NCBI GenBank assembly: GCA_038040445.1
Contig: JBBPIG010000024.1
Coordinates: 46,900 to 108,256 of the forward strand
DNA length: 61,357 bases
Origin: Acidobacteriota bacterium
GTDB taxonomy: Bacteria > Acidobacteriota > Blastocatellia > UBA7656
Direction of reading: 5' to 3'
Positions 1 to 61,357 of this stretch are shown here, piece by piece. The notes beneath the pieces were generated by a model, which worked only from the letters and a program-made list of their open reading frames with translations, was not told the origin of the DNA and ran no database searches. Numbering within the stretch: the first letter of the stretch is position 1; each line of letters begins with the position of its first letter. Both the position numbers and the translations under genes were made by a program.

Positions 1-90
1 CTACCTTTCCGAACAGGCGCAGCCTAAAGGCTGAACTCTGAACGCACTACCTTTCTGAACAGGCGCAGCCTAAAGGCTGAACTCTGAACG
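1..90. repeat. Two tandem copies of a ~46-bp palindromic repeat (family 1)
   Basis: Two near-identical units lie head to tail with a period of 46 bp. Each contains the words cagcctaaaggctg and gaactctgaac. The same words occur as one arm of inverted repeats at 32788-32863, 36618-36696 and 55732-55804, so this is a dispersed family. It sits just downstream of the alcohol dehydrogenase stop codon. No coding function is seen. Confidence 0.8.
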
Positions 91-115
91 TCCTGATGGA
101 GTTGTCATCCGGCGA

Positions 116-1180
116 TTACGGCTTGACCGCTACTTTAAGGACCCCATCGAGTCGCTCGCCGAAGATCCTGTATCCTTCCTCTATCTTTTCGAGTGGCACG
201 GTGTGCGTGAGCAGCGGAGTGAGATCGACTCGCCCGGCCTTGACGACCTCCATCAACCTTCGCATTCTCTCTTTGCCTCCGGGGCATAGAGTAGTCACAA
301 TCCGATGATCACCCAGCCCGGCGGCGAAAGCTTCATAGGGCATCTGCAGCTTGCCGGAGTAGACACCCAAACTCGACAACGTGCCGCCGGGTCGAAGGCT
401 GCGGAGCGCGCTCTCGAAAGTCTGCTGCGTGCCCAGCGCTTCAATCGTGACGTCGGCGCCACCTCCCGTGAGCTTCTTCACTTCGGCAACGACATCTACC
501 TCGCGATAGTCCAGCGTCACATCGGCCCCCATTCTTCGCGACATCGCACGCCGGTTTTCGTCGGCCTCGACCCCAATAATGAGAGCAGCGCCCATCAACT
601 TCGCGCCGGCGGTCGCGCACAAGCCGATGGGTCCTTGCGCGAAGACGACTACTGAATCGCCGATTCGCACGCCGCCCGATTCGGCTCCGCTGAATCCTGT
701 TGAAGCTATGTCGGCTAGAAGCACCACCTGCTCGTCAGACAGCTCATCGGGAATCTTCGCCAGGTTTGCTTGTGCGTTGGGCACGAGCAAGTACTCGGCT
801 TGCGCGCCGTTGATCGTGTTACCGAAGCGCCAGCCGCCTATGGCTTCGTAGCCGCCGCCGTGGCCGCATTGCGAGAGCTGACCGGAAAGGCAAGCACGGC
901 ACTGGCCGCACGGAGTGATTGCACCGACCAGCACGCGGTCGCCGATCTCGTAGCCCGTCACGCCTGGTCCAAGCTCTTCGATCACCCCCACGGGTTCGTG
1001 TCCAATGACGAGGCCCGGCTTGACCGGATACTCCCCACGCACGATGTGTAGGTCGGTCCCGCAGATCGTCGTCAGCGTGACTCGAATGAGCGCCTCGCCG
1101 ACTCCCGCGTGCGGTTTCTCGACTTCTTCGATGTGAAAATTGTTTGCGCCTCTAAAAACGTTGGCTCGCATCTTCTGCAT
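116..1180 (-). CDS. Zinc-dependent medium-chain alcohol dehydrogenase
   Basis: This 354-residue protein is a soluble NAD(P)-dependent MDR dehydrogenase. The catalytic zinc ligands are visible as Cys40 (ICGTDLH) and His61-Glu62 (GHEPVG). The structural zinc site is Cys91, Cys94, Cys97 and Cys105. A Rossmann-type nucleotide-binding segment (AQGPIG) follows around residue 190. The start was placed at the ATG behind a good GGAGG, 16 codons inside the longest reading frame. Substrate cannot be told; the closest families oxidise secondary or short-chain alcohols. It is transcribed away from the secreted protein at 1579 and the 398-bp gap between them holds tandem CRP/FNR-like sites. Its setting among stress genes suggests a role in fermentative or low-oxygen redox balance, which is inference. 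Confidence 0.93.
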   Translation of the reverse strand: MQKMRANVFRGANNFHIEEVEKPHAGVGEALIRVTLTTICGTDLHIVRGEYPVKPGLVIGHEPVGVIEELGPGVTGYEIGDRVLVGAITPCGQCRACLSGQLSQCGHGGGYEAIGGWRFGNTINGAQAEYLLVPNAQANLAKIPDELSDEQVVLLADIASTGFSGAESGGVRIGDSVVVFAQGPIGLCATAGAKLMGAALIIGVEADENRRAMSRRMGADVTLDYREVDVVAEVKKLTGGGADVTIEALGTQQTFESALRSLRPGGTLSSLGVYSGKLQMPYEAFAAGLGDHRIVTTLCPGGKERMRRLMEVVKAGRVDLTPLLTHTVPLEKIEEGYRIFGERLDGVLKVAVKP

Positions 1181-1468
1181 TTCTCTACCTCCAGTTCCGC
1201 GATTTCGCCGACGGTGGTGTTCAACCAAGGCGATGACGAGTTATTAGCAGGGGCAAGCCGCATACCCAATCGGGCGACTACTGTTGAGCGCACTCCTTCT
1301 TTAGGTTCGTCGCAGCGGCCGCCCCGCGCGCTCCTGAGCTTTGCGTGCTTTCACGCAAACTGATGCGAGAATTTCCGCAGAGGCGACGCCACGAGTCGCC
1401 CGGATCGGCGTGCTAGAGAATAGAGTTTTCAGCACGTGCCGGACGCGATTCTTACTACGCTGCTGCGT

Positions 1469-1533
1469 TGTGACGGCCGTCACGACGCCGCGTGACAGCG
1501 GTCATCGCAGATTGAGCCGTGAAGTCGTAAGCT
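1469..1533 (+). promoter_or_regulatory. Tandem CRP/FNR-like operators with -10 box for the 1579 gene
   Basis: The first palindrome, TGTGA-CGGCCG-TCACG, covers 1469-1484. The second, GTGA-CAGCGG-TCAT, covers 1492-1505. Their centres are 22 bp apart, about two helical turns. A possible -10 hexamer TAAGCT is at 1528-1533, with 22 bp between it and the second site. With a start site near 1540 the two operators centre at about -41.5 and -63.5, the classical class II arrangement. The site at 2348-2361 has the same geometry. The sites could also affect the divergent dehydrogenase. The rest of the 1181-1578 gap shows nothing recognisable. Confidence 0.55.
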
Positions 1534-1578
1534 GGCCACAGAGGTTTACGTGGTTGAAAGTGGAAGGAGGATACGGTC

Positions 1579-2034
1579 ATGAAACGCTTTATGTTCATAT
1601 TCTCGATACTGAGCGTGCTGGTGCTTGCGGCGTTTGCTCTAGCGTCACAGACACCTGCTCAGAAGCCGCGGACCGACAGACCAGTGCCGCCGATGCTTGA
1701 GCAGATCAAGCCGGAGATCCAAAAGGCGTCTGTGGAGTTCGCGGAGCCAGTCAAGCTGCTTGGAGTGATCCTGAAGGGCTCTTATCTGTTCATGCACGAC
1801 GAAGGCAAGATGTCGCGGGGCGAGCCTTGCACGTGGGTGTACGGCCGGGGTGAAACCGGCAGGTTCGACAAGCTTATTGTGTCGTTCCATTGCATTCCGG
1901 TGGAACGCGACGAGCCAGCGAAGCAATTCAGCGTGATCATCTCGGGAGTGATCTCGCCATTCACGTTGCCCGACGTGATTGAGTACCGATTCGCAGGAAG
2001 CACCGAGGGTCACCAGGTTCCGAAAGCCGAATGA
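1579..2034 (+). CDS. Secreted protein of unknown function
   Basis: This 151-residue protein begins with a clear Sec signal peptide: a Met-Lys-Arg start, a hydrophobic stretch to about residue 21, then an Ala-Ser-Gln cleavage region. The mature part has about 125 residues and no lipobox. It is a small mixed domain with the string GEPCTWVYGRGETG in the middle. No family is recognised and no catalytic motif stands out. A strong ribosome site (GGAGG) lies 8 nt before the ATG. It is monocistronic, preceded by two CRP/FNR-like operators, so it is probably induced under the same conditions as its neighbours. It probably acts in the periplasm. Confidence 0.8.
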   Translation: MKRFMFIFSILSVLVLAAFALASQTPAQKPRTDRPVPPMLEQIKPEIQKASVEFAEPVKLLGVILKGSYLFMHDEGKMSRGEPCTWVYGRGETGRFDKLIVSFHCIPVERDEPAKQFSVIISGVISPFTLPDVIEYRFAGSTEGHQVPKAE

Positions 2035-2347
2035 CAACGGGCGCGATTCGCTGTGGCACAAGACCCGAAATGAAAGAGACCGAGTTGCGAGTGGTTCCCT
2101 GTTCTTGACCGGCTACGCAGCGACTCACTCTTTGCCCGAGGATTCGTCCAGTATCTGTCTGTCCGCATTGCTGACCAACAAGAGTTGATCACCCACCTGG
2201 CGACCGCTAGTGGCGAAACGTCGCTTGGGACGACTTCAGAATGCCCGGTCGAGTTATCCGATCCCCATGAGCTGTCAGGAGACCAGAATGAGGTTGCCAA
2301 ATGAAAGCGCAGGGCCGGTGAGGGCGTGATGGCTGTGACTTCCTTCG

Positions 2348-2389
2348 GTGATGACCGTCATAGCTTTGCTGGCCGCCCGCTTCTATAGT
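2348..2389 (+). promoter_or_regulatory. CRP/FNR-like operator and -10 box for the Gln-rich protein gene
   Basis: The palindrome GTGA-TGACCG-TCAT (2348-2361) is followed 22 bp later by TATAGT (2384-2389), a good -10. The operator centre would be at about -41.5, exactly as before the gene at 1579. No consensus -35 is visible, as expected for an activator-dependent promoter. The remainder of the 491-bp gap 2035-2525 holds no gene I can support. Confidence 0.55.
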
Positions 2390-2525
2390 TGCACTGAGGG
2401 AGCTGCCTGAGAAGTCGGTTCACCAGACGCTCTATGAATGCTCAGTAACTTTCGCCGAACGGGATGTCCGCCCGCTCGGAGGAAAGGGCCATAACAACCA
2501 GGTAATGGCCAAGAAAGGAGTTGCT

Positions 2526-3455
2526 ATGAAAGTTATTATCCTGAACCGGATGGTTGTGGCGCTTGTAGTCAGCTCGCTTTTGTTGGTGGGAGTGAGCCTG
2601 CCGACTCGCGCGCAGCAACAACCGCCGCCAGAACAAAAACAGCAGGAAGACCAAAACAAGCAAAAGCAGAAGAAGCAGCGAAAGGCTCAGAATCAGCAAG
2701 AGCAGCAGCAGCAACAGCAGGTCAAGCAGCAGCAAAAGGCCCAGAAGCAGCAGCAACAGCAACAACAGCAGGTCAAGCAGCAGCAAAAGGCCCAGGGGCA
2801 GCAACAACAACCCCAGGTCACGCAACAGCAAAAGGCTCAGAAGCAGCAGCGCCTTTCACAGCAGCAGCAGCAAGAGCGTATCAGCCAGCAGCAACAACGG
2901 CTGGTGCAATACCGTGAACACCTGGATCAGCAGCAGCGTCTCGCACAACAGCAGTCGGCGCAGCTTCAGCAACAGAAGCGTATGGCGCAGTACCGTTTTC
3001 AGCAACAGTATTTGCAGCGCCTGCGTCAGCAGCAATTAAGTCTGCGAAACGCACGTAACTACAACTATGGCCGCGATCCGTACTTCTACACGCCTCCGAG
3101 CTATCGATACTCTCGTGGCGGCAGCTACTACGAGACGAATCAGTACGGCGCAAATTTGCTACGGCAGGCCGTGAACTACGGCTATGAGGAGGGCTTCCGT
3201 GCCGGACAGGCAGACCGGCAGGATCACTGGGGCTCCAACTATGAGGACTCTTACGCCTATCGCGACGCCAACTACGGATATACCGGCTACTACGTAGAGC
3301 GCGACGACTACAACTATTACTTCCGCGAGGGCTTCCGTCGCGGCTACGAAGATGGCTACAACAGCCGCTATCAATATGGCCGCCGCTCGAATGGCAAGTA
3401 TGTCATCCTCGGCGCCGTTTTGGGTGCAATCCTCACTTTGGAGGCGCTTCGCTAA
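2526..3455 (+). CDS. Exported glutamine-rich protein with Tyr/Gly/Asp repeats
   Basis: This 309-residue protein has an N-terminal signal sequence ending near ARAQQQ. A region of about 140 residues follows that is dominated by Gln with Lys, Arg and Ala, probably a long coiled or disordered segment. The C-terminal third is rich in Tyr, Asp, Gly and Arg. It carries two related motifs, YEEGFRAGQADR and FREGFRRGYEDGY, and ends in a short hydrophobic helix. A block of about 60 bp is tandemly duplicated in the Gln region, so length may vary between strains. The start follows AAGGAG; a Met seven codons upstream lacks a ribosome site. The function is unknown; an envelope or surface role is inferred from export and composition. 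Confidence 0.8.
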   Translation: MKVIILNRMVVALVVSSLLLVGVSLPTRAQQQPPPEQKQQEDQNKQKQKKQRKAQNQQEQQQQQQVKQQQKAQKQQQQQQQQVKQQQKAQGQQQQPQVTQQQKAQKQQRLSQQQQQERISQQQQRLVQYREHLDQQQRLAQQQSAQLQQQKRMAQYRFQQQYLQRLRQQQLSLRNARNYNYGRDPYFYTPPSYRYSRGGSYYETNQYGANLLRQAVNYGYEEGFRAGQADRQDHWGSNYEDSYAYRDANYGYTGYYVERDDYNYYFREGFRRGYEDGYNSRYQYGRRSNGKYVILGAVLGAILTLEALR

Positions 3456-3550
3456 AAACTGAGAGGATGGTGTTCTGAACGAGCGGACTGCTCTGCCTGG
3501 AGCGGGACGCTCATAAAGCTTAGAAGGCGATCTTCGAAGGAGGTGCGGTT

Positions 3551-3826
3551 ATGAGGAAGAAAGAAGAAACAAGCGCTGCCGGGACGACTACTAGTATGCT
3601 GGCAGCAGTGGAAAAGAAGAAGTCCCGCGTTGTTCCCAATCTGTTAACACACAGCCTCGCAGGTGCGAGTACCGCTCCCAATGTGATGAAGCACATCGCC
3701 GTGGGGGCGGGCTCGGCTACCGAGAGGAGTGGAAAAGGCGGCAAGAGCGGCGGCGGACTGGGCGGCCAGAAAGCCGGCGGAATCAAGGGAGGGGGCAAAC
3801 GCAAGACTCATGCGGGCAGAAAATAA
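3551..3826 (+). CDS. Small basic protein of unknown function
   Basis: This 91-residue protein is rich in Lys, Gly, Ser and Thr. Its C-terminal 35 residues are almost entirely Gly, Lys, Arg and Ser, which suggests a disordered tail that could bind nucleic acid. It has no signal peptide or membrane segment. A strong GGAGG lies 7 nt upstream of the ATG, which is the main reason to accept it. It stands alone between the Gln-rich protein and the BON protein, all on the same strand. No family is recognised. Confidence 0.65.
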   Translation: MRKKEETSAAGTTTSMLAAVEKKKSRVVPNLLTHSLAGASTAPNVMKHIAVGAGSATERSGKGGKSGGGLGGQKAGGIKGGGKRKTHAGRK

Positions 3827-3991
3827 CCGGGACTCTAGCGAGGTTCGCCTGCGTAGAGATCGAATTCCCTCAGAGCGCACGCTATCAGACCCAAGGTAGC
3901 AGCGCGTGATGCCGACACCGCGTCGCAACCGTGTGTTCCAAAGAACAAAGTCGGGGTCCCAGGCATCTCGACCGGGTTAGGAGGTTTTGTT

Positions 3992-4672
3992 ATGTCAGCA
4001 AAGATGCAAACGAAGAGTGATTCACAGATCCAACAAGACGTGCTCCGCGAGCTTAAGTGGGACACTCGAGTTGAAGAGAATGAGATCGGAGTAGCTGTGG
4101 AACACGGAGTCGTCGCTCTTACGGGCGCCCTCAGCACCTACGCCAAAAAACTCGCCGCGCAAGATGCTGCGCACCGCGTGTTCGGCGTGCTCGATGTGGC
4201 CAATGATATTCAGGTGCGCATTCCCGGCAGATTGTCTCGCAGCGACACCGAGATCGCACAGGCGTTGAGGAGTGCGCTTGAGTGGGATGTATGGGTGCCG
4301 GAGTACCGAATCAAGTCCACCGTGTCGAATGGCTGGGTGACGCTAGAGGGCGACGTCGCTTTATTGCGCGAACGCAACGACGCGGAGCGCGCGATTCGGA
4401 GGCTCACAGGTGTGCGCGGCGTCACGAACAAGATCGAGGTCACGCCCGCGAAGCTTCAGGCGGAGGACTTGCGGGAAGCGATCGAAAAAGCGCTCGAGCG
4501 AAGGGCTGCGCGCGAGGCTCGGCGCGTAAAAGTGGAAGTTCATGACGGCGGGGTGAAAGTTTCGGGGCCGGTTCGCTCATGGGCTGAGAAGCGAGCGGTT
4601 TTGGGAACTGTCAGCCACGCGCCTGGAGTGCGGGCCGTCGAGGAGCACCTGTTCGTCGATCCGTTATTCTGA
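3992..4672 (+). CDS. Protein with three BON domains
   Basis: This 226-residue protein contains three consecutive BON modules, at about residues 8-75, 80-150 and 155-222. Each has the pattern of an alpha helix, then GxVxLxG, then a helix with the VxGVxxVxNxI signature (RLTGVRGVTNKIEV in the second). BON domains bind membranes or lipid surfaces and occur in OsmY-type stress proteins. No signal peptide is present, so it is cytoplasmic or needs another export route. The third domain is the most divergent. A near-ideal ribosome site (TAGGAGG) precedes the ATG. Its place among universal stress proteins fits an osmotic or general stress role. Confidence 0.88.
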   Translation: MSAKMQTKSDSQIQQDVLRELKWDTRVEENEIGVAVEHGVVALTGALSTYAKKLAAQDAAHRVFGVLDVANDIQVRIPGRLSRSDTEIAQALRSALEWDVWVPEYRIKSTVSNGWVTLEGDVALLRERNDAERAIRRLTGVRGVTNKIEVTPAKLQAEDLREAIEKALERRAAREARRVKVEVHDGGVKVSGPVRSWAEKRAVLGTVSHAPGVRAVEEHLFVDPLF

Positions 4673-4707
4673 TGTTCCGGTGCTCGCGACATCCCGGGCG
4701 TAAGACA

Positions 4708-4763
4708 CCGCGCTCCCAGAGGAAGCAGCCTGAGACTCTGGTCTTTTCTATTTGGGAGCGCGG
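4708..4763. terminator. Long hairpin after the BON gene
   Basis: An 11-bp perfect stem is formed by 4708-4718 and 4753-4763 (arms CCGCGCTCCCA and TGGGAGCGCGG). An inner CAGAG/CTCTG stem lies inside the loop. There is no T-run after it, so it is a transcript-end or RNA-stability hairpin and not a classical terminator. It lies 35 bp past the BON stop codon. Confidence 0.4.
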
Positions 4764-4905
4764 CTGGCGCGGCGTGTTGTGCCGGGTAAATCCCGATCCC
4801 GCCTCGGGTTGATCATGCGCGAAAAGGAACCTGCATGTTTGATCTCGAAACAACATCACTTCGTCGAACCGTGGAAACGCTCGCACTCAAGAGCTAGAGG
4901 TTGCG

Positions 4906-5544
4906 ATGCTGATCAACGAGATGACGCTTCAGGAATGCCGCGACGCCCTCGCGCAGGCCAGCGTCGCAAGATTGGCCTGCGAGATGGACGGTCAGCCTTA
5001 TGCTGTTCCCGTCTATCCAATCTACGATGGCAACTGCCTTTTCGGCTTTTCCACTATGGGCTATAAGATCGATTGTATGCGCGCCAATCCGCTTGTCTGT
5101 GTGGAGATTGATGATATCAAAAGCCAGAATCAGTGGATGAGCGTTCTCGTCTTTGGCAGATACGAGGAGTTGCCGGATACGCTGGAGAACGAAGCGGCGC
5201 GCGCGCGCGCTCACGAGTGGCTACAAAAGCGCGCTATGTGGTGGGAACCTGCCTGTATAGCGGTTGCGCATCGCGCTTGTCCGAAATCGCTCACACCTAT
5301 CTTCTACCGCATCCTGATAGATCGAATGACGGGACACCGGGCCTCGCCTGATCAAGTTGAGGTTCATCCTGCTCCACCTGCCAAAACTCGAAGCTGGTTG
5401 AGCAGATTGCTAGGCCACAAGTTGATAAGGTGGAGCCAAGCCGATGATTCGCATTGCCACGCACCGGGTCGATTCGTGCACCTCAAGTGCCAGATGCGCA
5501 CTACCGGAAAGAGCGTGTTGAGGCAGGCTGACGAGCAGTCGTAA
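4906..5544 (+). CDS. PPOX-like (pyridoxamine 5'-phosphate oxidase fold) flavin-binding protein
   Basis: This 212-residue protein has an N-terminal split-barrel domain of about 150 residues typical of the NimA/PPOX class. The features seen are MTLQECRDALAQASVARLAC, PYAVPVYPIYDG, and CVEIDDIKSQNQWMSVLVFG. Such proteins bind FMN, F420 or heme and are often induced by low oxygen or nitrosative stress. The last 60 residues (after EVHPAP) form a basic low-complexity tail not usual for the family. GAGGT precedes the ATG. The stop codon is only 7 bp before the P-type ATPase start, so the two are probably co-transcribed. A second PPOX protein lies at 14194. Confidence 0.85.
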   Translation: MLINEMTLQECRDALAQASVARLACEMDGQPYAVPVYPIYDGNCLFGFSTMGYKIDCMRANPLVCVEIDDIKSQNQWMSVLVFGRYEELPDTLENEAARARAHEWLQKRAMWWEPACIAVAHRACPKSLTPIFYRILIDRMTGHRASPDQVEVHPAPPAKTRSWLSRLLGHKLIRWSQADDSHCHAPGRFVHLKCQMRTTGKSVLRQADEQS

Positions 5545-5551
5545 CCTGCGT

Positions 5552-8281
5552 TTGAGTAATCTACTCATCAAGCCTCAGTTTCTAGAGCCAGGATCTGAAC
5601 GAGTGCCGCACGCGCTAAACGCGGCAACGGTCGCGCGCTTGCTCGGTGTCGATCCATCTCACGGCCTCAATACCTCCGAAGCTGATGAGCGCCGCAAGCG
5701 TTTCGGCGCAAATGCAATTCAAACCATCCGCCCGCGCTCGCCTTGGCGCATTCTGCTGGAACAGTTCGCAAGTTTGATCGTCGCGCTGCTCGCGGTCGCA
5801 GCCTCAATCGCGTGGGCCACTGGCGACGTGATTGAAGCGGTCGCCATCATCGTTGTGCTTGTAATAAACGCGCTGATCGGTTTTGCGACCGAGTGGCAAG
5901 CCGGACGCGCTCTCGACGCGCTTCGTCGTCAGGCCCGCACGACGGCGCGCGTGCGGCGTAACGGGCAGCAGACGAACGTGGATGCGGCAGACCTCGTCCC
6001 AGGCGACGTCGTCATCCTCAACGCCGGTGATCGCGTTCCAGCAGACTCGCGCTTGATCAGAGCTGGGAGCCTGCATGCCGAAGAGTCCGCGCTGACGGGC
6101 GAAAGCACTACCGTCGAAAAATCCTCGGAGCCAGCCGAGGCGAATGCGTTGCTGGCCGAACGCCATTCGATGGTGTACCTCGGCACGACCATCGCAGCCG
6201 GCCATGGAGTAGCCGTAGTCACCGCGACTGGCGCGAACACTGAGCTTGGACGCATCGGCAAGCTCGTCGCCGACGCCCCCGACGAGTCGACGCCGCTCGA
6301 AGCGCGGCTTGCGCACCTCGGTCACCGTCTTGTCTACGCTGTGCTCGTGATCGCGGCCGTGGTTATGGTGACCGGATGGCTTCGCGGAGATGGTTTGTGG
6401 TTGATGGCCCAGGTAGCCATCAGCCTCGCGGTCGCGGCGGTGCCCGAAGGCTTGCCCACAGTGACCACACTGATTCTTGCGCTCGGTGTGTTGAGGATGG
6501 CGCGGCAGAACGCAATAGTCAGAAGGCTTCCGGCGGTTGAGACTCTCGGCAGCACTTCGATCATATGCACTGACAAAACAGGCACGCTCACACAAAACCG
6601 AATGACCGTGCGCGAGTATCAACTGGCCGACGGGAGATCTGTATCGCCGGTTGATCCGCGGTCCTCTCTTGAAAAAGACGAATTGCCTGGCCGGGCTGTT
6701 CGCGCGAGCGTGCTTTGCAATGAAGCAGCATTGACGGCGCCATCAGCCGAGGGCTTGCGAGCCCTCGGTGATCCCACTGAAACAGCCTTGCTCCTGGCAG
6801 CCGAGGAAATGAGCATCGACGTTTCTCGCCTCCGATCCGAGTATCCGAAGATCATCGAAGTCCCGTTTGACGCTTCCACCAAACGAATGATCACGGTTCA
6901 TCGAGGCAAGACGGGAACTTATCTTGCAGCGCTGAAGGGCGCTCCCTCGGTCGTCCTGGATGCCTGTGCGAACTATTTGGATGCCAGCTCGAGCACACGC
7001 CCGCTCGACGACGAAGCTCGCGCCCGATTCCTTTTGGCTAACGAGGAAATGGCTGACCGCGCTTTGCGCGTGCTGGGCCTTGCGGAGAAAAGACTGGCTG
7101 GAGCCGGTGAACAAGTGGCTCTAGGGACAATCTCTAATCTGGAATCGAATGCTGAGATACAGGCCGGTTACACGTTCCTGGGTTTCGTGGGGATGATAGA
7201 CCCGCCGCGGCCCGAGGTGCCAGAAGCAATCGAGCATGCGCGCGCGGCAGGCATCCGAGTTGTGATGCTAACCGGCGATCAGATGAACACGGCTCGCGCC
7301 ATCGCTCGCGAGCTGCGATTGAACGGCGATCAGGAAGCAGAGGCGTTGCACGCACGTGACCTCGAGGGCTTAAGCCATGACCGGCTCGCGGAACTTGCTC
7401 GCACGGCGAATGTGTTTGCTCGCGTCTCTCCCGAAGATAAGCTTCGCATCGTCGAAGCCCTGGTGCAGTGTGGCGAGGTGGTGGCTGTCACAGGAGACGG
7501 GGTCAACGACGCGCCCGCTCTCAAGCGCGCAAGTATCGGAGTGGCGATGGGCGAGCGCGGAACAGAAGCCGCCAAGGAAGCCGCCGACATTGTGCTGACC
7601 GACGACAATTTCGCTACCATCCTGAAGGCGGTCGAAGGCGGACGGGTTATCTACGCGAACATCATGAAGTTCGTTCATATGATGTTCTCGCACAATCTGG
7701 CCGAAGTATTGGTGATCTTTCTGAGCATAGCGGCGGGTTGGCCGCTTCCGCTTCTGCCGCTTCAGATACTCTGGATGAACCTTGTCACGGATGTGTTCCC
7801 GGCGATCGCGCTCGCGCTGGAACCGGCAGCGCCGGGCGTTATGCTGCGTCCTCCACGATCGCCCAAATCTTCACTGCTATCCCGAGATCTACTGGTGCTA
7901 ATCGGTTGGCAGGCCATGCTTCTGGCCGCAATCGTGCTCTTGATCTACGCCTGGGCGCTCGGTGTCTACGGCGAGGGCGCTCATGCGCGGACGGTGACAC
8001 TCGTGGCAATCGTCGGTGTGCAGCTCGGACACATGTTCAATTGCCGTTCGCGCACGCGCACCGCCTTTGAGGGACTCTTCCGCAATCCCTTCATCTGGAT
8101 CGCTGCTGCGATCGTGATAGCGCTGCAACTGACGGCGGTTTACCTGACGCCGCTTTCACGCGTGCTCAACACCACACGGCTTACTAGTTTGGACTGGCTT
8201 ATGGCTGCCGGCGCAGTCGTCGCTCCGATCGCTCTCGTAGAAGCCACAAAACTATTCTCTCGTTGGAAGCGGCGCGGATGA
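5552..8281 (+). CDS. P2-type cation-transporting ATPase (Ca2+-ATPase-like)
   Basis: This 909-residue inner-membrane ion pump has all P-type ATPase landmarks. The actuator TGES is at 182-185, and PEGLP lies in transmembrane helix 4. The phosphorylated Asp is D341 in DKTGTLTQN, with KGAP in the nucleotide domain and TGDGVNDAPALK from residue 647. NLVTD in helix 6 is the second ion-binding motif of Ca2+ pumps. An N-terminal cation-ATPase domain and about ten membrane helices are present. PEGLP with NLVTD favours calcium or another divalent or monovalent P2A/P2D substrate over heavy metals. The start is uncertain: the frame opens with TTG at 5552, and a GTG 17 codons later also fits the family. 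It is likely in an operon with the PPOX gene. Confidence 0.93.
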   Translation: MSNLLIKPQFLEPGSERVPHALNAATVARLLGVDPSHGLNTSEADERRKRFGANAIQTIRPRSPWRILLEQFASLIVALLAVAASIAWATGDVIEAVAIIVVLVINALIGFATEWQAGRALDALRRQARTTARVRRNGQQTNVDAADLVPGDVVILNAGDRVPADSRLIRAGSLHAEESALTGESTTVEKSSEPAEANALLAERHSMVYLGTTIAAGHGVAVVTATGANTELGRIGKLVADAPDESTPLEARLAHLGHRLVYAVLVIAAVVMVTGWLRGDGLWLMAQVAISLAVAAVPEGLPTVTTLILALGVLRMARQNAIVRRLPAVETLGSTSIICTDKTGTLTQNRMTVREYQLADGRSVSPVDPRSSLEKDELPGRAVRASVLCNEAALTAPSAEGLRALGDPTETALLLAAEEMSIDVSRLRSEYPKIIEVPFDASTKRMITVHRGKTGTYLAALKGAPSVVLDACANYLDASSSTRPLDDEARARFLLANEEMADRALRVLGLAEKRLAGAGEQVALGTISNLESNAEIQAGYTFLGFVGMIDPPRPEVPEAIEHARAAGIRVVMLTGDQMNTARAIARELRLNGDQEAEALHARDLEGLSHDRLAELARTANVFARVSPEDKLRIVEALVQCGEVVAVTGDGVNDAPALKRASIGVAMGERGTEAAKEAADIVLTDDNFATILKAVEGGRVIYANIMKFVHMMFSHNLAEVLVIFLSIAAGWPLPLLPLQILWMNLVTDVFPAIALALEPAAPGVMLRPPRSPKSSLLSRDLLVLIGWQAMLLAAIVLLIYAWALGVYGEGAHARTVTLVAIVGVQLGHMFNCRSRTRTAFEGLFRNPFIWIAAAIVIALQLTAVYLTPLSRVLNTTRLTSLDWLMAAGAVVAPIALVEATKLFSRWKRRG

Positions 8282-8445
8282 CTATCTCTGGATCGGATTA
8301 AACCATGTCGCTCCGCATCCCCCCCAACTTCACGAGGTGGGTACGCTCAAGACTCTGACGGACACCCGGCAGGCGGTTTGCGATGCGATCTGGTAACGGG
8401 TAGCGTGTCTTCGGTCCTTTGAAACGAAGAAAGGTTATTACGAAC

Positions 8446-10827
8446 ATGGCTGCCGTTGAAATGAAAGAGCCGCAACCGCTAACCCCGGAAGAAGCACGCA
8501 AGCTGGACAGCTACTGGCGCGCGGCGAATTATCTCTCGGTGGGGCAGATCTACCTTCACAACAACCCGTTGCTGCGCGAGCCGCTAAAGTTGGAGCATGT
8601 TAAGCCCAGGCTGCTCGGTCACTGGGGGACGACGCCGGGACTGAACTTCATCTACGTGCACCTCAACCGCCTGATCAAGAAGAATGATCTCAACATGATC
8701 TACATCTGCGGCCCCGGTCACGGGGGTCCAGGCATGGTCGCCAACACCTATTTGGAAGGAACTTACAGCGAGTTCTATCCAAACGTCTCGCAAGATGCAG
8801 AGGGGCTGCAAAAGCTATTTGCTCAATTCTCCTTTCCGGGCGGCATCCCGAGTCACGCCGCGCCAGAGACTCCGGGATCGATCAATGAAGGCGGTGAACT
8901 CGGTTATTCGCTCGCGCACGCTTATGGCGCGGTCTTCGATAATCCTGATCTCTTGGCTGCCTGTGTCATCGGCGACGGCGAGGCAGAGACCGGGGCTCTG
9001 GCGGCGAGCTGGCACTCCAATAAATTTCTGAATCCCGCGCACGACGGCGCGGTGCTCCCGATCCTGCATCTGAACGGCTACAAAATCGCCAACCCGGCAG
9101 TGCTGGCGCGGATCAGTCACGACGAACTGGCGAGCCTCTTTATCGGCTACGGATACAAACCCTACTTCGTGGAGGGGGACGATCCCGAGACGATGCATCA
9201 ACTGATGGCGATGACGCTCGATAAGGTGATCGCCGAGATTCAGGCATTTCAAAAAGACGCTCGCGAGCATGGCTTCTCACATCGTCCGCAGTTTCCGATG
9301 ATTATCTTGCGTTCACCGAAAGGCTGGACAGGACCGAAGTTTGTAGATGGGCTCCCCACTGAGAATTCGTTTCGCTCGCATCAGGTTCCTTTAGCGGAAC
9401 TGGCAAGTAAGCCCGAGCATTTGAAGATGCTCGAAGAATGGATGCGCAGCTACAAGCCCGAAGAGCTATTCGACGAGAGCGGGAAGCTGATTGCGGAGTT
9501 GGCTGAGCTGGCTCCGAAAGGCGAGCGGCGCATGGGAGCCAATCCGCACGCGAACGGAGGATTGTTGCTCGAGGATTTGAAGATGCCGGACTTCCGCAAT
9601 TATGCGGTCGACGTACCGAGGCCGGGCACCGTCGAAGCGGAAGCGACGCGGTCGATGGGACAATTTTTGCGCGATGTGATGAAGCTCAACGAAGATTCGC
9701 GGAATTTCCGCGTAATGGGACCGGACGAGACTAATTCCAACCGTCTTAACGCTCTCTTTGAAGCGACTGACAGAGTATTTACAGGAAACATTTTACCGAC
9801 CGACGATCACCTTTCGCCTGATGGCCGTGTAATGGAGATTTTGAGCGAGCACCTGTGTCAGGGCTGGCTCGAAGGCTATCTCCTGACCGGGCGACACGGT
9901 TTCTTCTCTTGCTACGAAGCCTTCATTCACATCGTTGATTCGATGTTCAACCAGCACGCCAAGTGGCTGAAGACTACCTGCCACATACCGTGGCGCCGCC
10001 CGATTGCTTCGCTGAACTATTTGCTTACATCGCACGTCTGGCGACAGGATCACAACGGCTTCAGTCACCAGGACCCAGGGTTTATTGATCACGTCGTCAA
10101 CAAGAAGGCTGAGGTCGTGCGGGTCTATCTTCCGCCCGACGCCAACACCCTGCTGTCGGTCACCGATCACTGTTTGCGAAGCCGTAACTACGTCAACGTC
10201 ATCGTCGCTGGGAAACAACCCGCGCTGCAATTCCTCAACATGGATGCAGCCGTCAAGCACACGACCGCTGGAATCGGCATCTGGGAATGGGCGAGCAACG
10301 ACGAGGGGGCCGAAGCTGACGTTGTGATGGCTTGCGCCGGAGACGTGCCGGCATTGGAGACGCTTGCTGCCGTTGATATTCTCCGCCAGCACTTTCCCGA
10401 ACTGAAGATTCGCGTCGTCAACATCGTTGACCTGATGACGCTTCAACCTCAAAGCGAACATCCGCACGGATTGCCTGACAAGGACTTCGATTCTCTTTTC
10501 ACTACCGATAAGCCGATAATCTTCGCCTTTCACGGCTACCCGTGGTTGATCCACCGGCTGACTTACCGGCGGACAAACCACAAGAACCTCCACGTGCGGG
10601 GATACAAGGAGGAGGGAACGACTACTACACCCTTCGATATGGTTGTCTTAAACGATTTGGATCGCTTTCACCTGGTTATGGATGTCATTGACCGCGTTCC
10701 AAAGCTCGAGCGAATTGGCGCGCACGTGAAACAACTGATGCGCGACAAGCGGCTCGATCACAAGCAGTATATTCGCAAACACGGCGACGACATGCCGGAG
10801 GTTCGTGGTTGGAAGTGGCCGTATTAG
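8446..10827 (+). CDS. xfp: Phosphoketolase
   Basis: This 793-residue enzyme is a thiamine-diphosphate phosphoketolase. It splits xylulose 5-phosphate (and often fructose 6-phosphate) with phosphate to acetyl phosphate plus an aldose phosphate. Family landmarks are visible: [10 protein letters not shown] near the N terminus, [19 protein letters not shown], and the ThDP/Mg2+ signature [20 protein letters not shown]. Later come [11 protein letters not shown] and the C-terminal domain with [10 protein letters not shown]. Length and start agree with the family. The start was set at the ATG preceded by AAAGG, nine codons inside the frame. No acetate kinase gene is in view. The enzyme would let the cell make acetyl phosphate and ATP from pentoses under stress. 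Confidence 0.97.
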
Positions 10828-10924
10828 TTCGAAAGCCGGGTATCAACCGGGTGATATATGTGGAGGGTCGCTCTCGTCGACCGCTAGCAGAGTGCTCAAG
10901 GGAGTGAAGTGGTACCGGATCGGG

Positions 10925-11878
10925 TCACTTCGCTGCTCGCACAACTTCAACCGAACAGTGCGCTCGACCGGCCACGGCCGCCGACACGCTGCCGAGCAGA
11001 AAGCGATCAATGCGGCTGAGGCCGCTCGCCCCGACAAATATGCAGTCCGCCTCCCAGCTTTCAGCCTCATGCACAAGAACCCGCTTCGGATCGCCCGGCT
11101 TGACGATAGGGGAGACGCTTAGCTTTGCCGAACGGAATTGTTCCTCCAAGGATTCGACCATCCTTCTCACGATCTCAACCGCCGCCAGATTTTGCTCATC
11201 AGACCACTGAACAATGGGCGGAATTAAGCTGCCTGCCATCGTCGGGGTAATCGTGTCGAAGGCGGCAACAATGCGCACCTCGCTTCCCGCAGGCCACGCG
11301 CGCATCGCCGCCGCTCGCGCTGCCTCTGCCGCGCCCGGCGAGCCATCCACGCCGACGACGATTCTAGCCGGTGAGTCGCGCTTCTTGGTTTGACCGCGCG
11401 CGATTCTCACTGAGCACCGCGCTTCGGTGACCACTTTGTGCGAGACGCTCCCGAGAATCAAGCGCCCAATTGCCGAGCGGCCGTGCGACCCGACCACAAT
11501 CAGGTCGGGTTTCCACTCATCGGCCGTAGCGAGCAACTGGGACGAAGGCGAGCCGAATTGAGCTTCAGCTCGCAGGTTCCAATCTGGAAAGCTAGACTGG
11601 ATCCGTTTGGCCGCTTCGGTGGCCAGCGCCAGGGCGTCTGCCAGAGCGCCCGACTCTCTTTCGCTCACCTTCTCCGCATCTGCTGTGGAGTGCTCCGCGA
11701 AGACCCTCTCAACGATCTCGTAGCTTGACGGCGGAGGAGGAGGAAGCCACGCTTCGGCCACCGAGATGACTATCGCCTCGGCTTCGCGCGGCAGCCCCGC
11801 TCGCTGCAAATCGTTGAGAGCCGCGTCAGCGCACGCCGAACCGTCGTACGCGATTAATATCCTCATCCTGGTGTCCAT
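10925..11878 (-). CDS. Tandem universal stress protein (two UspA domains)
   Basis: This 317-residue cytoplasmic protein has two UspA domains, roughly residues 4-155 and 165-315. Both keep the ATP-binding signature G-x2-G-x9-G-S: GSHGRSAIGRLILGS in the first and GASGLSRIDRFLLGS in the second. Both N-terminal strands carry the Asp of the family (IAYDGS and VGVDGS). ATP-binding Usp proteins act as stress switches in dormancy or hypoxia. AGGAG lies just before the ATG. It begins 22 bp after the histidine kinase stop on the same strand, so they are probably one transcript. It converges with phosphoketolase. Confidence 0.93.
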   Translation of the reverse strand: MDTRMRILIAYDGSACADAALNDLQRAGLPREAEAIVISVAEAWLPPPPPSSYEIVERVFAEHSTADAEKVSERESGALADALALATEAAKRIQSSFPDWNLRAEAQFGSPSSQLLATADEWKPDLIVVGSHGRSAIGRLILGSVSHKVVTEARCSVRIARGQTKKRDSPARIVVGVDGSPGAAEAARAAAMRAWPAGSEVRIVAAFDTITPTMAGSLIPPIVQWSDEQNLAAVEIVRRMVESLEEQFRSAKLSVSPIVKPGDPKRVLVHEAESWEADCIFVGASGLSRIDRFLLGSVSAAVAGRAHCSVEVVRAAK

Positions 11879-11900
11879 CGCCTCTCCTGAAGCTTACGCG

Positions 11901-13826
11901 CTACCGCGGGCCTATTACTTCCGCGAGCGTGTTGAGCAGCCTTTCCGCCGTGTAGGGTTTGGGTAAGAACGACTTTACGCCCTCGATTGCCCTGCTGTTT
12001 TCAGCAAGGCCGCTGCTGGCGATAATTCTTACGTTCGGGTTCATCTTCTGCAGAGCGCGAATGGTTACCGGGCCGTCCATGTAAGGCATCATCAGGTCGG
12101 TCAACACCACCTTGATCTCGTCCTTGTGCTGCGCGTACAGCGCCACCGCTTCAGTTCCGTCCGCCGCCGTCAGCGCGCGATAGCCGTAGGCCTCGAGCGT
12201 ACCTTTTGTGATTTCGCGTATAGCGATTTCATCGTCCACCACGAGGATCAACTCGCCGCGTCCAACTGGCAGCGACGCCAATGAATCTGCCTGAACACTA
12301 AAGGGAGTCTCGGCAGCGGGAAGATAGATTTTGAATTGAGTGCCCCTGCCCGGTTCGCTGTAGACGTTGATGAACCCGCCGTGGCCTTTGACAATACCGA
12401 GGGCCGTCGAAAGGCCCAGGCCGGTTCCTTTACCATGCTCTTTAGTCGTAAAGAAGGGCTCGAATATTCTGTTGATGATGTTTGGTGATATCCCCATACC
12501 GGAGTCGGCGATGGTTATTAGAACAAACGGGCCGGGCTTTGCTTCAAGGTTCATCCGCGCGTAGTTGTCGTCGATGTATATGTTGTCGGCTCTGATCGTC
12601 AGCTTGCCACCGCCCGGCATCGCATCGCGGGCGTTCACGCAGAAATTCATCAGCACCTGATGAAGCTGCGTAGCATCGCCGGCGACTACCGAAAGATCTT
12701 CGCTTGTTTCAAACTCGACCTCGATCGATTTGGGAAGCGTGTCTTTCAATATTTTGACGATCTCTTTGACGAGATGGCGCGGCTGAAGCGTTATGCGTTC
12801 GCCTTCGACCCCTCTTGCGAACGAGAGCACCTGTTTGACAAGACCTGCTCCGCGCTCAGCGCTCACTTGAAGCATCGCGAGCAATCGCTGCCCATCCTCG
12901 TCTGTGATCCTGGCCTGCAATAGTTGGATTGACATCAAGATCGGCGACAGCAGGTTGTTGAAGTCGTGAGCTATTCCGCTTGCCAGTGTACCAATGCTTT
13001 CCATTCGTTGCGCGCGCAGAAATTGAGCTTCGATTTTTTTCTTCTCGGTTACGTCGGTGTTGATCACCAGCACGGACTTCGGCTCGCCTCGGTCATCGCG
13101 AACGAGCGTCCACCGGCTTTCGACGATGATTTCTTTGTCGTCTTTGGTGAGCTGTCGCATTTCGCCCTGCCATTCTCCCTCGCCGATAACTTTCCGCTTC
13201 GCCTCATCGTACTGGGTGAGGCTGTTCTTGTAGACGATGCTTTTGATATTCCTGCCGGTAACTGCCGCTTTGGGCCAGCCGTATATCCGCTCGGCACTCT
13301 TATTCCAAAACAAAACGTTGTCGTTCAGGTCCCTCACAATGATCGCATCCTGAGCGTTGTCCAGTAGCGTCGCCTGCTCGCGAAGCTGCTCCTCGGCGCG
13401 TTTACGCTCGGTGATGTCGTTGCGAATTGCGACGTACTGATAAGGCTTGTGGGTGTCGTTCAAGAACGGAACAATGGTTGTGTCCACCCAATAGATGGTT
13501 CCGTCCTTGGCGCGATTCTTGATCTCGCCTTTCCAGACTTGCCCGTTCGCGATTGTGGTCCACAGATTCCTTATGAATTCCTTCGGGTGGTAAGCGGAGT
13601 TGATGATCCGATGGTCCTGTCCCAAGAGCTCTTCTCGAGAGTACTTTGAGATTTCGCAGAACTTGTCATTCACATATTTTATTATTCCGGTCTGATCGGT
13701 TATCGCTACTATTGACGATTCATCCAGCGCGAATTTGATGTCGGCGAGCTCCTTGAGCGAACTCTGCAAGTCCGCTTCGATTTTACGATGCGTCGCCTCC
13801 GCTTCTTTGTTTAGAGAAGTGGCCAT
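11901..13826 (-). CDS. Hybrid sensor histidine kinase (PAS-PAS-HisKA-HATPase-receiver)
   Basis: This 641-residue protein lacks membrane segments, so it senses a cytoplasmic signal. Two PAS domains with PAC tails occupy about residues 25-145 and 148-270. The dimerisation/phospho-acceptor helix contains SGIAHDFNNLLSP with the His. The ATPase domain has NFCVNARDAMPGGG, DSGMGIS and GKGTGLGLSTALGIVKGHGG. A C-terminal receiver domain begins at ILVVDDE and holds the acceptor Asp in VLTDLMMPYMDG. The AHDFNNLL box is typical of hybrid kinases whose phosphate goes to the attached receiver. No cognate output gene lies beside it, although a sigma-54 response regulator is at 16543. The downstream Usp gene probably shares the transcript. 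Confidence 0.93.
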   Translation of the reverse strand: MATSLNKEAEATHRKIEADLQSSLKELADIKFALDESSIVAITDQTGIIKYVNDKFCEISKYSREELLGQDHRIINSAYHPKEFIRNLWTTIANGQVWKGEIKNRAKDGTIYWVDTTIVPFLNDTHKPYQYVAIRNDITERKRAEEQLREQATLLDNAQDAIIVRDLNDNVLFWNKSAERIYGWPKAAVTGRNIKSIVYKNSLTQYDEAKRKVIGEGEWQGEMRQLTKDDKEIIVESRWTLVRDDRGEPKSVLVINTDVTEKKKIEAQFLRAQRMESIGTLASGIAHDFNNLLSPILMSIQLLQARITDEDGQRLLAMLQVSAERGAGLVKQVLSFARGVEGERITLQPRHLVKEIVKILKDTLPKSIEVEFETSEDLSVVAGDATQLHQVLMNFCVNARDAMPGGGKLTIRADNIYIDDNYARMNLEAKPGPFVLITIADSGMGISPNIINRIFEPFFTTKEHGKGTGLGLSTALGIVKGHGGFINVYSEPGRGTQFKIYLPAAETPFSVQADSLASLPVGRGELILVVDDEIAIREITKGTLEAYGYRALTAADGTEAVALYAQHKDEIKVVLTDLMMPYMDGPVTIRALQKMNPNVRIIASSGLAENSRAIEGVKSFLPKPYTAERLLNTLAEVIGPR

Positions 13827-14026
13827 TCGTTCACTCGCCTAATGACTCTCAGCGGTCTTCCAATATTCTGACCTTATTCTGGGAGCCACACCGAGCACAT
13901 GGTACAAAGCTGCACTTGCTCACACAAGTAAGAAGTGAAACAGCTAAAATGGGTTTGGTTAGCGTTAGAAGTATTGCTTGGGACTAGTGTGATGTAACAA
14001 AGACTTCGCTAGCGTGTACCAGCCAG

Positions 14027-14120
14027 TCCTGTACGGGCGGTCCTCCGTGGCCGCCCCTTCCCGACCGGTGGAATCATTCAGTGCAGAGAGGGGCGGCCAC
14101 GGAGGACCGCCCGTACAGGA
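14027..14120. repeat. Perfect 31-bp inverted repeat (family 2)
   Basis: The arms 14027-14057 and 14090-14120 are exact reverse complements over 31 bp, separated by 32 bp. They contain the words TGTACGGGCGG and TCCTCCGTGGCCGCCCC. It lies in the 367-bp gap between the histidine kinase start and the PPOX gene end. Nothing else was recognised in that gap (13827-14193). No transposase is present, so this is a non-autonomous palindromic element. Confidence 0.85.
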
Positions 14121-14193
14121 GTATCAATTTCACCGTTACACTCCACTAGATGGTGAGCGGGTGCTTCTTGGAGGGTAGGCTGCGACGATGAGT

Positions 14194-14613
14194 TTACTTC
14201 TCTCCAACGCCGCTGATTTCTCGGATGCGAATGCGAAAGATGACCACTGAAGACTGCCCATCGTGAACCGGAACAGATTCAACCGGAGTCAGATTGGGAA
14301 AGCGCGCCTGGAGTGCTCGCACCGCCCGGTCGCGTTCGTTTGGGTCGGTAACCTCTTCGTAGGCGCCAAAGGCGATAGCGCTGCGCCAGTGATACGAGTC
14401 TGTGACTTCGTCGACTTGAAGGCAGGCTCTCGGGTTCGCGCGAAGCGCCTCGAGCTTTCGTCCTGGCAGCGAGTGAACATAGATGTTCTCGCCGTCAAAA
14501 ACGTAGTTGACCGGGACAACGTAGGGCCCCCCTTCGTAGACAACTCCCAACCGGCCGACCCTGCTTTCGGTAAGGAGAGCGCGCGCCCCTTCCCGGCTCA
14601 GTGCTGTGATCAT
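14194..14613 (-). CDS. PPOX-like flavin/F420-binding stress protein
   Basis: This 139-residue protein is a compact PPOX split-barrel protein. The family pattern is clear: LTESRVGRLGVVYEGGPYVV, VNYVFDGENIYVHS, LPGRKLEALRANPRACLQVD and YHWRSAIAFGAYEEV. It probably binds FMN or a deazaflavin, but the exact reaction is unknown. The start used here is the second Met of the frame, which follows a GGGG string; the first Met, four codons upstream, is possible. It lies 63 bp behind a Usp gene and on the same strand, forming a Usp-Usp-PPOX cluster. It is shorter than the paralogue at 4906, which has an extra tail. Confidence 0.87.
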   Translation of the reverse strand: MITALSREGARALLTESRVGRLGVVYEGGPYVVPVNYVFDGENIYVHSLPGRKLEALRANPRACLQVDEVTDSYHWRSAIAFGAYEEVTDPNERDRAVRALQARFPNLTPVESVPVHDGQSSVVIFRIRIREISGVGEK

Positions 14614-14676
14614 GACAAACCCCATCCAGGCGCAATCCGCGCCGTTGGAACTCAGGAACCCAGAGCTCTTGGATCC

Positions 14677-15141
14677 TCACGAATCATGCTGTGTGTTGCG
14701 CTCGCGAACGATTCCGACCGAGCACTTCGCGTGTGCCGCGACAGCTTGGGAAACCGAGCCGAGCCACAGCCTTGTCAGCCCGCGATAGCCGTGCGAGCCC
14801 ATCAGGATCAGATCGGCGCCCCACACGTCCGCCTCGTCGATGATGGCGTGCTTCGGATGGCCCCTCACAATCTCGGTGGAAACACGAAGCTGGTCACCCT
14901 GCGCTTCGCGCACTCGATCGGCGGCCTTGTTGACTATCGACCGCGCCTGATCCTCGCCAGCCGCCTCGAGAGCTTCAATGTAATTGTCCGGCGGCACCCA
15001 GGTTTCAACCGTTGGCAGCAACGGCGGCTCAACCACCGAGATGATTTTCACCTCGGAGTTCACGGGCCACGGTTTGACTGCTACTTCTTTGACGGCTGCA
15101 TCGCTGAAGGATGATCCGTCGATCGCCAATAGTATTTTCAT
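14677..15141 (-). CDS. Universal stress protein, single domain
   Basis: This 154-residue UspA protein has the N-terminal strand MKILLAIDGS with the conserved Asp. The nucleotide-binding signature GSHGYRGLTRLWLGS follows, then the typical end CSVGIVR. It should form dimers and bind ATP. An excellent AGGAGG site lies 7 nt before the ATG. It is the middle gene of a three-gene minus-strand cluster, 33 bp after the tandem Usp and 63 bp before the PPOX gene. Confidence 0.94.
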   Translation of the reverse strand: MKILLAIDGSSFSDAAVKEVAVKPWPVNSEVKIISVVEPPLLPTVETWVPPDNYIEALEAAGEDQARSIVNKAADRVREAQGDQLRVSTEIVRGHPKHAIIDEADVWGADLILMGSHGYRGLTRLWLGSVSQAVAAHAKCSVGIVRERNTQHDS

Positions 15142-15174
15142 CGTCAGTCCTCCTCACCTGCTCGGTGATCGAGT

Positions 15175-16098
15175 TCAGGCTGTGAGTGTCACAAGAGCCG
15201 GCCTCAGCGGCCGGGTGATAAGCACGGGGCAGGGCGCCTGACGCAGCACTCGGTCTGCGTTGGACCCGAACAGCGCGCGCATGCCAAACCCGGTGCCGCT
15301 CGCCCCCATGCATATTATGTCGATGTTCTGTTCATCCGCATAGGAGAGCACTTCGCGGTAAGGGTGTCCCTCGCGCACGGCCTGCTTAACATCGCACCAC
15401 ACCCGCGTCTCCGGAGGCACAGAGCTTTGAAGGCGGCTGGCTGCTTCGCGGAATCCGTTGTCGGCCCAGGGCGGCAGAAACGCGATCTCGGGTGCCGCCG
15501 GTTTGACCGAACGACCGGGCAATACGTGCAACATGTGGACCTCGGCTTGATACTCCTGGGCAAGCGACAGTCCGTAGGAGAGCGCCAACTCGGAGTCGCT
15601 CGAAAAATCATACGCGACAAGCACTCTCTGGAGTCCGATCTCGTTAGTCGTCACGCCGGCAAAATCTTGTTCGCGCGGGTGAGTGATCATCACCGGGCAC
15701 GGTGCCGTGCGACAGATTGATTCCGCCGTCGAGCCGAGCAGGGCCGCCGCGTAGGGCCGCCTGCGCGAACGCATCACGATGAGGTCGATCCTTCGCTCCG
15801 CTGCCTCCTGTGCAATGGCGGTCTTCGGATCGCCCTCAACCAGCACAGTCTCCCAGGTGAAGTCCGCGGACACTGGAAGCCGCAGGTGCTTTCGAACTGA
15901 AGTGTCGAGGAGCTGCTTGATGTGTTCGCGTTCGCGCGAGCCGCTGACCGCGTAACTGTCCACACAGTTGATCACGAAGAGCTTCGCGTCGTAGGCCTTT
16001 GCCAACGCTATACCATATCGCAATGATTCATCCGACTCAGGCGTGAGATCGATCGGGCATAGAATGCGCTCAAAAATTATTCGCTCGTTGATCACCAT
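15175..16098 (-). CDS. Tandem universal stress protein, first domain degenerate
   Basis: This 307-residue protein has two UspA domains. The second keeps an ATP signature (GASGTGFGMRALFGS). In the first, the corresponding segment reads RSRRRPYAAALLGS, with the first glycines replaced, so that half may not bind ATP. The C-terminal string APCPVLITRP is typical. The start was set at the Met 14 codons inside the frame (MVINERIIFERIL), because the alternative N terminus has no family counterpart. It is the first gene of the Usp-Usp-PPOX cluster. Confidence 0.88.
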   Translation of the reverse strand: MVINERIIFERILCPIDLTPESDESLRYGIALAKAYDAKLFVINCVDSYAVSGSREREHIKQLLDTSVRKHLRLPVSADFTWETVLVEGDPKTAIAQEAAERRIDLIVMRSRRRPYAAALLGSTAESICRTAPCPVMITHPREQDFAGVTTNEIGLQRVLVAYDFSSDSELALSYGLSLAQEYQAEVHMLHVLPGRSVKPAAPEIAFLPPWADNGFREAASRLQSSVPPETRVWCDVKQAVREGHPYREVLSYADEQNIDIICMGASGTGFGMRALFGSNADRVLRQAPCPVLITRPLRPALVTLTA

Positions 16099-16154
16099 GA
16101 GCCGTTCGTGCCTCCTCAGCGGGTGGTGTTCTAGTTTCAACTCTCTGGGTATCT

Positions 16155-16230
16155 CGCCGTCCTCTGCGCCTCGGCGGTTAGGGTTTTCGCCCGGTATTCA
16201 CCGCAGAGAACGCATAGGTTGCGCAGAGAA
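16155..16230. repeat. Imperfect inverted repeat built on CTCTGCG / CGCAGAG
   Basis: The words CTCTGCG and CCTCGGC on the left are answered by CGCAGAG twice on the right. It lies in the 444-bp gap 16099-16542 upstream of the Usp cluster. It resembles the heptamer-based repeats elsewhere in the window but is more decayed. Confidence 0.45.
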
Positions 16231-16381
16231 TGATTCAAACTGGGACACCACCCTCGGCGAAGCGTCTCCCTTCTCGCTGCTTAGGGAGCAATGAACGTGC
16301 CGCTCGAATTGGTTAATTGGCGGACGAACGCGATGGCACGTTGCGAAATATGACCAGTCAGAGCGGAGAATCACGCAGAAA

Positions 16382-16534
16382 GGCAAAGGGCAAAGGGCAA
16401 AGGGCAAAGGGCAAAGCGCAAAGGACAGGGGAGCTGCCGCTTGGCCTTTGCTCTTAGCTCTTTGCTCTTAGCTCTTTACTTTGCCCTTTGCTCTTTGCTC
16501 TTTGCCCTTTGCCCTTTGCCCTTTGCCCTTTGCC
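16382..16534. repeat. Heptanucleotide tandem array in inverted orientation (GGCAAAG / CTTTGCC)
   Basis: The left arm has six consecutive 7-nt units GGCAAAG (one is CGCAAAG) at 16382-16423. The right arm has about thirteen units CTTTGCC, CTTTGCT or CTTAGCT at 16446-16534, with one phase slip. The array ends 8 bp from the stop codon of the sigma-54 response regulator. It is not a CRISPR because the units are contiguous and there are no spacers. Confidence 0.9.
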
Positions 16535-16542
16535 CCTTTTTC

Positions 16543-17997
16543 TTACCCTGTTGCAGCGTCGTCGAGTTTCTTGAGACGGTAGCGAAGCTGATCGCGGGAG
16601 ATACCTAACAACTCGGCGGCTCGAGTCTGATTGCCGTTGCTCCGCTCAAGGGCCTGCCTCACGAAAGACATCTCCACGTCATCCAACACGAGACCCTCAG
16701 GCGGGAGCCGAAACACAAGAGCGGGAGCTTGAGGCGCGGCCGGTTGAGCTTGCTCGCCGCGCTCTGATTGGTGTTCGCTTGCCCATTCGGCCGCGGACTG
16801 GCGTCCGGCGTCGCCTCCATCCTTTCCGAATCCACGCGGCAAGTAGGTCGCGGTGATCAAGTCTCCGTCCTCAAGTATCATCACCCGCTCGATGACATTG
16901 CGCAGCTCACGCACGTTGCCAGGCCAGGGATACTGGCGAAACGTCTCTGCAACCTCGGGCGCGAGTCCGCGAACCCGCTTGCGAAGCCGCTCGTTGAACT
17001 GCGTGATGTAGTGCTGGGCCAGCAGGATCGCGTCGTCACCCCGCTCGCGCAAGGGAGGTATGTCGATCTGTATGACCGACAATCTGTAATACAGATCCAG
17101 GCGGAAGCGGCCGGCTTCGCTTTCGGCCTTGAGGTCGCGATTGGATGAAGCGATCACTCGCACGTCGAGTGGGAGGTCTCGCAGCCCGCCGACACGCCTG
17201 AAGGAACCCTCTTCGAGCACTCGAAGCAGCTTAGCCTGCACACTCAGTTCAAGCTCGCCGATCTCATCAAGAAAAAGCGTTCCGCCTTCGGCCTGTTCGA
17301 ACAACCCCTCCTTGCGCGCCTTTGCATCGGTAAACGCGCCTTTCTCATACCCGAACAATTCGCTCTCGATCAAGTTCGCCGGAATCGCAGCGCAGTTGAT
17401 CGCGATAAATGGCAATTCTGCGCGGCGCGATCCGTAGTGAATCGCCTTGGCGACCATATCCTTGCCTGTCCCCGATTCGCCTTGAAGAAGAACGGATGAG
17501 ACCTCGCTCTCAGCCACCTTCCTGGCGAGAGCAAACACATCACGCAATCCGGGCGATTCGCCTACAATTTGATCGAAGCTGAACTGTCGCGCGCGCTCGC
17601 GTCGAATGAGTCGAACTTCCTTTCGCAGCGACTGCGCTTCGATGCCGTTGCGAATGGTGATCTGAAGCTCTTCCAGATTAATGGGCTTGCCGACGAAGTC
17701 ATAAGCGCCGCCGCGCAGTGCGGCGATCGTATCCGCCACGAGCACACTGCCGGTCATCATGATCACGATGGCGTCCGGCTGGCGTCGTTTGATCTCGTAT
17801 AAGCCGTCGAGCCCCGAACCATCCGGGAGGTTTACATCCAACAACACCGCTGCAGGGTGTTCAGTGTCGAATGTGGCAAGCGCAGCATTGACGGTTCCCG
17901 CCTCGACACAAGCATAGCCCCAGTTGCGCAACGCTTCGGTAAGCGCCCAGCGGATCATCTGATCGTCGTCTACGATGAGGACTTTTTCCTTGGCCAT
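16543..17997 (-). CDS. Sigma-54-dependent response regulator, NtrC family
   Basis: This 484-residue transcription activator has three domains. The receiver domain has acceptor D54 ([10 protein letters not shown]). The AAA+ domain has Walker A GESGTGKD near 174, LDEIGEL as Walker B, and the arginine-finger region [11 protein letters not shown]. The C-terminal Fis-type helix-turn-helix is [21 protein letters not shown]. The sigma-54 contact loop reads GAFTDA and not GAFTGA, a variant that also occurs in active family members. A long Gln/Ala/Pro linker precedes the DNA-binding domain. No partner kinase adjoins it; the hybrid kinase at 11901 is a candidate. Its targets are unknown. Confidence 0.95.
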
Positions 17998-18180
17998 TTA
18001 GTGCCAAATCATAGCACCCTGGCGAAAAGGCAAACAAGAATGCTCCGTTCTTAAAGGTCGTGGCCTACAAGTATTCTTATCGCGATAAACTTACTTTAGC
18101 ATCAGCCGCTCTGAAGCTCCCGGGCCGTACAGGCCCAACGTCGAGATTCGACTCACGGGTTTACCTTTTGTGACTTGCAC

Positions 18181-18666
18181 TTACCTTTCCATCCCCATCG
18201 GCTCATCCGCGGTTGGTCCATAGATCGACGGAACTTTCGCGCCTGCCAATCTCAAGTAAACAGAGAATTGCCCGCGATGATGAATCTGATCGTGAAGTTC
18301 TGCCCAAAGGGCATCGATGGCTTTTATTTGATAGCCATAGAAATCAATGATCTTGTTCATTTGCGCGTCACTAGCCTGAGCAATTGTTTCCTGAACTTCA
18401 GTGTGAATCTCATCGAACATCTCGAGCTTGCCCTGCAAAGTATTCGGCATGCTTTGCGGGGAATCAGCCCGACGGAGGTCGCCCCGCATGGCTCCCCTAC
18501 AAACATATTCTTCGCGGATGAATATCTCGACCAGTTCTCCCGCTGTGCGCGATTTGTCGGCGGGCTTCATATCCAATTTGTCTTCAGGATAGGCTCCCAA
18601 TACTTTCAGTGTGGTTGCGAATTCGAGCTTGCGAAAATTGAGAATCTGTTCTTTGAAGGCTTCCAT
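18181..18666 (-). CDS. DinB-like four-helix protein
   Basis: This 161-residue protein matches the DinB/YfiT superfamily, whose four-helix bundle carries a three-His metal site. The C-terminal pair is visible in ELHDQIHHRGQFSVYLRLAG, followed by the usual VPSIYGPTADE end. The position of the first ligand is not obvious here (EEYVCRGA). Members are metal-dependent thiol transferases or have unknown roles. GAGGAG precedes the ATG. The gene is separate from its neighbours; the 183-bp gap after it contains a GGGCC/GGCCC palindrome (18121-18135). Confidence 0.82.
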   Translation of the reverse strand: MEAFKEQILNFRKLEFATTLKVLGAYPEDKLDMKPADKSRTAGELVEIFIREEYVCRGAMRGDLRRADSPQSMPNTLQGKLEMFDEIHTEVQETIAQASDAQMNKIIDFYGYQIKAIDALWAELHDQIHHRGQFSVYLRLAGAKVPSIYGPTADEPMGMER

Positions 18667-18816
18667 ATTTCTCCTCTTTACTGGTGTTCACAAATCTCTA
18701 TCATCAGAGCCTCACGACTCTGCCGCTCGTCTGCACGGCGCCGAGCCTCGCGTGAGTTTGCCAGAGTCTCGATCGTTCTTCAAAATAATATCCGCCTCAA
18801 CCCCGGCGTCGCTTTC

Positions 18817-18900
18817 CTGGGAGCGCAGGCATCCCTGCCTGCTCCCCGGGTTTCCTGAGAAGCCGAAGAAAAGAGCAGGCAGGGATGCCTGCGCTCCCAG
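18817..18900. repeat. Perfect 27-bp inverted repeat (family 3)
   Basis: The arms 18817-18843 and 18874-18900 are exact reverse complements. They contain GGGAGCGCAGGC and the inner palindrome GCAGGCATCCCTGCCTGC. Related copies lie at 56243-56340 and at the right end of the window (61274 onward). It sits between the divergently transcribed DinB and NADH dehydrogenase genes. Confidence 0.88.
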
Positions 18901-18952
18901 GTCAGTTGATCTTAGCCTGATCCTGTGTAGACTACTGGATCGAATGTAGAGT

Positions 18953-20245
18953 ATGAGGGTCAAACATCCGGCAAAGGAATCAGGTAAGAAGATCGTTGTG
19001 GTTCTTGGAGGCGGCTTTGGTGGGTTGAACACGGCAAAGAAGCTTGCCAATGAGCCGGATGTTTTCGTCATTCTCATCGATCAGAGAAATCACCATCTCT
19101 TCCAGCCGCTGCTTTATCAAGTAGCAACTGCAGGTCTCAGTCCGGGTGATATCGCGGTTCCAATTAGAAGCCAATTTGCTCGCGTGAAGAACGTCGAGGT
19201 CCATTGGGGCGAAGTCACCAGCGTCGATCTCAAAGAACAGGTCATTACATCATCCGAATCGGATCTCGAGATTGAGTACGATTATCTGGTGCTGGCTTGC
19301 GGCGCCCAACACAGCTACTTCGGCCACGCCGAGTGGGAGGAGTTTGCACCGGGTCTGAAGACTCTCGAGCAGGCTATAGAAATCAGACGCCGGATTCTTT
19401 CGGCGTTTGAGATTGCTGAAAACGAGATCGATCCTGAAAAGCAGAAGGCGCTTCTCAACTTCGTGGTTGTCGGAGGCGGACCGACAGGTGTGGAACTCGC
19501 GGGAGCTATCGCCGACATCAGCCGCACAGTTCTTGTCGATGATTTCCGCCGCATTGATCCTTCCCAGGCCAAAGTAATCCTGGTCGAGATGGCTCCGCGT
19601 TTGTTGGGAGCATTCGCAGAAGAGCTCTCAGAAAAGACAAGGCAGGATTTGGCCGATCTCGGTGTGGACGTGCGCACATCAGCGCGAGTGGAGAACATCA
19701 ACGGGGAGGGCGTGCAGGTTGGGAGCGACTTCATTCCGTCAAGGAGCGTCTTCTGGGCGGCAGGCGTTCAGGCCGCAAAAATGCAGATAGAACCCTCGGT
19801 GGAGAGGGACGGTGCAGGAAGAATCAAAGTGAAAAACGATTTGTCACTTCCCGGTCACGAAAACGTTTTCGTGATTGGTGACATGGCGGCGTTTGAATTG
19901 ACTCCAGGGCATATCGTGCCGGGCCTTGCTCCAGCCGCGATGCAAGAGGGACGACACGCGGCCAAGGTCATTTTGTCATCCATTCGCGGCAAGGAAAGAC
20001 CAGCCTTTCGATATGTTGATAAAGGCCAGATGGCGACGATCGGGAAATATCGCGCGGTCATGGAGTCCGGCAACTTGAAAATGAGCGGTCGTTTAGCATG
20101 GTTAGCGTGGCTCTTCGTACACGTCTTCTATCTGATTGGATTCAAGAATCGAGTGGCGGTCATGGCCCAATGGGCCTGGAGCTATCTATTCTCAAAACGA
20201 GGCGCGCGACTCATCACCGAACGGCAATGGAAGCCCAAGGATTAA
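18953..20245 (+). CDS. ndh: Type II NADH dehydrogenase (NDH-2)
   Basis: This 430-residue flavoprotein oxidises NADH and reduces quinone without pumping protons. It has two dinucleotide-binding folds, GGGFGGLNTAKKL for FAD and VVGGGPTGVELAGAIAD for NADH. The FAD-contact segment VFVIGDMA is present, as is QPLLYQVATAGLSPGDIA. The C-terminal amphipathic helix with a hydrophobic patch (HVFYLIGFKN) anchors it to the inner membrane. Length is normal. The ATG is preceded only by a weak purine stretch. It is monocistronic and flanked upstream by the family 3 palindrome. Confidence 0.95.
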   Translation: MRVKHPAKESGKKIVVVLGGGFGGLNTAKKLANEPDVFVILIDQRNHHLFQPLLYQVATAGLSPGDIAVPIRSQFARVKNVEVHWGEVTSVDLKEQVITSSESDLEIEYDYLVLACGAQHSYFGHAEWEEFAPGLKTLEQAIEIRRRILSAFEIAENEIDPEKQKALLNFVVVGGGPTGVELAGAIADISRTVLVDDFRRIDPSQAKVILVEMAPRLLGAFAEELSEKTRQDLADLGVDVRTSARVENINGEGVQVGSDFIPSRSVFWAAGVQAAKMQIEPSVERDGAGRIKVKNDLSLPGHENVFVIGDMAAFELTPGHIVPGLAPAAMQEGRHAAKVILSSIRGKERPAFRYVDKGQMATIGKYRAVMESGNLKMSGRLAWLAWLFVHVFYLIGFKNRVAVMAQWAWSYLFSKRGARLITERQWKPKD

Positions 20246-20458
20246 GCAGTGTTCGGCGGTGTTTTTGGCCCGTTCGTCCCTCCAGCAGCCCCATTCGTAC
20301 CAAAGTTATTCTCCTGCTTCATCACAGCGTAGTAGACTTCGGGGGTTTAGAGTTCCACCTGTAGCTCGACAACGGCCTGGCGCTTTAGTTCGGGCGTCGG
20401 CGATGTGCCCAAGGCGGCGAGCAGTCCGCGCGAATTTTAGTGAACAAATGGTGAGCAC

Positions 20459-21538
20459 ATGGCGACGCAAACGATTGATTACACCCATCAGATTGATCGG
20501 ATAGGCCGGATTGAAGGGCCGCTCGCCAATCTGATTGGCGACGAAGCATCTCAGGTACTAATAAAAGATAGCCTGATCGGATCCAGCAGATGGGCTGAGA
20601 ACGCTCGAAGATCGGTGGCGTTGTTCGCCGCTGGCGACGAAACAGTCATATTCGAGGGTGAGCCGGGCACCGGAAAGAAATTTCTCGCCAGGCTGATACA
20701 CCAGTGCAGCGCTTACCGCGAAGGACCCTTCGTTTCCCTGTCGCTCGGTTCAACCGCTGATGACGTAGCACGGGCTGTGCTGTTCGGTTGGACGCCGGCG
20801 CGATCGAATGATATCGGTTGCTGCGAGAAAGGACTCGTTGAGCTGGCGCACGGAGGCACCCTCTACATAGACGGGCTCTCGAGCTGCTCGCCGGCTTGGA
20901 CTGACGATCTTATCCGGTTAATCGAGCGGAGAGCAGTTGACCGCGACGGAGAGGGATCAGTTCGGATCCTTCTTGGCTGGAGCATTCAATCGGAGTTTCG
21001 CGCGAGGGTGACGCGCAACCCGCGAAGCAACGGTTTGGACTACGAGAGGATTCAGATCCCGCCACTTCGCGAAAGGCCCGATGACGTCGAGGCGTTGGCC
21101 ATGCACTTCATCCGGCAGCGCTGTCAGCAAATGGGGAAAGAGTTGAGGACGCTTTCGCGCAACGCAATGGAAGCGTTGCGCGGCTACGACTGGCCGCGAA
21201 ATGTAAGAGAACTGCGAACACTGGTCAATCACCTGGTGAAGCAGTCACCCCCGCCGTCGATAGACGTTCCGCTACTTCCCGCTTACCTGGCCGGTTCGCG
21301 CATGGCGAACAGTCTCCTTCCCGCGGGTCTCGACCTCGACGACGAATTGAAGAGGTATGAGATAGATCTTATTTGCTCGGCGCTCAGAGACAGCCGCGGC
21401 CTGCAAATCAAAGCCGCGCGGCTCCTCCGGACTAAGCCAACCACTCTCTTCATGAAGATCCGGCGCTATGGTATCGATGTTGAAATCTTCAAGTGGTCAA
21501 TCTCTGCTTGTAGAGGCGCCTTGAAAAAACCCGTATGA
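20459..21538 (+). CDS. AAA+ regulator related to sigma-54 activators, GAFTGA loop missing
   Basis: This 359-residue protein has the AAA+ core of NtrC-type activators with no receiver domain. Walker A is GEPGTGKK (67-74). The Walker B strand is TLYIDG, with the acidic second residue replaced by Gly. After LFG (108-110) the segment WTPARSNDIGCCEKG takes the place of the GAFTGA loop. The LRERPDDVEALA and YDWPRNVRELR motifs are intact. A C-terminal helix-turn-helix of Fis type follows. Without GAFTGA it probably does not open sigma-54 complexes directly; it may be an anti-activator or DNA-binding adaptor. It stands in front of the polysaccharide genes and its tail overlaps the opposite glycosyltransferase by 42 bp. 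Confidence 0.82.
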   Translation: MATQTIDYTHQIDRIGRIEGPLANLIGDEASQVLIKDSLIGSSRWAENARRSVALFAAGDETVIFEGEPGTGKKFLARLIHQCSAYREGPFVSLSLGSTADDVARAVLFGWTPARSNDIGCCEKGLVELAHGGTLYIDGLSSCSPAWTDDLIRLIERRAVDRDGEGSVRILLGWSIQSEFRARVTRNPRSNGLDYERIQIPPLRERPDDVEALAMHFIRQRCQQMGKELRTLSRNAMEALRGYDWPRNVRELRTLVNHLVKQSPPPSIDVPLLPAYLAGSRMANSLLPAGLDLDDELKRYEIDLICSALRDSRGLQIKAARLLRTKPTTLFMKIRRYGIDVEIFKWSISACRGALKKPV

Positions 21539-22477
21539 CCAGAAGCAACTTCCGAGCAGATACATCGGCGAGATCAACAAAAACATCAAGAACGTCCGCT
21601 TATCAATTCTCGCAAGCCAGCTCGCTGCTTTTGCCAGTCTCACAATAGGCATCAAGGCTATGAGCGCGGGATAGCGAAGCAGCACGTCGCCTGGGAGGCC
21701 GCCGCGTCTTCGAGCTTCGGCCGAGCACTTCCCGAGGCTGATTTGATAAGACAAGACCTGCTTCCAGCCGGTTCGATTTAGATGGGTTACCTCGATGGCC
21801 GGATCAAACAGGATGCGCTCGCCTGCCTTAAAGATCTTCCAGTTGAACAGAATGTCTTCAGCCAGCCACATGTCGTCGTCAAAATAACCGTGCTGCTCCA
21901 GAGTGACGCGTTTGTATGTAACGTTGGCTGTGGGCACACTCTTTTCAAATCGGATTGGCGCCTGGGGAATGAACTCCTTGAACTCGAGCAGGTATCCGGT
22001 CCAACCGCTCAGACTCTTCGGCGTTCCGTTTCGCAGCGAGCCTCCGACCGCGGCAATGTCCGCTTGCTGGTGACGAGCAACCATTCGCTCGATCAAATCA
22101 GGTCGCGCGATGCAGTCTGAATCTATCATCAGGCAATACGGCGCTCTCGTTGCTCGCACTCCAAGGTTGCGCGCCGCGCCGGCAAACGTTCGCTCTTCAA
22201 GATGAATGAGCCGGACCGAGGGGAATTCTCGCTCAACGATCTGCGGGGTTTGGTCCAGGGAGCTATCGACGACAATGACCTCAAAAGGAACCGTGGTGTG
22301 CTGATTGAGGATCGCATTCAAACATCGGCGAATTGTCCGCTCGGAGTTATAGCAAGGCACGATGACGGATAAGATCGGCTCGCTCTGAAGCATTCTTGAG
22401 GCATTAGATATATCGTCCAGGCTCAGGTCAAGTAACATTGACAGCGAGTGCCCTCTCAAATAGTTTCTTAGCCACAT
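21497..22477 (-). CDS. Family 2 glycosyltransferase
   Basis: This 326-residue enzyme has a GT-A fold typical of GT2. Seen are ILSVIVPCYNSERTIRRCLN, VIVVDSSLDQTP, AGAARNLGVRATRAPYCLMIDSD (the DxD acceptor) and the later WLAEDILFNWKI. A C-terminal hydrophobic helix could hold it at the inner membrane. It should transfer a sugar to a lipid-linked or polymer acceptor. The start codon follows GAGGG and overlaps the start codon of the opposite gene (22475-22478); Met14 is the alternative. Its 3' end overlaps the AAA+ gene tail to tail. Confidence 0.88.
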   Translation of the reverse strand: MWLRNYLRGHSLSMLLDLSLDDISNASRMLQSEPILSVIVPCYNSERTIRRCLNAILNQHTTVPFEVIVVDSSLDQTPQIVEREFPSVRLIHLEERTFAGAARNLGVRATRAPYCLMIDSDCIARPDLIERMVARHQQADIAAVGGSLRNGTPKSLSGWTGYLLEFKEFIPQAPIRFEKSVPTANVTYKRVTLEQHGYFDDDMWLAEDILFNWKIFKAGERILFDPAIEVTHLNRTGWKQVLSYQISLGKCSAEARRRGGLPGDVLLRYPALIALMPIVRLAKAASWLARIDKRTFLMFLLISPMYLLGSCFWSYGFFQGASTSRD

Positions 22478-23393
22478 GAAGCCACACCCTCAAGTTGCTG
22501 TCGTTGTGGTGTGCTACAACACCCGAAACCTTCTGCTCGAGTGTCTCGGTTCAGTGGCCGATGCGGGAGCGAACATCGAACTGGCCGTTGTTGACAACGC
22601 CTCCGAAGATGGCAGCTACGAAGCTGTTCGCGAGGCTTATCCGCAAGCGATCGCCATTCGGAATTCGACAAACCTCGGATTCGGCGCGGCGTGCAACCAG
22701 GGGATCAGGGCGACAAACACGCCGTTCATACTGCTGCTCAACAGCGACGCGCGGCTTACGCCGCAAGCCTTTCAAGCCCTTCGCGATTGTCTGGAAAAAA
22801 ATGAACGCTGTGGAGCTGCGGGCTGCAGATTGATCAACGGCGCAGGTGTCGAAGTGAACAACACCAGGAACTTCCTCACCCCGTTTAATCAGGCCTTAGA
22901 GATGACCGGAATCAAACTCGGAATTAGGCGTTGGGGCCGGAGGCAAAAGCCGGCCGTGGATGGCGAGCTCGTTGATTGCTCAGTTGATTGGATCGACGGC
23001 GCTTGCCTGATGTTGAGACGCGCGGCCCTCGATGAAATCGGTCTTTTCGATGAGCAGTTCTTCATGTACTCAGAGGATGAGGACCTATGCTTCAGGCTCG
23101 GAAAACGGGGATGGCTTGTGTGCTTCTGCGGCGCGGGCACGGCGGTTCATCACGGCGCAGCGTCGAGCGAGCCAAACAGAGTCGAGATGTTGCGGCATTT
23201 CTACCTTAGCCAAATGCTTTTCCTTTCGAAGCATCGAAGCCCCGGTTCTGCCTCTTTCTATTTGGCGGCGATGAAAACGGTCCTGTTCCTCAAACAAATA
23301 TTGCTCCGGGATAGTCATCGGCGGGAACGAGCGCGTGAGCAGTTGATGGCCTTGAAAGAAGCCTGCGCGACAAAGACAAACAAGCTTCACTAG
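22476..23393 (+). CDS. Family 2 glycosyltransferase (rhamnosyltransferase-like)
   Basis: This 305-residue GT2 enzyme begins at once with the catalytic fold: VAVVVVCYNTRNLLLECL, then LAVVDNASEDGS. NTPFILLLNSDARL supplies the metal-binding acidic motif. The segment WIDGACLMLRRAALDEIGLFDEQFFMYSEDEDLC is characteristic of rhamnosyl-type transferases such as WbbL. The protein is cytosolic or membrane-associated. No ribosome site is visible before the ATG, and the start overlaps that of the divergent glycosyltransferase. It belongs to the surface-polysaccharide locus. Confidence 0.9.
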   Translation: MKPHPQVAVVVVCYNTRNLLLECLGSVADAGANIELAVVDNASEDGSYEAVREAYPQAIAIRNSTNLGFGAACNQGIRATNTPFILLLNSDARLTPQAFQALRDCLEKNERCGAAGCRLINGAGVEVNNTRNFLTPFNQALEMTGIKLGIRRWGRRQKPAVDGELVDCSVDWIDGACLMLRRAALDEIGLFDEQFFMYSEDEDLCFRLGKRGWLVCFCGAGTAVHHGAASSEPNRVEMLRHFYLSQMLFLSKHRSPGSASFYLAAMKTVLFLKQILLRDSHRRERAREQLMALKEACATKTNKLH

Positions 23394-23415
23394 TGAAGGA
23401 GGGGTATCCGCGCAA

Positions 23416-23500
23416 ATCCGTCGAATCAGTGTCATCCGTGGTCTATGCGGCGCTGGCTCTTACGAACTCATAGACCACCGATGACTCGGGTTTGACGGAT
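23416..23500. repeat. Long imperfect inverted repeat between glycosyltransferase genes
   Basis: The arms 23416-23447 and 23469-23500 pair over about 32 bp with few mismatches. Words include GTCATCCGTGGTCTATG and CATAGACCACCGATGAC. It fills the 117-bp space between two convergent genes, so it may act as a bidirectional transcript end. Confidence 0.75.
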
Positions 23501-23510
23501 TCGCCCCGAT

Positions 23511-24641
23511 TTAGCCAGCCGCATGGCGATTAGACGAGGCTCGCAAGATTATCTCTTCGATCACGTTGCCAGGCTGAGATTTTGAATCGGCGGAAGTCTT
23601 CAGGATGTTTTCGGAGAATGCTGGACCGAGATTGTTGGTGAAGTAATTCACGATCTGGCCGGCCAGAGCATCTGGATCTCCTGGCGGGAACAGCAAGCCC
23701 GTGACGTTTTCTATTACTACTTCGGAGAGCCCGCCAGTTCTGGACGCGATCACTGGCAGCCCGTTTGACAAGGCGATGCGGGCCACCCCGCTTTGGGTCG
23801 CGCTCAGATATGGCAGAACCAGCACGTCGGCTTGTTGAAAGATGCCCTGCACTTCCTCGTTGGGAACGTATCGATTGTCCATGACCACGTGGCTCTGAAT
23901 CTGATTCTCGCGAATGAGTTTTTGGTATTTGTCGATCGGCTCGTAGAACTCTCCCACAATGTTCAGACTGCACTCTACCTTCTGCAACACCTTGGGCATG
24001 GCGGCGAGCAGCACATCCAGCCCCTTATACTTGCGCACGTTTCCAAAGAAGAGAATCGTGCGGCCGCCGCGGCCCCCGCGGTAGTTGCCGCCGGGACCGG
24101 AAAATTCACTCAAAGAAGGAAGTGAAGATATGGTGACCTCTTTTCCCGGAACGATCGCCAACACATCATTTCGGTCCCTGGTCGAGTGGGTAATGAGATG
24201 ATCCGCGGCCGAAAGCGCAAATCTGGCCAGGAGTCTGTCGAAAGGGCTGCCTTCGTGAGAAACCACGTTGTGGCATTCGATGATGCACTGCAAGCCCGAC
24301 CTGCGAAAAAGTCTGGCGAGCGTGCCGACGAGTGGGCCGAAGAATGGCTGCCACCACTGAAACACGATCACGTCGGGCGAGAAGGCTTTCACCTGCTTGA
24401 ATGCGCGCAGCCATGTCGCCGGGTTTAGCGGGGTCAAGGTTGGAAGCGCGCGCGCATCCAGCTTCAAGCGGCTGTTATCAACCTGGGTGGTGCCGGGGAA
24501 GAACATGCCGGGATAGAGCTTGCGGAACGAGACTACTTGAACCGTGTGGCCGCGATCAGTCAGCTCTCGCCAGAGCCAGTACACGTGGTGAGCGATGCCA
24601 CCCCTGAGCGGGTATGCCGGCCCCAATACGCTGACTCTCAT
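23511..24641 (-). CDS. Family 4 (GT-B) glycosyltransferase
   Basis: This 376-residue enzyme has two Rossmann-like halves. The N-terminal acceptor half starts with VLGPAYPLRGGIAHHV. The C-terminal donor half has TILFFGNVRKYKGLDVLLAAMP and LSNGLPVIASRTGGLSEVV, with the Glu that binds the nucleotide sugar, then GLLFPPGDPDALA. Such enzymes retain the anomeric configuration and use nucleotide sugars. Its ATG overlaps the stop codon of the upstream GT2 gene (ATGA), so the two are translationally coupled. It is part of the polysaccharide locus. Confidence 0.9.
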   Translation of the reverse strand: MRVSVLGPAYPLRGGIAHHVYWLWRELTDRGHTVQVVSFRKLYPGMFFPGTTQVDNSRLKLDARALPTLTPLNPATWLRAFKQVKAFSPDVIVFQWWQPFFGPLVGTLARLFRRSGLQCIIECHNVVSHEGSPFDRLLARFALSAADHLITHSTRDRNDVLAIVPGKEVTISSLPSLSEFSGPGGNYRGGRGGRTILFFGNVRKYKGLDVLLAAMPKVLQKVECSLNIVGEFYEPIDKYQKLIRENQIQSHVVMDNRYVPNEEVQGIFQQADVLVLPYLSATQSGVARIALSNGLPVIASRTGGLSEVVIENVTGLLFPPGDPDALAGQIVNYFTNNLGPAFSENILKTSADSKSQPGNVIEEIILRASSNRHAAG

Positions 24642-25645
24642 TCAGTGGTCTTACCTCGACCGACTCCAACCGCGTGCTCATCCGCGCCGAACGTTATATC
24701 TTCCCCTGCGTTTGACTCGACGACAGAGTAGTCGTTTTCGCGTCTGTATGAGAACGCGATCATTTCCGCCAGAAGCCCGAACAAAACCAGTTGAACCCCA
24801 ACGATAGCGAGCAATGTCCCGACTATCAGCAGCGGGCGATTGCTCAGCCACTGGTTGAAGAAGACACGCAGCGTGATCAGGTACGTGTCTATTGCAATGC
24901 CTGCCCCGGCCAGCACGAGTCCCATAACACCGAAGAAATGTAGCGGCTTATTCGTGTAGCGAGTCATGAGAATGACGGTGAGCAGGCTAAAGACTCCGCC
25001 AACCACTCGTTCCAAACCATATCGTGAACTGCCATGCTCGCGCGGCGCGTGCTCGATCTGCACCTCTCCCAGACGAAACCCTCGATAGCTCGCCAGCACG
25101 GGAATGTAGCGATGCCGCTCACCATACACCATGACCTCGTCCATCACTTCCCGCCTGTAGCACTTGAAGCCGCAGTTGATGTCGTGGAGGCGGACGCCCG
25201 TAAGAATCGAGGTCACCCAGTTATAGATCTTCGATCCTATCCGTCTGGTCAGCTTGTCGCGCCGGTGATAGCGCCAACCAGAAACCAGGTCGTATCCTTC
25301 GTCCAGTTTCTCCAGAAGCAGCGGCAATTGTTCGGGAATATCTTGTAGATCAGCATCCAGAGTCGCGATTATGTCATAGCGCGCAACGCGAAAGCCTGCC
25401 GCAAGCGCCGCCGACTTGCCGAAGTTCCTTCGAAAGCGTACATACCTCACCGAGCGGTCCAGGGCGCTGATCGCTTTTAACCTCTCAATTGAGCCATCCT
25501 CACTTCCATCATCCACAAAAACGATCTCGTAGCGCCTTGCGACCTGAGCCAACACATCAGACAATCGGCGATATAGCCCGTCCAGCGAGGCTCGCTCGTT
25601 AAACAAGGGGACTACCACGGAAATTGTTTTAGAGCTTAGATCCAA
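24638..25645 (-). CDS. Polyprenyl-phosphate sugar transferase (DPM1/ArnC-like GT2)
   Basis: This 335-residue protein has an N-terminal GT2 domain like dolichol-phosphate mannose synthase. ISVVVPLFNERASLDGLYRR, EIVFVDDGSEDGS and TLDADLQDIPEQLP are all present. Two C-terminal membrane helices follow (about 232-258 and 270-300). These enzymes charge undecaprenyl phosphate with a sugar on the cytoplasmic face. The lipid-linked sugar is then used on the outer face, for example by GT-C enzymes such as the next gene on the opposite strand. The stop codon overlaps the GT4 start by 4 bp. Confidence 0.92.
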   Translation of the reverse strand: MDLSSKTISVVVPLFNERASLDGLYRRLSDVLAQVARRYEIVFVDDGSEDGSIERLKAISALDRSVRYVRFRRNFGKSAALAAGFRVARYDIIATLDADLQDIPEQLPLLLEKLDEGYDLVSGWRYHRRDKLTRRIGSKIYNWVTSILTGVRLHDINCGFKCYRREVMDEVMVYGERHRYIPVLASYRGFRLGEVQIEHAPREHGSSRYGLERVVGGVFSLLTVILMTRYTNKPLHFFGVMGLVLAGAGIAIDTYLITLRVFFNQWLSNRPLLIVGTLLAIVGVQLVLFGLLAEMIAFSYRRENDYSVVESNAGEDITFGADEHAVGVGRGKTTE

Positions 25646-25872
25646 GAGATTTGCCCTGATCGATTGTCATAACTTTGAGACTTAGTAATTTGCGCGCCCG
25701 GCCACGCTTGGATAAGATATAGCGGCTCTGCGGCTGATTACAACTGAATTTTAATAAGCGGAGGCTGCAGATTGCTCCTATTAACAAGCTCATCGAAAAT
25801 CATAATGAGACTCTATTGGTGTGTGACGATTTCCTCAGACTTCTCCGGGCAGCCGGGGTACGGTAAACCAAG

Positions 25873-27945
25873 ATGGTGAGCATCGCCGCGGGCAAAAAGA
25901 GAAAGAGCACGCCGATCGCAACCCCGCACCAGGAAGTAAAGCTTCCCCCTCGCGTCCGGAACAGGTCCGTCTATATCGCGGCCGGAGCCCTGCTGGTCAT
26001 CGTCTTACTTTGTTATGCGAACGCGCTTACCAACGAGTTTGTTTTTGACGACCACGTGAATTTGCAAAACAACCCCGTGCTGCGCAAGATCGAGAACGTC
26101 CCCCGGTTGCTTATCTCGGGGTTTCGACCCCTCAGGGAGATATCCTACGCGCTTGATTTCGCATTGTGGGGCGAGCGCCCCTTCGGATTTCATCTGACAA
26201 ACATCTTGATCCACGTTGCAAATGCGCTGCTCGTGTTTCTGCTTATGCGGCGGCTGATCGGAGATGTTCTATCGGCAGCAGTTGGGGCGCTCGTCTTTGC
26301 TATCCATCCAATTCAGCCGGACGCGGTAACCTATATATCGGGGAGGCGGGATGTCCTTTTCGCTTTCTTTTATCTCGCAAGCTTTCATAGCTATCTTTCG
26401 TATCGATGTGTTGCTGGCGGCGCGGAACGGCGACATCGCTGGAGATCGGCGCTTTCGTACTTCGCGCTGTTTATCGTTTGCTGGGCGCTCAGTTTGTTGT
26501 CGAAAGAGATGGCCGCGAGTTTGCCGATTTTCATTTTCGTGTGGAATTTTTGCGATGCCTGGCCAAAGAAGCTGGGTTCCTGGGGCCGTCGGCTGTTTAG
26601 TGCTGCCCGAGAAGCTTTCAGCCGGGATAAATGGCTTTACTTGATACTTTCGCTGGCTGTGCCGGCCTATGCCTGGTACGTCGTATTTGCCAAGGGCTCT
26701 TCCACGCGCGCGCGCCTGGCGGGATTCGACTACTGGGGCGGTAGCTTCTATACGAATATGCTCACGGTGATCCGGGTGCACGCCTGGTATCTTAAACAAC
26801 TCGTCTATCCGACTCCCATTGTGCAGTACTACGGAGCGTTTGATGTATCCTCGTCTTTGTTTGAATTGCGGGTAATCCTGGCCATTGTTGCCGTCGGCGC
26901 AGTCATCATCGGAGGTTTTCTTCTGCTAGACAGAAACAGGCTTATGGCGTTTGCTGTTCTTTCATACTTTGTGCTGCTGCTTCCGGTAAGCCAAATCATC
27001 CCCCATCACGAACTGCTCGCAGATCACTATCTTTACTTGCCGTTGATGAGCGTCGGTCTATTCGTGGCGGTGTTGTTCCAAAAGCTTTCAGCAAGAGGCG
27101 AGCGCGTTAAGCGCATCGCTTATTGCACAGCAGGCGTCATATTGGCGGTTCTGATGGTTATGACGGTTTGGCGCAACCGGGTATACAGGAATGATCTGAC
27201 GCTTTGGCAGGCTAACTATGCCGAGGTGCCTAATTCGATTCGCGCTATTTTCAATCTTGGAAGCGCGTACGAGAACAGTTATCCGGCAAGAGCCGGAGAG
27301 CTCTACAAACGATGTATCGCACTCGCTCCATCATATGCGCCCGCGTACGTCAGACTCGCCATGCTTTATCAGGTCAAGGAAAAGGCGCGCGAGGTGCAAG
27401 AGCTTGTCGAGCATGGGTTAACTGTCCCCGCCCCCGCGATCAACGCGCCTGGCTATGATAACCCGCTCAGAACGCGCTCGGACCTGACTACAGCGCTGGC
27501 CATATCAAAAGGGTTTCAGGGACGTCCGAAAGAAGCCGAAGAATCACTGCTGAAAGCAATCGAGCTATACCCATCCAATCAGCAAGCCTACGAACTGCTG
27601 GCAGGCTATTATCACACGGCGGATCGGATTAAGGAGCTCGAGATACTCAAGAGGCAAGTCGCGGTGCTTCCAACGAACTACTATTCGCTTCAGACTTTGT
27701 CGCTTCGTCTGATTGAAAACAAAAAGTATGACGATGCTCTGCCATATCTGGACAGAATGCTCGCGATGATTCCTGGCGACTTTTACGCGAATTACCAGTT
27801 GGGCCAGATTTATCGAACTAAGAACGACTGCGCAAGAGCGAGGCAGTATCTGACTACCGCAAGACCGGCGGCGTCTGGTCCCGAAGATGCCAAGACTATC
27901 GAAGAAGCTTTCAACCAGCTTCAAGAGCAATGCGCAGGATCGTAG
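25873..27945 (+). CDS. TMTC-like membrane protein with TPR repeats
   Basis: This 690-residue protein has about ten membrane helices in its first 430 residues and TPR repeats after that. The first periplasmic loop has TNEFVFDDHVNLQNNPVL and LREISYALDFALWGERPFGF. The Asp pair and this pattern are typical of TMTC/GT-C type glycosyltransferases that use polyprenyl-phosphate sugars. AIHPIQPDAVTYISGRRD is the next conserved loop. At least four TPR units can be followed from about residue 455 to the end. It probably glycosylates a protein or polymer outside the cell using the product of the DPM1-like enzyme. No ribosome site is obvious at the ATG. The 227-bp gap before it shows no clear promoter. 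Confidence 0.85.
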   Translation: MVSIAAGKKRKSTPIATPHQEVKLPPRVRNRSVYIAAGALLVIVLLCYANALTNEFVFDDHVNLQNNPVLRKIENVPRLLISGFRPLREISYALDFALWGERPFGFHLTNILIHVANALLVFLLMRRLIGDVLSAAVGALVFAIHPIQPDAVTYISGRRDVLFAFFYLASFHSYLSYRCVAGGAERRHRWRSALSYFALFIVCWALSLLSKEMAASLPIFIFVWNFCDAWPKKLGSWGRRLFSAAREAFSRDKWLYLILSLAVPAYAWYVVFAKGSSTRARLAGFDYWGGSFYTNMLTVIRVHAWYLKQLVYPTPIVQYYGAFDVSSSLFELRVILAIVAVGAVIIGGFLLLDRNRLMAFAVLSYFVLLLPVSQIIPHHELLADHYLYLPLMSVGLFVAVLFQKLSARGERVKRIAYCTAGVILAVLMVMTVWRNRVYRNDLTLWQANYAEVPNSIRAIFNLGSAYENSYPARAGELYKRCIALAPSYAPAYVRLAMLYQVKEKAREVQELVEHGLTVPAPAINAPGYDNPLRTRSDLTTALAISKGFQGRPKEAEESLLKAIELYPSNQQAYELLAGYYHTADRIKELEILKRQVAVLPTNYYSLQTLSLRLIENKKYDDALPYLDRMLAMIPGDFYANYQLGQIYRTKNDCARARQYLTTARPAASGPEDAKTIEEAFNQLQEQCAGS

Positions 27946-27991
27946 AATCCGGCCAGACGAACTCAGGTTGCGGCGTGCTAGACTGAACAGA

Positions 27992-28894
27992 GTGAGGATT
28001 GAGAATATCGTGAGGGTCTCTGCTAACAAGTCCGAGGAACCCCATATCTCCGAAGGTGTGTCATACAACTTGCCGGACAAGCCTGTGGTCACGATTGAGG
28101 CGCACAAGTCATGGGTCCCGCTCGACCTTCGTGCTTTATGGGCTTATCGGGAGCTGCTTTATTTTCTGATGTGGCGCGATATCAGGGTTCGCTACAAACA
28201 GACCGTTTTGGGCGCCGCATGGGCGGTGATACAGCCGCTGGTAACGATGATAATCTTCACATATTTCTTCGGCAAACTGGTGCGGATGCCGACTGACGGA
28301 GTACCGTACCCAATATTCGTCTACACCGCGTTGTTGCTTTGGACATTCTTCTCAAACGGCGTGACCAACGGCGCAAACAGTTTGATTGGCAGCAGCAACC
28401 TAATCACCAAAGTGTATTTCCCGAGGCTGATAATCCCTTCGGCAGCGGTAGGAGCGGGTTTGCTCGATTTCGCGATCGCATCTATTTTGCTGATCGGCCT
28501 GCTGGTCTATTATGGCTTCGCGGTGACCTGGGCGTACCTGATGATTTTGCCGCTGATCGTGCTCACAACGTTGTTCGCACTCGGCGTGGGCATATGGTTT
28601 TCGGCTCTGAATGTGCGATACAGAGACGTACGGTACGCGCTACCGTTTCTAATTCAGGTTTGGTTCTTCGTTTCGCCGATCATATATCCGACGAGCCTCG
28701 TCCCTGAAGAGTGGAGGTGGCTTCTCGCTTTGAATCCGTTTACCGGTATCGTGGAGGCCTTTCGCGCGTCGCTCTTCGGGCGGGAACTGCCCTGGCTTGC
28801 GCTTGCCTATTCAGCCGGGTTTGCTGTGATTATGCTCATCTACTCTTCCTACACGTTTCGTCGGATGGAGCGGAGTTTCGCGGAGATCATCTGA
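27992..28894 (+). CDS. ABC-2 type polysaccharide export permease (Wzm-like)
   Basis: This protein of about 300 residues has six membrane helices and the ABC2 entry motif. WRDIRVRYKQTVLGAAWAVIQPL is followed by FSNGVTNGANSLIGSSNLITKVYFPRLIIP, and the end has RDVRYALPFLIQVWFFVSPIIYP. With the ATP-binding protein 40 bp downstream it forms an exporter for lipid-linked polysaccharide. No ATG is available before the conserved part. A GTG at 27992 was chosen; GTG at 28010, 12 nt after GAGG, is equally possible. The gene begins 46 bp after the TMTC-like gene. Confidence 0.92.
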   Translation: MRIENIVRVSANKSEEPHISEGVSYNLPDKPVVTIEAHKSWVPLDLRALWAYRELLYFLMWRDIRVRYKQTVLGAAWAVIQPLVTMIIFTYFFGKLVRMPTDGVPYPIFVYTALLLWTFFSNGVTNGANSLIGSSNLITKVYFPRLIIPSAAVGAGLLDFAIASILLIGLLVYYGFAVTWAYLMILPLIVLTTLFALGVGIWFSALNVRYRDVRYALPFLIQVWFFVSPIIYPTSLVPEEWRWLLALNPFTGIVEAFRASLFGRELPWLALAYSAGFAVIMLIYSSYTFRRMERSFAEII

Positions 28895-28934
28895 GAGACC
28901 GGTAACCACAGCCGGACGGTTTCCTGACACGCTA

Positions 28935-29732
28935 ATGAAGCCAATCATCAAAGTCGAAGGCATAAGCAAGAAGTTTCACATCAAGCCGAGCGAAACTCGA
29001 TCGGTGCGTTACGAAACCCTGCGCGAATCGCTGGTTAAGTTCGTTCGCGCGCCGTTTGGTCGAACCCGAAACAACGGGAAAGGCGCCGACACCATCTGGG
29101 CGCTCAATGATGTGAACTTCGAGGTCATGCCCGGTGAAGTAATGGGCATCATCGGCCCAAACGGCGCCGGTAAGTCAACGCTATTGAAAGTCCTCTCGCG
29201 GATAATCGAGCCGACAAGCGGGCGGGTCGAGCTCTACGGGCGCGTCGCAAGCCTGCTCGAGGTAGGCACAGGCTTCCATCCAGATCTAAGCGGTCGAGAA
29301 AATGTCTATTTGAACGGCGCGATTCTGGGCATGAGGCGCCGCGAGATTGACTCGAGGTTTGACGAGATAGTTGAATTCTCGGGTGTCGAGAAGTTCCTCG
29401 ACACAGCCGTCAAACACTACTCGAGTGGGATGTATTTGCGGCTGGCGTTCGCCGTCGCTGCGCACTTAAACCCGGAGATACTCATTGTCGATGAGGTCCT
29501 TGCTGTCGGCGACGCGAGCTTCCAGAAGAAGTGCCTTGGGAAGATGGATGACGTCACTCGAAGCGGAAGAACCGTGTTGCTTGTGACTCATGGCCTCGGC
29601 ATGGTGAAGCAGCTCTGCCGGCGCGCGATTCTATTCAATGACGGCCGGATCACGAAGATGGGTCCGGCGGCTGAAGTGGTGGACTACTATGACGCGTGCA
29701 ACTCCTCGCAGGCAGAGATCAAAGACATATGA
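28935..29732 (+). CDS. ABC transporter ATP-binding protein (Wzt-like)
   Basis: This 265-residue ATPase drives the adjacent permease. Walker A is GPNGAGKST, the signature is YSSGMYLRLAFAVAAHLNPE, Walker B is ILIVDEVLAVGD, and the switch His is in LLVTHG. The SLLEVGTGFHPDLSGRENVYLNG stretch is typical of polysaccharide and teichoic-acid exporters. The C-terminal carbohydrate-recognition domain of some Wzt proteins is absent, so export may not depend on a modified chain end. It has a 30-residue insertion before Walker A. Confidence 0.94.
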   Translation: MKPIIKVEGISKKFHIKPSETRSVRYETLRESLVKFVRAPFGRTRNNGKGADTIWALNDVNFEVMPGEVMGIIGPNGAGKSTLLKVLSRIIEPTSGRVELYGRVASLLEVGTGFHPDLSGRENVYLNGAILGMRRREIDSRFDEIVEFSGVEKFLDTAVKHYSSGMYLRLAFAVAAHLNPEILIVDEVLAVGDASFQKKCLGKMDDVTRSGRTVLLVTHGLGMVKQLCRRAILFNDGRITKMGPAAEVVDYYDACNSSQAEIKDI

Positions 29733-29827
29733 GCCGAGGCAGTTGTGTTAATGGCGCGGCCCTCTGACTGAATCGCCGACACATTGGTTCATTGGTTCAA
29801 GGCTGATGACGCAGAGGTCAGCTCGCT

Positions 29828-30970
29828 CTATGAATCGACAGCCGTTGCTCCGTCTCGACCCTCTGATGAGCGGCAAAACTTCTTGACGTGATCGCAGACA
29901 TATTCGATCTGTTCAGCGGTTATTTCGGCAAACATCGGCAGCGATATGACGCGTGACGAAACTGCCTCGCTGACGGGAAGAGACCCCGAGCGCAAACCCA
30001 GGTCTTCATAGCAAGGCTGCAAATGCACCGGGATGGGATAGTGCAGACCCGCGGACACGCCTTGCTCGTGCAGGTAGCTCATCAATCGCTCGCGCTGGGC
30101 GTGTTGAACGACATACAGATGATACGCGTGCGATGATTCTTCTGCGGCGTACGGAGTTCTAATTCCCTCGGCATCCTCGAGCAGTTCGTTGTAAAGCCGC
30201 GCTGCGCGCTGCCGCGACGCGTTCCACTCATCCAACAGTGGAAGCTTCACTCGCAACACGGCGGCTTGTAGAGAATCAAGCCGGCGGTTGTACCCCATCA
30301 TCACGTGCCGATACTTTTGGGGCTGGCCATAGTTTCTCAACAGCGTGATTCGCTCTGCTATTTCCTTTTTGTTGGTCACGACCATCCCGGCGTCACCATA
30401 AGCGCCCAGGTTTTTCCCCGGATAGAAGCTGAAGCATCCGGCGTCGCCCAGCGCCCCTACCCGCTTTCCTTTGTAACGCGCGCCGTGCGCCTGACAAGCG
30501 TCTTCGATAACGACGAGATTGTGCTTTCGCGCGATCGCCAATATGAGGTCCAGGTCGGCGGGCTGGCCGTAGAGATGCACCGGCACGAGTGCTTTCGTAC
30601 GCGGGGTTATTGCAGCTTCAATCTTGCCGGCGTCGATATTGTAAGAGTCTCGATCGACATCCACCAAAACGGGCAGCGCGCCGGTGTAGGAGATAGCGGC
30701 GACCGTGGCAACAAATGTATGGGAGACGGTGATGACCTCATCGCCCTCTCCTATCCCGTGGGCGCGAAGCGCCAACTCGAGCGCCGAAGTGCCCGAGTCT
30801 AGCCCGACCGCATACTCGGCTTCGCAGAAGTCCGCGAACTCTCGTTCGAACAATGCTACGTCTCTGCCAAGTATGAAGTCGGCATCGGCGACGACGCGAC
30901 GCATGGCCTCGTCCACCTGGCCCGCGATCGTTTGGTATTGCGCCTTCAGGTCCACGAACGGAACTATCAT
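29828..30970 (-). CDS. DegT/DnrJ/EryC1/StrS sugar aminotransferase
   Basis: This 380-residue PLP enzyme aminates a keto-deoxy nucleotide sugar. [13 protein letters not shown] opens it, then [38 protein letters not shown] is next, and the PLP Lys lies in [16 protein letters not shown]. It would supply an amino sugar for the surface polysaccharide made in this locus. It is closest in pattern to FdtB/WecE-type enzymes but the substrate is not decided by the sequence. GGAG lies 12 nt before the ATG. It faces the exporter genes. Confidence 0.94.
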
Positions 30971-31205
30971 TTCTTAGATTCTCCTCGCTTCCGCCAGGTG
31001 ACGTACATGAATCTGGCCGGCGAAATCAGTTTCCTATAAAACCGCGACTGTTCTCAAGCGCGCATCGACCTCTCGTCTTTGCGGACCAGGTTTCTACGCG
31101 GGGCGCGCCAGAGTAGAATTCACTTTGAGCATGAGATCACTCATATTGCCGGCGGGTCGTAGCTTTGGAGCCTCGCCGCTGTTGCGCACAGGAGGGAATG
31201 AGACT

Positions 31206-32159
31206 ATGGGTTGCAAGCCAGGAGCGAGGCGAGCCGCCGCCGCCGCAATCATGTTTTCCACGTTATTGTCGAGCGCAGGCGCGCAACGCAAACAGCGCGA
31301 CGTTTCCGTTTCTGACCGCGACATAACCATCCTGGTGACTGCGCATCCGCACAACGAGCGCACGCGCGAGGCAGCGTTGAAACTCAAGGGGGACGATTTT
31401 GCGGTTCGCGAGGAGAAGCGTCCGCAGCAGATCATCTCGGTGAAAAGCTCTTCGGAAGCGCCGCCGATTTTGGCGCTGCTGATCCAGGACGATCTTGTTT
31501 CGCGGGTCAACAACGAGATCAAAGGCATCAAGGAGTTCATAAGACGTCTGCCGGAGGGCTCGCGCGTGATGACGGCTTACATCACTAGCGGAACGTTGCA
31601 GGTCGCGCAGGACTTCACCACCGATCGCGAGCGCGCGGCGAATTCGCTGCGCATTGTGCATGGCAGTTCATCGAGCTCTCCCTACAACCCATACGTAGAA
31701 GTGGTCGAGGCGCTGCGTCGATTTGATTCGCAGCCCGCGGGACGACGAATGATTCTGATGATCTCGGATGGCCTGGACACCTCTCACGGATTTCGAAGTT
31801 CGAGCCCTACGCTTTCAGTTGATCTTGATCGCGCGATACGTGAAGCCGAGCGACGCGGCGTTGCAGTGTTCAGTTTCTACGCGCCGACAGTAGGAGCCAC
31901 CAGCGCGAGCCGAATGGCGGCCAACTTCGGACAGGGCTCGCTGATAAGGCTCGCGGACGAGACCGGAGGCGAAGCGTTTTTCTCCGGCAACGACTTCGTC
32001 TCCTTTGATCCGTACTTCAAGGAGTTCGACGGCCTGCTCGGGCTTCAATGGTTGATAACCTATCGAAGCTCAACCGTTGGGACGGGCTTCCGACACATCG
32101 AAGTGACGACCGAGCAGGACATCCACTTGCACCACCAGGATGGTTACAACTGGCGGTAG
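31206..32159 (+). CDS. Secreted VWFA-related protein, acidobacterial type
   Basis: This 317-residue protein has a signal peptide (Arg-rich start, Ala-rich core, ending SSAGAQ). A short lead domain follows with VSDRDITILV and DDFAVREEKRPQQI. A von Willebrand A-like domain then has ILALLIQDDLVSRVNNEI, VAQDFTTDRE, and MILMISDGLDTSHG. This matches the VWFA-related domain that is greatly expanded in Acidobacteriota. The first metal-site Asp-x-Ser pattern is replaced by QDDLVS, so metal binding is uncertain. The start follows AGGAGG with 10-nt spacing; upstream Met codons extend the frame by up to 27 residues. Confidence 0.85.
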   Translation: MGCKPGARRAAAAAIMFSTLLSSAGAQRKQRDVSVSDRDITILVTAHPHNERTREAALKLKGDDFAVREEKRPQQIISVKSSSEAPPILALLIQDDLVSRVNNEIKGIKEFIRRLPEGSRVMTAYITSGTLQVAQDFTTDRERAANSLRIVHGSSSSSPYNPYVEVVEALRRFDSQPAGRRMILMISDGLDTSHGFRSSSPTLSVDLDRAIREAERRGVAVFSFYAPTVGATSASRMAANFGQGSLIRLADETGGEAFFSGNDFVSFDPYFKEFDGLLGLQWLITYRSSTVGTGFRHIEVTTEQDIHLHHQDGYNWR

Positions 32160-32177
32160 GAGTCTGTGTGAAGCTCC

Positions 32178-32211
32178 CGAAATACACCCAACTTCAGTTG
32201 GGGGTATTTCG
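32178..32211. terminator. Strong hairpin after the VWFA gene
   Basis: A 16-bp stem with one internal mismatch and a 2-nt loop covers 32178-32211 (inner arms CCCAACT and AGTTGGG, outer GAAATAC and GTATTTC). It begins 19 bp after the stop codon. There is no T-run, so it may protect the mRNA end or act as a factor-dependent end. Confidence 0.6.
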
Positions 32212-32344
32212 ACTGCCGGATGGCGTTACTCGCCGCTATTGTCATTGCAATGCCTCGCTCTTCTTGCATCAATCGAAGCTTTGAATTACCATTTTGGCGG
32301 GAATTTTGAACTGGTCTTTCTAAATTCAAAGGAGGGGAAAATCC

Positions 32345-32584
32345 ATGAGTTTTTCCGACACCGAAGCGCTCAAGCAGCAGCTTATGGCCAATGATGTACG
32401 GTTCGCGGAACTGGCGAGCACTCACGGGGAGTACGAGAGGAGATTGGTCGAGTTGGCCGCGCTGCACTATCCGAGCGCTGAGGAGCAGATGGAGGAAGCA
32501 ACCTTAAAGAAGAAGAAGCTATTTCTAAAAGACCAGATGGAAATGATCATGCGCCGCCATAAAGAACAAGGCGCAGGTCACTGA
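32345..32584 (+). CDS. YdcH/DUF465-like small coiled protein
   Basis: This 79-residue protein has the YdcH pattern. It has two helices forming a hairpin, with RFAELASTHGEYERRLVELA in the first and a second basic helix KKKKLFLKDQMEMIMRRH. Members are small cytoplasmic proteins of unknown role. AAGGAGG precedes the ATG by 10 nt. It is isolated, with a hairpin upstream and a palindromic repeat downstream. Confidence 0.88.
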   Translation: MSFSDTEALKQQLMANDVRFAELASTHGEYERRLVELAALHYPSAEEQMEEATLKKKKLFLKDQMEMIMRRHKEQGAGH

Positions 32585-32787
32585 GATTGGAAGGCGCGGC
32601 AACCGCGATCATTCTAACCACTCGCGCTAACCATTCGCGCCAAACATAAACCAGATAACCGTTGGTTACTCACGAGCGGACGGTCCCCCTTTATCGAGGC
32701 GAGGTTGTCTGTTTGTTGATGGGTAACCAATTTTTGTTGAGGCTCGTACTGGTTGCGCAGCGAAGACCAGCGACACGTGAGCATCGC

Positions 32788-32863
32788 GTTCAGAGTACAG
32801 GCTCTAGCTTGCTGAGTAGCTTGCTGAGTTAGCGGCCGGCAAGCTAAAGCTTGTACTCTGAAC
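32788..32863. repeat. Inverted repeat of family 1
   Basis: Arms 32788-32812 and 32839-32863 pair over about 25 bp (words GTTCAGAGTACA and AAGCTTGTACTCTGAAC). The inner part has two copies of TAGCTTGCTGAGT. It belongs to the family at 1-90, 36618 and 55732. The rest of the 319-bp gap 32585-32903 shows nothing else. Confidence 0.8.
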
Positions 32864-32903
32864 CTGAGTGGCGGTGAATCCGAAGCCTGAGGCTTGATCA
32901 TCG

Positions 32904-33524
32904 ATGGCAAAAGAAGGAATACCTTTTATAGGCTTGTTTCTCGTTCCCGCCTTTGGCTTTGTCGCTCTGGGTTGGTGGATCGCGGCCGGGTTGTGTCTGA
33001 TACTTGCACTTTTCATGGCGTTCTTCTTTCGCGATCCCAGGCGCGACAGCCCGGTGGATGATCGCGTCGTAGTGTCGCCGGCGGACGGACGAATCGTGAT
33101 GGCGGCGGCGGTCGATGATCGAGCCAGGAATTCCCCGACCCAGATCTCGATCTTTCTCTCGCCGCTCGATGTGCACATCAATCGCTCGCCCATCGCCGGC
33201 GAGATCGTCGATGTCGTTTACAAGCCCGGCGCCTTTCATATCGCCTCACGCGATATCGCTTCGGTTGAAAACGAACAGAATGTTGTCACTGTTCGCGGAG
33301 AGAGGCTGACGATCGTGTTTCGACAGATTGCCGGGGTGATTGCGCGGCGGATCGTGCTGTGGAAAAAGAAGGGCGATCGGGTCGCACTGGGCGAGCGGGT
33401 CGGTCTGATGAAGTTCAGCTCGCGTATGGACGTCATCTTGCCGGCCGAGGTGGACGTGATAGTGCACAAAGGCGACCGGGTTATTGGAGGTGTGAGCGTT
33501 CTCGGACGCCTGCGCGATAAGTAA
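32904..33524 (+). CDS. psd: Phosphatidylserine decarboxylase, short form
   Basis: This 206-residue membrane-associated enzyme makes phosphatidylethanolamine from phosphatidylserine. N-terminal hydrophobic helices (about 8-42) precede FFRDPRR. VSPADGRI carries catalytic Asp61, and SPLDVHINRSPIAG carries His91. The self-cleavage site in short-form enzymes is usually Phe-Gly-Ser-Arg. Here it is Phe171-Ser172-Ser173-Arg174, so cleavage would occur at a Ser-Ser bond. That is known for pyruvoyl histidine decarboxylase, so activity is still plausible. No phosphatidylserine synthase gene follows. The next gene starts 26 bp later and the two may share a transcript. Confidence 0.9.
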   Translation: MAKEGIPFIGLFLVPAFGFVALGWWIAAGLCLILALFMAFFFRDPRRDSPVDDRVVVSPADGRIVMAAAVDDRARNSPTQISIFLSPLDVHINRSPIAGEIVDVVYKPGAFHIASRDIASVENEQNVVTVRGERLTIVFRQIAGVIARRIVLWKKKGDRVALGERVGLMKFSSRMDVILPAEVDVIVHKGDRVIGGVSVLGRLRDK

Positions 33525-33550
33525 AAAAATCTAACCCAAGAGGCAGTCAT

Positions 33551-34318
33551 ATGGCTGATACCAACGGGGTCGTTTCAGACTCACTCGAAGGACTCGCCGC
33601 GCCGCCTGAGATTCGCGACGCGATTTCCAGACTCGCTGATGATCTTACTCGTGCTGCGGGCGCGAATCTCGCAGGGCTGATACTTTATGGCGGGCTTGCG
33701 CGCGGCCGCTATCGAGCAGGAAAAAGCGATATCAACATTGTCGTGCTGCTCGGGGATACATCGACCGAATCGCTCGCGGCAATCGCGCCGATTCTTCGCG
33801 CCGCGTGGCGGGCGGTCCGAGCCGAGCCATTCATCGTGAAAGTCTCCGAGGTCCCGCGCCTGGCAGAAGTCTTTCCAACCAAAGTGCTCGATATTCAAAC
33901 TCACTGCATCGTTTTGATGGGCCAGAATCCGTTCGCCGGGGTCGCCGTCTCGCGTGAGCAAATACGTTTGCGCATCGAGCAGGGCCTCTGCAATCTCGCT
34001 CTTCGATTGCGGCGGCGCTACATGTCGATATTTGATGATCCGCGCTCGCTAGCCACGACTCTCGCCGATGCGGCTGTGCCGTTCAAGGTCGAGCTTACGG
34101 CGTTGTTGCAGTTGGCGGGAAAAGACGAGCCGTCAGAATCAACGTCGGCAGCCGTCTTGGAGTCTGCCGCCGCAGCGTTCGACCTTGATCGCGAAGCGCT
34201 CTCGCAGATGGCCGCGCTTCGCCGCGACGCGAGCCTGCCGGAGGATTTGGCGGGGCTCTACGATCGCGTGCTCGGGGCCATCTCGCGCGCGGCGGAGATT
34301 GTCTCGCGTATGGAGTAA
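33551..34318 (+). CDS. Nucleotidyltransferase-fold protein
   Basis: This 255-residue protein has an N-terminal nucleotidyltransferase fold with GLILYGGLARGRYRAGKSD and then INIVVLL. In this fold the metal ligands are usually Asp-x-Asp. Here the pair is Asp60-x-Asn62, so one ligand is changed and activity may be lost or altered. The remainder is helical, with LRLRRRYMSIFDDPRSLATTLADAAV. It sits 26 bp after psd and 8 bp before the Cys-tail membrane protein, so it belongs to the DUF692 operon. The function is unknown; a regulatory or nucleotide-transfer role in that system is only inference. Confidence 0.78.
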   Translation: MADTNGVVSDSLEGLAAPPEIRDAISRLADDLTRAAGANLAGLILYGGLARGRYRAGKSDINIVVLLGDTSTESLAAIAPILRAAWRAVRAEPFIVKVSEVPRLAEVFPTKVLDIQTHCIVLMGQNPFAGVAVSREQIRLRIEQGLCNLALRLRRRYMSIFDDPRSLATTLADAAVPFKVELTALLQLAGKDEPSESTSAAVLESAAAAFDLDREALSQMAALRRDASLPEDLAGLYDRVLGAISRAAEIVSRME

Positions 34319-34326
34319 AAGCCGTT

Positions 34327-35238
34327 ATGAACCCTTTTGAACTGCGCGGCCCGGAGTTTATAGGGCTCTACATCATTGTGTTGGCCGCCGCCTGTTTGCT
34401 GGCTTACATCCTGCGGAAGAGTGTTAAGGGCGTTGATCGGGATTTCGCTTTGCGCGGAGCCAGCCTCGACGCGTACGAAGCGGCTTACTTGAGTGGCGGC
34501 GCGAAACTCGCGACTGAAACGGCCATCGCCACGCTGCTTTGCACCAAGGCTTTTCGGTTGTCATTCGTTGATAACACGCTATCGGCTATTGCCGGAGCGC
34601 CGCGCGTCTCTCATCCGTTCGAGCAAACAGTCTATCGCATCGTCGAATCGGGCGAAGCCACCACGGTTAAGAGCATTCGAACAAAAGCTGCAGCGACGGC
34701 CAATGGGATCGCTACGCGGTTGCAAGCGTTAGGTCTGGTCATCAATGTCGAACAAAACACTAGAGCGCAAACCTTGCCGGTAATCATTTTGGTGATGGTG
34801 TTCCTTTTCGGGGCGATAAAGGTTCTCATCGGTCTCTCGCGCAATCGCCCGGTTGGATTTCTATTTGTGCTGTGTTGCCTGACCGCCTTGATAGCTTTCT
34901 TCCTCTACAAATCGTCTTCGCACCGGACAAAGGCGGGTGATGATACTTTCGAACGGCTCAAGCGTGAGAATTCGGCGTTGGAATCAACGGCAAAATCCAA
35001 ACCGGAGCGGCTTGCCGCGGGAGATGTGGCTTTGGCGATGGGATTGTTTGGCATAACTGCGCTGGCATTCACGGATGAATCGTGGTCCGTGCTGAAAAGA
35101 CAAATACTCCCGCCCGTCTCGGTTTCAAGCGGCGGCTCATCCTGGAGCAGCTCATCTTGCAGCAGTTCGTCTTCGTGCGGAAGCAGCGGTTGTGGAGGAG
35201 GGTGCGGTGGCGGTGGTTGCGGGGGATGCGGCTCATGA
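34327..35238 (+). CDS. Membrane protein with Gly/Ser/Cys-rich tail (TIGR04222-like)
   Basis: This 303-residue protein has one membrane helix at about 12-32, two more at about 155-195, and a hydrophobic stretch near 240. Between the first and second lies a winged-helix-like soluble part. The last 40 residues are almost only Gly and Ser with six Cys and a single Trp (SSCSSSSSCGSSGCGGGC and GCGGCGS). The layout resembles the TIGR04222 membrane family, whose members end in similar tails. The stop codon overlaps the DUF692 gene start by 4 bp. DUF692 enzymes modify Cys in peptides, so this tail is the natural candidate substrate. That link is inference. Confidence 0.82.
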   Translation: MNPFELRGPEFIGLYIIVLAAACLLAYILRKSVKGVDRDFALRGASLDAYEAAYLSGGAKLATETAIATLLCTKAFRLSFVDNTLSAIAGAPRVSHPFEQTVYRIVESGEATTVKSIRTKAAATANGIATRLQALGLVINVEQNTRAQTLPVIILVMVFLFGAIKVLIGLSRNRPVGFLFVLCCLTALIAFFLYKSSSHRTKAGDDTFERLKRENSALESTAKSKPERLAAGDVALAMGLFGITALAFTDESWSVLKRQILPPVSVSSGGSSWSSSSCSSSSSCGSSGCGGGCGGGGCGGCGS

Positions 35239-36080
35239 AGAACAGCGAGCCCAGTCTTGGAATCGGAATCGGTTGGCGACCCGAGCTGGCGCTTTCGATT
35301 GCGCGCGACACCACGATTGGCTTCGTGGAGATCGTCGCCGAAAACATCTCGCCCGATCGGATACCCCTTCCGCTCAGGCAACTCGCGGAGCGAGGAGTTA
35401 AGGTTGTACCGCACGGCATCTCGCTTTCACTCGGCGGCGCGGAGCCGCCCTCGAGCCAACGGCTCTCACGGATCGCTCGACTCGCCGAGGACCTCAACGC
35501 CCCGCTGGTGAGCGAACACTTTGCTTTTGTTCGCGCAGGGGGCGTCGAAGCGGGACATCTGTTGCCGGTGCAAAGGACCCGCGAAGCGCTCGATCTGCTG
35601 GTTGAGAATATTCTCGAAGCGAAAGCTGCGTTGCCAGTGCCGTTAGCGCTTGAGAACATCGCGACGCTCTTTGAATGGCCTCGAGCGGAAATGGATGAAG
35701 CGACGTTCATCGCCGAAGCGCTCGAGCGCACCGACTCGCTATTGCTGCTCGATGTCTCGAACCTCTACGCGAACGCCCGCAATCACGATTGGGACGCGAA
35801 CGAGTATCTCGACAGGCTGCCGCTCGAGCGGCTCGCTTACGTTCACATTGCGGGCGGCATCTCTAGAAACGGGCTTTATCACGACACCCACGCACACGCG
35901 ATTCCGGCAGCCGGGTTGGACCTGCTCGCAGAAGTCTGCTCGCGCGTTGACATACGCGGCGTGATGCTCGAACGCGACGATCACTTTCCAGAATGGAGTG
36001 AGCTCGCCGCCGAGCTGGACGCTATTGCGGAAGCCCGAGCGCGCGGCGCACGTCGAAGAGAGTTGGCTTATGTATTCTGA
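35235..36080 (+). CDS. DUF692 (MNIO) iron-dependent enzyme
   Basis: This 281-residue TIM-barrel protein matches DUF692, the multinuclear non-heme iron oxidative enzymes. The pattern starts with GIGIGWRPEL, then VEIVAENIS, VVPHGISLSLGG (His60) and LVSEHFAF (Glu94, His95). It continues with LALENIAT (Glu140), LLDVSNLY (Asp173), YVHIAGG (His204), HDTHAH (Asp217, His219) and MLERDD (Glu246). These are the expected iron ligands. Known relatives (MbnB, TglH, BufB) rearrange or oxidise Cys in peptides. Start: ATG at 35235 overlapping the previous stop; upstream in-frame codons would run through the neighbour's Cys tail. The 3' end overlaps the partner gene by 11 bp. Confidence 0.92.
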   Translation: MKNSEPSLGIGIGWRPELALSIARDTTIGFVEIVAENISPDRIPLPLRQLAERGVKVVPHGISLSLGGAEPPSSQRLSRIARLAEDLNAPLVSEHFAFVRAGGVEAGHLLPVQRTREALDLLVENILEAKAALPVPLALENIATLFEWPRAEMDEATFIAEALERTDSLLLLDVSNLYANARNHDWDANEYLDRLPLERLAYVHIAGGISRNGLYHDTHAHAIPAAGLDLLAEVCSRVDIRGVMLERDDHFPEWSELAAELDAIAEARARGARRRELAYVF

Positions 36081-36582
36081 CGCGCGAAGGAGATTGGCGG
36101 CAGCCCAACTGGAACTCGTGCGAGCTCTGGTAAGCAATGAGATCGCGCCGGCCGAGTTCGATAACTCGCGGATTCAAGCGACCGCCGACGCGCTGTTACT
36201 CAAGCGCGCGCACGCGGTAGCTGGCGCCTGGCCGAGCCTTGCGCGCTCGCTCGGCTCGGCGTTCGATGATCGCTTCGCTCTGTACTCTCGATCGAGACCC
36301 GTTGTGCAGGAAGGCGGCCCGCTTGCGGACGGTCGAGCATTTGCTCGCGAGCTTGCTCGTGCGGGTGCTGTGCAGGATGACGTGGCGCTGGAAACGCTCG
36401 CGTTTGACCTTCGCCACCGCGTCAGTTCCGATAGAGTAATCGCGCGGCGAGGCTTTTCGTTTGGCGCGAGTTTGCTCAAGCAACCGCTTCGATGCATTAT
36501 CGGCATCCGCATTCCGTTGTTACGCGAGCGATGGATTAGCATCCCGCTCACAATATTCTTTGAAACACCGCGCGCCCGCTAG
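36070..36582 (+). CDS. Putative partner protein of the DUF692 enzyme
   Basis: This 170-residue protein overlaps the DUF692 gene by 11 bp. No firm family was assigned. Its first 75 residues (LAAAQLELVRALVSNEIAP, then LLLKRAHAVAGAWPSLARSL) resemble the N-terminal helical domain of DUF2063/HvfC proteins. Those are the usual partners of DUF692 enzymes and bind the substrate leader. The rest is Arg-rich and mixed. There is no signal peptide or membrane segment, so it acts in the cytoplasm. The start is set at the Met that allows coupling to the enzyme gene. Confidence 0.75.
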   Translation: MYSDARRRLAAAQLELVRALVSNEIAPAEFDNSRIQATADALLLKRAHAVAGAWPSLARSLGSAFDDRFALYSRSRPVVQEGGPLADGRAFARELARAGAVQDDVALETLAFDLRHRVSSDRVIARRGFSFGASLLKQPLRCIIGIRIPLLRERWISIPLTIFFETPRAR

Positions 36583-36617
36583 CGTGTAACAACCTGCTCG
36601 AACACGATCCAAAGCGC

Positions 36618-36696
36618 GAGTTCAGAGTTCAAGCTTCAGCGTGCTTCTCACGTTCATATGGCGAAAAGAGCAAGCTGAAGCTTGAACTCTGAACTC
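36618..36696. repeat. Inverted repeat of family 1
   Basis: Arms 36618-36643 and 36671-36696 pair over 26 bp with one mismatch (words GAGTTCAGAGTTCAAGCTTC and TTGAACTCTGAACTC). It follows the DUF692 operon and precedes the pilus operon by 136 bp, so it may mark the operon end. Confidence 0.85.
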
Positions 36697-36832
36697 AAAC
36701 TGACCCCTCTGCGCGCGATTGATTACCGTGGTTATGCGCCTGAGCGTTGTGGTATGATTTCGCTTGGTTTCGCACAGCCCCAGGCGCAGATGAACGGCTG
36801 CGACAGACCCGTCTTGAAGAAGGTTCAATTCG

Positions 36833-38074
36833 ATGGCTGAGTACACTTGCAGGCTTGGGACGCCTACGGGCGAAGTGGTGACGCGAACGGTCGAGGCGAC
36901 CGCCGAACGCGATCTTCGGTCGAAGCTCGAACGCGAAGGCTTTCGAGTCTTCTCGATCGCTTCGACTGGATCGGTGAACATTCGCCGGGCGTTCGGAGGC
37001 GAGCAGCACGTTCGCAAGATCAAGACGGAAGACTTTCTGCTCTTCAATCAGCAGCTCTCGGCCCTGCTGCGAGCCGGGCTACCAATACTCCAGGCGATTG
37101 GCATCCTCCGCAAACGCGTTCACAACGAACAACTCAGGCTCACTCTCGAGGACGTAGAAGCGAAAGTGCGGGCGGGCCACGCGCTATCAGAAGCGTTCGC
37201 CGCACAGGGCGATGCGTTCCCGCGCATCTACATCGCTTCGATTCTCGCGGGCGAGCGCGCGGGTTCACTCGACGAAGTGCTGCTGCGATACGTCAGCTAT
37301 CAGAAAACCATCACCGAAGCGCGGCGCAAAATAAAGAAGTCGCTTGCCTACCCGGCGGTGCTCGTGGGCGCTTCCTTCATACTGGTGATGGTGCTTTCGA
37401 CTTACGTTATTCCGCAATTCATGAAGCTGTACAGCGGTGTCGGCGCGCAGGAACTGCCGACCGTAACCATAGTCGTGGTCAGCACCGCTGACTTCATAAG
37501 CTCAAACCTGATCTGGTTGATACCGGCCATCGTTGGCGGATTGATCTTTATCTTTTTCTGGAGACGGACGCCAACCGGCAGGCTGACGATCGATCGCTGG
37601 ATCCTGAGAACGCCTGTCGCAGGCGAGACAGTTCGTCAGATGACGATAGCGCAGTTCACTAGAAGCCTTGCGACGCTGCTGGCGGGCGGCATAACGCTGC
37701 CGGAATCCGTGGAGATCGCCAGCGAGTCGATCACCAACCGTGCGCTCAGACTCGCGAGTAGCGGCGTGCTTACAGGCATCCGGGAAGGCAGTCCGTTCAC
37801 CGACAGCCTCGAGGCTTCGGGCTGGGTCTCGGAGCTTGCGATCGACATGATTGGCGTGGGCGAACGCTCCGGCGCGCTGCGCGAAATGCTCGATGAAGTC
37901 GCTAACTTTTATGATTCCGAGATCGACGTAAGGCTCAACACGATAACCACCTTCATTGAGCCGGTGATACTGATTTTCATGGGCAGCCTGGTGATGACGA
38001 TCCTGCTTGCAATGTATCTGCCGCTGTTCTATATGATCGGAAACATGGGCCAGAGCCAGCCCATACCACGGTGA
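36833..38074 (+). CDS. pilC: Type IV pilus / type II secretion inner-membrane platform protein
   Basis: This 413-residue polytopic protein is the PilC/GspF platform. Two T2SSF domains are visible, about 75-198 and 280-400. Landmarks are LLFNQQLSALLRAGLPILQAI, SLDEVLLRYVSYQKT and IKKSLAYPAVL in the first. In the second they are FTRSLATLLAGGITLPESV, MIGVGERSGALREML and the final helix FMGSLVMTILLAMYLPLF. An N-terminal domain of about 60 residues (AEYTCRLGTPTGEVV) precedes them, as in GspF. GAAGG lies upstream. It is the first gene of the pilus operon and starts 33 bp before the ATPase gene. Confidence 0.94.
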   Translation: MAEYTCRLGTPTGEVVTRTVEATAERDLRSKLEREGFRVFSIASTGSVNIRRAFGGEQHVRKIKTEDFLLFNQQLSALLRAGLPILQAIGILRKRVHNEQLRLTLEDVEAKVRAGHALSEAFAAQGDAFPRIYIASILAGERAGSLDEVLLRYVSYQKTITEARRKIKKSLAYPAVLVGASFILVMVLSTYVIPQFMKLYSGVGAQELPTVTIVVVSTADFISSNLIWLIPAIVGGLIFIFFWRRTPTGRLTIDRWILRTPVAGETVRQMTIAQFTRSLATLLAGGITLPESVEIASESITNRALRLASSGVLTGIREGSPFTDSLEASGWVSELAIDMIGVGERSGALREMLDEVANFYDSEIDVRLNTITTFIEPVILIFMGSLVMTILLAMYLPLFYMIGNMGQSQPIPR

Positions 38075-38107
38075 GTGCGGATTCAAACTAGTGGAGAGAA
38101 ATCCTAC

Positions 38108-39793
38108 ATGTCAGAAACAGCCGAACAAGATACTGGCCAGACCTTATCCAGTGCCGCGGTGATTCCGGCCGAGGCCGCCGAGCGCGTGCCGTCGGAGATG
38201 ACCCAGGAGGAGATCGCCGCGCGAGAGAAGGCGCGGCGCTACAGGTTGAGGTTCGTGGATTTGAAGATCGAAGAGCCGGCTTATCACCTCATTCATGAGT
38301 TGCCGGTCGAGATGATGGTCCGGCACAGCTTCGTGCCTCTGGATCGCGACGGCGACACGTTGTACGTGGCGATGGCCGATCCGACGAATCTCGAAGTCAT
38401 CGACGAAATTGAAGCTCAACTGCACGTGCGATTGAAGACCGCCTTCGCCACGCAAACGGCTGTGGAAGATGCTCTGAAGCGCGGCGATACCGCGGCCCGC
38501 ATACTCCAGGATGCTACCGCAGGCTTTCGCACTGATCGCATGGCGCTGGTGCGCGAGACCGAGCACGGCGAGGAAGTGCTCGACCTCGAGCGGCTCACCG
38601 GCGACGAAGAGATGTCGCCGATAATCAAGCTCGTTTACACCATCGTGCTCAACGCGCTCGAGCGCCGCGCGTCGGACATTCACATCGAAACTCGCGACTC
38701 GGACGTCGCCGTGAAGTACCGGATCGACGGCGCGCTGTACCGGGCGGCCGACCCTATCGACATCGCCCACCATCAGACGATCGTGCAGCGCATCAAGGTC
38801 ATGTCCGAGCTGGATATAGCCGAGCGCCGCGTGCCGCAGGACGGTCGTTTTCGAATCATGATTCGCGGACGCAAGATTGACTTCCGCGTTTCGATAATGC
38901 CGTCGATCTACGGCGAGAACGTGGTGATCCGTATTCTTGACAAAGAGCAAATCAACGAATCCTTCCGCGACTTGAATCTGGATGTTGTGGGGTTTGCTCC
39001 GGGGGACTTGAAGAAATTCCGCAAGTTCATCTCCGAGCCGTACGGCATGGTTCTGGTGACCGGGCCGACGGGCTCGGGAAAAACGACGACTCTTTATGCC
39101 GCGCTCAACGAGATCAAGAACGAGGAAGACAAAATCATCACTATCGAAGATCCTGTCGAGTATCAGCTTCAAGGCATCACACAGATACCGGTGAACGAGA
39201 AGAAGGGGTTGACCTTCGCGCGCGGGCTGCGCAGCATACTTCGACACGACCCGGACAAGATAATGGTCGGTGAAATCCGCGATTCCGAAACTGCGCAGAT
39301 CGCCATTCAGTCGGCGCTCACCGGTCACCTGGTCTTCACTACGGTGCATGCAAACAACGTGATCGATGTGATAGGCCGCTTCCTGAACATGGGCGTTGAA
39401 CCGTACAATTTCGTTTCATCTTTGAACTGCGTGCTGGCTCAACGGCTCGTGCGTATTCTGTGCACGCACTGCAAGCGCCAGCATCATCCAACCGATGAGG
39501 AGCTGAACGAATCGGCGTTGAACCCGGACAAGTATCGCGGTGAAGAGTTTTATCGCTCGGTTGGATGTGAAGCGTGCAACCTTACGGGCTATCGCGGCCG
39601 GACGGCGATACACGAGCTGCTGAACGTGACTGATCACATCCGCGAGATAATAATCGAGCGTCGTCCGGGTTCGGAGGTGCGCCGCGCGGCTCGCGCCGAA
39701 GGCTTGACCTCGTTGCGCGAGTCAGCGATCGCGAAAGTGTTTATGGGCGTGACTACGCTACACGAGATCAATCGCGTGACGTTTGTTGAGTAG
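38108..39793 (+). CDS. pilB: PilB/GspE-type assembly ATPase
   Basis: This 561-residue hexameric ATPase powers pilus or pseudopilus assembly. It has the N-terminal MshEN-like domain, then the ATPase core. Walker A is GPTGSGKTTT (from residue 319), the Asp box ITIEDPVEYQL, Walker B IMVGEIRDSETAQIA, and the His box TGHLVFTTVHANN. A four-Cys zinc motif, CTHC and CEAC, is separated by about 35 residues, as in PilB/GspE. The start is set at the ATG behind GGAGAG, 11 codons inside the frame that opens right at the pilC stop codon. Confidence 0.95.
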   Translation: MSETAEQDTGQTLSSAAVIPAEAAERVPSEMTQEEIAAREKARRYRLRFVDLKIEEPAYHLIHELPVEMMVRHSFVPLDRDGDTLYVAMADPTNLEVIDEIEAQLHVRLKTAFATQTAVEDALKRGDTAARILQDATAGFRTDRMALVRETEHGEEVLDLERLTGDEEMSPIIKLVYTIVLNALERRASDIHIETRDSDVAVKYRIDGALYRAADPIDIAHHQTIVQRIKVMSELDIAERRVPQDGRFRIMIRGRKIDFRVSIMPSIYGENVVIRILDKEQINESFRDLNLDVVGFAPGDLKKFRKFISEPYGMVLVTGPTGSGKTTTLYAALNEIKNEEDKIITIEDPVEYQLQGITQIPVNEKKGLTFARGLRSILRHDPDKIMVGEIRDSETAQIAIQSALTGHLVFTTVHANNVIDVIGRFLNMGVEPYNFVSSLNCVLAQRLVRILCTHCKRQHHPTDEELNESALNPDKYRGEEFYRSVGCEACNLTGYRGRTAIHELLNVTDHIREIIIERRPGSEVRRAARAEGLTSLRESAIAKVFMGVTTLHEINRVTFVE

Positions 39794-39795
39794 TC

Positions 39796-39885
39796 ATTGG
39801 TCACTGGTCATTGGCCAGTGGTCATTGGTCACTAGCCAATGGCGATCGGTCACCGTGACCGAGCAAAGGACCAATGACCAATGAC
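39796..39885. repeat. Heptanucleotide-periodic inverted repeat (ATTGGTC / GACCAAT)
   Basis: The left arm has eight contiguous 7-nt units, ATTGGTC, ACTGGTC, ATTGGCC, AGTGGTC and variants, at 39796-39851. The right arm has GACCAAT twice plus GAC at 39869-39885. It begins 3 bp after the pilB stop codon. Confidence 0.85.
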
Positions 39886-39966
39886 AGTATTCCGTTTATT
39901 TTGAAACCGAAGCGTGCTAGAGTGGTTTAACCAAAGCAGACACTCTTAGAAGAATGAAGCTCGATG

Positions 39967-40037
39967 CGGCAGCTAGCCCCGAGCAGTTCCGGGTGAGCGA
40001 CAGAGGTTAAGCGCAAAACCGCGACTATCCACTGCCG
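39967..40037 (+). other. Possible structured leader RNA before the secretin
   Basis: A closing stem CGGCAG (39967-39972) with CTGCCG (40032-40037) encloses two small hairpins: CCCG/CGGG (39978-39993) and GGTT/AACC (40005-40020). This makes a possible three-way junction 56 bp before the secretin ATG. I compared it by eye with c-di-GMP and cobalamin riboswitches and found no match. It may be chance. Confidence 0.25.
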
Positions 40038-40093
40038 AAGTTTTCAGGGGTGCGTTTTCTCCGTGGGAATATCAAGAAGCGAGGAGTAGGGCT

Positions 40094-42796
40094 ATGGCAA
40101 AGACTCTAAGACTACATCAGACAATAGCGCTCGCGTTGGCGCTGACATTGGCGGCTCCCATTGCCGCTTTCGCGGCCGATGGCAAGAAGCACTTTAATGA
40201 AGGGATCAAGTACGAACAAAACCGCCAGTGGGACAAAGCCGCCCAGGAGTTCGCCCTTGCCGTATCTGAGAAGCCATCCAATATCGAGTACCAGCTTCAC
40301 CTTCAGCGCGCGCTCGTGAGCGCTGGGACTATGCTGGTCGAGCGTGGAGACAGCCTCGCTGAGAAGAAAGACTACAATGCCGCTTACAATGCATATCGCC
40401 AGGCGTTTTCGTTTGATCCTACCAACGAGTTGGCGCTGATCAAGATGCGCAGAATGCTCGAAGCGCAGGGGCTTCCGCCCGACAATTTGCCCACGAGCGG
40501 CGACCCTGCCGGCCCGAAGTATAGGCCCGACTCGAATCTTAAGGCTTCCTACACGAGCGGCGGCAACGCTGCCACGCTCAGTCCGATGCGCGTTCAGATG
40601 CCGGCTATACCGGGGCGCCGCTTCAGCAGGACCGATGTCGTCTACCGCGACACCAATATTCTGACGGCCATCGAACAACTGGCCCAGATGATGAAGCTCA
40701 ACGTGATGTTCGATCAGATGGTCGTAAATCAGATGAAGATGATCAAGATCTCTGTCGAGCTGCGCGACGTGACCTATCCCCGCGCCCTCGAGATGATCCT
40801 TAAGACCAACAATCTGATGTACGCGCAGATCGACACTCGGACAATCGTAATAGCCAGCGACAACCCTCAGCAGCGGACCAAGTACGAGCCCTATGCTGTT
40901 CGCACCTTTTATATCAAGAACGCCACCGTTGACGAAATGCGCGGGGCGATAACGGGAGCTCTGGCCACCAAGAACATAGTTCCGGTGAAGCAGTTGAACG
41001 CGCTGATTGTGCGCGACACGCCGGCTAACCTTGAGCTTGTCGAGAACCTGATCAACTCGATCGACAAGTCTAAGGCCGAAGTGCTCATTGACGTGAACAT
41101 CTACGAAGTCTCGCACAATGACCTGCTCCAGATTGGGAATCAGTTTGGCGTGGACCCCTCTACGATCGGAGCCCGTAAGATAACTATTCCGGCGCACGAC
41201 ATAACTAAGCCCAATGGGAAGGTCAAGTCGGTGCCGGAGGAAATCATAAACGTGCCGGGTGGTGTTGGGGCTGGAGCTAAATCTCTCGGTGGTTTCGGGC
41301 TGGCAGGGGCCATAGCCGGGAACGTAGGGTCGCGTGTGCTGACTGGCCCACTTGGCCTTGCGCTTGGCCTTCCATCGTCCACGATCAGTTTCTTCCAGGA
41401 TCGCGGTAAGGCGAAGCTGCTCGCTTCAACGCAAGTGCATGTGCTCGACAATGAGCAGAACACGGTGCGCATCGGACAGAGGGTGCCTATCCAAACCGCT
41501 TCGCTGCCCAGCTACAATACACCGACGGTGAGCCAGCCCACCACCGGTACCGGCGGAACTAACAACCAAACGGGCAATGTGAACCAAAATTCCTTTCTGG
41601 GTGGAGCGTTCGGCGTAGGCATCCCGCAGATACAATATGAAAACGTCGGACTCAATATCGATATAACACCGAACGTCTACGAGGACGATGTTCAGATGAA
41701 GATGAAGATCGAGTCTACCTCGATTGACGGAAGCACTAGCTCCCTCACTCCGACGTTCAGTCAGCGGCAGATGTCATCGGTGGCCCGCGTCAGGGATGGG
41801 CAGACCACGCTGGTTGCCGGAGTCAGCCAGAGCGTGGAGTCTAAGAACGTCAGGGGCATTCCGTTTATCGGATTGATTCCGATATTGGGGCGCTTCTTCG
41901 CAACACCAGATACCAGGAGTACTCAGAGCGACGTTATTATCACCGTGACGCCTCACATACTCCGACGCGCCGACATTACCGAGAAGGATCATTATGCGAG
42001 GGCCGCAGGTGATGTGAACAGCTCAAGCAATCAGCTCAAGATCGAGCAGATTCTATATCTGGCCGACCAGGAAGACGCGCAACCGAATCAGGTGGCTGAG
42101 AACCCGGCTCCTGCTGCGCCTGAAACCAAACCGCAACCAGTCAGCGCCCCGCCTCCTCCGGTCGTCAACACTCGATCAGACTCTCCCGGCGTCGTCGTCG
42201 CGCCACCGCCGGCTCAGGCGCTGAGGCCCAACGTCATAAAAATGCAGGTTTCCAAACCCGGCATTCAGACTGGCAATTCGGGAACCGGAGCCGGTTCTCA
42301 ACAGGTCAATCCAGCCAACAAAGCGGTGAACGACGATGACGATGACGATGATGAGCCAGCTTCAACCCAAGCGCAGTCCGCGGCTCCGTTGACCGTCTAC
42401 GTGAGACCAAATTCGGCGACGGCTACCAAGGGGCAAGATCTCTATGTTGCGATATTCGTCAACGGCAACGGCGAGGTCTCGTCGGCCCACATAACTTTGG
42501 GCTATGACGCCTCGCTGCTCGAGGTCAAGGGCGTGCGCGACAGCGGGATGTTGGGAGCGGGTTCGCGCGCCGAGCTTCAGTTTAGTTCCGACGGTGGAGT
42601 GCTAAGTATTCAGATGGACCGGCTGCAGGGGACGGGAGGCGTTCCCGCGCGCGGCCAGTTGTGCCTGGTTGTCTTCGGCGTGAAAGCACCAGGTCAGTCG
42701 CCGCTGCTGCTCAACGAAGCGCAGACTCAATTCCGCAGCTCCACCGGTCAGGCGCTGCCGATCAAGGTGCAATCGTCGCAGGTCGAAATCCGATGA
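40094..42796 (+). CDS. Secretin (PilQ/GspD-like) with TPR front and cohesin-like tail
   Basis: This 900-residue outer-membrane channel has a signal peptide ending FAADG. TPR-like repeats follow (about 30-135, KKHFNEGIKYEQNRQWDKAA). An STN/N0 region has AIEQLAQMMKLNVMFDQM, then an N1-like domain (YAVRTFYIKNATVDEM). The secretin domain carries VGLNIDITPNV and GIPFIGLIPILGRFFATPD. A proline-rich, disordered linker with a run of six Asp comes next. The last 140 residues form a cohesin-like beta domain (LTVYVRPNSATATKGQDLYV, SAHITLGYDASLLEVKGV). Cohesin tails on secretins are unusual outside Acidobacteriota and allies. GAGGAG precedes the ATG. Its stop overlaps an in-frame ATG of the next gene. 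Confidence 0.93.
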   Translation: MAKTLRLHQTIALALALTLAAPIAAFAADGKKHFNEGIKYEQNRQWDKAAQEFALAVSEKPSNIEYQLHLQRALVSAGTMLVERGDSLAEKKDYNAAYNAYRQAFSFDPTNELALIKMRRMLEAQGLPPDNLPTSGDPAGPKYRPDSNLKASYTSGGNAATLSPMRVQMPAIPGRRFSRTDVVYRDTNILTAIEQLAQMMKLNVMFDQMVVNQMKMIKISVELRDVTYPRALEMILKTNNLMYAQIDTRTIVIASDNPQQRTKYEPYAVRTFYIKNATVDEMRGAITGALATKNIVPVKQLNALIVRDTPANLELVENLINSIDKSKAEVLIDVNIYEVSHNDLLQIGNQFGVDPSTIGARKITIPAHDITKPNGKVKSVPEEIINVPGGVGAGAKSLGGFGLAGAIAGNVGSRVLTGPLGLALGLPSSTISFFQDRGKAKLLASTQVHVLDNEQNTVRIGQRVPIQTASLPSYNTPTVSQPTTGTGGTNNQTGNVNQNSFLGGAFGVGIPQIQYENVGLNIDITPNVYEDDVQMKMKIESTSIDGSTSSLTPTFSQRQMSSVARVRDGQTTLVAGVSQSVESKNVRGIPFIGLIPILGRFFATPDTRSTQSDVIITVTPHILRRADITEKDHYARAAGDVNSSSNQLKIEQILYLADQEDAQPNQVAENPAPAAPETKPQPVSAPPPPVVNTRSDSPGVVVAPPPAQALRPNVIKMQVSKPGIQTGNSGTGAGSQQVNPANKAVNDDDDDDDEPASTQAQSAAPLTVYVRPNSATATKGQDLYVAIFVNGNGEVSSAHITLGYDASLLEVKGVRDSGMLGAGSRAELQFSSDGGVLSIQMDRLQGTGGVPARGQLCLVVFGVKAPGQSPLLLNEAQTQFRSSTGQALPIKVQSSQVEIR

Positions 42797-42846
42797 CCAG
42801 ATCGCGACCTGCAGACCGGGGATTGCGGACTGCTGATTTGAGAAGT

Positions 42847-43413
42847 ATGAAACAGTCAGGATTTTGGATCTTAGATTCTAGATTTTGGATTAGGGAGGGA
42901 GTACAACTTCCAATCCAAAATCCAAAATCCAAAATCCAAAATCGCAAAGACGGCTTCACCCTCCTCGAGATAATAATAGTAATCACAATCCTTTCGGTGC
43001 TAACCGCGGCTGCCATACCGATGGTGCGCAACACGGTGAGGCGCGAACGTGAAGCCGAACTCCGGCTCGTGTTGCGGCAAATTCGGCAGGCGCTCGACAG
43101 ATACAAGCAATACCACGATCAAAGTAACGGGACCGCGATCCCACTAGAGTGGAAGACACCGACTGGCTATCCGAAGGACCTCAAGATTTTGGTCGAGGGT
43201 TTCATACCTGCGAACGTGGTCGGTACCAGCGACGCCCGAGTGAGGTTTTTGCGCCGCCTGCCGATTGATCCCATGACCGGGACGACTGAATGGGGCTTGA
43301 AGTCATATAAAGACAAACCCGATTCGACTTCATGGGGAGGCGAAGACGTATTCGACGTTTATTCCAAGAGCAACGGCGAGGCGCTCAACGGAACCAGGTA
43401 CAAGGATTGGTAA
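42847..43413 (+). CDS. Pseudopilin (GspG-like) with repeat-encoded leader
   Basis: This protein of about 188 residues has a prepilin cleavage motif, DGFTLLEIIIVITILSVL, with Glu at position +5. The mature part is a pseudopilin: IPMVRNTVRREREAELRLVL, then LRRLPIDPMTGTTEWG near the end. The leader is very long, about 36 residues, where 6-25 is usual. It is encoded almost wholly by the inverted heptamer repeat at 42860-42943. The only start codons in frame are ATG at 42847 and ATG at 42793, the latter overlapping the secretin stop. Neither has a strong ribosome site. No start exists between the repeat and the cleavage site, so the repeat must be translated. The stop overlaps the next gene's ATG. 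Confidence 0.85.
   Translation: MKQSGFWILDSRFWIREGVQLPIQNPKSKIQNRKDGFTLLEIIIVITILSVLTAAAIPMVRNTVRREREAELRLVLRQIRQALDRYKQYHDQSNGTAIPLEWKTPTGYPKDLKILVEGFIPANVVGTSDARVRFLRRLPIDPMTGTTEWGLKSYKDKPDSTSWGGEDVFDVYSKSNGEALNGTRYKDW
42860..42943. repeat. Heptanucleotide inverted repeat inside the first pseudopilin gene
   Basis: The left arm is five contiguous 7-nt units (GATTTTG, GATCTTA, GATTCTA, GATTTTG, GATTAGG) at 42860-42894. The right arm has four exact CAAAATC units at 42916-42943. The whole structure is in the translated leader region of the pseudopilin. A change of one unit would shift the frame. Confidence 0.92.
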
Positions 43414-43889
43414 TGATAAGTAAAGGTACCTTGAAGATCGAAGATCGAGGATTGAGGATTGAGGGTGAGCCAAGCACGCCCGCGATCTTCGATCCTCAAT
43501 CCTCTATCTTCGTTGCGCGCGGGTTCACCCTGCTCGAGTTGGTGATGGTGATGACCATCATCGTAATACTGGCTGCGGTGAGCGTCACCTCGTACCAGCA
43601 TATCCAATTGAAAGCACGCGAAACGATACTCAAACAAGACCTCCAGGCCATGCGCAAGTTGATTGACCAGTACGCGGCTGACAAGGAAAAACTTCCGCAG
43701 TCGCTCGATGATCTGGTCTCCGCCTCCTATATGCGCGACGTGCCTGTCGATCCAATCACCGGCGACAGGGACTGGGTAGTCGATATGGGCGAGGACACTG
43801 TGTCGCGCGACGGCGGCACAGGAGTGATCGACGTTCATAGCGCTGCTGCGGGCGAAGGCAGCGACGCCATCGCGTACAAGGACTACTAG
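43413..43889 (+). CDS. Second pseudopilin with repeat-encoded leader
   Basis: This 158-residue pseudopilin has the motif ARGFTLLELVMVMTIIVIL for prepilin peptidase and N-methylation, with Glu at +5. The mature domain has LKQDLQAMRKLIDQYAADKE and VPVDPITGDRDWVVDM, typical of the GspG/TcpA-like minor subunit, and ends with IAYKDY. Its ATG overlaps the previous stop by one base (TAATG), so translation is coupled. The leader of about 36 residues is again encoded by a heptamer inverted repeat (43433-43511) unrelated in sequence to that of its neighbour. Confidence 0.88.
   Translation: MISKGTLKIEDRGLRIEGEPSTPAIFDPQSSIFVARGFTLLELVMVMTIIVILAAVSVTSYQHIQLKARETILKQDLQAMRKLIDQYAADKEKLPQSLDDLVSASYMRDVPVDPITGDRDWVVDMGEDTVSRDGGTGVIDVHSAAAGEGSDAIAYKDY
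43433..43511. repeat. Heptanucleotide inverted repeat inside the second pseudopilin gene
   Basis: Left arm: GAAGATC twice, GAGGATT twice and GAGGGTG, contiguous at 43433-43467. Right arm: GATCTTC, GATCCTC, AATCCTC, TATCTTC, contiguous at 43484-43511. It lies wholly between the start codon and the prepilin cleavage site. Confidence 0.92.
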
Positions 43890-43910
43890 GAAAGGGTCTC
43901 GGGAAGAAAA

Positions 43911-43980
43911 GGTAAAGCGAAAGAGTAAGAATCGTTCTTTGTGCGCTCTTTGCTTTTACCTTTTACTTTCGCCTTTCGTC
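43911..43980. repeat. Heptanucleotide inverted repeat before the PilM-like gene
   Basis: The right arm has contiguous 7-nt units CTCTTTG, CTTTTAC, CTTTTAC, TTTCGCC and TTTCGTC at 43946-43980. The left arm (43911-43935) is a looser complement with GTAAAGC and GAAAGAG. It ends 6 bp before the PilM-like ATG and occupies the place of a ribosome site. Confidence 0.85.
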
Positions 43981-43986
43981 TCAAAA

Positions 43987-44925
43987 ATGGCAGCCTTAGG
44001 AAGAATATTTCTCTCGCCGCCGGCGCCTAATACAGCAGCCGGTTTCGTCGACGACAACTTCGCGGTGGTCGATTTGCGGCGTGCACGGAGTGGTTTCTCG
44101 CTCGCCTCGAGCGCGGTCACCCAGCTCCCGCCCGGTCTGATCACCCCGGGCTTTGACACCTGTAACATTCAAGACGCGGACGAGCTTGCTCAGATCGTTG
44201 CGCAGACCGCCGAAGCGGCTGGACTCTTAAACAAGAAGCGCTGGTCGGTGGCGTTGCCCGATGCCACCGCCCGCACGCTTGTCGTCGCGCTCGACAGCAG
44301 GCCTTCCAGTCGCCGCGAGCTGAATGAAGTAATCTCGTGGAAGATCGAGCGAGTGATCGCGGCGCCTTCCAAGGATCTGTGCATGTCGCGTCAGCGCCTA
44401 AACCCCGTCGCAGGACTGGACCGCTACCTCGTGACGGCCGCGCACAAAGAAGTTCTCTCCGAGTACGAGTCCGTCTTTGCAGGACTGGGTTGGAAGGCAG
44501 GGCTGATCTTGCCGCGGCACATGGGCGAAGCGCAGTGGCTGATGTGGGATGAGGCGCCTGGCGACAAGATGCTGGTGTCCGCAAATCGAAGCGGCTTCAC
44601 TTCGCTGATAGTACGAAATGGTGAACCGGTGCTCGTGCGCGCGTTCGTCTGCGAACCCGAAGCGATTGCTGATGAGCTGCATCGCTTTGCTCTTTATTAC
44701 CGTGACAGATTGGTCGACGGGAGCGGCGCCGCGAACACGTTGACCCGAATGCTGGTCTTGGGGGGCATTGACTCGGCCGAAGCTCGGCGCGCCGTCGGCG
44801 ACGCGCTTGACAGCGAGCCTCGCACGCTCGACCCCGGGGAGTTTGGAATGGACCTGAAAGGCGAAGCGATTCGATTCGACCAACTCGCCGGCGCAGCCGG
44901 CCTGGCAACCATCGCGTGGCGGTGA
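43987..44925 (+). CDS. PilM-like pilus assembly protein
   Basis: This 312-residue protein has the actin-like ATPase layout of PilM/GspL cytoplasmic domains. It contains AAGFVDDNFAVVDLRR at the start, KKRWSVALPDATARTLVVALD in the first subdomain, ELNEVISWKIERVI, and LTRMLVLGGIDSAEARRAVG near the end. PilM links the ATPase to PilN/PilO at the inner membrane; neither PilN nor PilO is seen in this window. The start was placed at the first Met after the repeat; the longer frame would run through the repeat. No ribosome site is visible. Heptamer arrays flank the gene on both sides. Confidence 0.78.
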   Translation: MAALGRIFLSPPAPNTAAGFVDDNFAVVDLRRARSGFSLASSAVTQLPPGLITPGFDTCNIQDADELAQIVAQTAEAAGLLNKKRWSVALPDATARTLVVALDSRPSSRRELNEVISWKIERVIAAPSKDLCMSRQRLNPVAGLDRYLVTAAHKEVLSEYESVFAGLGWKAGLILPRHMGEAQWLMWDEAPGDKMLVSANRSGFTSLIVRNGEPVLVRAFVCEPEAIADELHRFALYYRDRLVDGSGAANTLTRMLVLGGIDSAEARRAVGDALDSEPRTLDPGEFGMDLKGEAIRFDQLAGAAGLATIAWR

Positions 44926-44930
44926 GGAAA

Positions 44931-44998
44931 GGCAAAAGTAGAAAGTAAAAAGGCAAAAGGGGTGATCTTCCTTTTGCCTTTTTACTTTTTACTTTTGC
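44931..44998. repeat. Heptanucleotide inverted repeat after the PilM-like gene
   Basis: Left arm: GGCAAAA, GTAGAAA, GTAAAAA, GGCAAAA, contiguous at 44931-44958. Right arm: TTTTGCC, TTTTTAC, TTTTTAC, TTTTGC at 44972-44998. It lies between two convergent genes and, with T-rich arms, could also serve as a transcript end in both directions. Confidence 0.88.
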
Positions 44999-45005
44999 AC
45001 TTCCT

Positions 45006-48000
45006 TCATCTGGTTCTTGGTTTCCCGCTCCAGATGTTGACCGCTGCTGCGGGATTGATGGTTCCACCTGAGGGCACGCCGTAAATCTCAACCGAGAGAA
45101 AGAACTTCTTAGCGTTGACCAGCCCTATAACCAGTCGAGCGTCCACGGTCTCGCCGGGTGACAGCGCGTTATCGGCGCCCGCGTCAATCGTCTGACGAGC
45201 TCCCTCAGTCCATCTTGATTTGGGATCGCGCGTCAGCAGCACGTGGCGGGTGAGCTCGGCGACTCGAAGGAACGGATTCAATATGGCACTGCTGCCGCGG
45301 TTGGTGATCTTCAAGTTGACAGTCAGGCGCGATGCTCCGCTCGCGGTGCTCGCTGGATCATTTGAAGACGTGTCCGACCAGCCCAGATCAAGTCTCTCGG
45401 AAGACACAAAACTGATATCTAAGTTTGAACCGACGTTCCGCCCAATAGAGAAGTCTGCCTGGCTGGCGGCAAACAAGAAATTGAGCGATGTGGGTTCATA
45501 TGCCAGAAGGCGAATGCGCGCTCGCGCCGTGGAAACCCGCGGAATACTGACCTCGTAGCGTTGCGCGTTAGAAGGTATGTTTTCCACCAGCGATACATAG
45601 CTCTCGCCGCCGTCAGTGGAAAGCGATAGCGATTGGGGGAACCCAGGAGCATTTGGCGAGGTCCAAACAACCGTGTAACTATCCTCCCCGGCGAGACGCT
45701 CGCCGCCGTTGGGCGAGGCGATGAGAACGTTCGGGTAATCGCCGCGCAAGCCCGGCCCAATCACATGCTGGGTGTCAATCCCACCGTTATTGCCCTCGCC
45801 CGACGAGCCTTCGTAGTTTTGCCAGCGACTGACTCCGGCCGTGTAGGTTGCGGTAGTGGCAGGCACTGCGTCGAGGAGGAAGGCGAGCGGGTCAGTTGCC
45901 GAGACCGCAAGCTGCCACGGGCTGGTCAGATTTTCGTCTCCAATCACGACTGTCTCGCCAATCCACGTGTCGTCCGCATAGACCGCCTTCTGCCAGCCTT
46001 CGTTTTCATTGATAGCAGAGAACGTCACTTCGTCGAGCCGGGCATCCCGGCCGAGCGTTGCTCGCGGCGCCAGCGAGGTGTTCATCGGCCTTGAGAATTG
46101 CAAACGCACTTGTAGCCGGCCAGGCTCGATGCCGGCGAAGCGTGTGTCAACAACCATCTGCCGCTTGTTGGCCGGGTCATCAGGAGACGGGGACCAGTGT
46201 GCCGAGTAAACAAGCTTCGAGAAGGTGCCATCGGCCGCAATCGTGGATGCTTTGACCGATTCGAGAATCGGGGGACCGGCTGCCCAGTTCAGCAGCGATC
46301 TGGCGCCAGCCCAGTTCTCGCGATTCACGACTAGTATTTCGCTCTCAGGCACAGTGAAATCGCAACAAGCGGGACGCATCTCGATAACGAAAGGCGCCGG
46401 CACCCGATTGACCCCGTATGCGTAGTCAATCGACGACCCCGTCAGCGCATAAAGATCAACCGCCTGTTCAGGCCGGTAACGCACTTTGTCCACGCCGAAC
46501 ACCGCATCCGACATTCGCTGTCCAAGCCTTGAGAGAGTGTTGGCGTCATCAGTTCCAAAAGGCGCGTAGCCCCAGGGATAGAGAATCAGTTGAGAATAAT
46601 TATGATAATCGAGCTGCGCTCGGAAACGACGGCTGGGATCGTCGACGAGCGTTTTGAGGGCCTTCACTTCCGGTTCGCTTTCCGGCGCAGGCCCGCGATA
46701 GATTTCGCTTCTGGGATCATCGCTGGCCCCAATGTCGTCTTTGAGACAGCTTCGATCCTCTGAGCAGTAGTCAGCGCACGGCGCGTCGTCTCGGAGTCTC
46801 CACTGGTAGTTGTAGTTGCGATTCAGGTCAACGCCTATTGATGAAGAACAATTGCCGAGTGAGATGGGCCTGCGGTTCTTGCGCCACAACCGAACCGGGT
46901 CCACTTGATCGTTGGGCGAGTTTTGAGTATATGTCAGCCCATCGGGATTCATTATCGGAACTATCCAGACTTGCAGATGGTCAACAAGATACTTTATCGA
47001 GTCATCAGTCGCGTAACCGCTCAGGAGTTGATTGGCGATATAGACCGGAGATTCGACGGATATCCACTCGCGGGCGTGGTGGCACCCGGTGATCAGCACA
47101 TCGGGCTTGCTTGCGTCGTCCACCGAGGCGTTCTTGCTGATCTTGAGCGCGAATATCTCTCGACCTTCGAAACTCGATCCCAGCTTGGAATAGCGCGCCA
47201 GATCGGGATGCGAAGCAGCAAGGTCCTTGAACTCGGCTACTGTGTCGTCATAGCTATGAAACCTTCCGTTTGCCAGCGACATGCGGAGATCGCCCGCAGG
47301 CACCCGTTTCGCACGGCGGCCGGCGTCGAAGTTCTTGCCCGGGAAAAGACGCGGCGCGATGTCGGCGAACTCCTCCGGGGTATAAAACCCAGCGAGCTTA
47401 TAACCGCGACGCGTGTATCGCTCGGCTATGCGCGCGTCGATCGACGCAGGGGATCCGTCCGACGGAAAGATGTCCAGATACGCTATGCGGGATCCATCTC
47501 GCATCAGTATGTCTTCGCGGTCGCCCAGCCAATCCGAGTAGCCTGACGAGACTGCTGCGCGGTCCGCAAGGTCAATGACAGCGATGCGCATCTGCGATCC
47601 CGAATCAGCGCCGGCAGACTGATACTGAGGGGTGATCGCTTGAGCAACGACGTCTCCGCTTGCGCGCGCTTTTTGCCAATCGGCGACTGAGCTATAGAGG
47701 ATCTTTGTGTTCATGCCCGCGCTTTGAAGGCGGTCGATCAAATACGGCGGCGCTGCTGCAACGGTTTGAGTATCGCCGGCAGACCAGATAGTGACATCGA
47801 GGCCGTTGGAATCGGCGAGGCGCACGACTTCATCAGCAGTTGCGTTAATGCGGGTGATCTGGGGAATGAACTGCTTGCGCGCAAGCTCCGCTTGAACCAG
47901 GCGATACTCGCTCCACGCCTCACGTTGAAGTACCGGGTCAGCGTTGGCTAGAGCGGCCTGCCAGACGTCGAGCGCGCCAGGCTCATCGAGGCGAGCCAGA

Positions 48001-48236
48001 GCTGTCAGCGCGTCTCGAAACTCGGTCGAACGCGTCGAGGTAAGACGAACCCGCAGCCCCGCCTGTCTCAAGCGGCGTTCGTCATTCCGCGCAATAGAGC
48101 GCTTCGGTGTTCGACTCGAAACGGCGGAGACGGAAGCTGAAAGAGAGGCGCTCGCCAAAAGCACGGCGCAGGCAGCCAGGACTGCGCCGGCCACCACCAA
48201 TTCACGATGGAACACGCTCTTTTTCGTCTGCTTCAT
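45006..48236 (-). CDS. Large secreted M14 zinc carboxypeptidase
   Basis: This 1076-residue exported peptidase has a signal peptide (KKSVFHRELVVAGAVLAACA). The N-terminal 330 residues are a propeptide-like region with an unusual alpha/beta part (VTIWSAGDTQTVAAAPPYL). The M14 catalytic domain follows. Zinc ligands are in ITGCHHAREWISVE (near residue 384) and QLDYHNYSQLILYPWG. The catalytic Glu is in APFVIEMRPA, and WKNRRP plus VDLNRNYNYQW give substrate contacts. About 400 C-terminal residues form beta-rich domains, including LIASPNGGERLAGEDSYTVV. The chosen ATG gives a proper signal peptide; a TTG start 13 codons upstream is less likely. It probably degrades extracellular protein. Confidence 0.93.
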   Translation of the reverse strand: MKQTKKSVFHRELVVAGAVLAACAVLLASASLSASVSAVSSRTPKRSIARNDERRLRQAGLRVRLTSTRSTEFRDALTALARLDEPGALDVWQAALANADPVLQREAWSEYRLVQAELARKQFIPQITRINATADEVVRLADSNGLDVTIWSAGDTQTVAAAPPYLIDRLQSAGMNTKILYSSVADWQKARASGDVVAQAITPQYQSAGADSGSQMRIAVIDLADRAAVSSGYSDWLGDREDILMRDGSRIAYLDIFPSDGSPASIDARIAERYTRRGYKLAGFYTPEEFADIAPRLFPGKNFDAGRRAKRVPAGDLRMSLANGRFHSYDDTVAEFKDLAASHPDLARYSKLGSSFEGREIFALKISKNASVDDASKPDVLITGCHHAREWISVESPVYIANQLLSGYATDDSIKYLVDHLQVWIVPIMNPDGLTYTQNSPNDQVDPVRLWRKNRRPISLGNCSSSIGVDLNRNYNYQWRLRDDAPCADYCSEDRSCLKDDIGASDDPRSEIYRGPAPESEPEVKALKTLVDDPSRRFRAQLDYHNYSQLILYPWGYAPFGTDDANTLSRLGQRMSDAVFGVDKVRYRPEQAVDLYALTGSSIDYAYGVNRVPAPFVIEMRPACCDFTVPESEILVVNRENWAGARSLLNWAAGPPILESVKASTIAADGTFSKLVYSAHWSPSPDDPANKRQMVVDTRFAGIEPGRLQVRLQFSRPMNTSLAPRATLGRDARLDEVTFSAINENEGWQKAVYADDTWIGETVVIGDENLTSPWQLAVSATDPLAFLLDAVPATTATYTAGVSRWQNYEGSSGEGNNGGIDTQHVIGPGLRGDYPNVLIASPNGGERLAGEDSYTVVWTSPNAPGFPQSLSLSTDGGESYVSLVENIPSNAQRYEVSIPRVSTARARIRLLAYEPTSLNFLFAASQADFSIGRNVGSNLDISFVSSERLDLGWSDTSSNDPASTASGASRLTVNLKITNRGSSAILNPFLRVAELTRHVLLTRDPKSRWTEGARQTIDAGADNALSPGETVDARLVIGLVNAKKFFLSVEIYGVPSGGTINPAAAVNIWSGKPRTR

Positions 48237-48374
48237 TCCTGTCCCGATAAACAAGGGTGTACCAGAAGCCCACAACCAAGGTCAAGACTCCTCCAATCGA
48301 TCCTTAAGTCTACTGATTCAGTGGTACGCGTCGGGCGCTTCAATCCTGCGGGAAAGAAGCCCGGGGGGCGGGTT

Positions 48375-48407
48375 ACGGAAGAGCACCGGATGCGGTGGCT
48401 CTTCCGT
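48375..48407. terminator. Hairpin after the TPR protein gene
   Basis: A 10-bp stem (ACGGAAGAGC with GCTCTTCCGT) and an inner CCG/CGG stem cover 48375-48407. It lies 40 bp past the stop of the minus-strand TPR gene. There is no long T-run, so it is a probable but not classical transcript end. Confidence 0.45.
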
Positions 48408-48445
48408 TCAAAACTCTGCTGCACTCGGTGGCGGGTTGAACCGCG

Positions 48446-49729
48446 CTAAGGCTTCTTGGCGCGCCTCGTGGGAGCAGGCTTCTCGGCTTCAACCTTGTAA
48501 GCGTTTTTGACTCCCTCGAGCGCATCTTTCACGATTGGCACCCGCTTGTCTGTTGGGGGCGCTTTCGCCACAAAGTCGGCCAACGTATTTGCGCCTTCCT
48601 GAATCTGGGCTCTTTCACTGCCCGCAATGAGTGTGAGTCCCAAACCGTAAAGCGCGTCGACGTAGGTTGGATCAGCGGCGAGAACTTTCTTGTATGCAGC
48701 CACTGCGTCCTCCGTACGGCCCGCCGATCGAAACATGTCGGCCTTTAGAACGCCCCACTTATTCTTATTTACGGTATCAAGCGCTTCGGCTTTGTCCAAC
48801 TCCTTCAAGGTATCTTCAATCAGGTCAGCCGCCCCGTAATACTCGACAAGTAACATCGCATTCTTCCCGAGCATGTTGTAGTAAATCACCAGGTCATTGT
48901 TGAGGTTCGGATTGTTCTCTGCTGTGTCTTTCGCGGCGAGCCCTAGCGCTTTCTTAACCGCGGCTACCGCGGCCTGGAAATGCGCCTTCGCTTCCGGTCG
49001 TTGCTTCTTATTGAAAAGGTCCACGCCAACCTGATAGTGAGCTTCGGCCAGATTCGCGTTTGCCCTGTAGGCAAGCATGGCCATAGCGGCGTGCTTGCCC
49101 GGATCGACGGTGGCGGCTTGCTCGAACTCACTCATCGCATTCTGATAGTTCTGAGCCTGCATCATCTCGATGCCTGCATTGTAATGCGTTCGAGCCTGGT
49201 CAAAGCTCGACTGAACCTCCTGGCTCTCTTTGACTTTGGATTCGTACTCTTTCTGAGCGGCTTCCGCTTTGGCCTTGTCCGCTGGAGATGCGGGCCTCCC
49301 TGCGCCCGGCTGTGCCCCGCCTCCACTCTTCTGTTGGCCAAGAGCCTTCTGCACCTCCTCAAGCGTGAGCGCGTGCCCGTCTCCGGGATCCAGGATCACA
49401 TCAACGACCGGCATCTGCGATATGCGAACGTTGTTCAGATAGGTAGGTGCTGCCCCGGGAGCGGAGACCACGAATAGGTATGTGCCCTGCAACGGCAAGC
49501 CGAGTCGAATATAGTGACCGTTCTTGTCGGTCTTGACACCCTTGAACTGACCCTTGATGTCGATGCGATACATGTCAACCACAGCTTCAGCGACGGGCTT
49601 CGTTGAGCCGTCCGCGGCCTTGATCCTGACGGTTCCCTCGACCTGTGAGGTTTGCGCCGAGACTGCGGCCGACAAGAAGGCGAGTGCGACCGCGAACTGG
49701 GCGACTCTCAAAAGACTCTTGCGAAACAT
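48446..49729 (-). CDS. Exported TPR protein with carboxypeptidase-regulatory-like domain
   Basis: This 427-residue protein has a signal peptide ending AAVSAQ. A small beta-sandwich of the carboxypeptidase-regulatory type follows (VEGTVRIKAADGSTKPVAEA, then GHYIRLGLPLQGTYLFVVSA). A coiled, Ala/Lys-rich linker leads to four or more TPR units from about residue 180 (ARTHYNAGIEMMQAQNYQNA and FRSAGRTEDAVAAYKKVLA). The final stretch is Lys/Pro/Arg-rich. It is likely a periplasmic scaffold. GGAGGG lies 7 nt before the ATG. A promoter (TTGACA, 17 bp, TAGACT) lies about 150 bp upstream. Confidence 0.88.
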   Translation of the reverse strand: MFRKSLLRVAQFAVALAFLSAAVSAQTSQVEGTVRIKAADGSTKPVAEAVVDMYRIDIKGQFKGVKTDKNGHYIRLGLPLQGTYLFVVSAPGAAPTYLNNVRISQMPVVDVILDPGDGHALTLEEVQKALGQQKSGGGAQPGAGRPASPADKAKAEAAQKEYESKVKESQEVQSSFDQARTHYNAGIEMMQAQNYQNAMSEFEQAATVDPGKHAAMAMLAYRANANLAEAHYQVGVDLFNKKQRPEAKAHFQAAVAAVKKALGLAAKDTAENNPNLNNDLVIYYNMLGKNAMLLVEYYGAADLIEDTLKELDKAEALDTVNKNKWGVLKADMFRSAGRTEDAVAAYKKVLAADPTYVDALYGLGLTLIAGSERAQIQEGANTLADFVAKAPPTDKRVPIVKDALEGVKNAYKVEAEKPAPTRRAKKP

Positions 49730-49873
49730 TGAAATTCCCTCCATCGGCTTGCGGGCTAACATTCGCTTACCCGGTGACTATGATGCCTCAGTTCAAGCGC
49801 TGGTTGGCACAGGACTGATGGCGCAAGCACTCACTTTTGATGACCTTTATGCTCAAAAACTCAGAGTATATGC

Positions 49874-49902
49874 AGTCTATATCAGCACTCGATCAGTGTC
49901 AA
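49874..49902 (-). promoter_or_regulatory. Sigma-70-type promoter for the TPR protein gene
   Basis: On the minus strand TTGACA (49897-49902) is followed after 17 bp by TAGACT (49874-49879). This would give a leader of about 140 nt before the ATG at 49729. The rest of the 322-bp gap 49730-50051 shows only a lone TTGACA at 50002-50007 before the tRNA. Confidence 0.5.
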
Positions 49903-50051
49903 CGGAGCAGCAGATCTGCAGGATCGATGTTGACTCACCAACGTGGTTGCCGGTTGCGACATTCAACAGAGATCCGCGGAGCAGGCACAATTCAACTACA
50001 ATTGACAAACGCATGAAGATTGAGCCAAAGTTAGTCGCAGTCGAGTAGCGT

Positions 50052-50126
50052 GGCGAGCATAGCTCAGTTGGTTAGAGCGCCTGACTGTGGATCAGGAGGT
50101 CGCGGGTTCAAGCCCCGCTGCTCGCC
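50052..50126 (+). tRNA. tRNA-His (anticodon GTG)
   Basis: A full cloverleaf is seen. The 7-bp acceptor stem is GCGAGCA/TGCTCGC with the extra G-1 (50052) facing C73, the identity mark of tRNA-His. The D-arm is GCTC/GAGC. The anticodon stem CCTGA/TCAGG has loop CTGTGGA with anticodon GTG. The T-arm is GCGGG-TTCAAGC-CCCGC. The CCA end is not encoded. The gene stands alone. Confidence 0.97.
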
Positions 50127-50631
50127 CTCATCAGATCCCGAATTACACAGTTCCATCCGGCCTTATATCAATGACAATCTTTGCGTTTCGATATCCTCGG
50201 TGTCGCTCTCAATCTGGCAGCTTCCCTCTCAGCCAGTTCGTGTCCCGCCTTCCGTGATCTCGAGACTCGACGCTTCATTGGGATGGTTGTGCGCTCAATA
50301 TAGCAGAAGCTTTCTCGTTGATATGCCGCGCCCGAATGTGTTATTGTCCCCGCCCTGTAGGATTCAGTCGCACAAGTCGCTAGGCCGCGCGAAGCGAATC
50401 GGGTCAAAGTGACGGCGAACGCGGCTCATCGTCGCGGCCTGAGTCATTAGGCCGCATCGACTCTGATAGCCCTTTCAGGTAATGAGTCAAAACCTGATTT
50501 GCTTCGCTATCGGATCGGGATTGCTTGCCAGTGCCGCTTAGCTATTTGTAGGATTGATGAAGCTTAGAGCTACCAGGACTGGAAGGTTTTAGAGGGTATA
50601 TCAATTGCTCTGACCTCGTTTACGCCTTGAA
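50127..50631. other. 505-bp gap without a supported gene
   Basis: No reading frame with a ribosome site was found. A hairpin GCGGCCT/AGGCCGC lies at about 50434-50455. The last 100 bp before the radical SAM gene are AT-richer and may hold its promoter, but no consensus boxes are convincing. Confidence 0.5.
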
Positions 50632-51726
50632 ATGGATCTGTTTCAGGTTTCTGACCCAAACAAGGCTGCTTTACCTTTTTCACTCAAGTCTCCTATGAAG
50701 CTATCAAGCCGCCTGAAAATGTATTTTCGCGCATACAGGTTTATGGCCAAGGGTCTGTTGTCACAGGACCATCCCATACTCGCGCACATCATTCCAATGA
50801 GGCGGTGCAATTTGTCCTGCACGTATTGCAACGAATACGACGACTTTTCGAAACCGGTGTCAACCGAGGTCATGTTCGAGCGTTTGAATAAGCTCGCAAG
50901 CCTGGGAACCACGGCTATCATCATCAGCGGCGGTGAGCCACTGATGCATCCCGAAATCGAGAGCATCGTCGCGAAGATCAGGCAACGCGGGATGCTGGCG
51001 TGCTTGATCACGAATGGATATCTGCTGACGCAAGAGAAGATCAAGAAGCTCAATGCAGCGGGCCTCGAGTACATGCAGATTAGCATCGACAACGTGAACC
51101 CCGATGATGTTTCGAAGAAGAGCCTGAAGGTGCTGGACAAGAAACTTGTTTGGCTATCGGAGCTCGCCGAGTTCAGGGTGAACATAAACTCGGTCATCGG
51201 CGGCGGCATCAAGACTCCTGAAGATGCGTTGACTGTTGGCTTGCGCGCGGTTGAATTGAAATTCTCAAGCTCGCTCGGCATCATTCACGACGGGCTGGGG
51301 ACACTCAAGCCGCTCAAAGGCGTCGAACGTGACGTCTATTTCGAGATGAAAGACCTGGGCAAGAAGGGTCACGTCAGATGGAACGGCTTTCAGAAGAACC
51401 TGGTCGATGGCAAGCCAAACCAATGGCGTTGCCGGGCTGGAGCGCGCTATCTTTACGTTTGCGAGGATGGGCTCGTTCACTACTGTTCCCAGCAGCGCGG
51501 CTATCCCGGGGTCCCTCTCAGTAGCTACACCAAAGAGGACATTCGGAGAGAGTATCTGACCAAGAAGGCGTGCGCACCTTACTGCACAATCGCCTGTGTG
51601 CACCAGGTTGCGACGTTTGATAACTGGCGCGATCCGCAAACGCTGGGCGTGAAAGGCGCGGTTCGGCGCGAGTCGGTTCAGGCAATCCAGACGCTGTATC
51701 AGATCGAGCAAACCGAAAAAGTGTAG
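50632..51726 (+). CDS. Radical SAM protein with C-terminal Cys cluster
   Basis: This 364-residue enzyme has the radical SAM motif Cys59-x3-Cys63-x2-Cys66 ([10 protein letters not shown]). The SAM-binding motif [13 protein letters not shown] and LITNGYLL follow. The C-terminal third has further Cys ([21 protein letters not shown] and CAPYCTIAC), which could bind extra iron-sulfur clusters as in SPASM proteins. The N-terminal 40 residues are basic and amphipathic, so it may sit at the membrane. The start is uncertain: ATG 50632 gives the full frame and Met22 is possible; neither has a ribosome site. It precedes a second radical SAM gene by 155 bp on the same strand, which suggests one pathway. 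Substrate unknown. Confidence 0.85.
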
Positions 51727-51792
51727 TTTTGAGTCTGGTTCTTTGATGTGCGCCCGGATGGATTCCGGGCTGGTTAGAAGCAATGATAACGA

Positions 51793-51812
51793 GCGCCGCT
51801 AAGTGGCGGCGC
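51793..51812. other. Hairpin between the two radical SAM genes
   Basis: A 7-bp GC stem, GCGCCGC/GCGGCGC, with a 6-nt loop lies 70 bp before the second gene. A CCCGGA/TCCGGG stem lies at about 51753-51769. Without a T-run these look like mRNA processing or stability elements. Confidence 0.35.
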
Positions 51813-51881
51813 GTGTGAATAACAAAGTCCCGCGGGAGCTAGTGGGATTCTTAGAGCTTTAGCGGACGAGGAGAAAATGAC

Positions 51882-53975
<2,094 letters not shown>

Positions 53976-54000
53976 GTACGCTCTTCACCGAGAGAATCAA

Positions 54001-54038
54001 AGAGGCCGCCGGGCGTCAAACTCGGCGGCCTCTTTTTG
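54001..54038. terminator. Rho-independent terminator of the radical SAM gene
   Basis: A 10-bp GC stem (GAGGCCGCCG/CGGCGGCCTC, 54002-54032) with an 11-nt loop is followed by TTTTT. It starts 26 bp after the stop codon. Confidence 0.93.
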
Positions 54039-54078
54039 CCAGGCCGGAGGTTATCAGGACCGCGTCTTCCGATTGCGA

Positions 54079-54348
54079 TCAGCTCCCGAGCTGATCCTTT
54101 GCGGAATGATAGAGTCCCGGTTCGCCTTTAAGACCGAATGGATCTTGTAGCCAGACTCGCCGACCGCTATGCGCCGATCGCTCCGGCTGCCTGTCTTCTT
54201 CGGGCAAGCGATCGCCGTCCAGCCACATCCGAGCCGAGGACGTGGCCGCGCGGAGGCGTAGCGACACGGCGACTATGACACCGCTCAACGCCGCTATGAG
54301 AATCAAACCGATCAGATTCATCGCCATCTCCGCGTCCCAGTATTCCAT
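54079..54348 (-). CDS. Small single-span membrane protein
   Basis: This 89-residue protein has one N-terminal membrane helix (NLIGLILIAALSGVIVAVSL) and a hydrophilic, charged rest, probably cytoplasmic. No family is recognised. The start ATG is 5 bp after the MFS transporter stop codon and is preceded by GGAG, so it belongs to that transcript. It may assist or regulate the transporter, but this is only position-based. Confidence 0.6.
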   Translation of the reverse strand: MEYWDAEMAMNLIGLILIAALSGVIVAVSLRLRAATSSARMWLDGDRLPEEDRQPERSAHSGRRVWLQDPFGLKGEPGLYHSAKDQLGS

Positions 54349-54353
54349 CGCCT

Positions 54354-55721
54354 CTAGTCTCCGTAGCTCTCGTGCACAGCGCGCATCGGCACCCTGAACC
54401 GCGCAGACCACAAAGCCAGCAGCCAGACCAGGCCCGGACTCGCTGAAAGCAGCCCGGACGCAATCATCAACGATCGCGGGCCGAACCAGGTCAACAGCCA
54501 GCCCGTGATGATCGTCGAAATCGCCATCGTCGCAAGCTCCAGCGACCGGTCTGTTGTGAACACTCTGCCGCGATAATCATCGGGCAGAATTCTCATCATC
54601 AACGTTTCTTGAAAGCCGAATTCGGCTCCAAGCACCAATCGACTGAGCCCTACCCACACCGCCATCGATGCAAGCGTGGGCATCAGACCCGCTACCGAAA
54701 AGAGCAGGCCGTGAGCAAGCAGCGACCATCCTATGAAATGACCGGCGCGATGCTCATTGGCGATCCACATGCCGACGCGCCGCGTCAGCATCATTCCCAG
54801 GAATACCCCGGCGCCGCCGGCCGTAAACAGCGCGGCTACGAACCAGTCTCCGCGCTCGCTCGACCCTTGTGCGAAAACGTGTCCGCCGATTCGATCGAAC
54901 AGAATCGTTGTCATTCCACCGCCGCTGCCCCATCCGATGTTGACCAGAATCACCGCTCGCACGAACGGCGTTCGCCAGATGTACCGCAGCCCTTCGCGCA
55001 GGTCCGCGAAGAAACCTGCGCTTCCGGGCGCAAACGGCTGCTCGCTTCCGGCGATCGGCGTGATCGCCACAGCTTCCGCGGACATCGGGTCCGCCAGCAC
55101 CGTGCTCTTTGCCGTCGCGTCTCGCTGTTGCCTCGTCGAGCCCGCAGGTATTCGAAGAATGAACAGCGCCGATCCGACGAATGACATCGCGTTCACAATG
55201 AACGCCGTGTTGTAGCCGAACTGCGCGGCCGTCAGCCCTCCGATCGCCGATCCGAGCGTGTACTGAAGAAACCGCGTCGAAAACATCAGCACGTTGGCCG
55301 TCAGGAACTCGCGCGGCGTCACCATGTTCGGGATCGACGCGTTCTTTGCGGCTTCGAAGAACATCGTGAGCGAGGCCATCAGCGCGCTGCACGCGACGAC
55401 CAGCCACGCCGATCCGATCAACCCGGCGAAGACATACGCTACCGCGACCACGGCCCGCATCAAGTCGGCAGCGATCATTATCCGCCTGCGCGACCCGCGA
55501 TCGGCAATCACACCGGCGATTGGGGCGACAAGTAAGAACGGCAGCAGTCTCGCTACGAGCAGCGCGGTCGTCATGAGCGGCGAGCCCGACAGCATGCGCA
55601 CCAATCCGAGTTCCGCTATGAACGAAAACCAGGTGCCAAGCTCGCTAATGACTTGCCCGGCCCACAGTCTTCGAAAGTTCTTGTTGCCCTTCAGCAGCTC
55701 GCAGTAACTAGCCGACTTCAT
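54354..55721 (-). CDS. MFS transporter, drug-efflux type
   Basis: This 455-residue inner-membrane protein has about twelve helices. The opening LLKGNKNFRRLWAGQVISELGTWF is typical of the MFS_3/EntS-like group. The loop 2-3 motif GVIADRGSRRRIMIAADLMRA matches the MFS signature. It likely exports a small molecule or siderophore by proton antiport. The ATG with GGAGG 5 nt upstream was chosen over a TTG four codons earlier. A family 1 palindrome lies directly before it. The next gene downstream is a small membrane protein. Confidence 0.92.
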   Translation of the reverse strand: MKSASYCELLKGNKNFRRLWAGQVISELGTWFSFIAELGLVRMLSGSPLMTTALLVARLLPFLLVAPIAGVIADRGSRRRIMIAADLMRAVVAVAYVFAGLIGSAWLVVACSALMASLTMFFEAAKNASIPNMVTPREFLTANVLMFSTRFLQYTLGSAIGGLTAAQFGYNTAFIVNAMSFVGSALFILRIPAGSTRQQRDATAKSTVLADPMSAEAVAITPIAGSEQPFAPGSAGFFADLREGLRYIWRTPFVRAVILVNIGWGSGGGMTTILFDRIGGHVFAQGSSERGDWFVAALFTAGGAGVFLGMMLTRRVGMWIANEHRAGHFIGWSLLAHGLLFSVAGLMPTLASMAVWVGLSRLVLGAEFGFQETLMMRILPDDYRGRVFTTDRSLELATMAISTIITGWLLTWFGPRSLMIASGLLSASPGLVWLLALWSARFRVPMRAVHESYGD

Positions 55722-55731
55722 GGTCTCCTCC

Positions 55732-55804
55732 AAGCTTCAGTTTAGAGTTCAAGCTTTAGCTTGCCCGACTTCGACCGGAGCAACCTAAAGGTTGAACTCT
55801 GAAC
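55732..55804. repeat. Inverted repeat of family 1
   Basis: Arms 55732-55764 and 55780-55804 carry GAGTTCAAGCTTTAGCTTGC and GCAACCTAAAGGTTGAACTC. It lies just upstream of the MFS ribosome site, so it would be in the leader of that mRNA. Confidence 0.82.
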
Positions 55805-55904
55805 TTCGATCACCTTCAAGGCGAAGCCGTTGTTGGCAGTGGCGGGCACTATTTGCGACCGCCTTGTTTATTCGATTGTTCCGAACGTGGTTGAAACCCG
55901 CTCC

Positions 55905-55946
55905 AAAACATCAAAAGCCGCCAGCATCAAGTTGACGCTGGCGGCT
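55905..55946 (-). terminator. Rho-independent-like terminator of the 46-codon gene
   Basis: A perfect 10-bp stem AGCCGCCAGC/GCTGGCGGCT (55916-55925 with 55937-55946) is followed on the minus strand by CTTTTGATGTTTT. It lies 25 bp past the small gene's stop codon. Confidence 0.7.
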
Positions 55947-55970
55947 GTCGGGCTTGATGCTGATGAATTG

Positions 55971-56111
55971 CTAAGGTCCTGTGCGAGCGGTCGCGTCCAT
56001 AACGAAGAACGGCGTGATGCCAACCGGGCACACCTGCTCGAGGTACGCGCTCCACTGCTTGGGTGCGCCGCCGATGACATCAACCGATAGTTTGTTGTGT
56101 TCGCTCTTCAT
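55971..56111 (-). CDS. 46-residue peptide gene with complete expression signals
   Basis: This short gene encodes 46 residues. It starts MKSEHNKLSVDVIGG, has APKQWSAYLEQVCPVG in the middle with a single Cys28, and ends DATARTGP. GGAGAG lies 8 nt before the ATG. A consensus-like promoter is about 100 bp upstream and a stem-loop terminator 25 bp downstream. Having all signals in order makes chance unlikely. The Gly-Gly at 14-15 recalls the cut site of double-glycine leader peptides, but the usual Leu/Glu spacing is only partly met. It lies between a MacB-like export permease and an MFS exporter on the same strand. It could be a secreted peptide, a modified-peptide precursor or a small regulator. 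No family is recognised. Confidence 0.65.
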   Translation of the reverse strand: MKSEHNKLSVDVIGGAPKQWSAYLEQVCPVGITPFFVMDATARTGP

Positions 56112-56203
56112 CAAAATCTCTCCGCTTGACGTAGCAACTTACGCGCAGGCTCGACGTTGGTTTCAACTCTTCTAGCCGACGAGGCTCAACTAGCGGATGA
56201 CTG

Positions 56204-56232
56204 AAGATAAACGACTCGCGTTTTTGTGTCAA
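56204..56232 (-). promoter_or_regulatory. Sigma-70-type promoter of the 46-codon gene
   Basis: On the minus strand TTGACA (56227-56232) is a perfect -35. After exactly 17 bp comes TATCTT (56204-56209). The leader to the ATG at 56111 would be about 87 nt. Confidence 0.65.
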
Positions 56233-56242
56233 CAAGTTTCTT

Positions 56243-56340
56243 TGCGCAGGCATCCGTGCCTGCAAGGCCTCGGCGGAAGATCCCTCGTAGAGAAAGAGGC
56301 GAGTTGCGAAACATGCAGGCAGGGATGCCTGCGCTCCCAG
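56243..56340. repeat. Palindromic repeat of family 3, two arms
   Basis: The left arm GCGCAGGCATCCGTGCCTGC (56244-56263) and right arm (56314-56340) containing GCAGGCAGGGATGCCTGC pair over about 21 bp. The right arm ends 2 bp before the permease stop codon, so the element fills the space between the permease and the small gene. Confidence 0.82.
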
Positions 56341-56342
56341 GA

Positions 56343-57581
56343 CTACTCATATCGAAGCGCTTCAACGGGGTCGAGACCTGAAGCTCGAACGGCCGGGTAA
56401 ATCCCGAAGATCAAACCGACTGCCGCCGATACGCCGAACGACAGCCCGATCGAGGCGCCGGTCACAACGGTGCTCCACTCGGCATACAGGGCAACGACTC
56501 GCGACACTCCGAAGCCGAAGATTATTCCGGTGATGCCGCCCAGTAAGCTCAAGACCAGCGCTTCAACCAGGAACTGCTTCCAGATATCCCGGCGTCTGGC
56601 GCCGACTGCCCGGCGGACTCCTATCTCGCGAGTGCGCTCCAGAATGCTCGCAAGCATTATGTTCATTATGCCGATGCCGCCGACCAGCAGTGAGATTCCG
56701 GCTATGCAGCTCATAACGATGTCGAAAATGTGCCGCGTCTTCTGGTTCTGCTCGAACAACTCGCGCGGCACGATTATCGAGAAGTCCTCGGCTTTGCCGT
56801 GCAGGTTCGTAAGCACTTCGTTGATCAGCACCGCGCTCGGCTTCAAGGCCTCCGGACTCTTCATGCTGACGACAATCTCATCGAGCTCAGATTCCATTCG
56901 TTTGAGCTCAAACTTCTTGAGGGCCGTAGCCAGCGGGATGTAGATATCATTGCTGAAGTCCTGTATCTTGACGCCCTCGAACTCGTCTTTCGCGAGGTTG
57001 GTATCCTCGAACACGCCGATCACCGAGAACCACATCTTGTCGATCTTGATGGACTGGCCGATCGGAGAGAGATAGCCGAAGAGTTTTTGCTTGACGCGCG
57101 AGCCTATCACGCAGAACTGCTCGTAGTCCTTCTCATCCGGCTCGGCAAAAAAGCTTCCCTCGGCCAGCTTGTGCTTGGCGAGCCGGAAGTATGAAGGCGT
57201 CACTCCGATCACGAACGAATCGTCGCTCTTGCCCTTGAAAGAAAAGATCTGGAACGTCTTCACGCGCTTCTTTGCGGCATAGGCTTCGATGTCGGGTGTA
57301 ACCGCGGAAATGGCCTCGATGTCGCGAGTCGACAAGCCCAGCGAGCTCTCGCGGACTTTCTTCAGATCTTCGTCCTTGAACTCTCGGTCCTTGGCTATGA
57401 TGTTTCGCAATCCCATCGTGTCAATGATACGCAAGCTCTCCCTTTCGGCTCCCGCCCCGATCGACAGCATCGCTATCACCGCGCCTACGCCGAAGATCAT
57501 CCCGAGCATCGTCAGAAACGAGCGAAGCTTGTGCGCTCGGAGATTCGCTACTGCGAGTTGGAGTTCGGTTGCGTAGTTCAT
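56343..57581 (-). CDS. MacB-like ABC transporter permease
   Basis: This 412-residue protein has one N-terminal helix (LRSFLTMLGMIFGVGAVIAML), a large periplasmic domain of about 240 residues, and three C-terminal helices (IMSCIAGISLLVGGIGIMNIMLASILERTREIGVRRAVGAR). This is the MacB/LolC FtsX-type design. Such permeases push peptides, antibiotics or lipoproteins out using a separate or fused ATPase. The ATPase domain is absent here and no ATPase gene adjoins it. The upstream adaptor gene is truncated. The start follows a family-type palindrome and lacks a clear ribosome site. Confidence 0.9.
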   Translation of the reverse strand: MNYATELQLAVANLRAHKLRSFLTMLGMIFGVGAVIAMLSIGAGAERESLRIIDTMGLRNIIAKDREFKDEDLKKVRESSLGLSTRDIEAISAVTPDIEAYAAKKRVKTFQIFSFKGKSDDSFVIGVTPSYFRLAKHKLAEGSFFAEPDEKDYEQFCVIGSRVKQKLFGYLSPIGQSIKIDKMWFSVIGVFEDTNLAKDEFEGVKIQDFSNDIYIPLATALKKFELKRMESELDEIVVSMKSPEALKPSAVLINEVLTNLHGKAEDFSIIVPRELFEQNQKTRHIFDIVMSCIAGISLLVGGIGIMNIMLASILERTREIGVRRAVGARRRDIWKQFLVEALVLSLLGGITGIIFGFGVSRVVALYAEWSTVVTGASIGLSFGVSAAVGLIFGIYPAVRASGLDPVEALRYE

Positions 57582-57592
57582 AGCTTGTAGAG

Positions 57593-57669
57593 GTAGGGCA
57601 GACTTTAGTCTGTGTTTGGCGATTGCTCTAATAGCGGAGTTACCAAACACAGACTGAAGTCTGCGCTAC
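57593..57669. repeat. 27-bp inverted repeat between adaptor remnant and permease
   Basis: Arms 57593-57619 and 57643-57669 pair with two mismatches. Words are CAGACTTTAGTCTGTG and CACAGACTGAAGTCTG. The right arm overlaps the stop codon of the adaptor remnant. Confidence 0.85.
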
Positions 57670-58181
57670 TTCGATTTCGCGCTCTCGACATCCGGTTTCT
57701 TCTTAGAAAAGTCTTGCTTCAGATCGGGCGGATTGAGCGCCAAAAGCTGTCCCGCGTCGAGCCCCTCGGTAACGACCACCTGCGCGGAATCTCCCTGACC
57801 CAACGTCACAGGCAAAGCCTCGAACTCATTGAGTCCCTTCTGAACAAAAGCAACAAACCCTGAATCTCGCTTAACGGCCGCACTGCGGGGAATGACGATG
57901 ACCGATTTGAGCTCGCCTACAAGGATGTGCGATTTCAGCTTGACCCCTGGCTTCATGAGCGCGGCGTTGGTCTTGTCGAGCGTGACTATGGTTTGGAAAT
58001 ACTTCACCGGGGATTCCCGGTCGATGGGTCGCGCGAGTTTGTCGATGCTCTTAACCTTGCCGGTGAACTCTTCACCCGGATAGGGGTCGAGGGTGACGGT
58101 GACCCTCTGGTCGGTCTTCAACTCACCCGCGTCTCTTTCAAGCACGAAGCATTTGGCTTCCATCTTGTCCGGGTTTACCAA
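57666..58181 (-). pseudogene. C-terminal remnant of an efflux adaptor (HlyD/MacA type)
   Basis: The 171-residue frame corresponds only to the C-terminal half of a periplasmic adaptor. It has the beta-barrel part (DAGELKTDQRVTVTLDPYPG, FTGKVKSIDKLA) and the membrane-proximal part (VVTEGLDAGQLLALNPPDL). The N-terminal membrane anchor, hairpin and lipoyl halves are missing; full-length relatives have about 350-450 residues. The frame opens with a TTG directly after a stop codon and no ribosome site. The ribosomal protein operon promoter begins 70 bp away. This looks like a gene cut by a rearrangement or deletion. Confidence 0.75.
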
Positions 58182-58252
58182 TCCCTAAATGCAGACAACC
58201 GCCACGCGTTCTGGCGCCCAAAGAGAAGCAGCAAACCCATTTTGAACCCGCC

Positions 58253-58282
58253 TTGACAAGCACATGGCCGTTTTCGTATCCT
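58253..58282 (+). promoter_or_regulatory. Promoter of the rplM-rpsI operon
   Basis: TTGACA (58253-58258) is followed after 18 bp by TATCCT (58277-58282). A start near 58289 would give a leader of about 35 nt before the rplM ATG. Confidence 0.6.
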
Positions 58283-58323
58283 TTCCGTTCGTCTTCTTTA
58301 CAGGAAATCTGGAGATTCGCACC

Positions 58324-58755
58324 ATGGGCACATTCGTTCCGAGCGGCAAGAACCTCGAACAAACCCGCAAGTGGTTTGTCATCGACGCCGACGGCAAGAC
58401 CGTTGGCCGGCTTGCGACCGCCGCCGCCATGCTGCTGATGGGAAAGAACAAGCCAATCTATACGCCGTTCATCGACGTTGGCGATCACGTAGTTGTCATC
58501 AACGCGGAGAAAGTAGTCTTCACCGGAAACAAGTTGAAGAACAAGCTCTATCGGCATCACACGGGCTGGCCCGGCGGGCTCAAGGAAGTTACCGCTGAGA
58601 AGATGATGCAGCGTCATCCCGAGCGAATACTCGAGTCGGCAATTCGCGGCATGCTGCCTAAGAATAAGCTCGGCCGCAAGATGGGTAAGAAGTTGAAGGT
58701 CTACGTTGGAGCGGACCACCCGCACAAAGCACAACGACCCGAGCCGCTCCCCTGA
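58324..58755 (+). CDS. rplM: 50S ribosomal protein L13
   Basis: This 143-residue protein is L13, an early-assembly protein of the large subunit. [34 protein letters not shown] and the signature [19 protein letters not shown] are all present. Length is normal. The ATG follows GGAG by 8 nt and gives the normal N terminus. It is co-transcribed with rpsI, 77 bp downstream, the usual order in bacteria. Confidence 0.97.
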
Positions 58756-58832
58756 TAAGCGATGATAAGCGTTGATGAGCGAGCAGCGTACGGTTGACTC
58801 CGGCACGCACCGATTTGGAGGAGATTTTTACA

Positions 58833-59228
58833 GTGGCAGAAACGATTCAGAATTACGGAACAGGCCGTCGCAAAAGCGCGACCGCAAGAGTTTTCCTCAG
58901 GCCGGGCACCGGAGAAATAACCGTCAACAAGCGGAAGTTCGAAGACTATTTTCAGAACGAGACGCACCGGATGGTCATTCGACAGCCGCTTCACCTGACC
59001 GACTCCCTTAACAAGTTCGACGTGTTGGTGAACGTCGACGGCGGTGGGGTCGCCGGACAAGCAGGCGCGGTGCGTCACGGGATCACCCGCGCACTGATGG
59101 AGCTGAACCCCGAGTTTCGACCCAGGCTGAAGAAGGCTGGCTTCGTCACCCGCGACCCGCGGGCTAAGGAGCGTAAGAAGTACGGTCAGAAGGGCGCGCG
59201 AGCGCGCTTCCAGTTCTCGAAGCGGTAA
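58833..59228 (+). CDS. rpsI: 30S ribosomal protein S9
   Basis: This 131-residue protein is S9. It has [37 protein letters not shown] and the conserved C-terminal tail ending [12 protein letters not shown], which reaches the P-site tRNA. The start is a GTG behind GGAGGA; the longer frame upstream has no family counterpart. It follows rplM and is followed by a strong inverted repeat. Confidence 0.97.
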
Positions 59229-59233
59229 CGCTT

Positions 59234-59305
59234 AGTGATGCGTGAAACGTGATGCGTGACGAGGAACGAAACCAAAAGGTCACGCATCACGTTTCACGCA
59301 TTACT
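59234..59305. repeat. Heptanucleotide-periodic inverted repeat (GATGCGT / ACGCATC)
   Basis: A 27-bp stem with one mismatch is made by 59234-59260 and 59279-59305. The left arm reads GATGCGT, GAAACGT, GATGCGT in 7-nt steps. It begins 5 bp after the rpsI stop codon and could act as the transcript end. Confidence 0.88.
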
Positions 59306-59404
59306 CAATTCCATTGCCGGTCCTTGCGATTGGTTGTTTCAACAAGGACGATTTGTACGCGGGCCGGTGAGTACATAAACCAATTCAGCGTGTAGGAGGA
59401 TCGA

Positions 59405-60475
59405 TTGGTCACAGTCACAATGAAGGAACTGCTTGAAGCTGGAGTCCATTTCGGACACCAGGTCAGGCGTTGGAACCCCAAGATGAAGGAATATATCTTT
59501 GGGGAGCGAAACGGAATCTACATCATTGATCTTCAGAAGACCCAGCGGCTCTTCAAGGAAGCAGTAAAGTTTGTAACTCAGAAAGGGATGGACGGGGCGA
59601 GCTTCATGTTCGTCGGGACCAAACGACAGGCGCAGGACGCAGTCGAGGAAGAGGCCAAGCGCTGCGGCCAGTTTTACGTCAATCAACGCTGGCTGGGCGG
59701 GTTGCTGACGAACTTCCAGACCGTCCAGAAATCCATTCAGCGCATGAAAGACATCGAGACCATGCGCACGGATGGACGCTTCGATGCGCTGACCAAGAAA
59801 GAGCGGCTTGGACTCGATCGCGAACACGCGGCGCTCGAGAAGAACCTGGCCGGCATACGCGATATGAAGGTCCTACCCGATGTGATCTTCATAATCGACT
59901 CCAACAAAGAAGAGATCGCAGTCCACGAAGCTAACAAGCTTGGCATCACGACCGTCGCGATCGTAGACACAAACTGCAACCCGGACGGCATCGACTACAT
60001 CGTGCCTGGAAACGACGATGCGCTCCGCGCTGTGCGCCTGTTTGCCGCGAAGATGGCGGACGCAATCATCGAGGGTCAGCAGACGGTGAAAGAGGGCGGC
60101 GCCGAAATCGGTGAAGCTGCGGAAGGCGCGGAAGCCGCCGCCGCGGGAACGCCTGAGACGCCGCGCGAGCGTTCTGAGAGAGGTGACCGTGACCGTGGCG
60201 GGCGAGGACGCGGACGTGGGGGAGAACGTCGAGGCGGACGCCGCACCACTTATGTTCCGCCCGGCGCGGCTCCAATTCCCGAGCCTCTCATTCCGGAAGC
60301 AGCGTCCGCACCCGCGCCTGAGACTACATCGGCAGAGCCCGAGCCTGTCATTCCTGAAGCGGTTTCCGCACCCGATACCATACCGGCGGAACGTGAGCCG
60401 CTCATCGTAGCGGCGAGCGAAGCCGGGCAATCCGGAGAAACCCCGAAAGCGGAAAGCGCAGAAGCTTCAGAATAA
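59405..60475 (+). CDS. rpsB: 30S ribosomal protein S2 with long C-terminal extension
   Basis: This 356-residue protein is S2. Family marks are [36 protein letters not shown], and [20 protein letters not shown]. The core ends near 225. A 120-residue tail follows, first Glu/Ala, then Arg/Gly ([19 protein letters not shown]), then two Pro/Glu/Ala repeats ([12 protein letters not shown] and [12 protein letters not shown]). The tail is absent from standard S2. A TTG start 6 nt after AGGAGG is preferred to the ATG five codons later. A GTCCTTG/CAAGGAC stem (59320-59349) in the leader may be regulatory. It is followed by tsf. Confidence 0.95.
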
Positions 60476-60507
60476 AGAAAACAGCAAGAGGCGAAAGTAA
60501 AAGCATC

Positions 60508-60542
60508 GCGCGGCGAAGTCAGCTTGTTTGCCGCGCCTTTTC
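60508..60542 (+). terminator. Attenuator-like hairpin between rpsB and tsf
   Basis: Stem GCGCGGC/GCCGCGC (60508-60514 with 60530-60536) is followed by CTTTTC. It lies 33 bp after rpsB and about 45 bp before tsf, so it may lower tsf expression relative to rpsB. Confidence 0.6.
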
Positions 60543-60586
60543 ACATCCTTTTAGCAATTAACATCGACCGGGAGAATCAGGTAGTA

Positions 60587-61258
60587 ATGTCCAACGTAAC
60601 ACCAGCAACAATCAAAGCGCTCCGGGAAAAAACCGGCGCGGGCATGATGGAATGCAAAAAAGCGCTCACGGAAGCCGAGGGCAACGAGGAGAAGGCCATC
60701 GAGGTTCTGCGCAAGCACGGGCTGGCGACAGCGACGAAGAAAGCGGGGCGCGTTGCCGCCGAGGGGCTCGTCAATTCGTACATACACGCCGGCGGAAAGA
60801 TAGGAGTGCTTCTCGAGGTCAACTGCGAGACTGACTTCGTCGCGCGCGGCGAAGAGTTCCGTAGCTTCGTCCATGATTTGGCTATGCACATAACCGCGGC
60901 CGAGCCACGCTACACAAACAAAGAAGACGTGCCCCCTGAGGTGCTCGACAAGGAACGTGAGATCGCGCTCGAACAAGCTCGTCTCGATCCGAAGAACGCG
61001 GACAAGCCTCAGCAGGTGCTCGATAAAATCGTCGAAGGACGGATAAGCAAGTTTTATCAAGAGACCTGCTTGATGGAGCAGCCCTTCGTTAAGGACCAGA
61101 ACATCACCGTCGGCACACTGGTTACCCAGATGATGCAGAGGACCGGCGAGAACATAAGGGTGCGGCGATTCACCCGCTACAAGATGGGTGAGGGACTCGA
61201 GAAACGCACCTCGGACCTTGGAGCCGAGGTCCAAGACTTACTTGGCGGCAATAAATAG
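60587..61258 (+). CDS. tsf: Elongation factor Ts
   Basis: This 223-residue protein is EF-Ts, which recharges EF-Tu with GTP. The N-terminal domain has [19 protein letters not shown]. The core has [18 protein letters not shown] with the TDFV motif, and [15 protein letters not shown] in the second part. Its length fits the short form. The ATG was placed at the normal family start, 21 codons inside the frame, behind an AGG. The gene order rpsB-tsf is standard. Confidence 0.97.
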
Positions 61259-61273
61259 TTCGCAAGAGAACTC

Positions 61274-61357
61274 CCTGGGAGCGCAGGCATCCCTGCCTGC
61301 CTCTTTCGCGAACACGCTTCTTTTGTTTTAAAAGGTGCCGTGCGTGAGGCAGGGAGG
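61274..61357. repeat. Family 3 palindrome, cut by the window end
   Basis: The left arm (61274-61300) with GGGAGCGCAGGC and CCCTGCCTGC is identical to the copy at 18817. The last bases contain GGCAGGGAGG, probably part of the right arm. It follows tsf by 15 bp. Confidence 0.75.

What the first reader, a model, noticed from the sequence alone, without database searches (positions are those of the whole stretch)
34327..36582. DUF692 enzyme coupled to a membrane protein with a six-cysteine Gly/Ser tail
Seen: three genes overlap or nearly touch (overlaps of 4 and 11 bp). The first ends in about 40 residues of Gly, Ser and six Cys; the second has the full set of DUF692 iron ligands; the third resembles the partner domain of DUF692 systems. 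Known: DUF692/MNIO enzymes modify Cys in peptides such as methanobactin and TglA. Inference: here the substrate is the tail of an integral membrane protein and not a free peptide, so the product would be a modified, membrane-anchored Cys scaffold, perhaps for copper or redox.
Basis: partly seen in the sequence, partly recalled or inferred. Interest (0 to 1): 0.8.

Follow-up and report, generated by a model that had tools for sequence, protein, structure and literature searches.

The report
Membrane protein with enzyme-modified cysteine tail
A soil-type bacterium carries a membrane protein whose glycine- and cysteine-rich tail is probably altered by a neighbouring iron enzyme, and relatives that lack this enzyme have an unrelated enzyme in its place, so the idea can now be tested directly.

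Summary
The first gene is a TIGR04222 membrane protein with six Cys in a Gly/Ser tail, the second an MNIO (DUF692) enzyme with all nine iron-ligand positions, the third, by predicted fold, an MNIO partner. This arrangement, and the idea that the tail is a substrate, are already in print without experiments (Antoine et al. 2025, PMC12452194).

What I add. (1) Of 46 genomes with TIGR04222 over the NCBI cut-off (40 of the window's phylum), 38 have tails with at least 5 Cys. All 38 have a maturase candidate: 34 an MNIO downstream, 1 an MNIO on another contig, 3 a radical SAM/SPASM enzyme instead. In five actinomycete MNIO loci the link is looser: two with Cys tails, one TIGR04222 without Cys, two with none. 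(2) One of the three radical SAM enzymes is SbtM over its curated cut-off; SbtM-modified peptide and bufferins are both listed as 5-thiooxazole compounds. (3) 76% of tail Cys precede Gly, against 39% in shuffles. (4) A nucleotidyltransferase-like gene lies upstream in ten cassettes, the window's included.

Best reading: tail Cys-Gly pairs become 5-thiooxazoles on a membrane anchor, perhaps for copper. Modification, product and function are inferred; the membrane side of the tail is unresolved.

The parts
34327..35238 (+). TIGR04222 ('near_uncomplex') membrane protein, 303 aa; putative substrate
   Evidence: NCBIfam TIGR04222 E 1.2e-41, 142.9 bits, cut-off 43; AlphaFold model with helices 9-34, 141-171 and 177-195 and a disordered tail
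35119..35235 (+). C-terminal Gly/Ser/Cys tail, residues 265-303, six Cys, five followed by Gly; putative modified segment
   Evidence: pLDDT under 50 for residues 265-303
35235..36080 (+). MNIO (DUF692, PF05114) enzyme, 281 aa; putative Cys-modifying maturase of the actinomycete type
   Evidence: PF05114 E 1.1e-79; nine ligand positions; groups with four actinomycete MNIOs at support 100/100
36070..36582 (+). MNIO partner protein of the kind Antoine et al. call PME-type 2, 170 aa
   Evidence: member, by iterated profile, of a family found downstream of MNIO in 32 of 32 loci where that stretch can be seen, not always as the next gene; model closest to TglI Z 9.2, NGO1945 Z 8.2, MbnC Z 5.3
33551..34318 (+). 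nucleotidyltransferase-like protein, 255 aa, with an Asn in the place of the second motif Asp; cassette member in ten genomes, role unknown
   Evidence: NTP_transf_2 E 0.0074, under cut-off; homologues upstream of TIGR04222 in ten genomes; SDxN in 10 of 10

Best explanation
The cassette makes a membrane-anchored, post-translationally modified Cys tail. The MNIO (35235-36080), with its partner protein (36070-36582) holding the substrate, oxidises Cys-Gly pairs in the C-terminal tail of the TIGR04222 protein, most likely to 5-thiooxazoles. The protein's own membrane part takes the role of a leader and the product stays attached to the membrane. Soft-metal (probably copper) binding is the likeliest use. 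Shown here: gene order, families, ligand residues, predicted partner fold, tail pattern, and the association of Cys tails with a maturase gene in the sampled genomes. Inferred: that modification happens, its chemistry and its purpose.
For: Of 46 genomes with TIGR04222 over the curated cut-off, 38 have at least 5 Cys in the last 60 residues. 34 have an MNIO downstream on the same strand within 1.5 kb, 1 (G444) has its MNIO on another contig because its own contig ends just after the tail, and 3 have a radical SAM/SPASM gene downstream instead. Of 17 Cys-poor relatives that I scored (four over, 13 under the cut-off; one, L107, runs off its contig), none has an MNIO in the fetched stretch and none a same-strand radical SAM gene by my profile (Fisher p 1.5e-14, not corrected for kinship). 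In two of the three radical SAM genomes no PF05114 gene was found (G109, G971). The G109 enzyme is SbtM, 494 bits against a cut-off of 350, last in a tight NTase-TIGR04222-RCK-SbtM run. Gadgil et al. list bufferins and 'modified SbtMa' among 5-thiooxazole compounds and report a preference of FonBC for Cys-Gly (PMC12668002; PMC13097082). Tail Cys are followed by Gly in 153 of 201, against 39 +/- 3% in shuffles. The partner gene is in 32 of 32 visible MNIO loci and 0 of 3 radical SAM loci.
Against: No experiment on any TIGR04222 tail was found. In five actinomycete MNIO loci the link is loose: two have TIGR04222 with Cys tails (L136, L141), one has TIGR04222 without Cys (L140), two have no annotated TIGR04222 neighbour (L142; the more distant L143). 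Antoine et al. report that over a quarter of all TIGR04222 proteins lack C-proximal Cys and a third of genomes with the gene lack MNIO. G106 has three tail Cys and neither MNIO in the genome nor radical SAM in the fetched stretch. The 5-thiooxazole-forming MNIOs of the papers seen mostly use type 1 partners, this cassette a type 2 partner; MNIOs with other partners do other chemistry. The SbtM match covers only profile positions 195-516. The G971 and G1209 enzymes reach no curated cut-off. Radical SAM genes also lie 3.3 kb downstream (G009) and 2.8 kb upstream (G093) of MNIO-linked tails. Genomes are related, so counts are not independent.
Confidence: 0.6

Rival explanations
1. The tail is modified by the MNIO, but the product is not a 5-thiooxazole: oxazolone-thioamide, Cys beta-carbon excision, thioether or another oxidation.
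For: MNIOs with partners other than type 1 do varied chemistry (passages of PMC12452194). TIGR04222-linked MNIOs form a group apart from four proteobacterial MNIOs with bufferin-type neighbours at support 100/98. P0003 is structurally closest to TglI, whose enzyme excises a carbon.
Against: The closest curated families of P0002 are MNIO_BufB and HvfB, though under cut-off. SbtM stands in for the MNIO in G109, and Cys-Gly pairs, favoured by a 5-thiooxazole former, dominate.
Confidence: 0.2
2. The tail works unmodified, as a Cys cluster that binds metal or forms disulfides, and the MNIO acts on another substrate.
For: Cys-rich tails can bind metals by themselves (general knowledge). Two genomes with Cys tails lack any detected MNIO (G109, G971), and G106 has three Cys and no maturase found. 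One TIGR04222 beside an MNIO has no Cys tail at all.
Against: Cys tails and a maturase gene coincide in 38 of 38 sampled genomes, with overlapping genes in many. I saw no other Cys-rich precursor gene between TIGR04222 and maturase, but made no systematic search for one. A plain metal site gives no obvious reason for Cys-Gly enrichment and for the absence of CxC (0 of 171 neighbour pairs, from 201 Cys in 30 tails).
Confidence: 0.14
3. The Cys tail is a by-product of low-complexity repeat growth on a Gly/Ser tail inherited from DUF2207-like proteins, with no conserved function.
For: DUF2207-like relatives have Gly-rich tails, and repeat growth would produce regular spacing and repeated Cys-Gly units.
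Against: No Cys in the last 60 residues of 13 sub-cut-off relatives, but 5 to 9 in 38 cassette proteins, always with a maturase candidate. The terminal CGGC is kept in 27 of 30 while tail length varies.
Confidence: 0.06

Closest known systems
TIGR04222-MNIO gene clusters with PME-type 2 partners (Antoine et al. 2025, PMC12452194; passages and section 18 seen)
   Same: Integral membrane TIGR04222 protein with Ser/Gly/Cys tail, MNIO gene next to it, type 2 partner; proposed there as putative MNIO substrate
   Different: Window cassette adds an upstream nucleotidyltransferase-like gene and is in Acidobacteriota; the paper's main text has no nucleotidyltransferase, SPASM or Acidobacteri- (its figures and supplements were not seen)
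Bufferins / captophorins (BufABC, FonABC, HvfABC)
   Same: MNIO plus partner acting on Cys of a ribosomal product, Cys-Gly preference of FonBC, P0002 closest to BufB/HvfB families
   Different: Substrate would be a 303-aa membrane protein (Antoine et al. class TIGR04222 as lacking Sec signal peptides; not tested here), the partner is type 2, and the MNIO falls outside the bufferin-type group of the tree
SbtM thio(seleno)oxazole radical SAM system (Lewis et al. 2021, not read, known only from citations)
   Same: G109 relative has an SbtM-family enzyme in the place of MNIO
   Different: Window has no such gene in the cassette; in G109 the neighbour is a TIGR04222 tail, and no SbtA-like peptide was noticed in the 1.1 kb downstream that I scanned
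TglHI (3-thiaglutamate)
   Same: Iron ligand set and partner fold
   Different: Free peptide substrate to which Cys is added; no membrane protein

Membership tests
MNIO (DUF692, PF05114) | Pfam MbnB_TglH_ChrH over gathering score | tested here: met
   267.9 bits, cut-off 25
MNIO (DUF692, PF05114) | Nine Fe-ligand positions of TglH | tested here: met
   9 of 9, matched by eye in the alignment to an 8hci chain, ligand list from PMC10880893
MNIO bufferin maturase BufB (NF050167) | Curated equivalog cut-off 310 bits | tested here: not met
   194.2 bits
TIGR04222 membrane proteins | NCBIfam TIGR04222 cut-off 43 bits | tested here: met
   142.9 bits
PME-type 1 (DUF2063) partner | Pfam DUF2063 match | tested here: not met
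   no Pfam family at E up to 0.1 for P0003
PME-type 2 partner | Encoded after MNIO, no DUF2063 match, structurally like NGO1945/TglI | tested here: met
   11-bp overlap; VIA Z 9.2 to 8hci_A over 161 residues at 6.5 A, Z 8.2 to 3dee over 118 at 4.6 A. Foldseek alone gave no significant match, and the tool warns that helical models can reach such Z by chance; the weight lies in the three top rows all being MNIO partners
RiPP precursor | Core segment carries enzyme-installed modification | not testable with these tools
   needs mass spectrometry
SbtM (TIGR04082), for the G109 relative | Curated equivalog cut-off 350 bits | tested here: met
   494.2 bits over profile 195-516 of 516
Nucleotidyltransferase (NTP_transf_2), for P0004 | Pfam cut-off and two-Asp motif (motif recalled) | tested here: not met
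   17.1 bits against 21; second Asp is Asn in 10 of 10

The most novel reading that the evidence does not exclude
TIGR04222 tails are a protein-anchored 5-thiooxazole platform served by interchangeable, unrelated maturases: MNIO plus partner in most lineages, an SbtM-type radical SAM enzyme in one and another SPASM enzyme in a second. The swap is convergent recruitment of two enzyme superfamilies for the same Cys-Gly chemistry on an integral membrane protein. The nucleotidyltransferase-like protein is a further dedicated part.
Probability: 0.38. Interest if true: 0.8.

Novelty: new variant of a known kind. Interest (0 to 1): 0.57.

Why it matters
RiPP enzymes are known for small free or secreted peptides. 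A membrane protein as permanent carrier of thiooxazoles would extend this chemistry to protein scaffolds and point to a fixed metal trap in the envelope of little-studied soil bacteria. The maturase swap turns an open question in the MNIO field (are TIGR04222 proteins substrates, and of what chemistry?) into a direct test with two independent enzymes and one predicted mass shift.

Tried and rejected
Copper link from the neighbourhood: 132 neighbour ORFs of 185 listed were scanned with Pfam. The commonest families (Pep_deformylase 11, Haem_bd 9, CAP 9, UPF0102 7) may be plain synteny of related genomes; no copper family is among the 25 of 116 families shown. I draw no function from it.

Mosaic origin of the window cassette: the MNIO is clearly of actinomycete type (57.7% identical to Nonomuraea, at most 42% to the Acidobacteriota MNIOs fetched). 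BLAST placed P0001 nearest to acidobacterial proteins, but the tree groups it with actinomycete ones on long branches, with a bootstrap that had not settled, so I do not claim that only the maturase was exchanged in the window.

Fold of P0001: Foldseek found nothing significant. In the second look CorA (7.8) and GOLPH3 (7.5) led, at the tool's own noise level. A GPP34 search rang nowhere, not even in controls, so GPP34 kinship is untested. Profile search of the PDB with the P0001 family gave no match that I trust (best E 2.2e-4, to linker and helix parts of eukaryotic constructs). Profile search with the partner family gave weak LigA, NHLP and nitrile hydratase matches (E 0.016 to 2.1), a lead only. 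A plain BLAST of P0003 found only itself.

Topology: the published text calls the tail periplasmic. My model has three clear membrane helices and a short helix 231-241. K+R counts favour N-out, so the tail would be cytoplasmic if the weakly hydrophobic stretch 228-252 does not cross. I leave it open.

The three radical SAM enzymes are not one tight family: G109 is 27% identical to G971 and G1209, no more than to the control enzyme in L116. G1209 was not in the MNIO genome search. Background: besides L116 (opposite strand), Pfam Radical_SAM matched 2 of the 132 neighbour ORFs of MNIO-linked and related loci, in G009 and G093, neither next to the tail (the G093 case from its Cys motif only). Rows left out of the Cys counts, 4 of 46: G172 (not found by my own profile), G472 and G503 (contig ends), G426 (tail and MNIO lost). 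Sub-cut-off loci fetched: 26; 12 were not recognised by my profile (L112, L114, L117, L120-L128) and not scored; L110, a second, frameshifted copy in G504 beside an MNIO fragment at a contig edge, was left out; 13 were scored. Of the 38 counted tails, G037 lacks its N-terminal part (contig edge) and G1375 has an in-frame TAG.
Full report
WHAT IS THERE. Three + strand genes overlap by 4 and 11 bp at 34327-36582, and a fourth (33551-34318) ends 8 bp before the first. P0001 (303 aa) is a TIGR04222 membrane protein, 142.9 bits against a cut-off of 43. Its last 36 residues are 15 Ser, 14 Gly, 6 Cys and 1 Trp. P0002 (281 aa) is an MNIO enzyme: Pfam PF05114, E 1.1e-79. It scores best with bufferin maturase BufB in NCBIfam but under that cut-off, 194 against 310. 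TglH binds its irons with H71, H107, E151, D184, H216, E258, N187, D229 and H231 (PMC10880893, passages seen). The residues of P0002 at these places, read by eye from the alignment, are H60, H95, E140, D173, H204, E246, N176, D217 and H219. P0003 (170 aa) has no family match. P0004 has a sub-threshold nucleotidyltransferase match. The window's genome has one TIGR04222 gene and one MNIO gene.

WHERE IT LIVES. Contigs of two genomes of the same class equal named records in length (Chloracidobacterium sp. CP2_5A, Blastocatellia bacterium SSF51), so the window probably lies in Acidobacteriota, class Blastocatellia. TIGR04222 was not found in the other six genomes of its genus and family (G001-G006).

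PARTNER. P0003 and ORFs downstream of other MNIO genes form one family by iterated profile. Its AlphaFold model (mean pLDDT 73) has a helical N-terminal half and three strands. Foldseek alone gave no significant match, with MbnC at rank 2 and E 0.65. The VIA second look put TglI (8hci_A, Z 9.2, 161 residues, 6.5 A), NGO1945 (3dee, Z 8.2) and MbnC (7dz9_C, Z 5.3) on top of 994 chains. The tool warns that such Z can be chance for helical models, but all three are MNIO partners, so I call P0003 a PME-type 2 partner in the terms of Antoine et al..

WHAT IS ALREADY KNOWN. Antoine et al. 2025 (PMC12452194; passages and section 18 seen) describe TIGR04222 proteins beside MNIO genes, with Cys-rich Ser/Gly tails, partners of PME-type 2, and the proposal that some are MNIO substrates. 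[quoted passage not shown] Only two papers in the library hold the word TIGR04222. The other, a 2016 Pseudonocardia paper, mentions it once beside a sulfur transferase (passage). I found no experiment.

TEST OF THE SUBSTRATE IDEA. I gathered unique genomes with TIGR04222 over the curated cut-off: 46, of which 40 share the window's phylum, two share the phylum of a record titled Chloroflexi, and four that of a record titled Deltaproteobacteria. One search scores them. 38 have 5 to 9 Cys in the last 60 residues. In 34 an MNIO lies downstream on the same strand within 1.5 kb, often overlapping. In G444 the contig ends just after the tail and an MNIO is on another contig. In three (G109, G971, G1209) a radical SAM gene lies downstream on the same strand. 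The remaining eight: G106 has three Cys and no maturase found; G022, G038 and G595 have at most one Cys and none; G426 has lost its tail and its MNIO but kept the partner; G472 and G503 are cut by contig ends; G172 could not be scored. Thirteen further DUF2207-like proteins under the cut-off (of 26 such loci fetched; L104 checked by Pfam) have no Cys in the last 60 residues and no MNIO in the fetched stretch; one (L107) runs off its contig. One of them (L116) has a radical SAM gene on the opposite strand, of another family. The partner lies downstream of the MNIO in 32 of 32 loci where one can see, sometimes with a gene between (in G093 it is fused to the MNIO), and was not found in the three radical SAM loci.

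THE ENZYME SWAP. All three radical SAM proteins have Pfam Radical_SAM and SPASM domains over cut-off. In G971 and G1209 the open frame overlaps the end of the TIGR04222 gene. In G109 the order is NTase, TIGR04222, a TrkA_N/Ion_trans_2 channel-like protein, radical SAM. The last two overlap by 4 bp if the ATG at 7011 is the start, and the same kind of channel gene follows the MNIO and partner in G080. PF05114 was not found in G109 or G971; G1209 was not searched. The G109 enzyme is TIGR04082, 'thio(seleno)oxazole modification radical SAM maturase SbtM', 494 bits against 350, over profile positions 195-516. The other two reach no cut-off; the best are ACGX-system and TIGR04053 models. The TIGR04222 tree puts G109 in a group (100/99) with MNIO-linked proteins and G971+G1209 apart, though its bootstrap had not settled, so the swap probably happened twice. 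By my profile, radical SAM genes stand in 3 of 3 MNIO-less against 0 of 35 MNIO-linked cases: Fisher p 1.2e-4, or 1.5e-3 if G971 and G1209 count once. A broader look weakens this somewhat: radical SAM genes lie 3.3 kb downstream of the tail gene in G009 and 2.8 kb upstream in G093; with these counted as 2 of 35, p is 1.2e-3 and 9e-3. The tight linkage and the SbtM identity carry more weight than these p values.

CHEMISTRY. Gadgil et al. (PMC12668002 and its journal version PMC13097082; passages) show that MNIOs with type 1 partners install 5-thiooxazole on Cys, note a preference of FonBC for Cys-Gly with exceptions, and list 'modified SbtMa' with bufferins among 5-thiooxazole compounds absorbing near 305 nm, citing Lewis et al. 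2021, which I could not read. In the 30 aligned tails 153 of 201 Cys are followed by Gly, against 39 +/- 3% (largest 49%) in 2000 within-tail shuffles. Neighbouring Cys are mostly 3 or 4 apart (104 of 171), with no CxC and two CC. CGGC stands within the last 12 residues in 27 of 30. In the window five of six Cys precede Gly. So 5-thiooxazole is my first guess for the product, at moderate confidence, because the partner here is type 2.

ORIGIN, AND THE CONTRARY CASES. P0002 is 57.7% identical to an MNIO of Nonomuraea and 56.9% to one of Streptomyces sp. BHT-5-2, but at most 42% to the Acidobacteriota MNIOs fetched, and groups with four actinomycete MNIOs at 100/100. Five actinomycete MNIO loci were looked at. 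Nonomuraea has two TIGR04222 genes with Cys tails before the MNIO and a partner after it. Tsukamurella plasmid 20 has a TIGR04222 gene, with two TIGR04222 stretches and a Cys tail, then the MNIO, then a 61-aa gene. But Streptomyces sp. BHT-5-2 has a TIGR04222 protein (120 bits) without any Cys tail downstream of its MNIO, and a second Tsukamurella MNIO and a more distant Streptomyces sp. NBC_01527 MNIO have no annotated TIGR04222 neighbour. So the strict link of the 46-genome sample does not hold in actinomycetes, as Antoine et al. also found for the family.

TOPOLOGY. The model (pLDDT 83) has three membrane helices and a disordered tail. K+R summed after TM1 and TM3 exceeds that at the N-terminus and hairpin in 29 of 30 (after TM1 alone in 22 of 30; several members have an extra N-terminal hydrophobic stretch), which suggests N-out. 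The tail is then cytoplasmic unless the stretch 228-252 crosses. Antoine et al. predict periplasmic. Either fits a cytosolic enzyme acting before or without export.

VERDICT. The window's three-gene core is a new member of a described but untested kind. The conserved nucleotidyltransferase-like gene (ten genomes, SDxN in all ten) and the maturase swap in relatives make the system a variant of which I found no report in searches of open-licence papers (lists were capped: 40 of 59, 15 of 92 and 15 of 302 papers shown in 9, 107 and 112).

Noticed in passing
window 33551-34318: Nucleotidyltransferase-like proteins lie upstream of TIGR04222 in ten genomes (directly in nine; about 0.7 kb from the C-terminal half in the interrupted G1375 locus), in one of them with SbtM instead of MNIO; the second Asp of the motif is Asn in all ten.
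   Followed up: partly
L138:7008-8849 and L099:4364-5860: TrkA_N/Ion_trans_2 (RCK channel-like) gene shared by the radical SAM cassette of G109 and the MNIO cassette of G080.
   Followed up: partly
L079 (G426) 4996-6685: TIGR04222 gene has lost its tail and no MNIO was found in the genome (90% complete), while the partner gene remains next door: tail and enzyme seem to have been lost together.
   Followed up: partly
L097:351-1517: MNIO and short partner apparently fused in one 388-aa protein.
   Followed up: no
L151 (G1375) 5086-7908: NTase-TIGR04222-MNIO-partner cassette with an in-frame TAG in TIGR04222 and a shortened NTase frame; three similar solute-binding-protein-like genes follow (by eye).
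   Followed up: no
L060, L078 and other f3 loci: Haem_bd (9 of 132) and HbpS-like (3 of 132) haem-related genes occur near cassettes; may be synteny.
   Followed up: partly
short partners such as L065:4382-4606: The family of 67-103 aa partners weakly resembles LigA/NHLP-type RiPP leader domains in the PDB (LigA-type E about 0.3 to 0.4), as if a leader were supplied as a separate protein.
   Followed up: no
window 36618-36696 and 55738-55806: Long inverted repeat with perfect 22-bp arms just after the cassette and a diverged second copy elsewhere in the window; none expected by chance.
   Followed up: no
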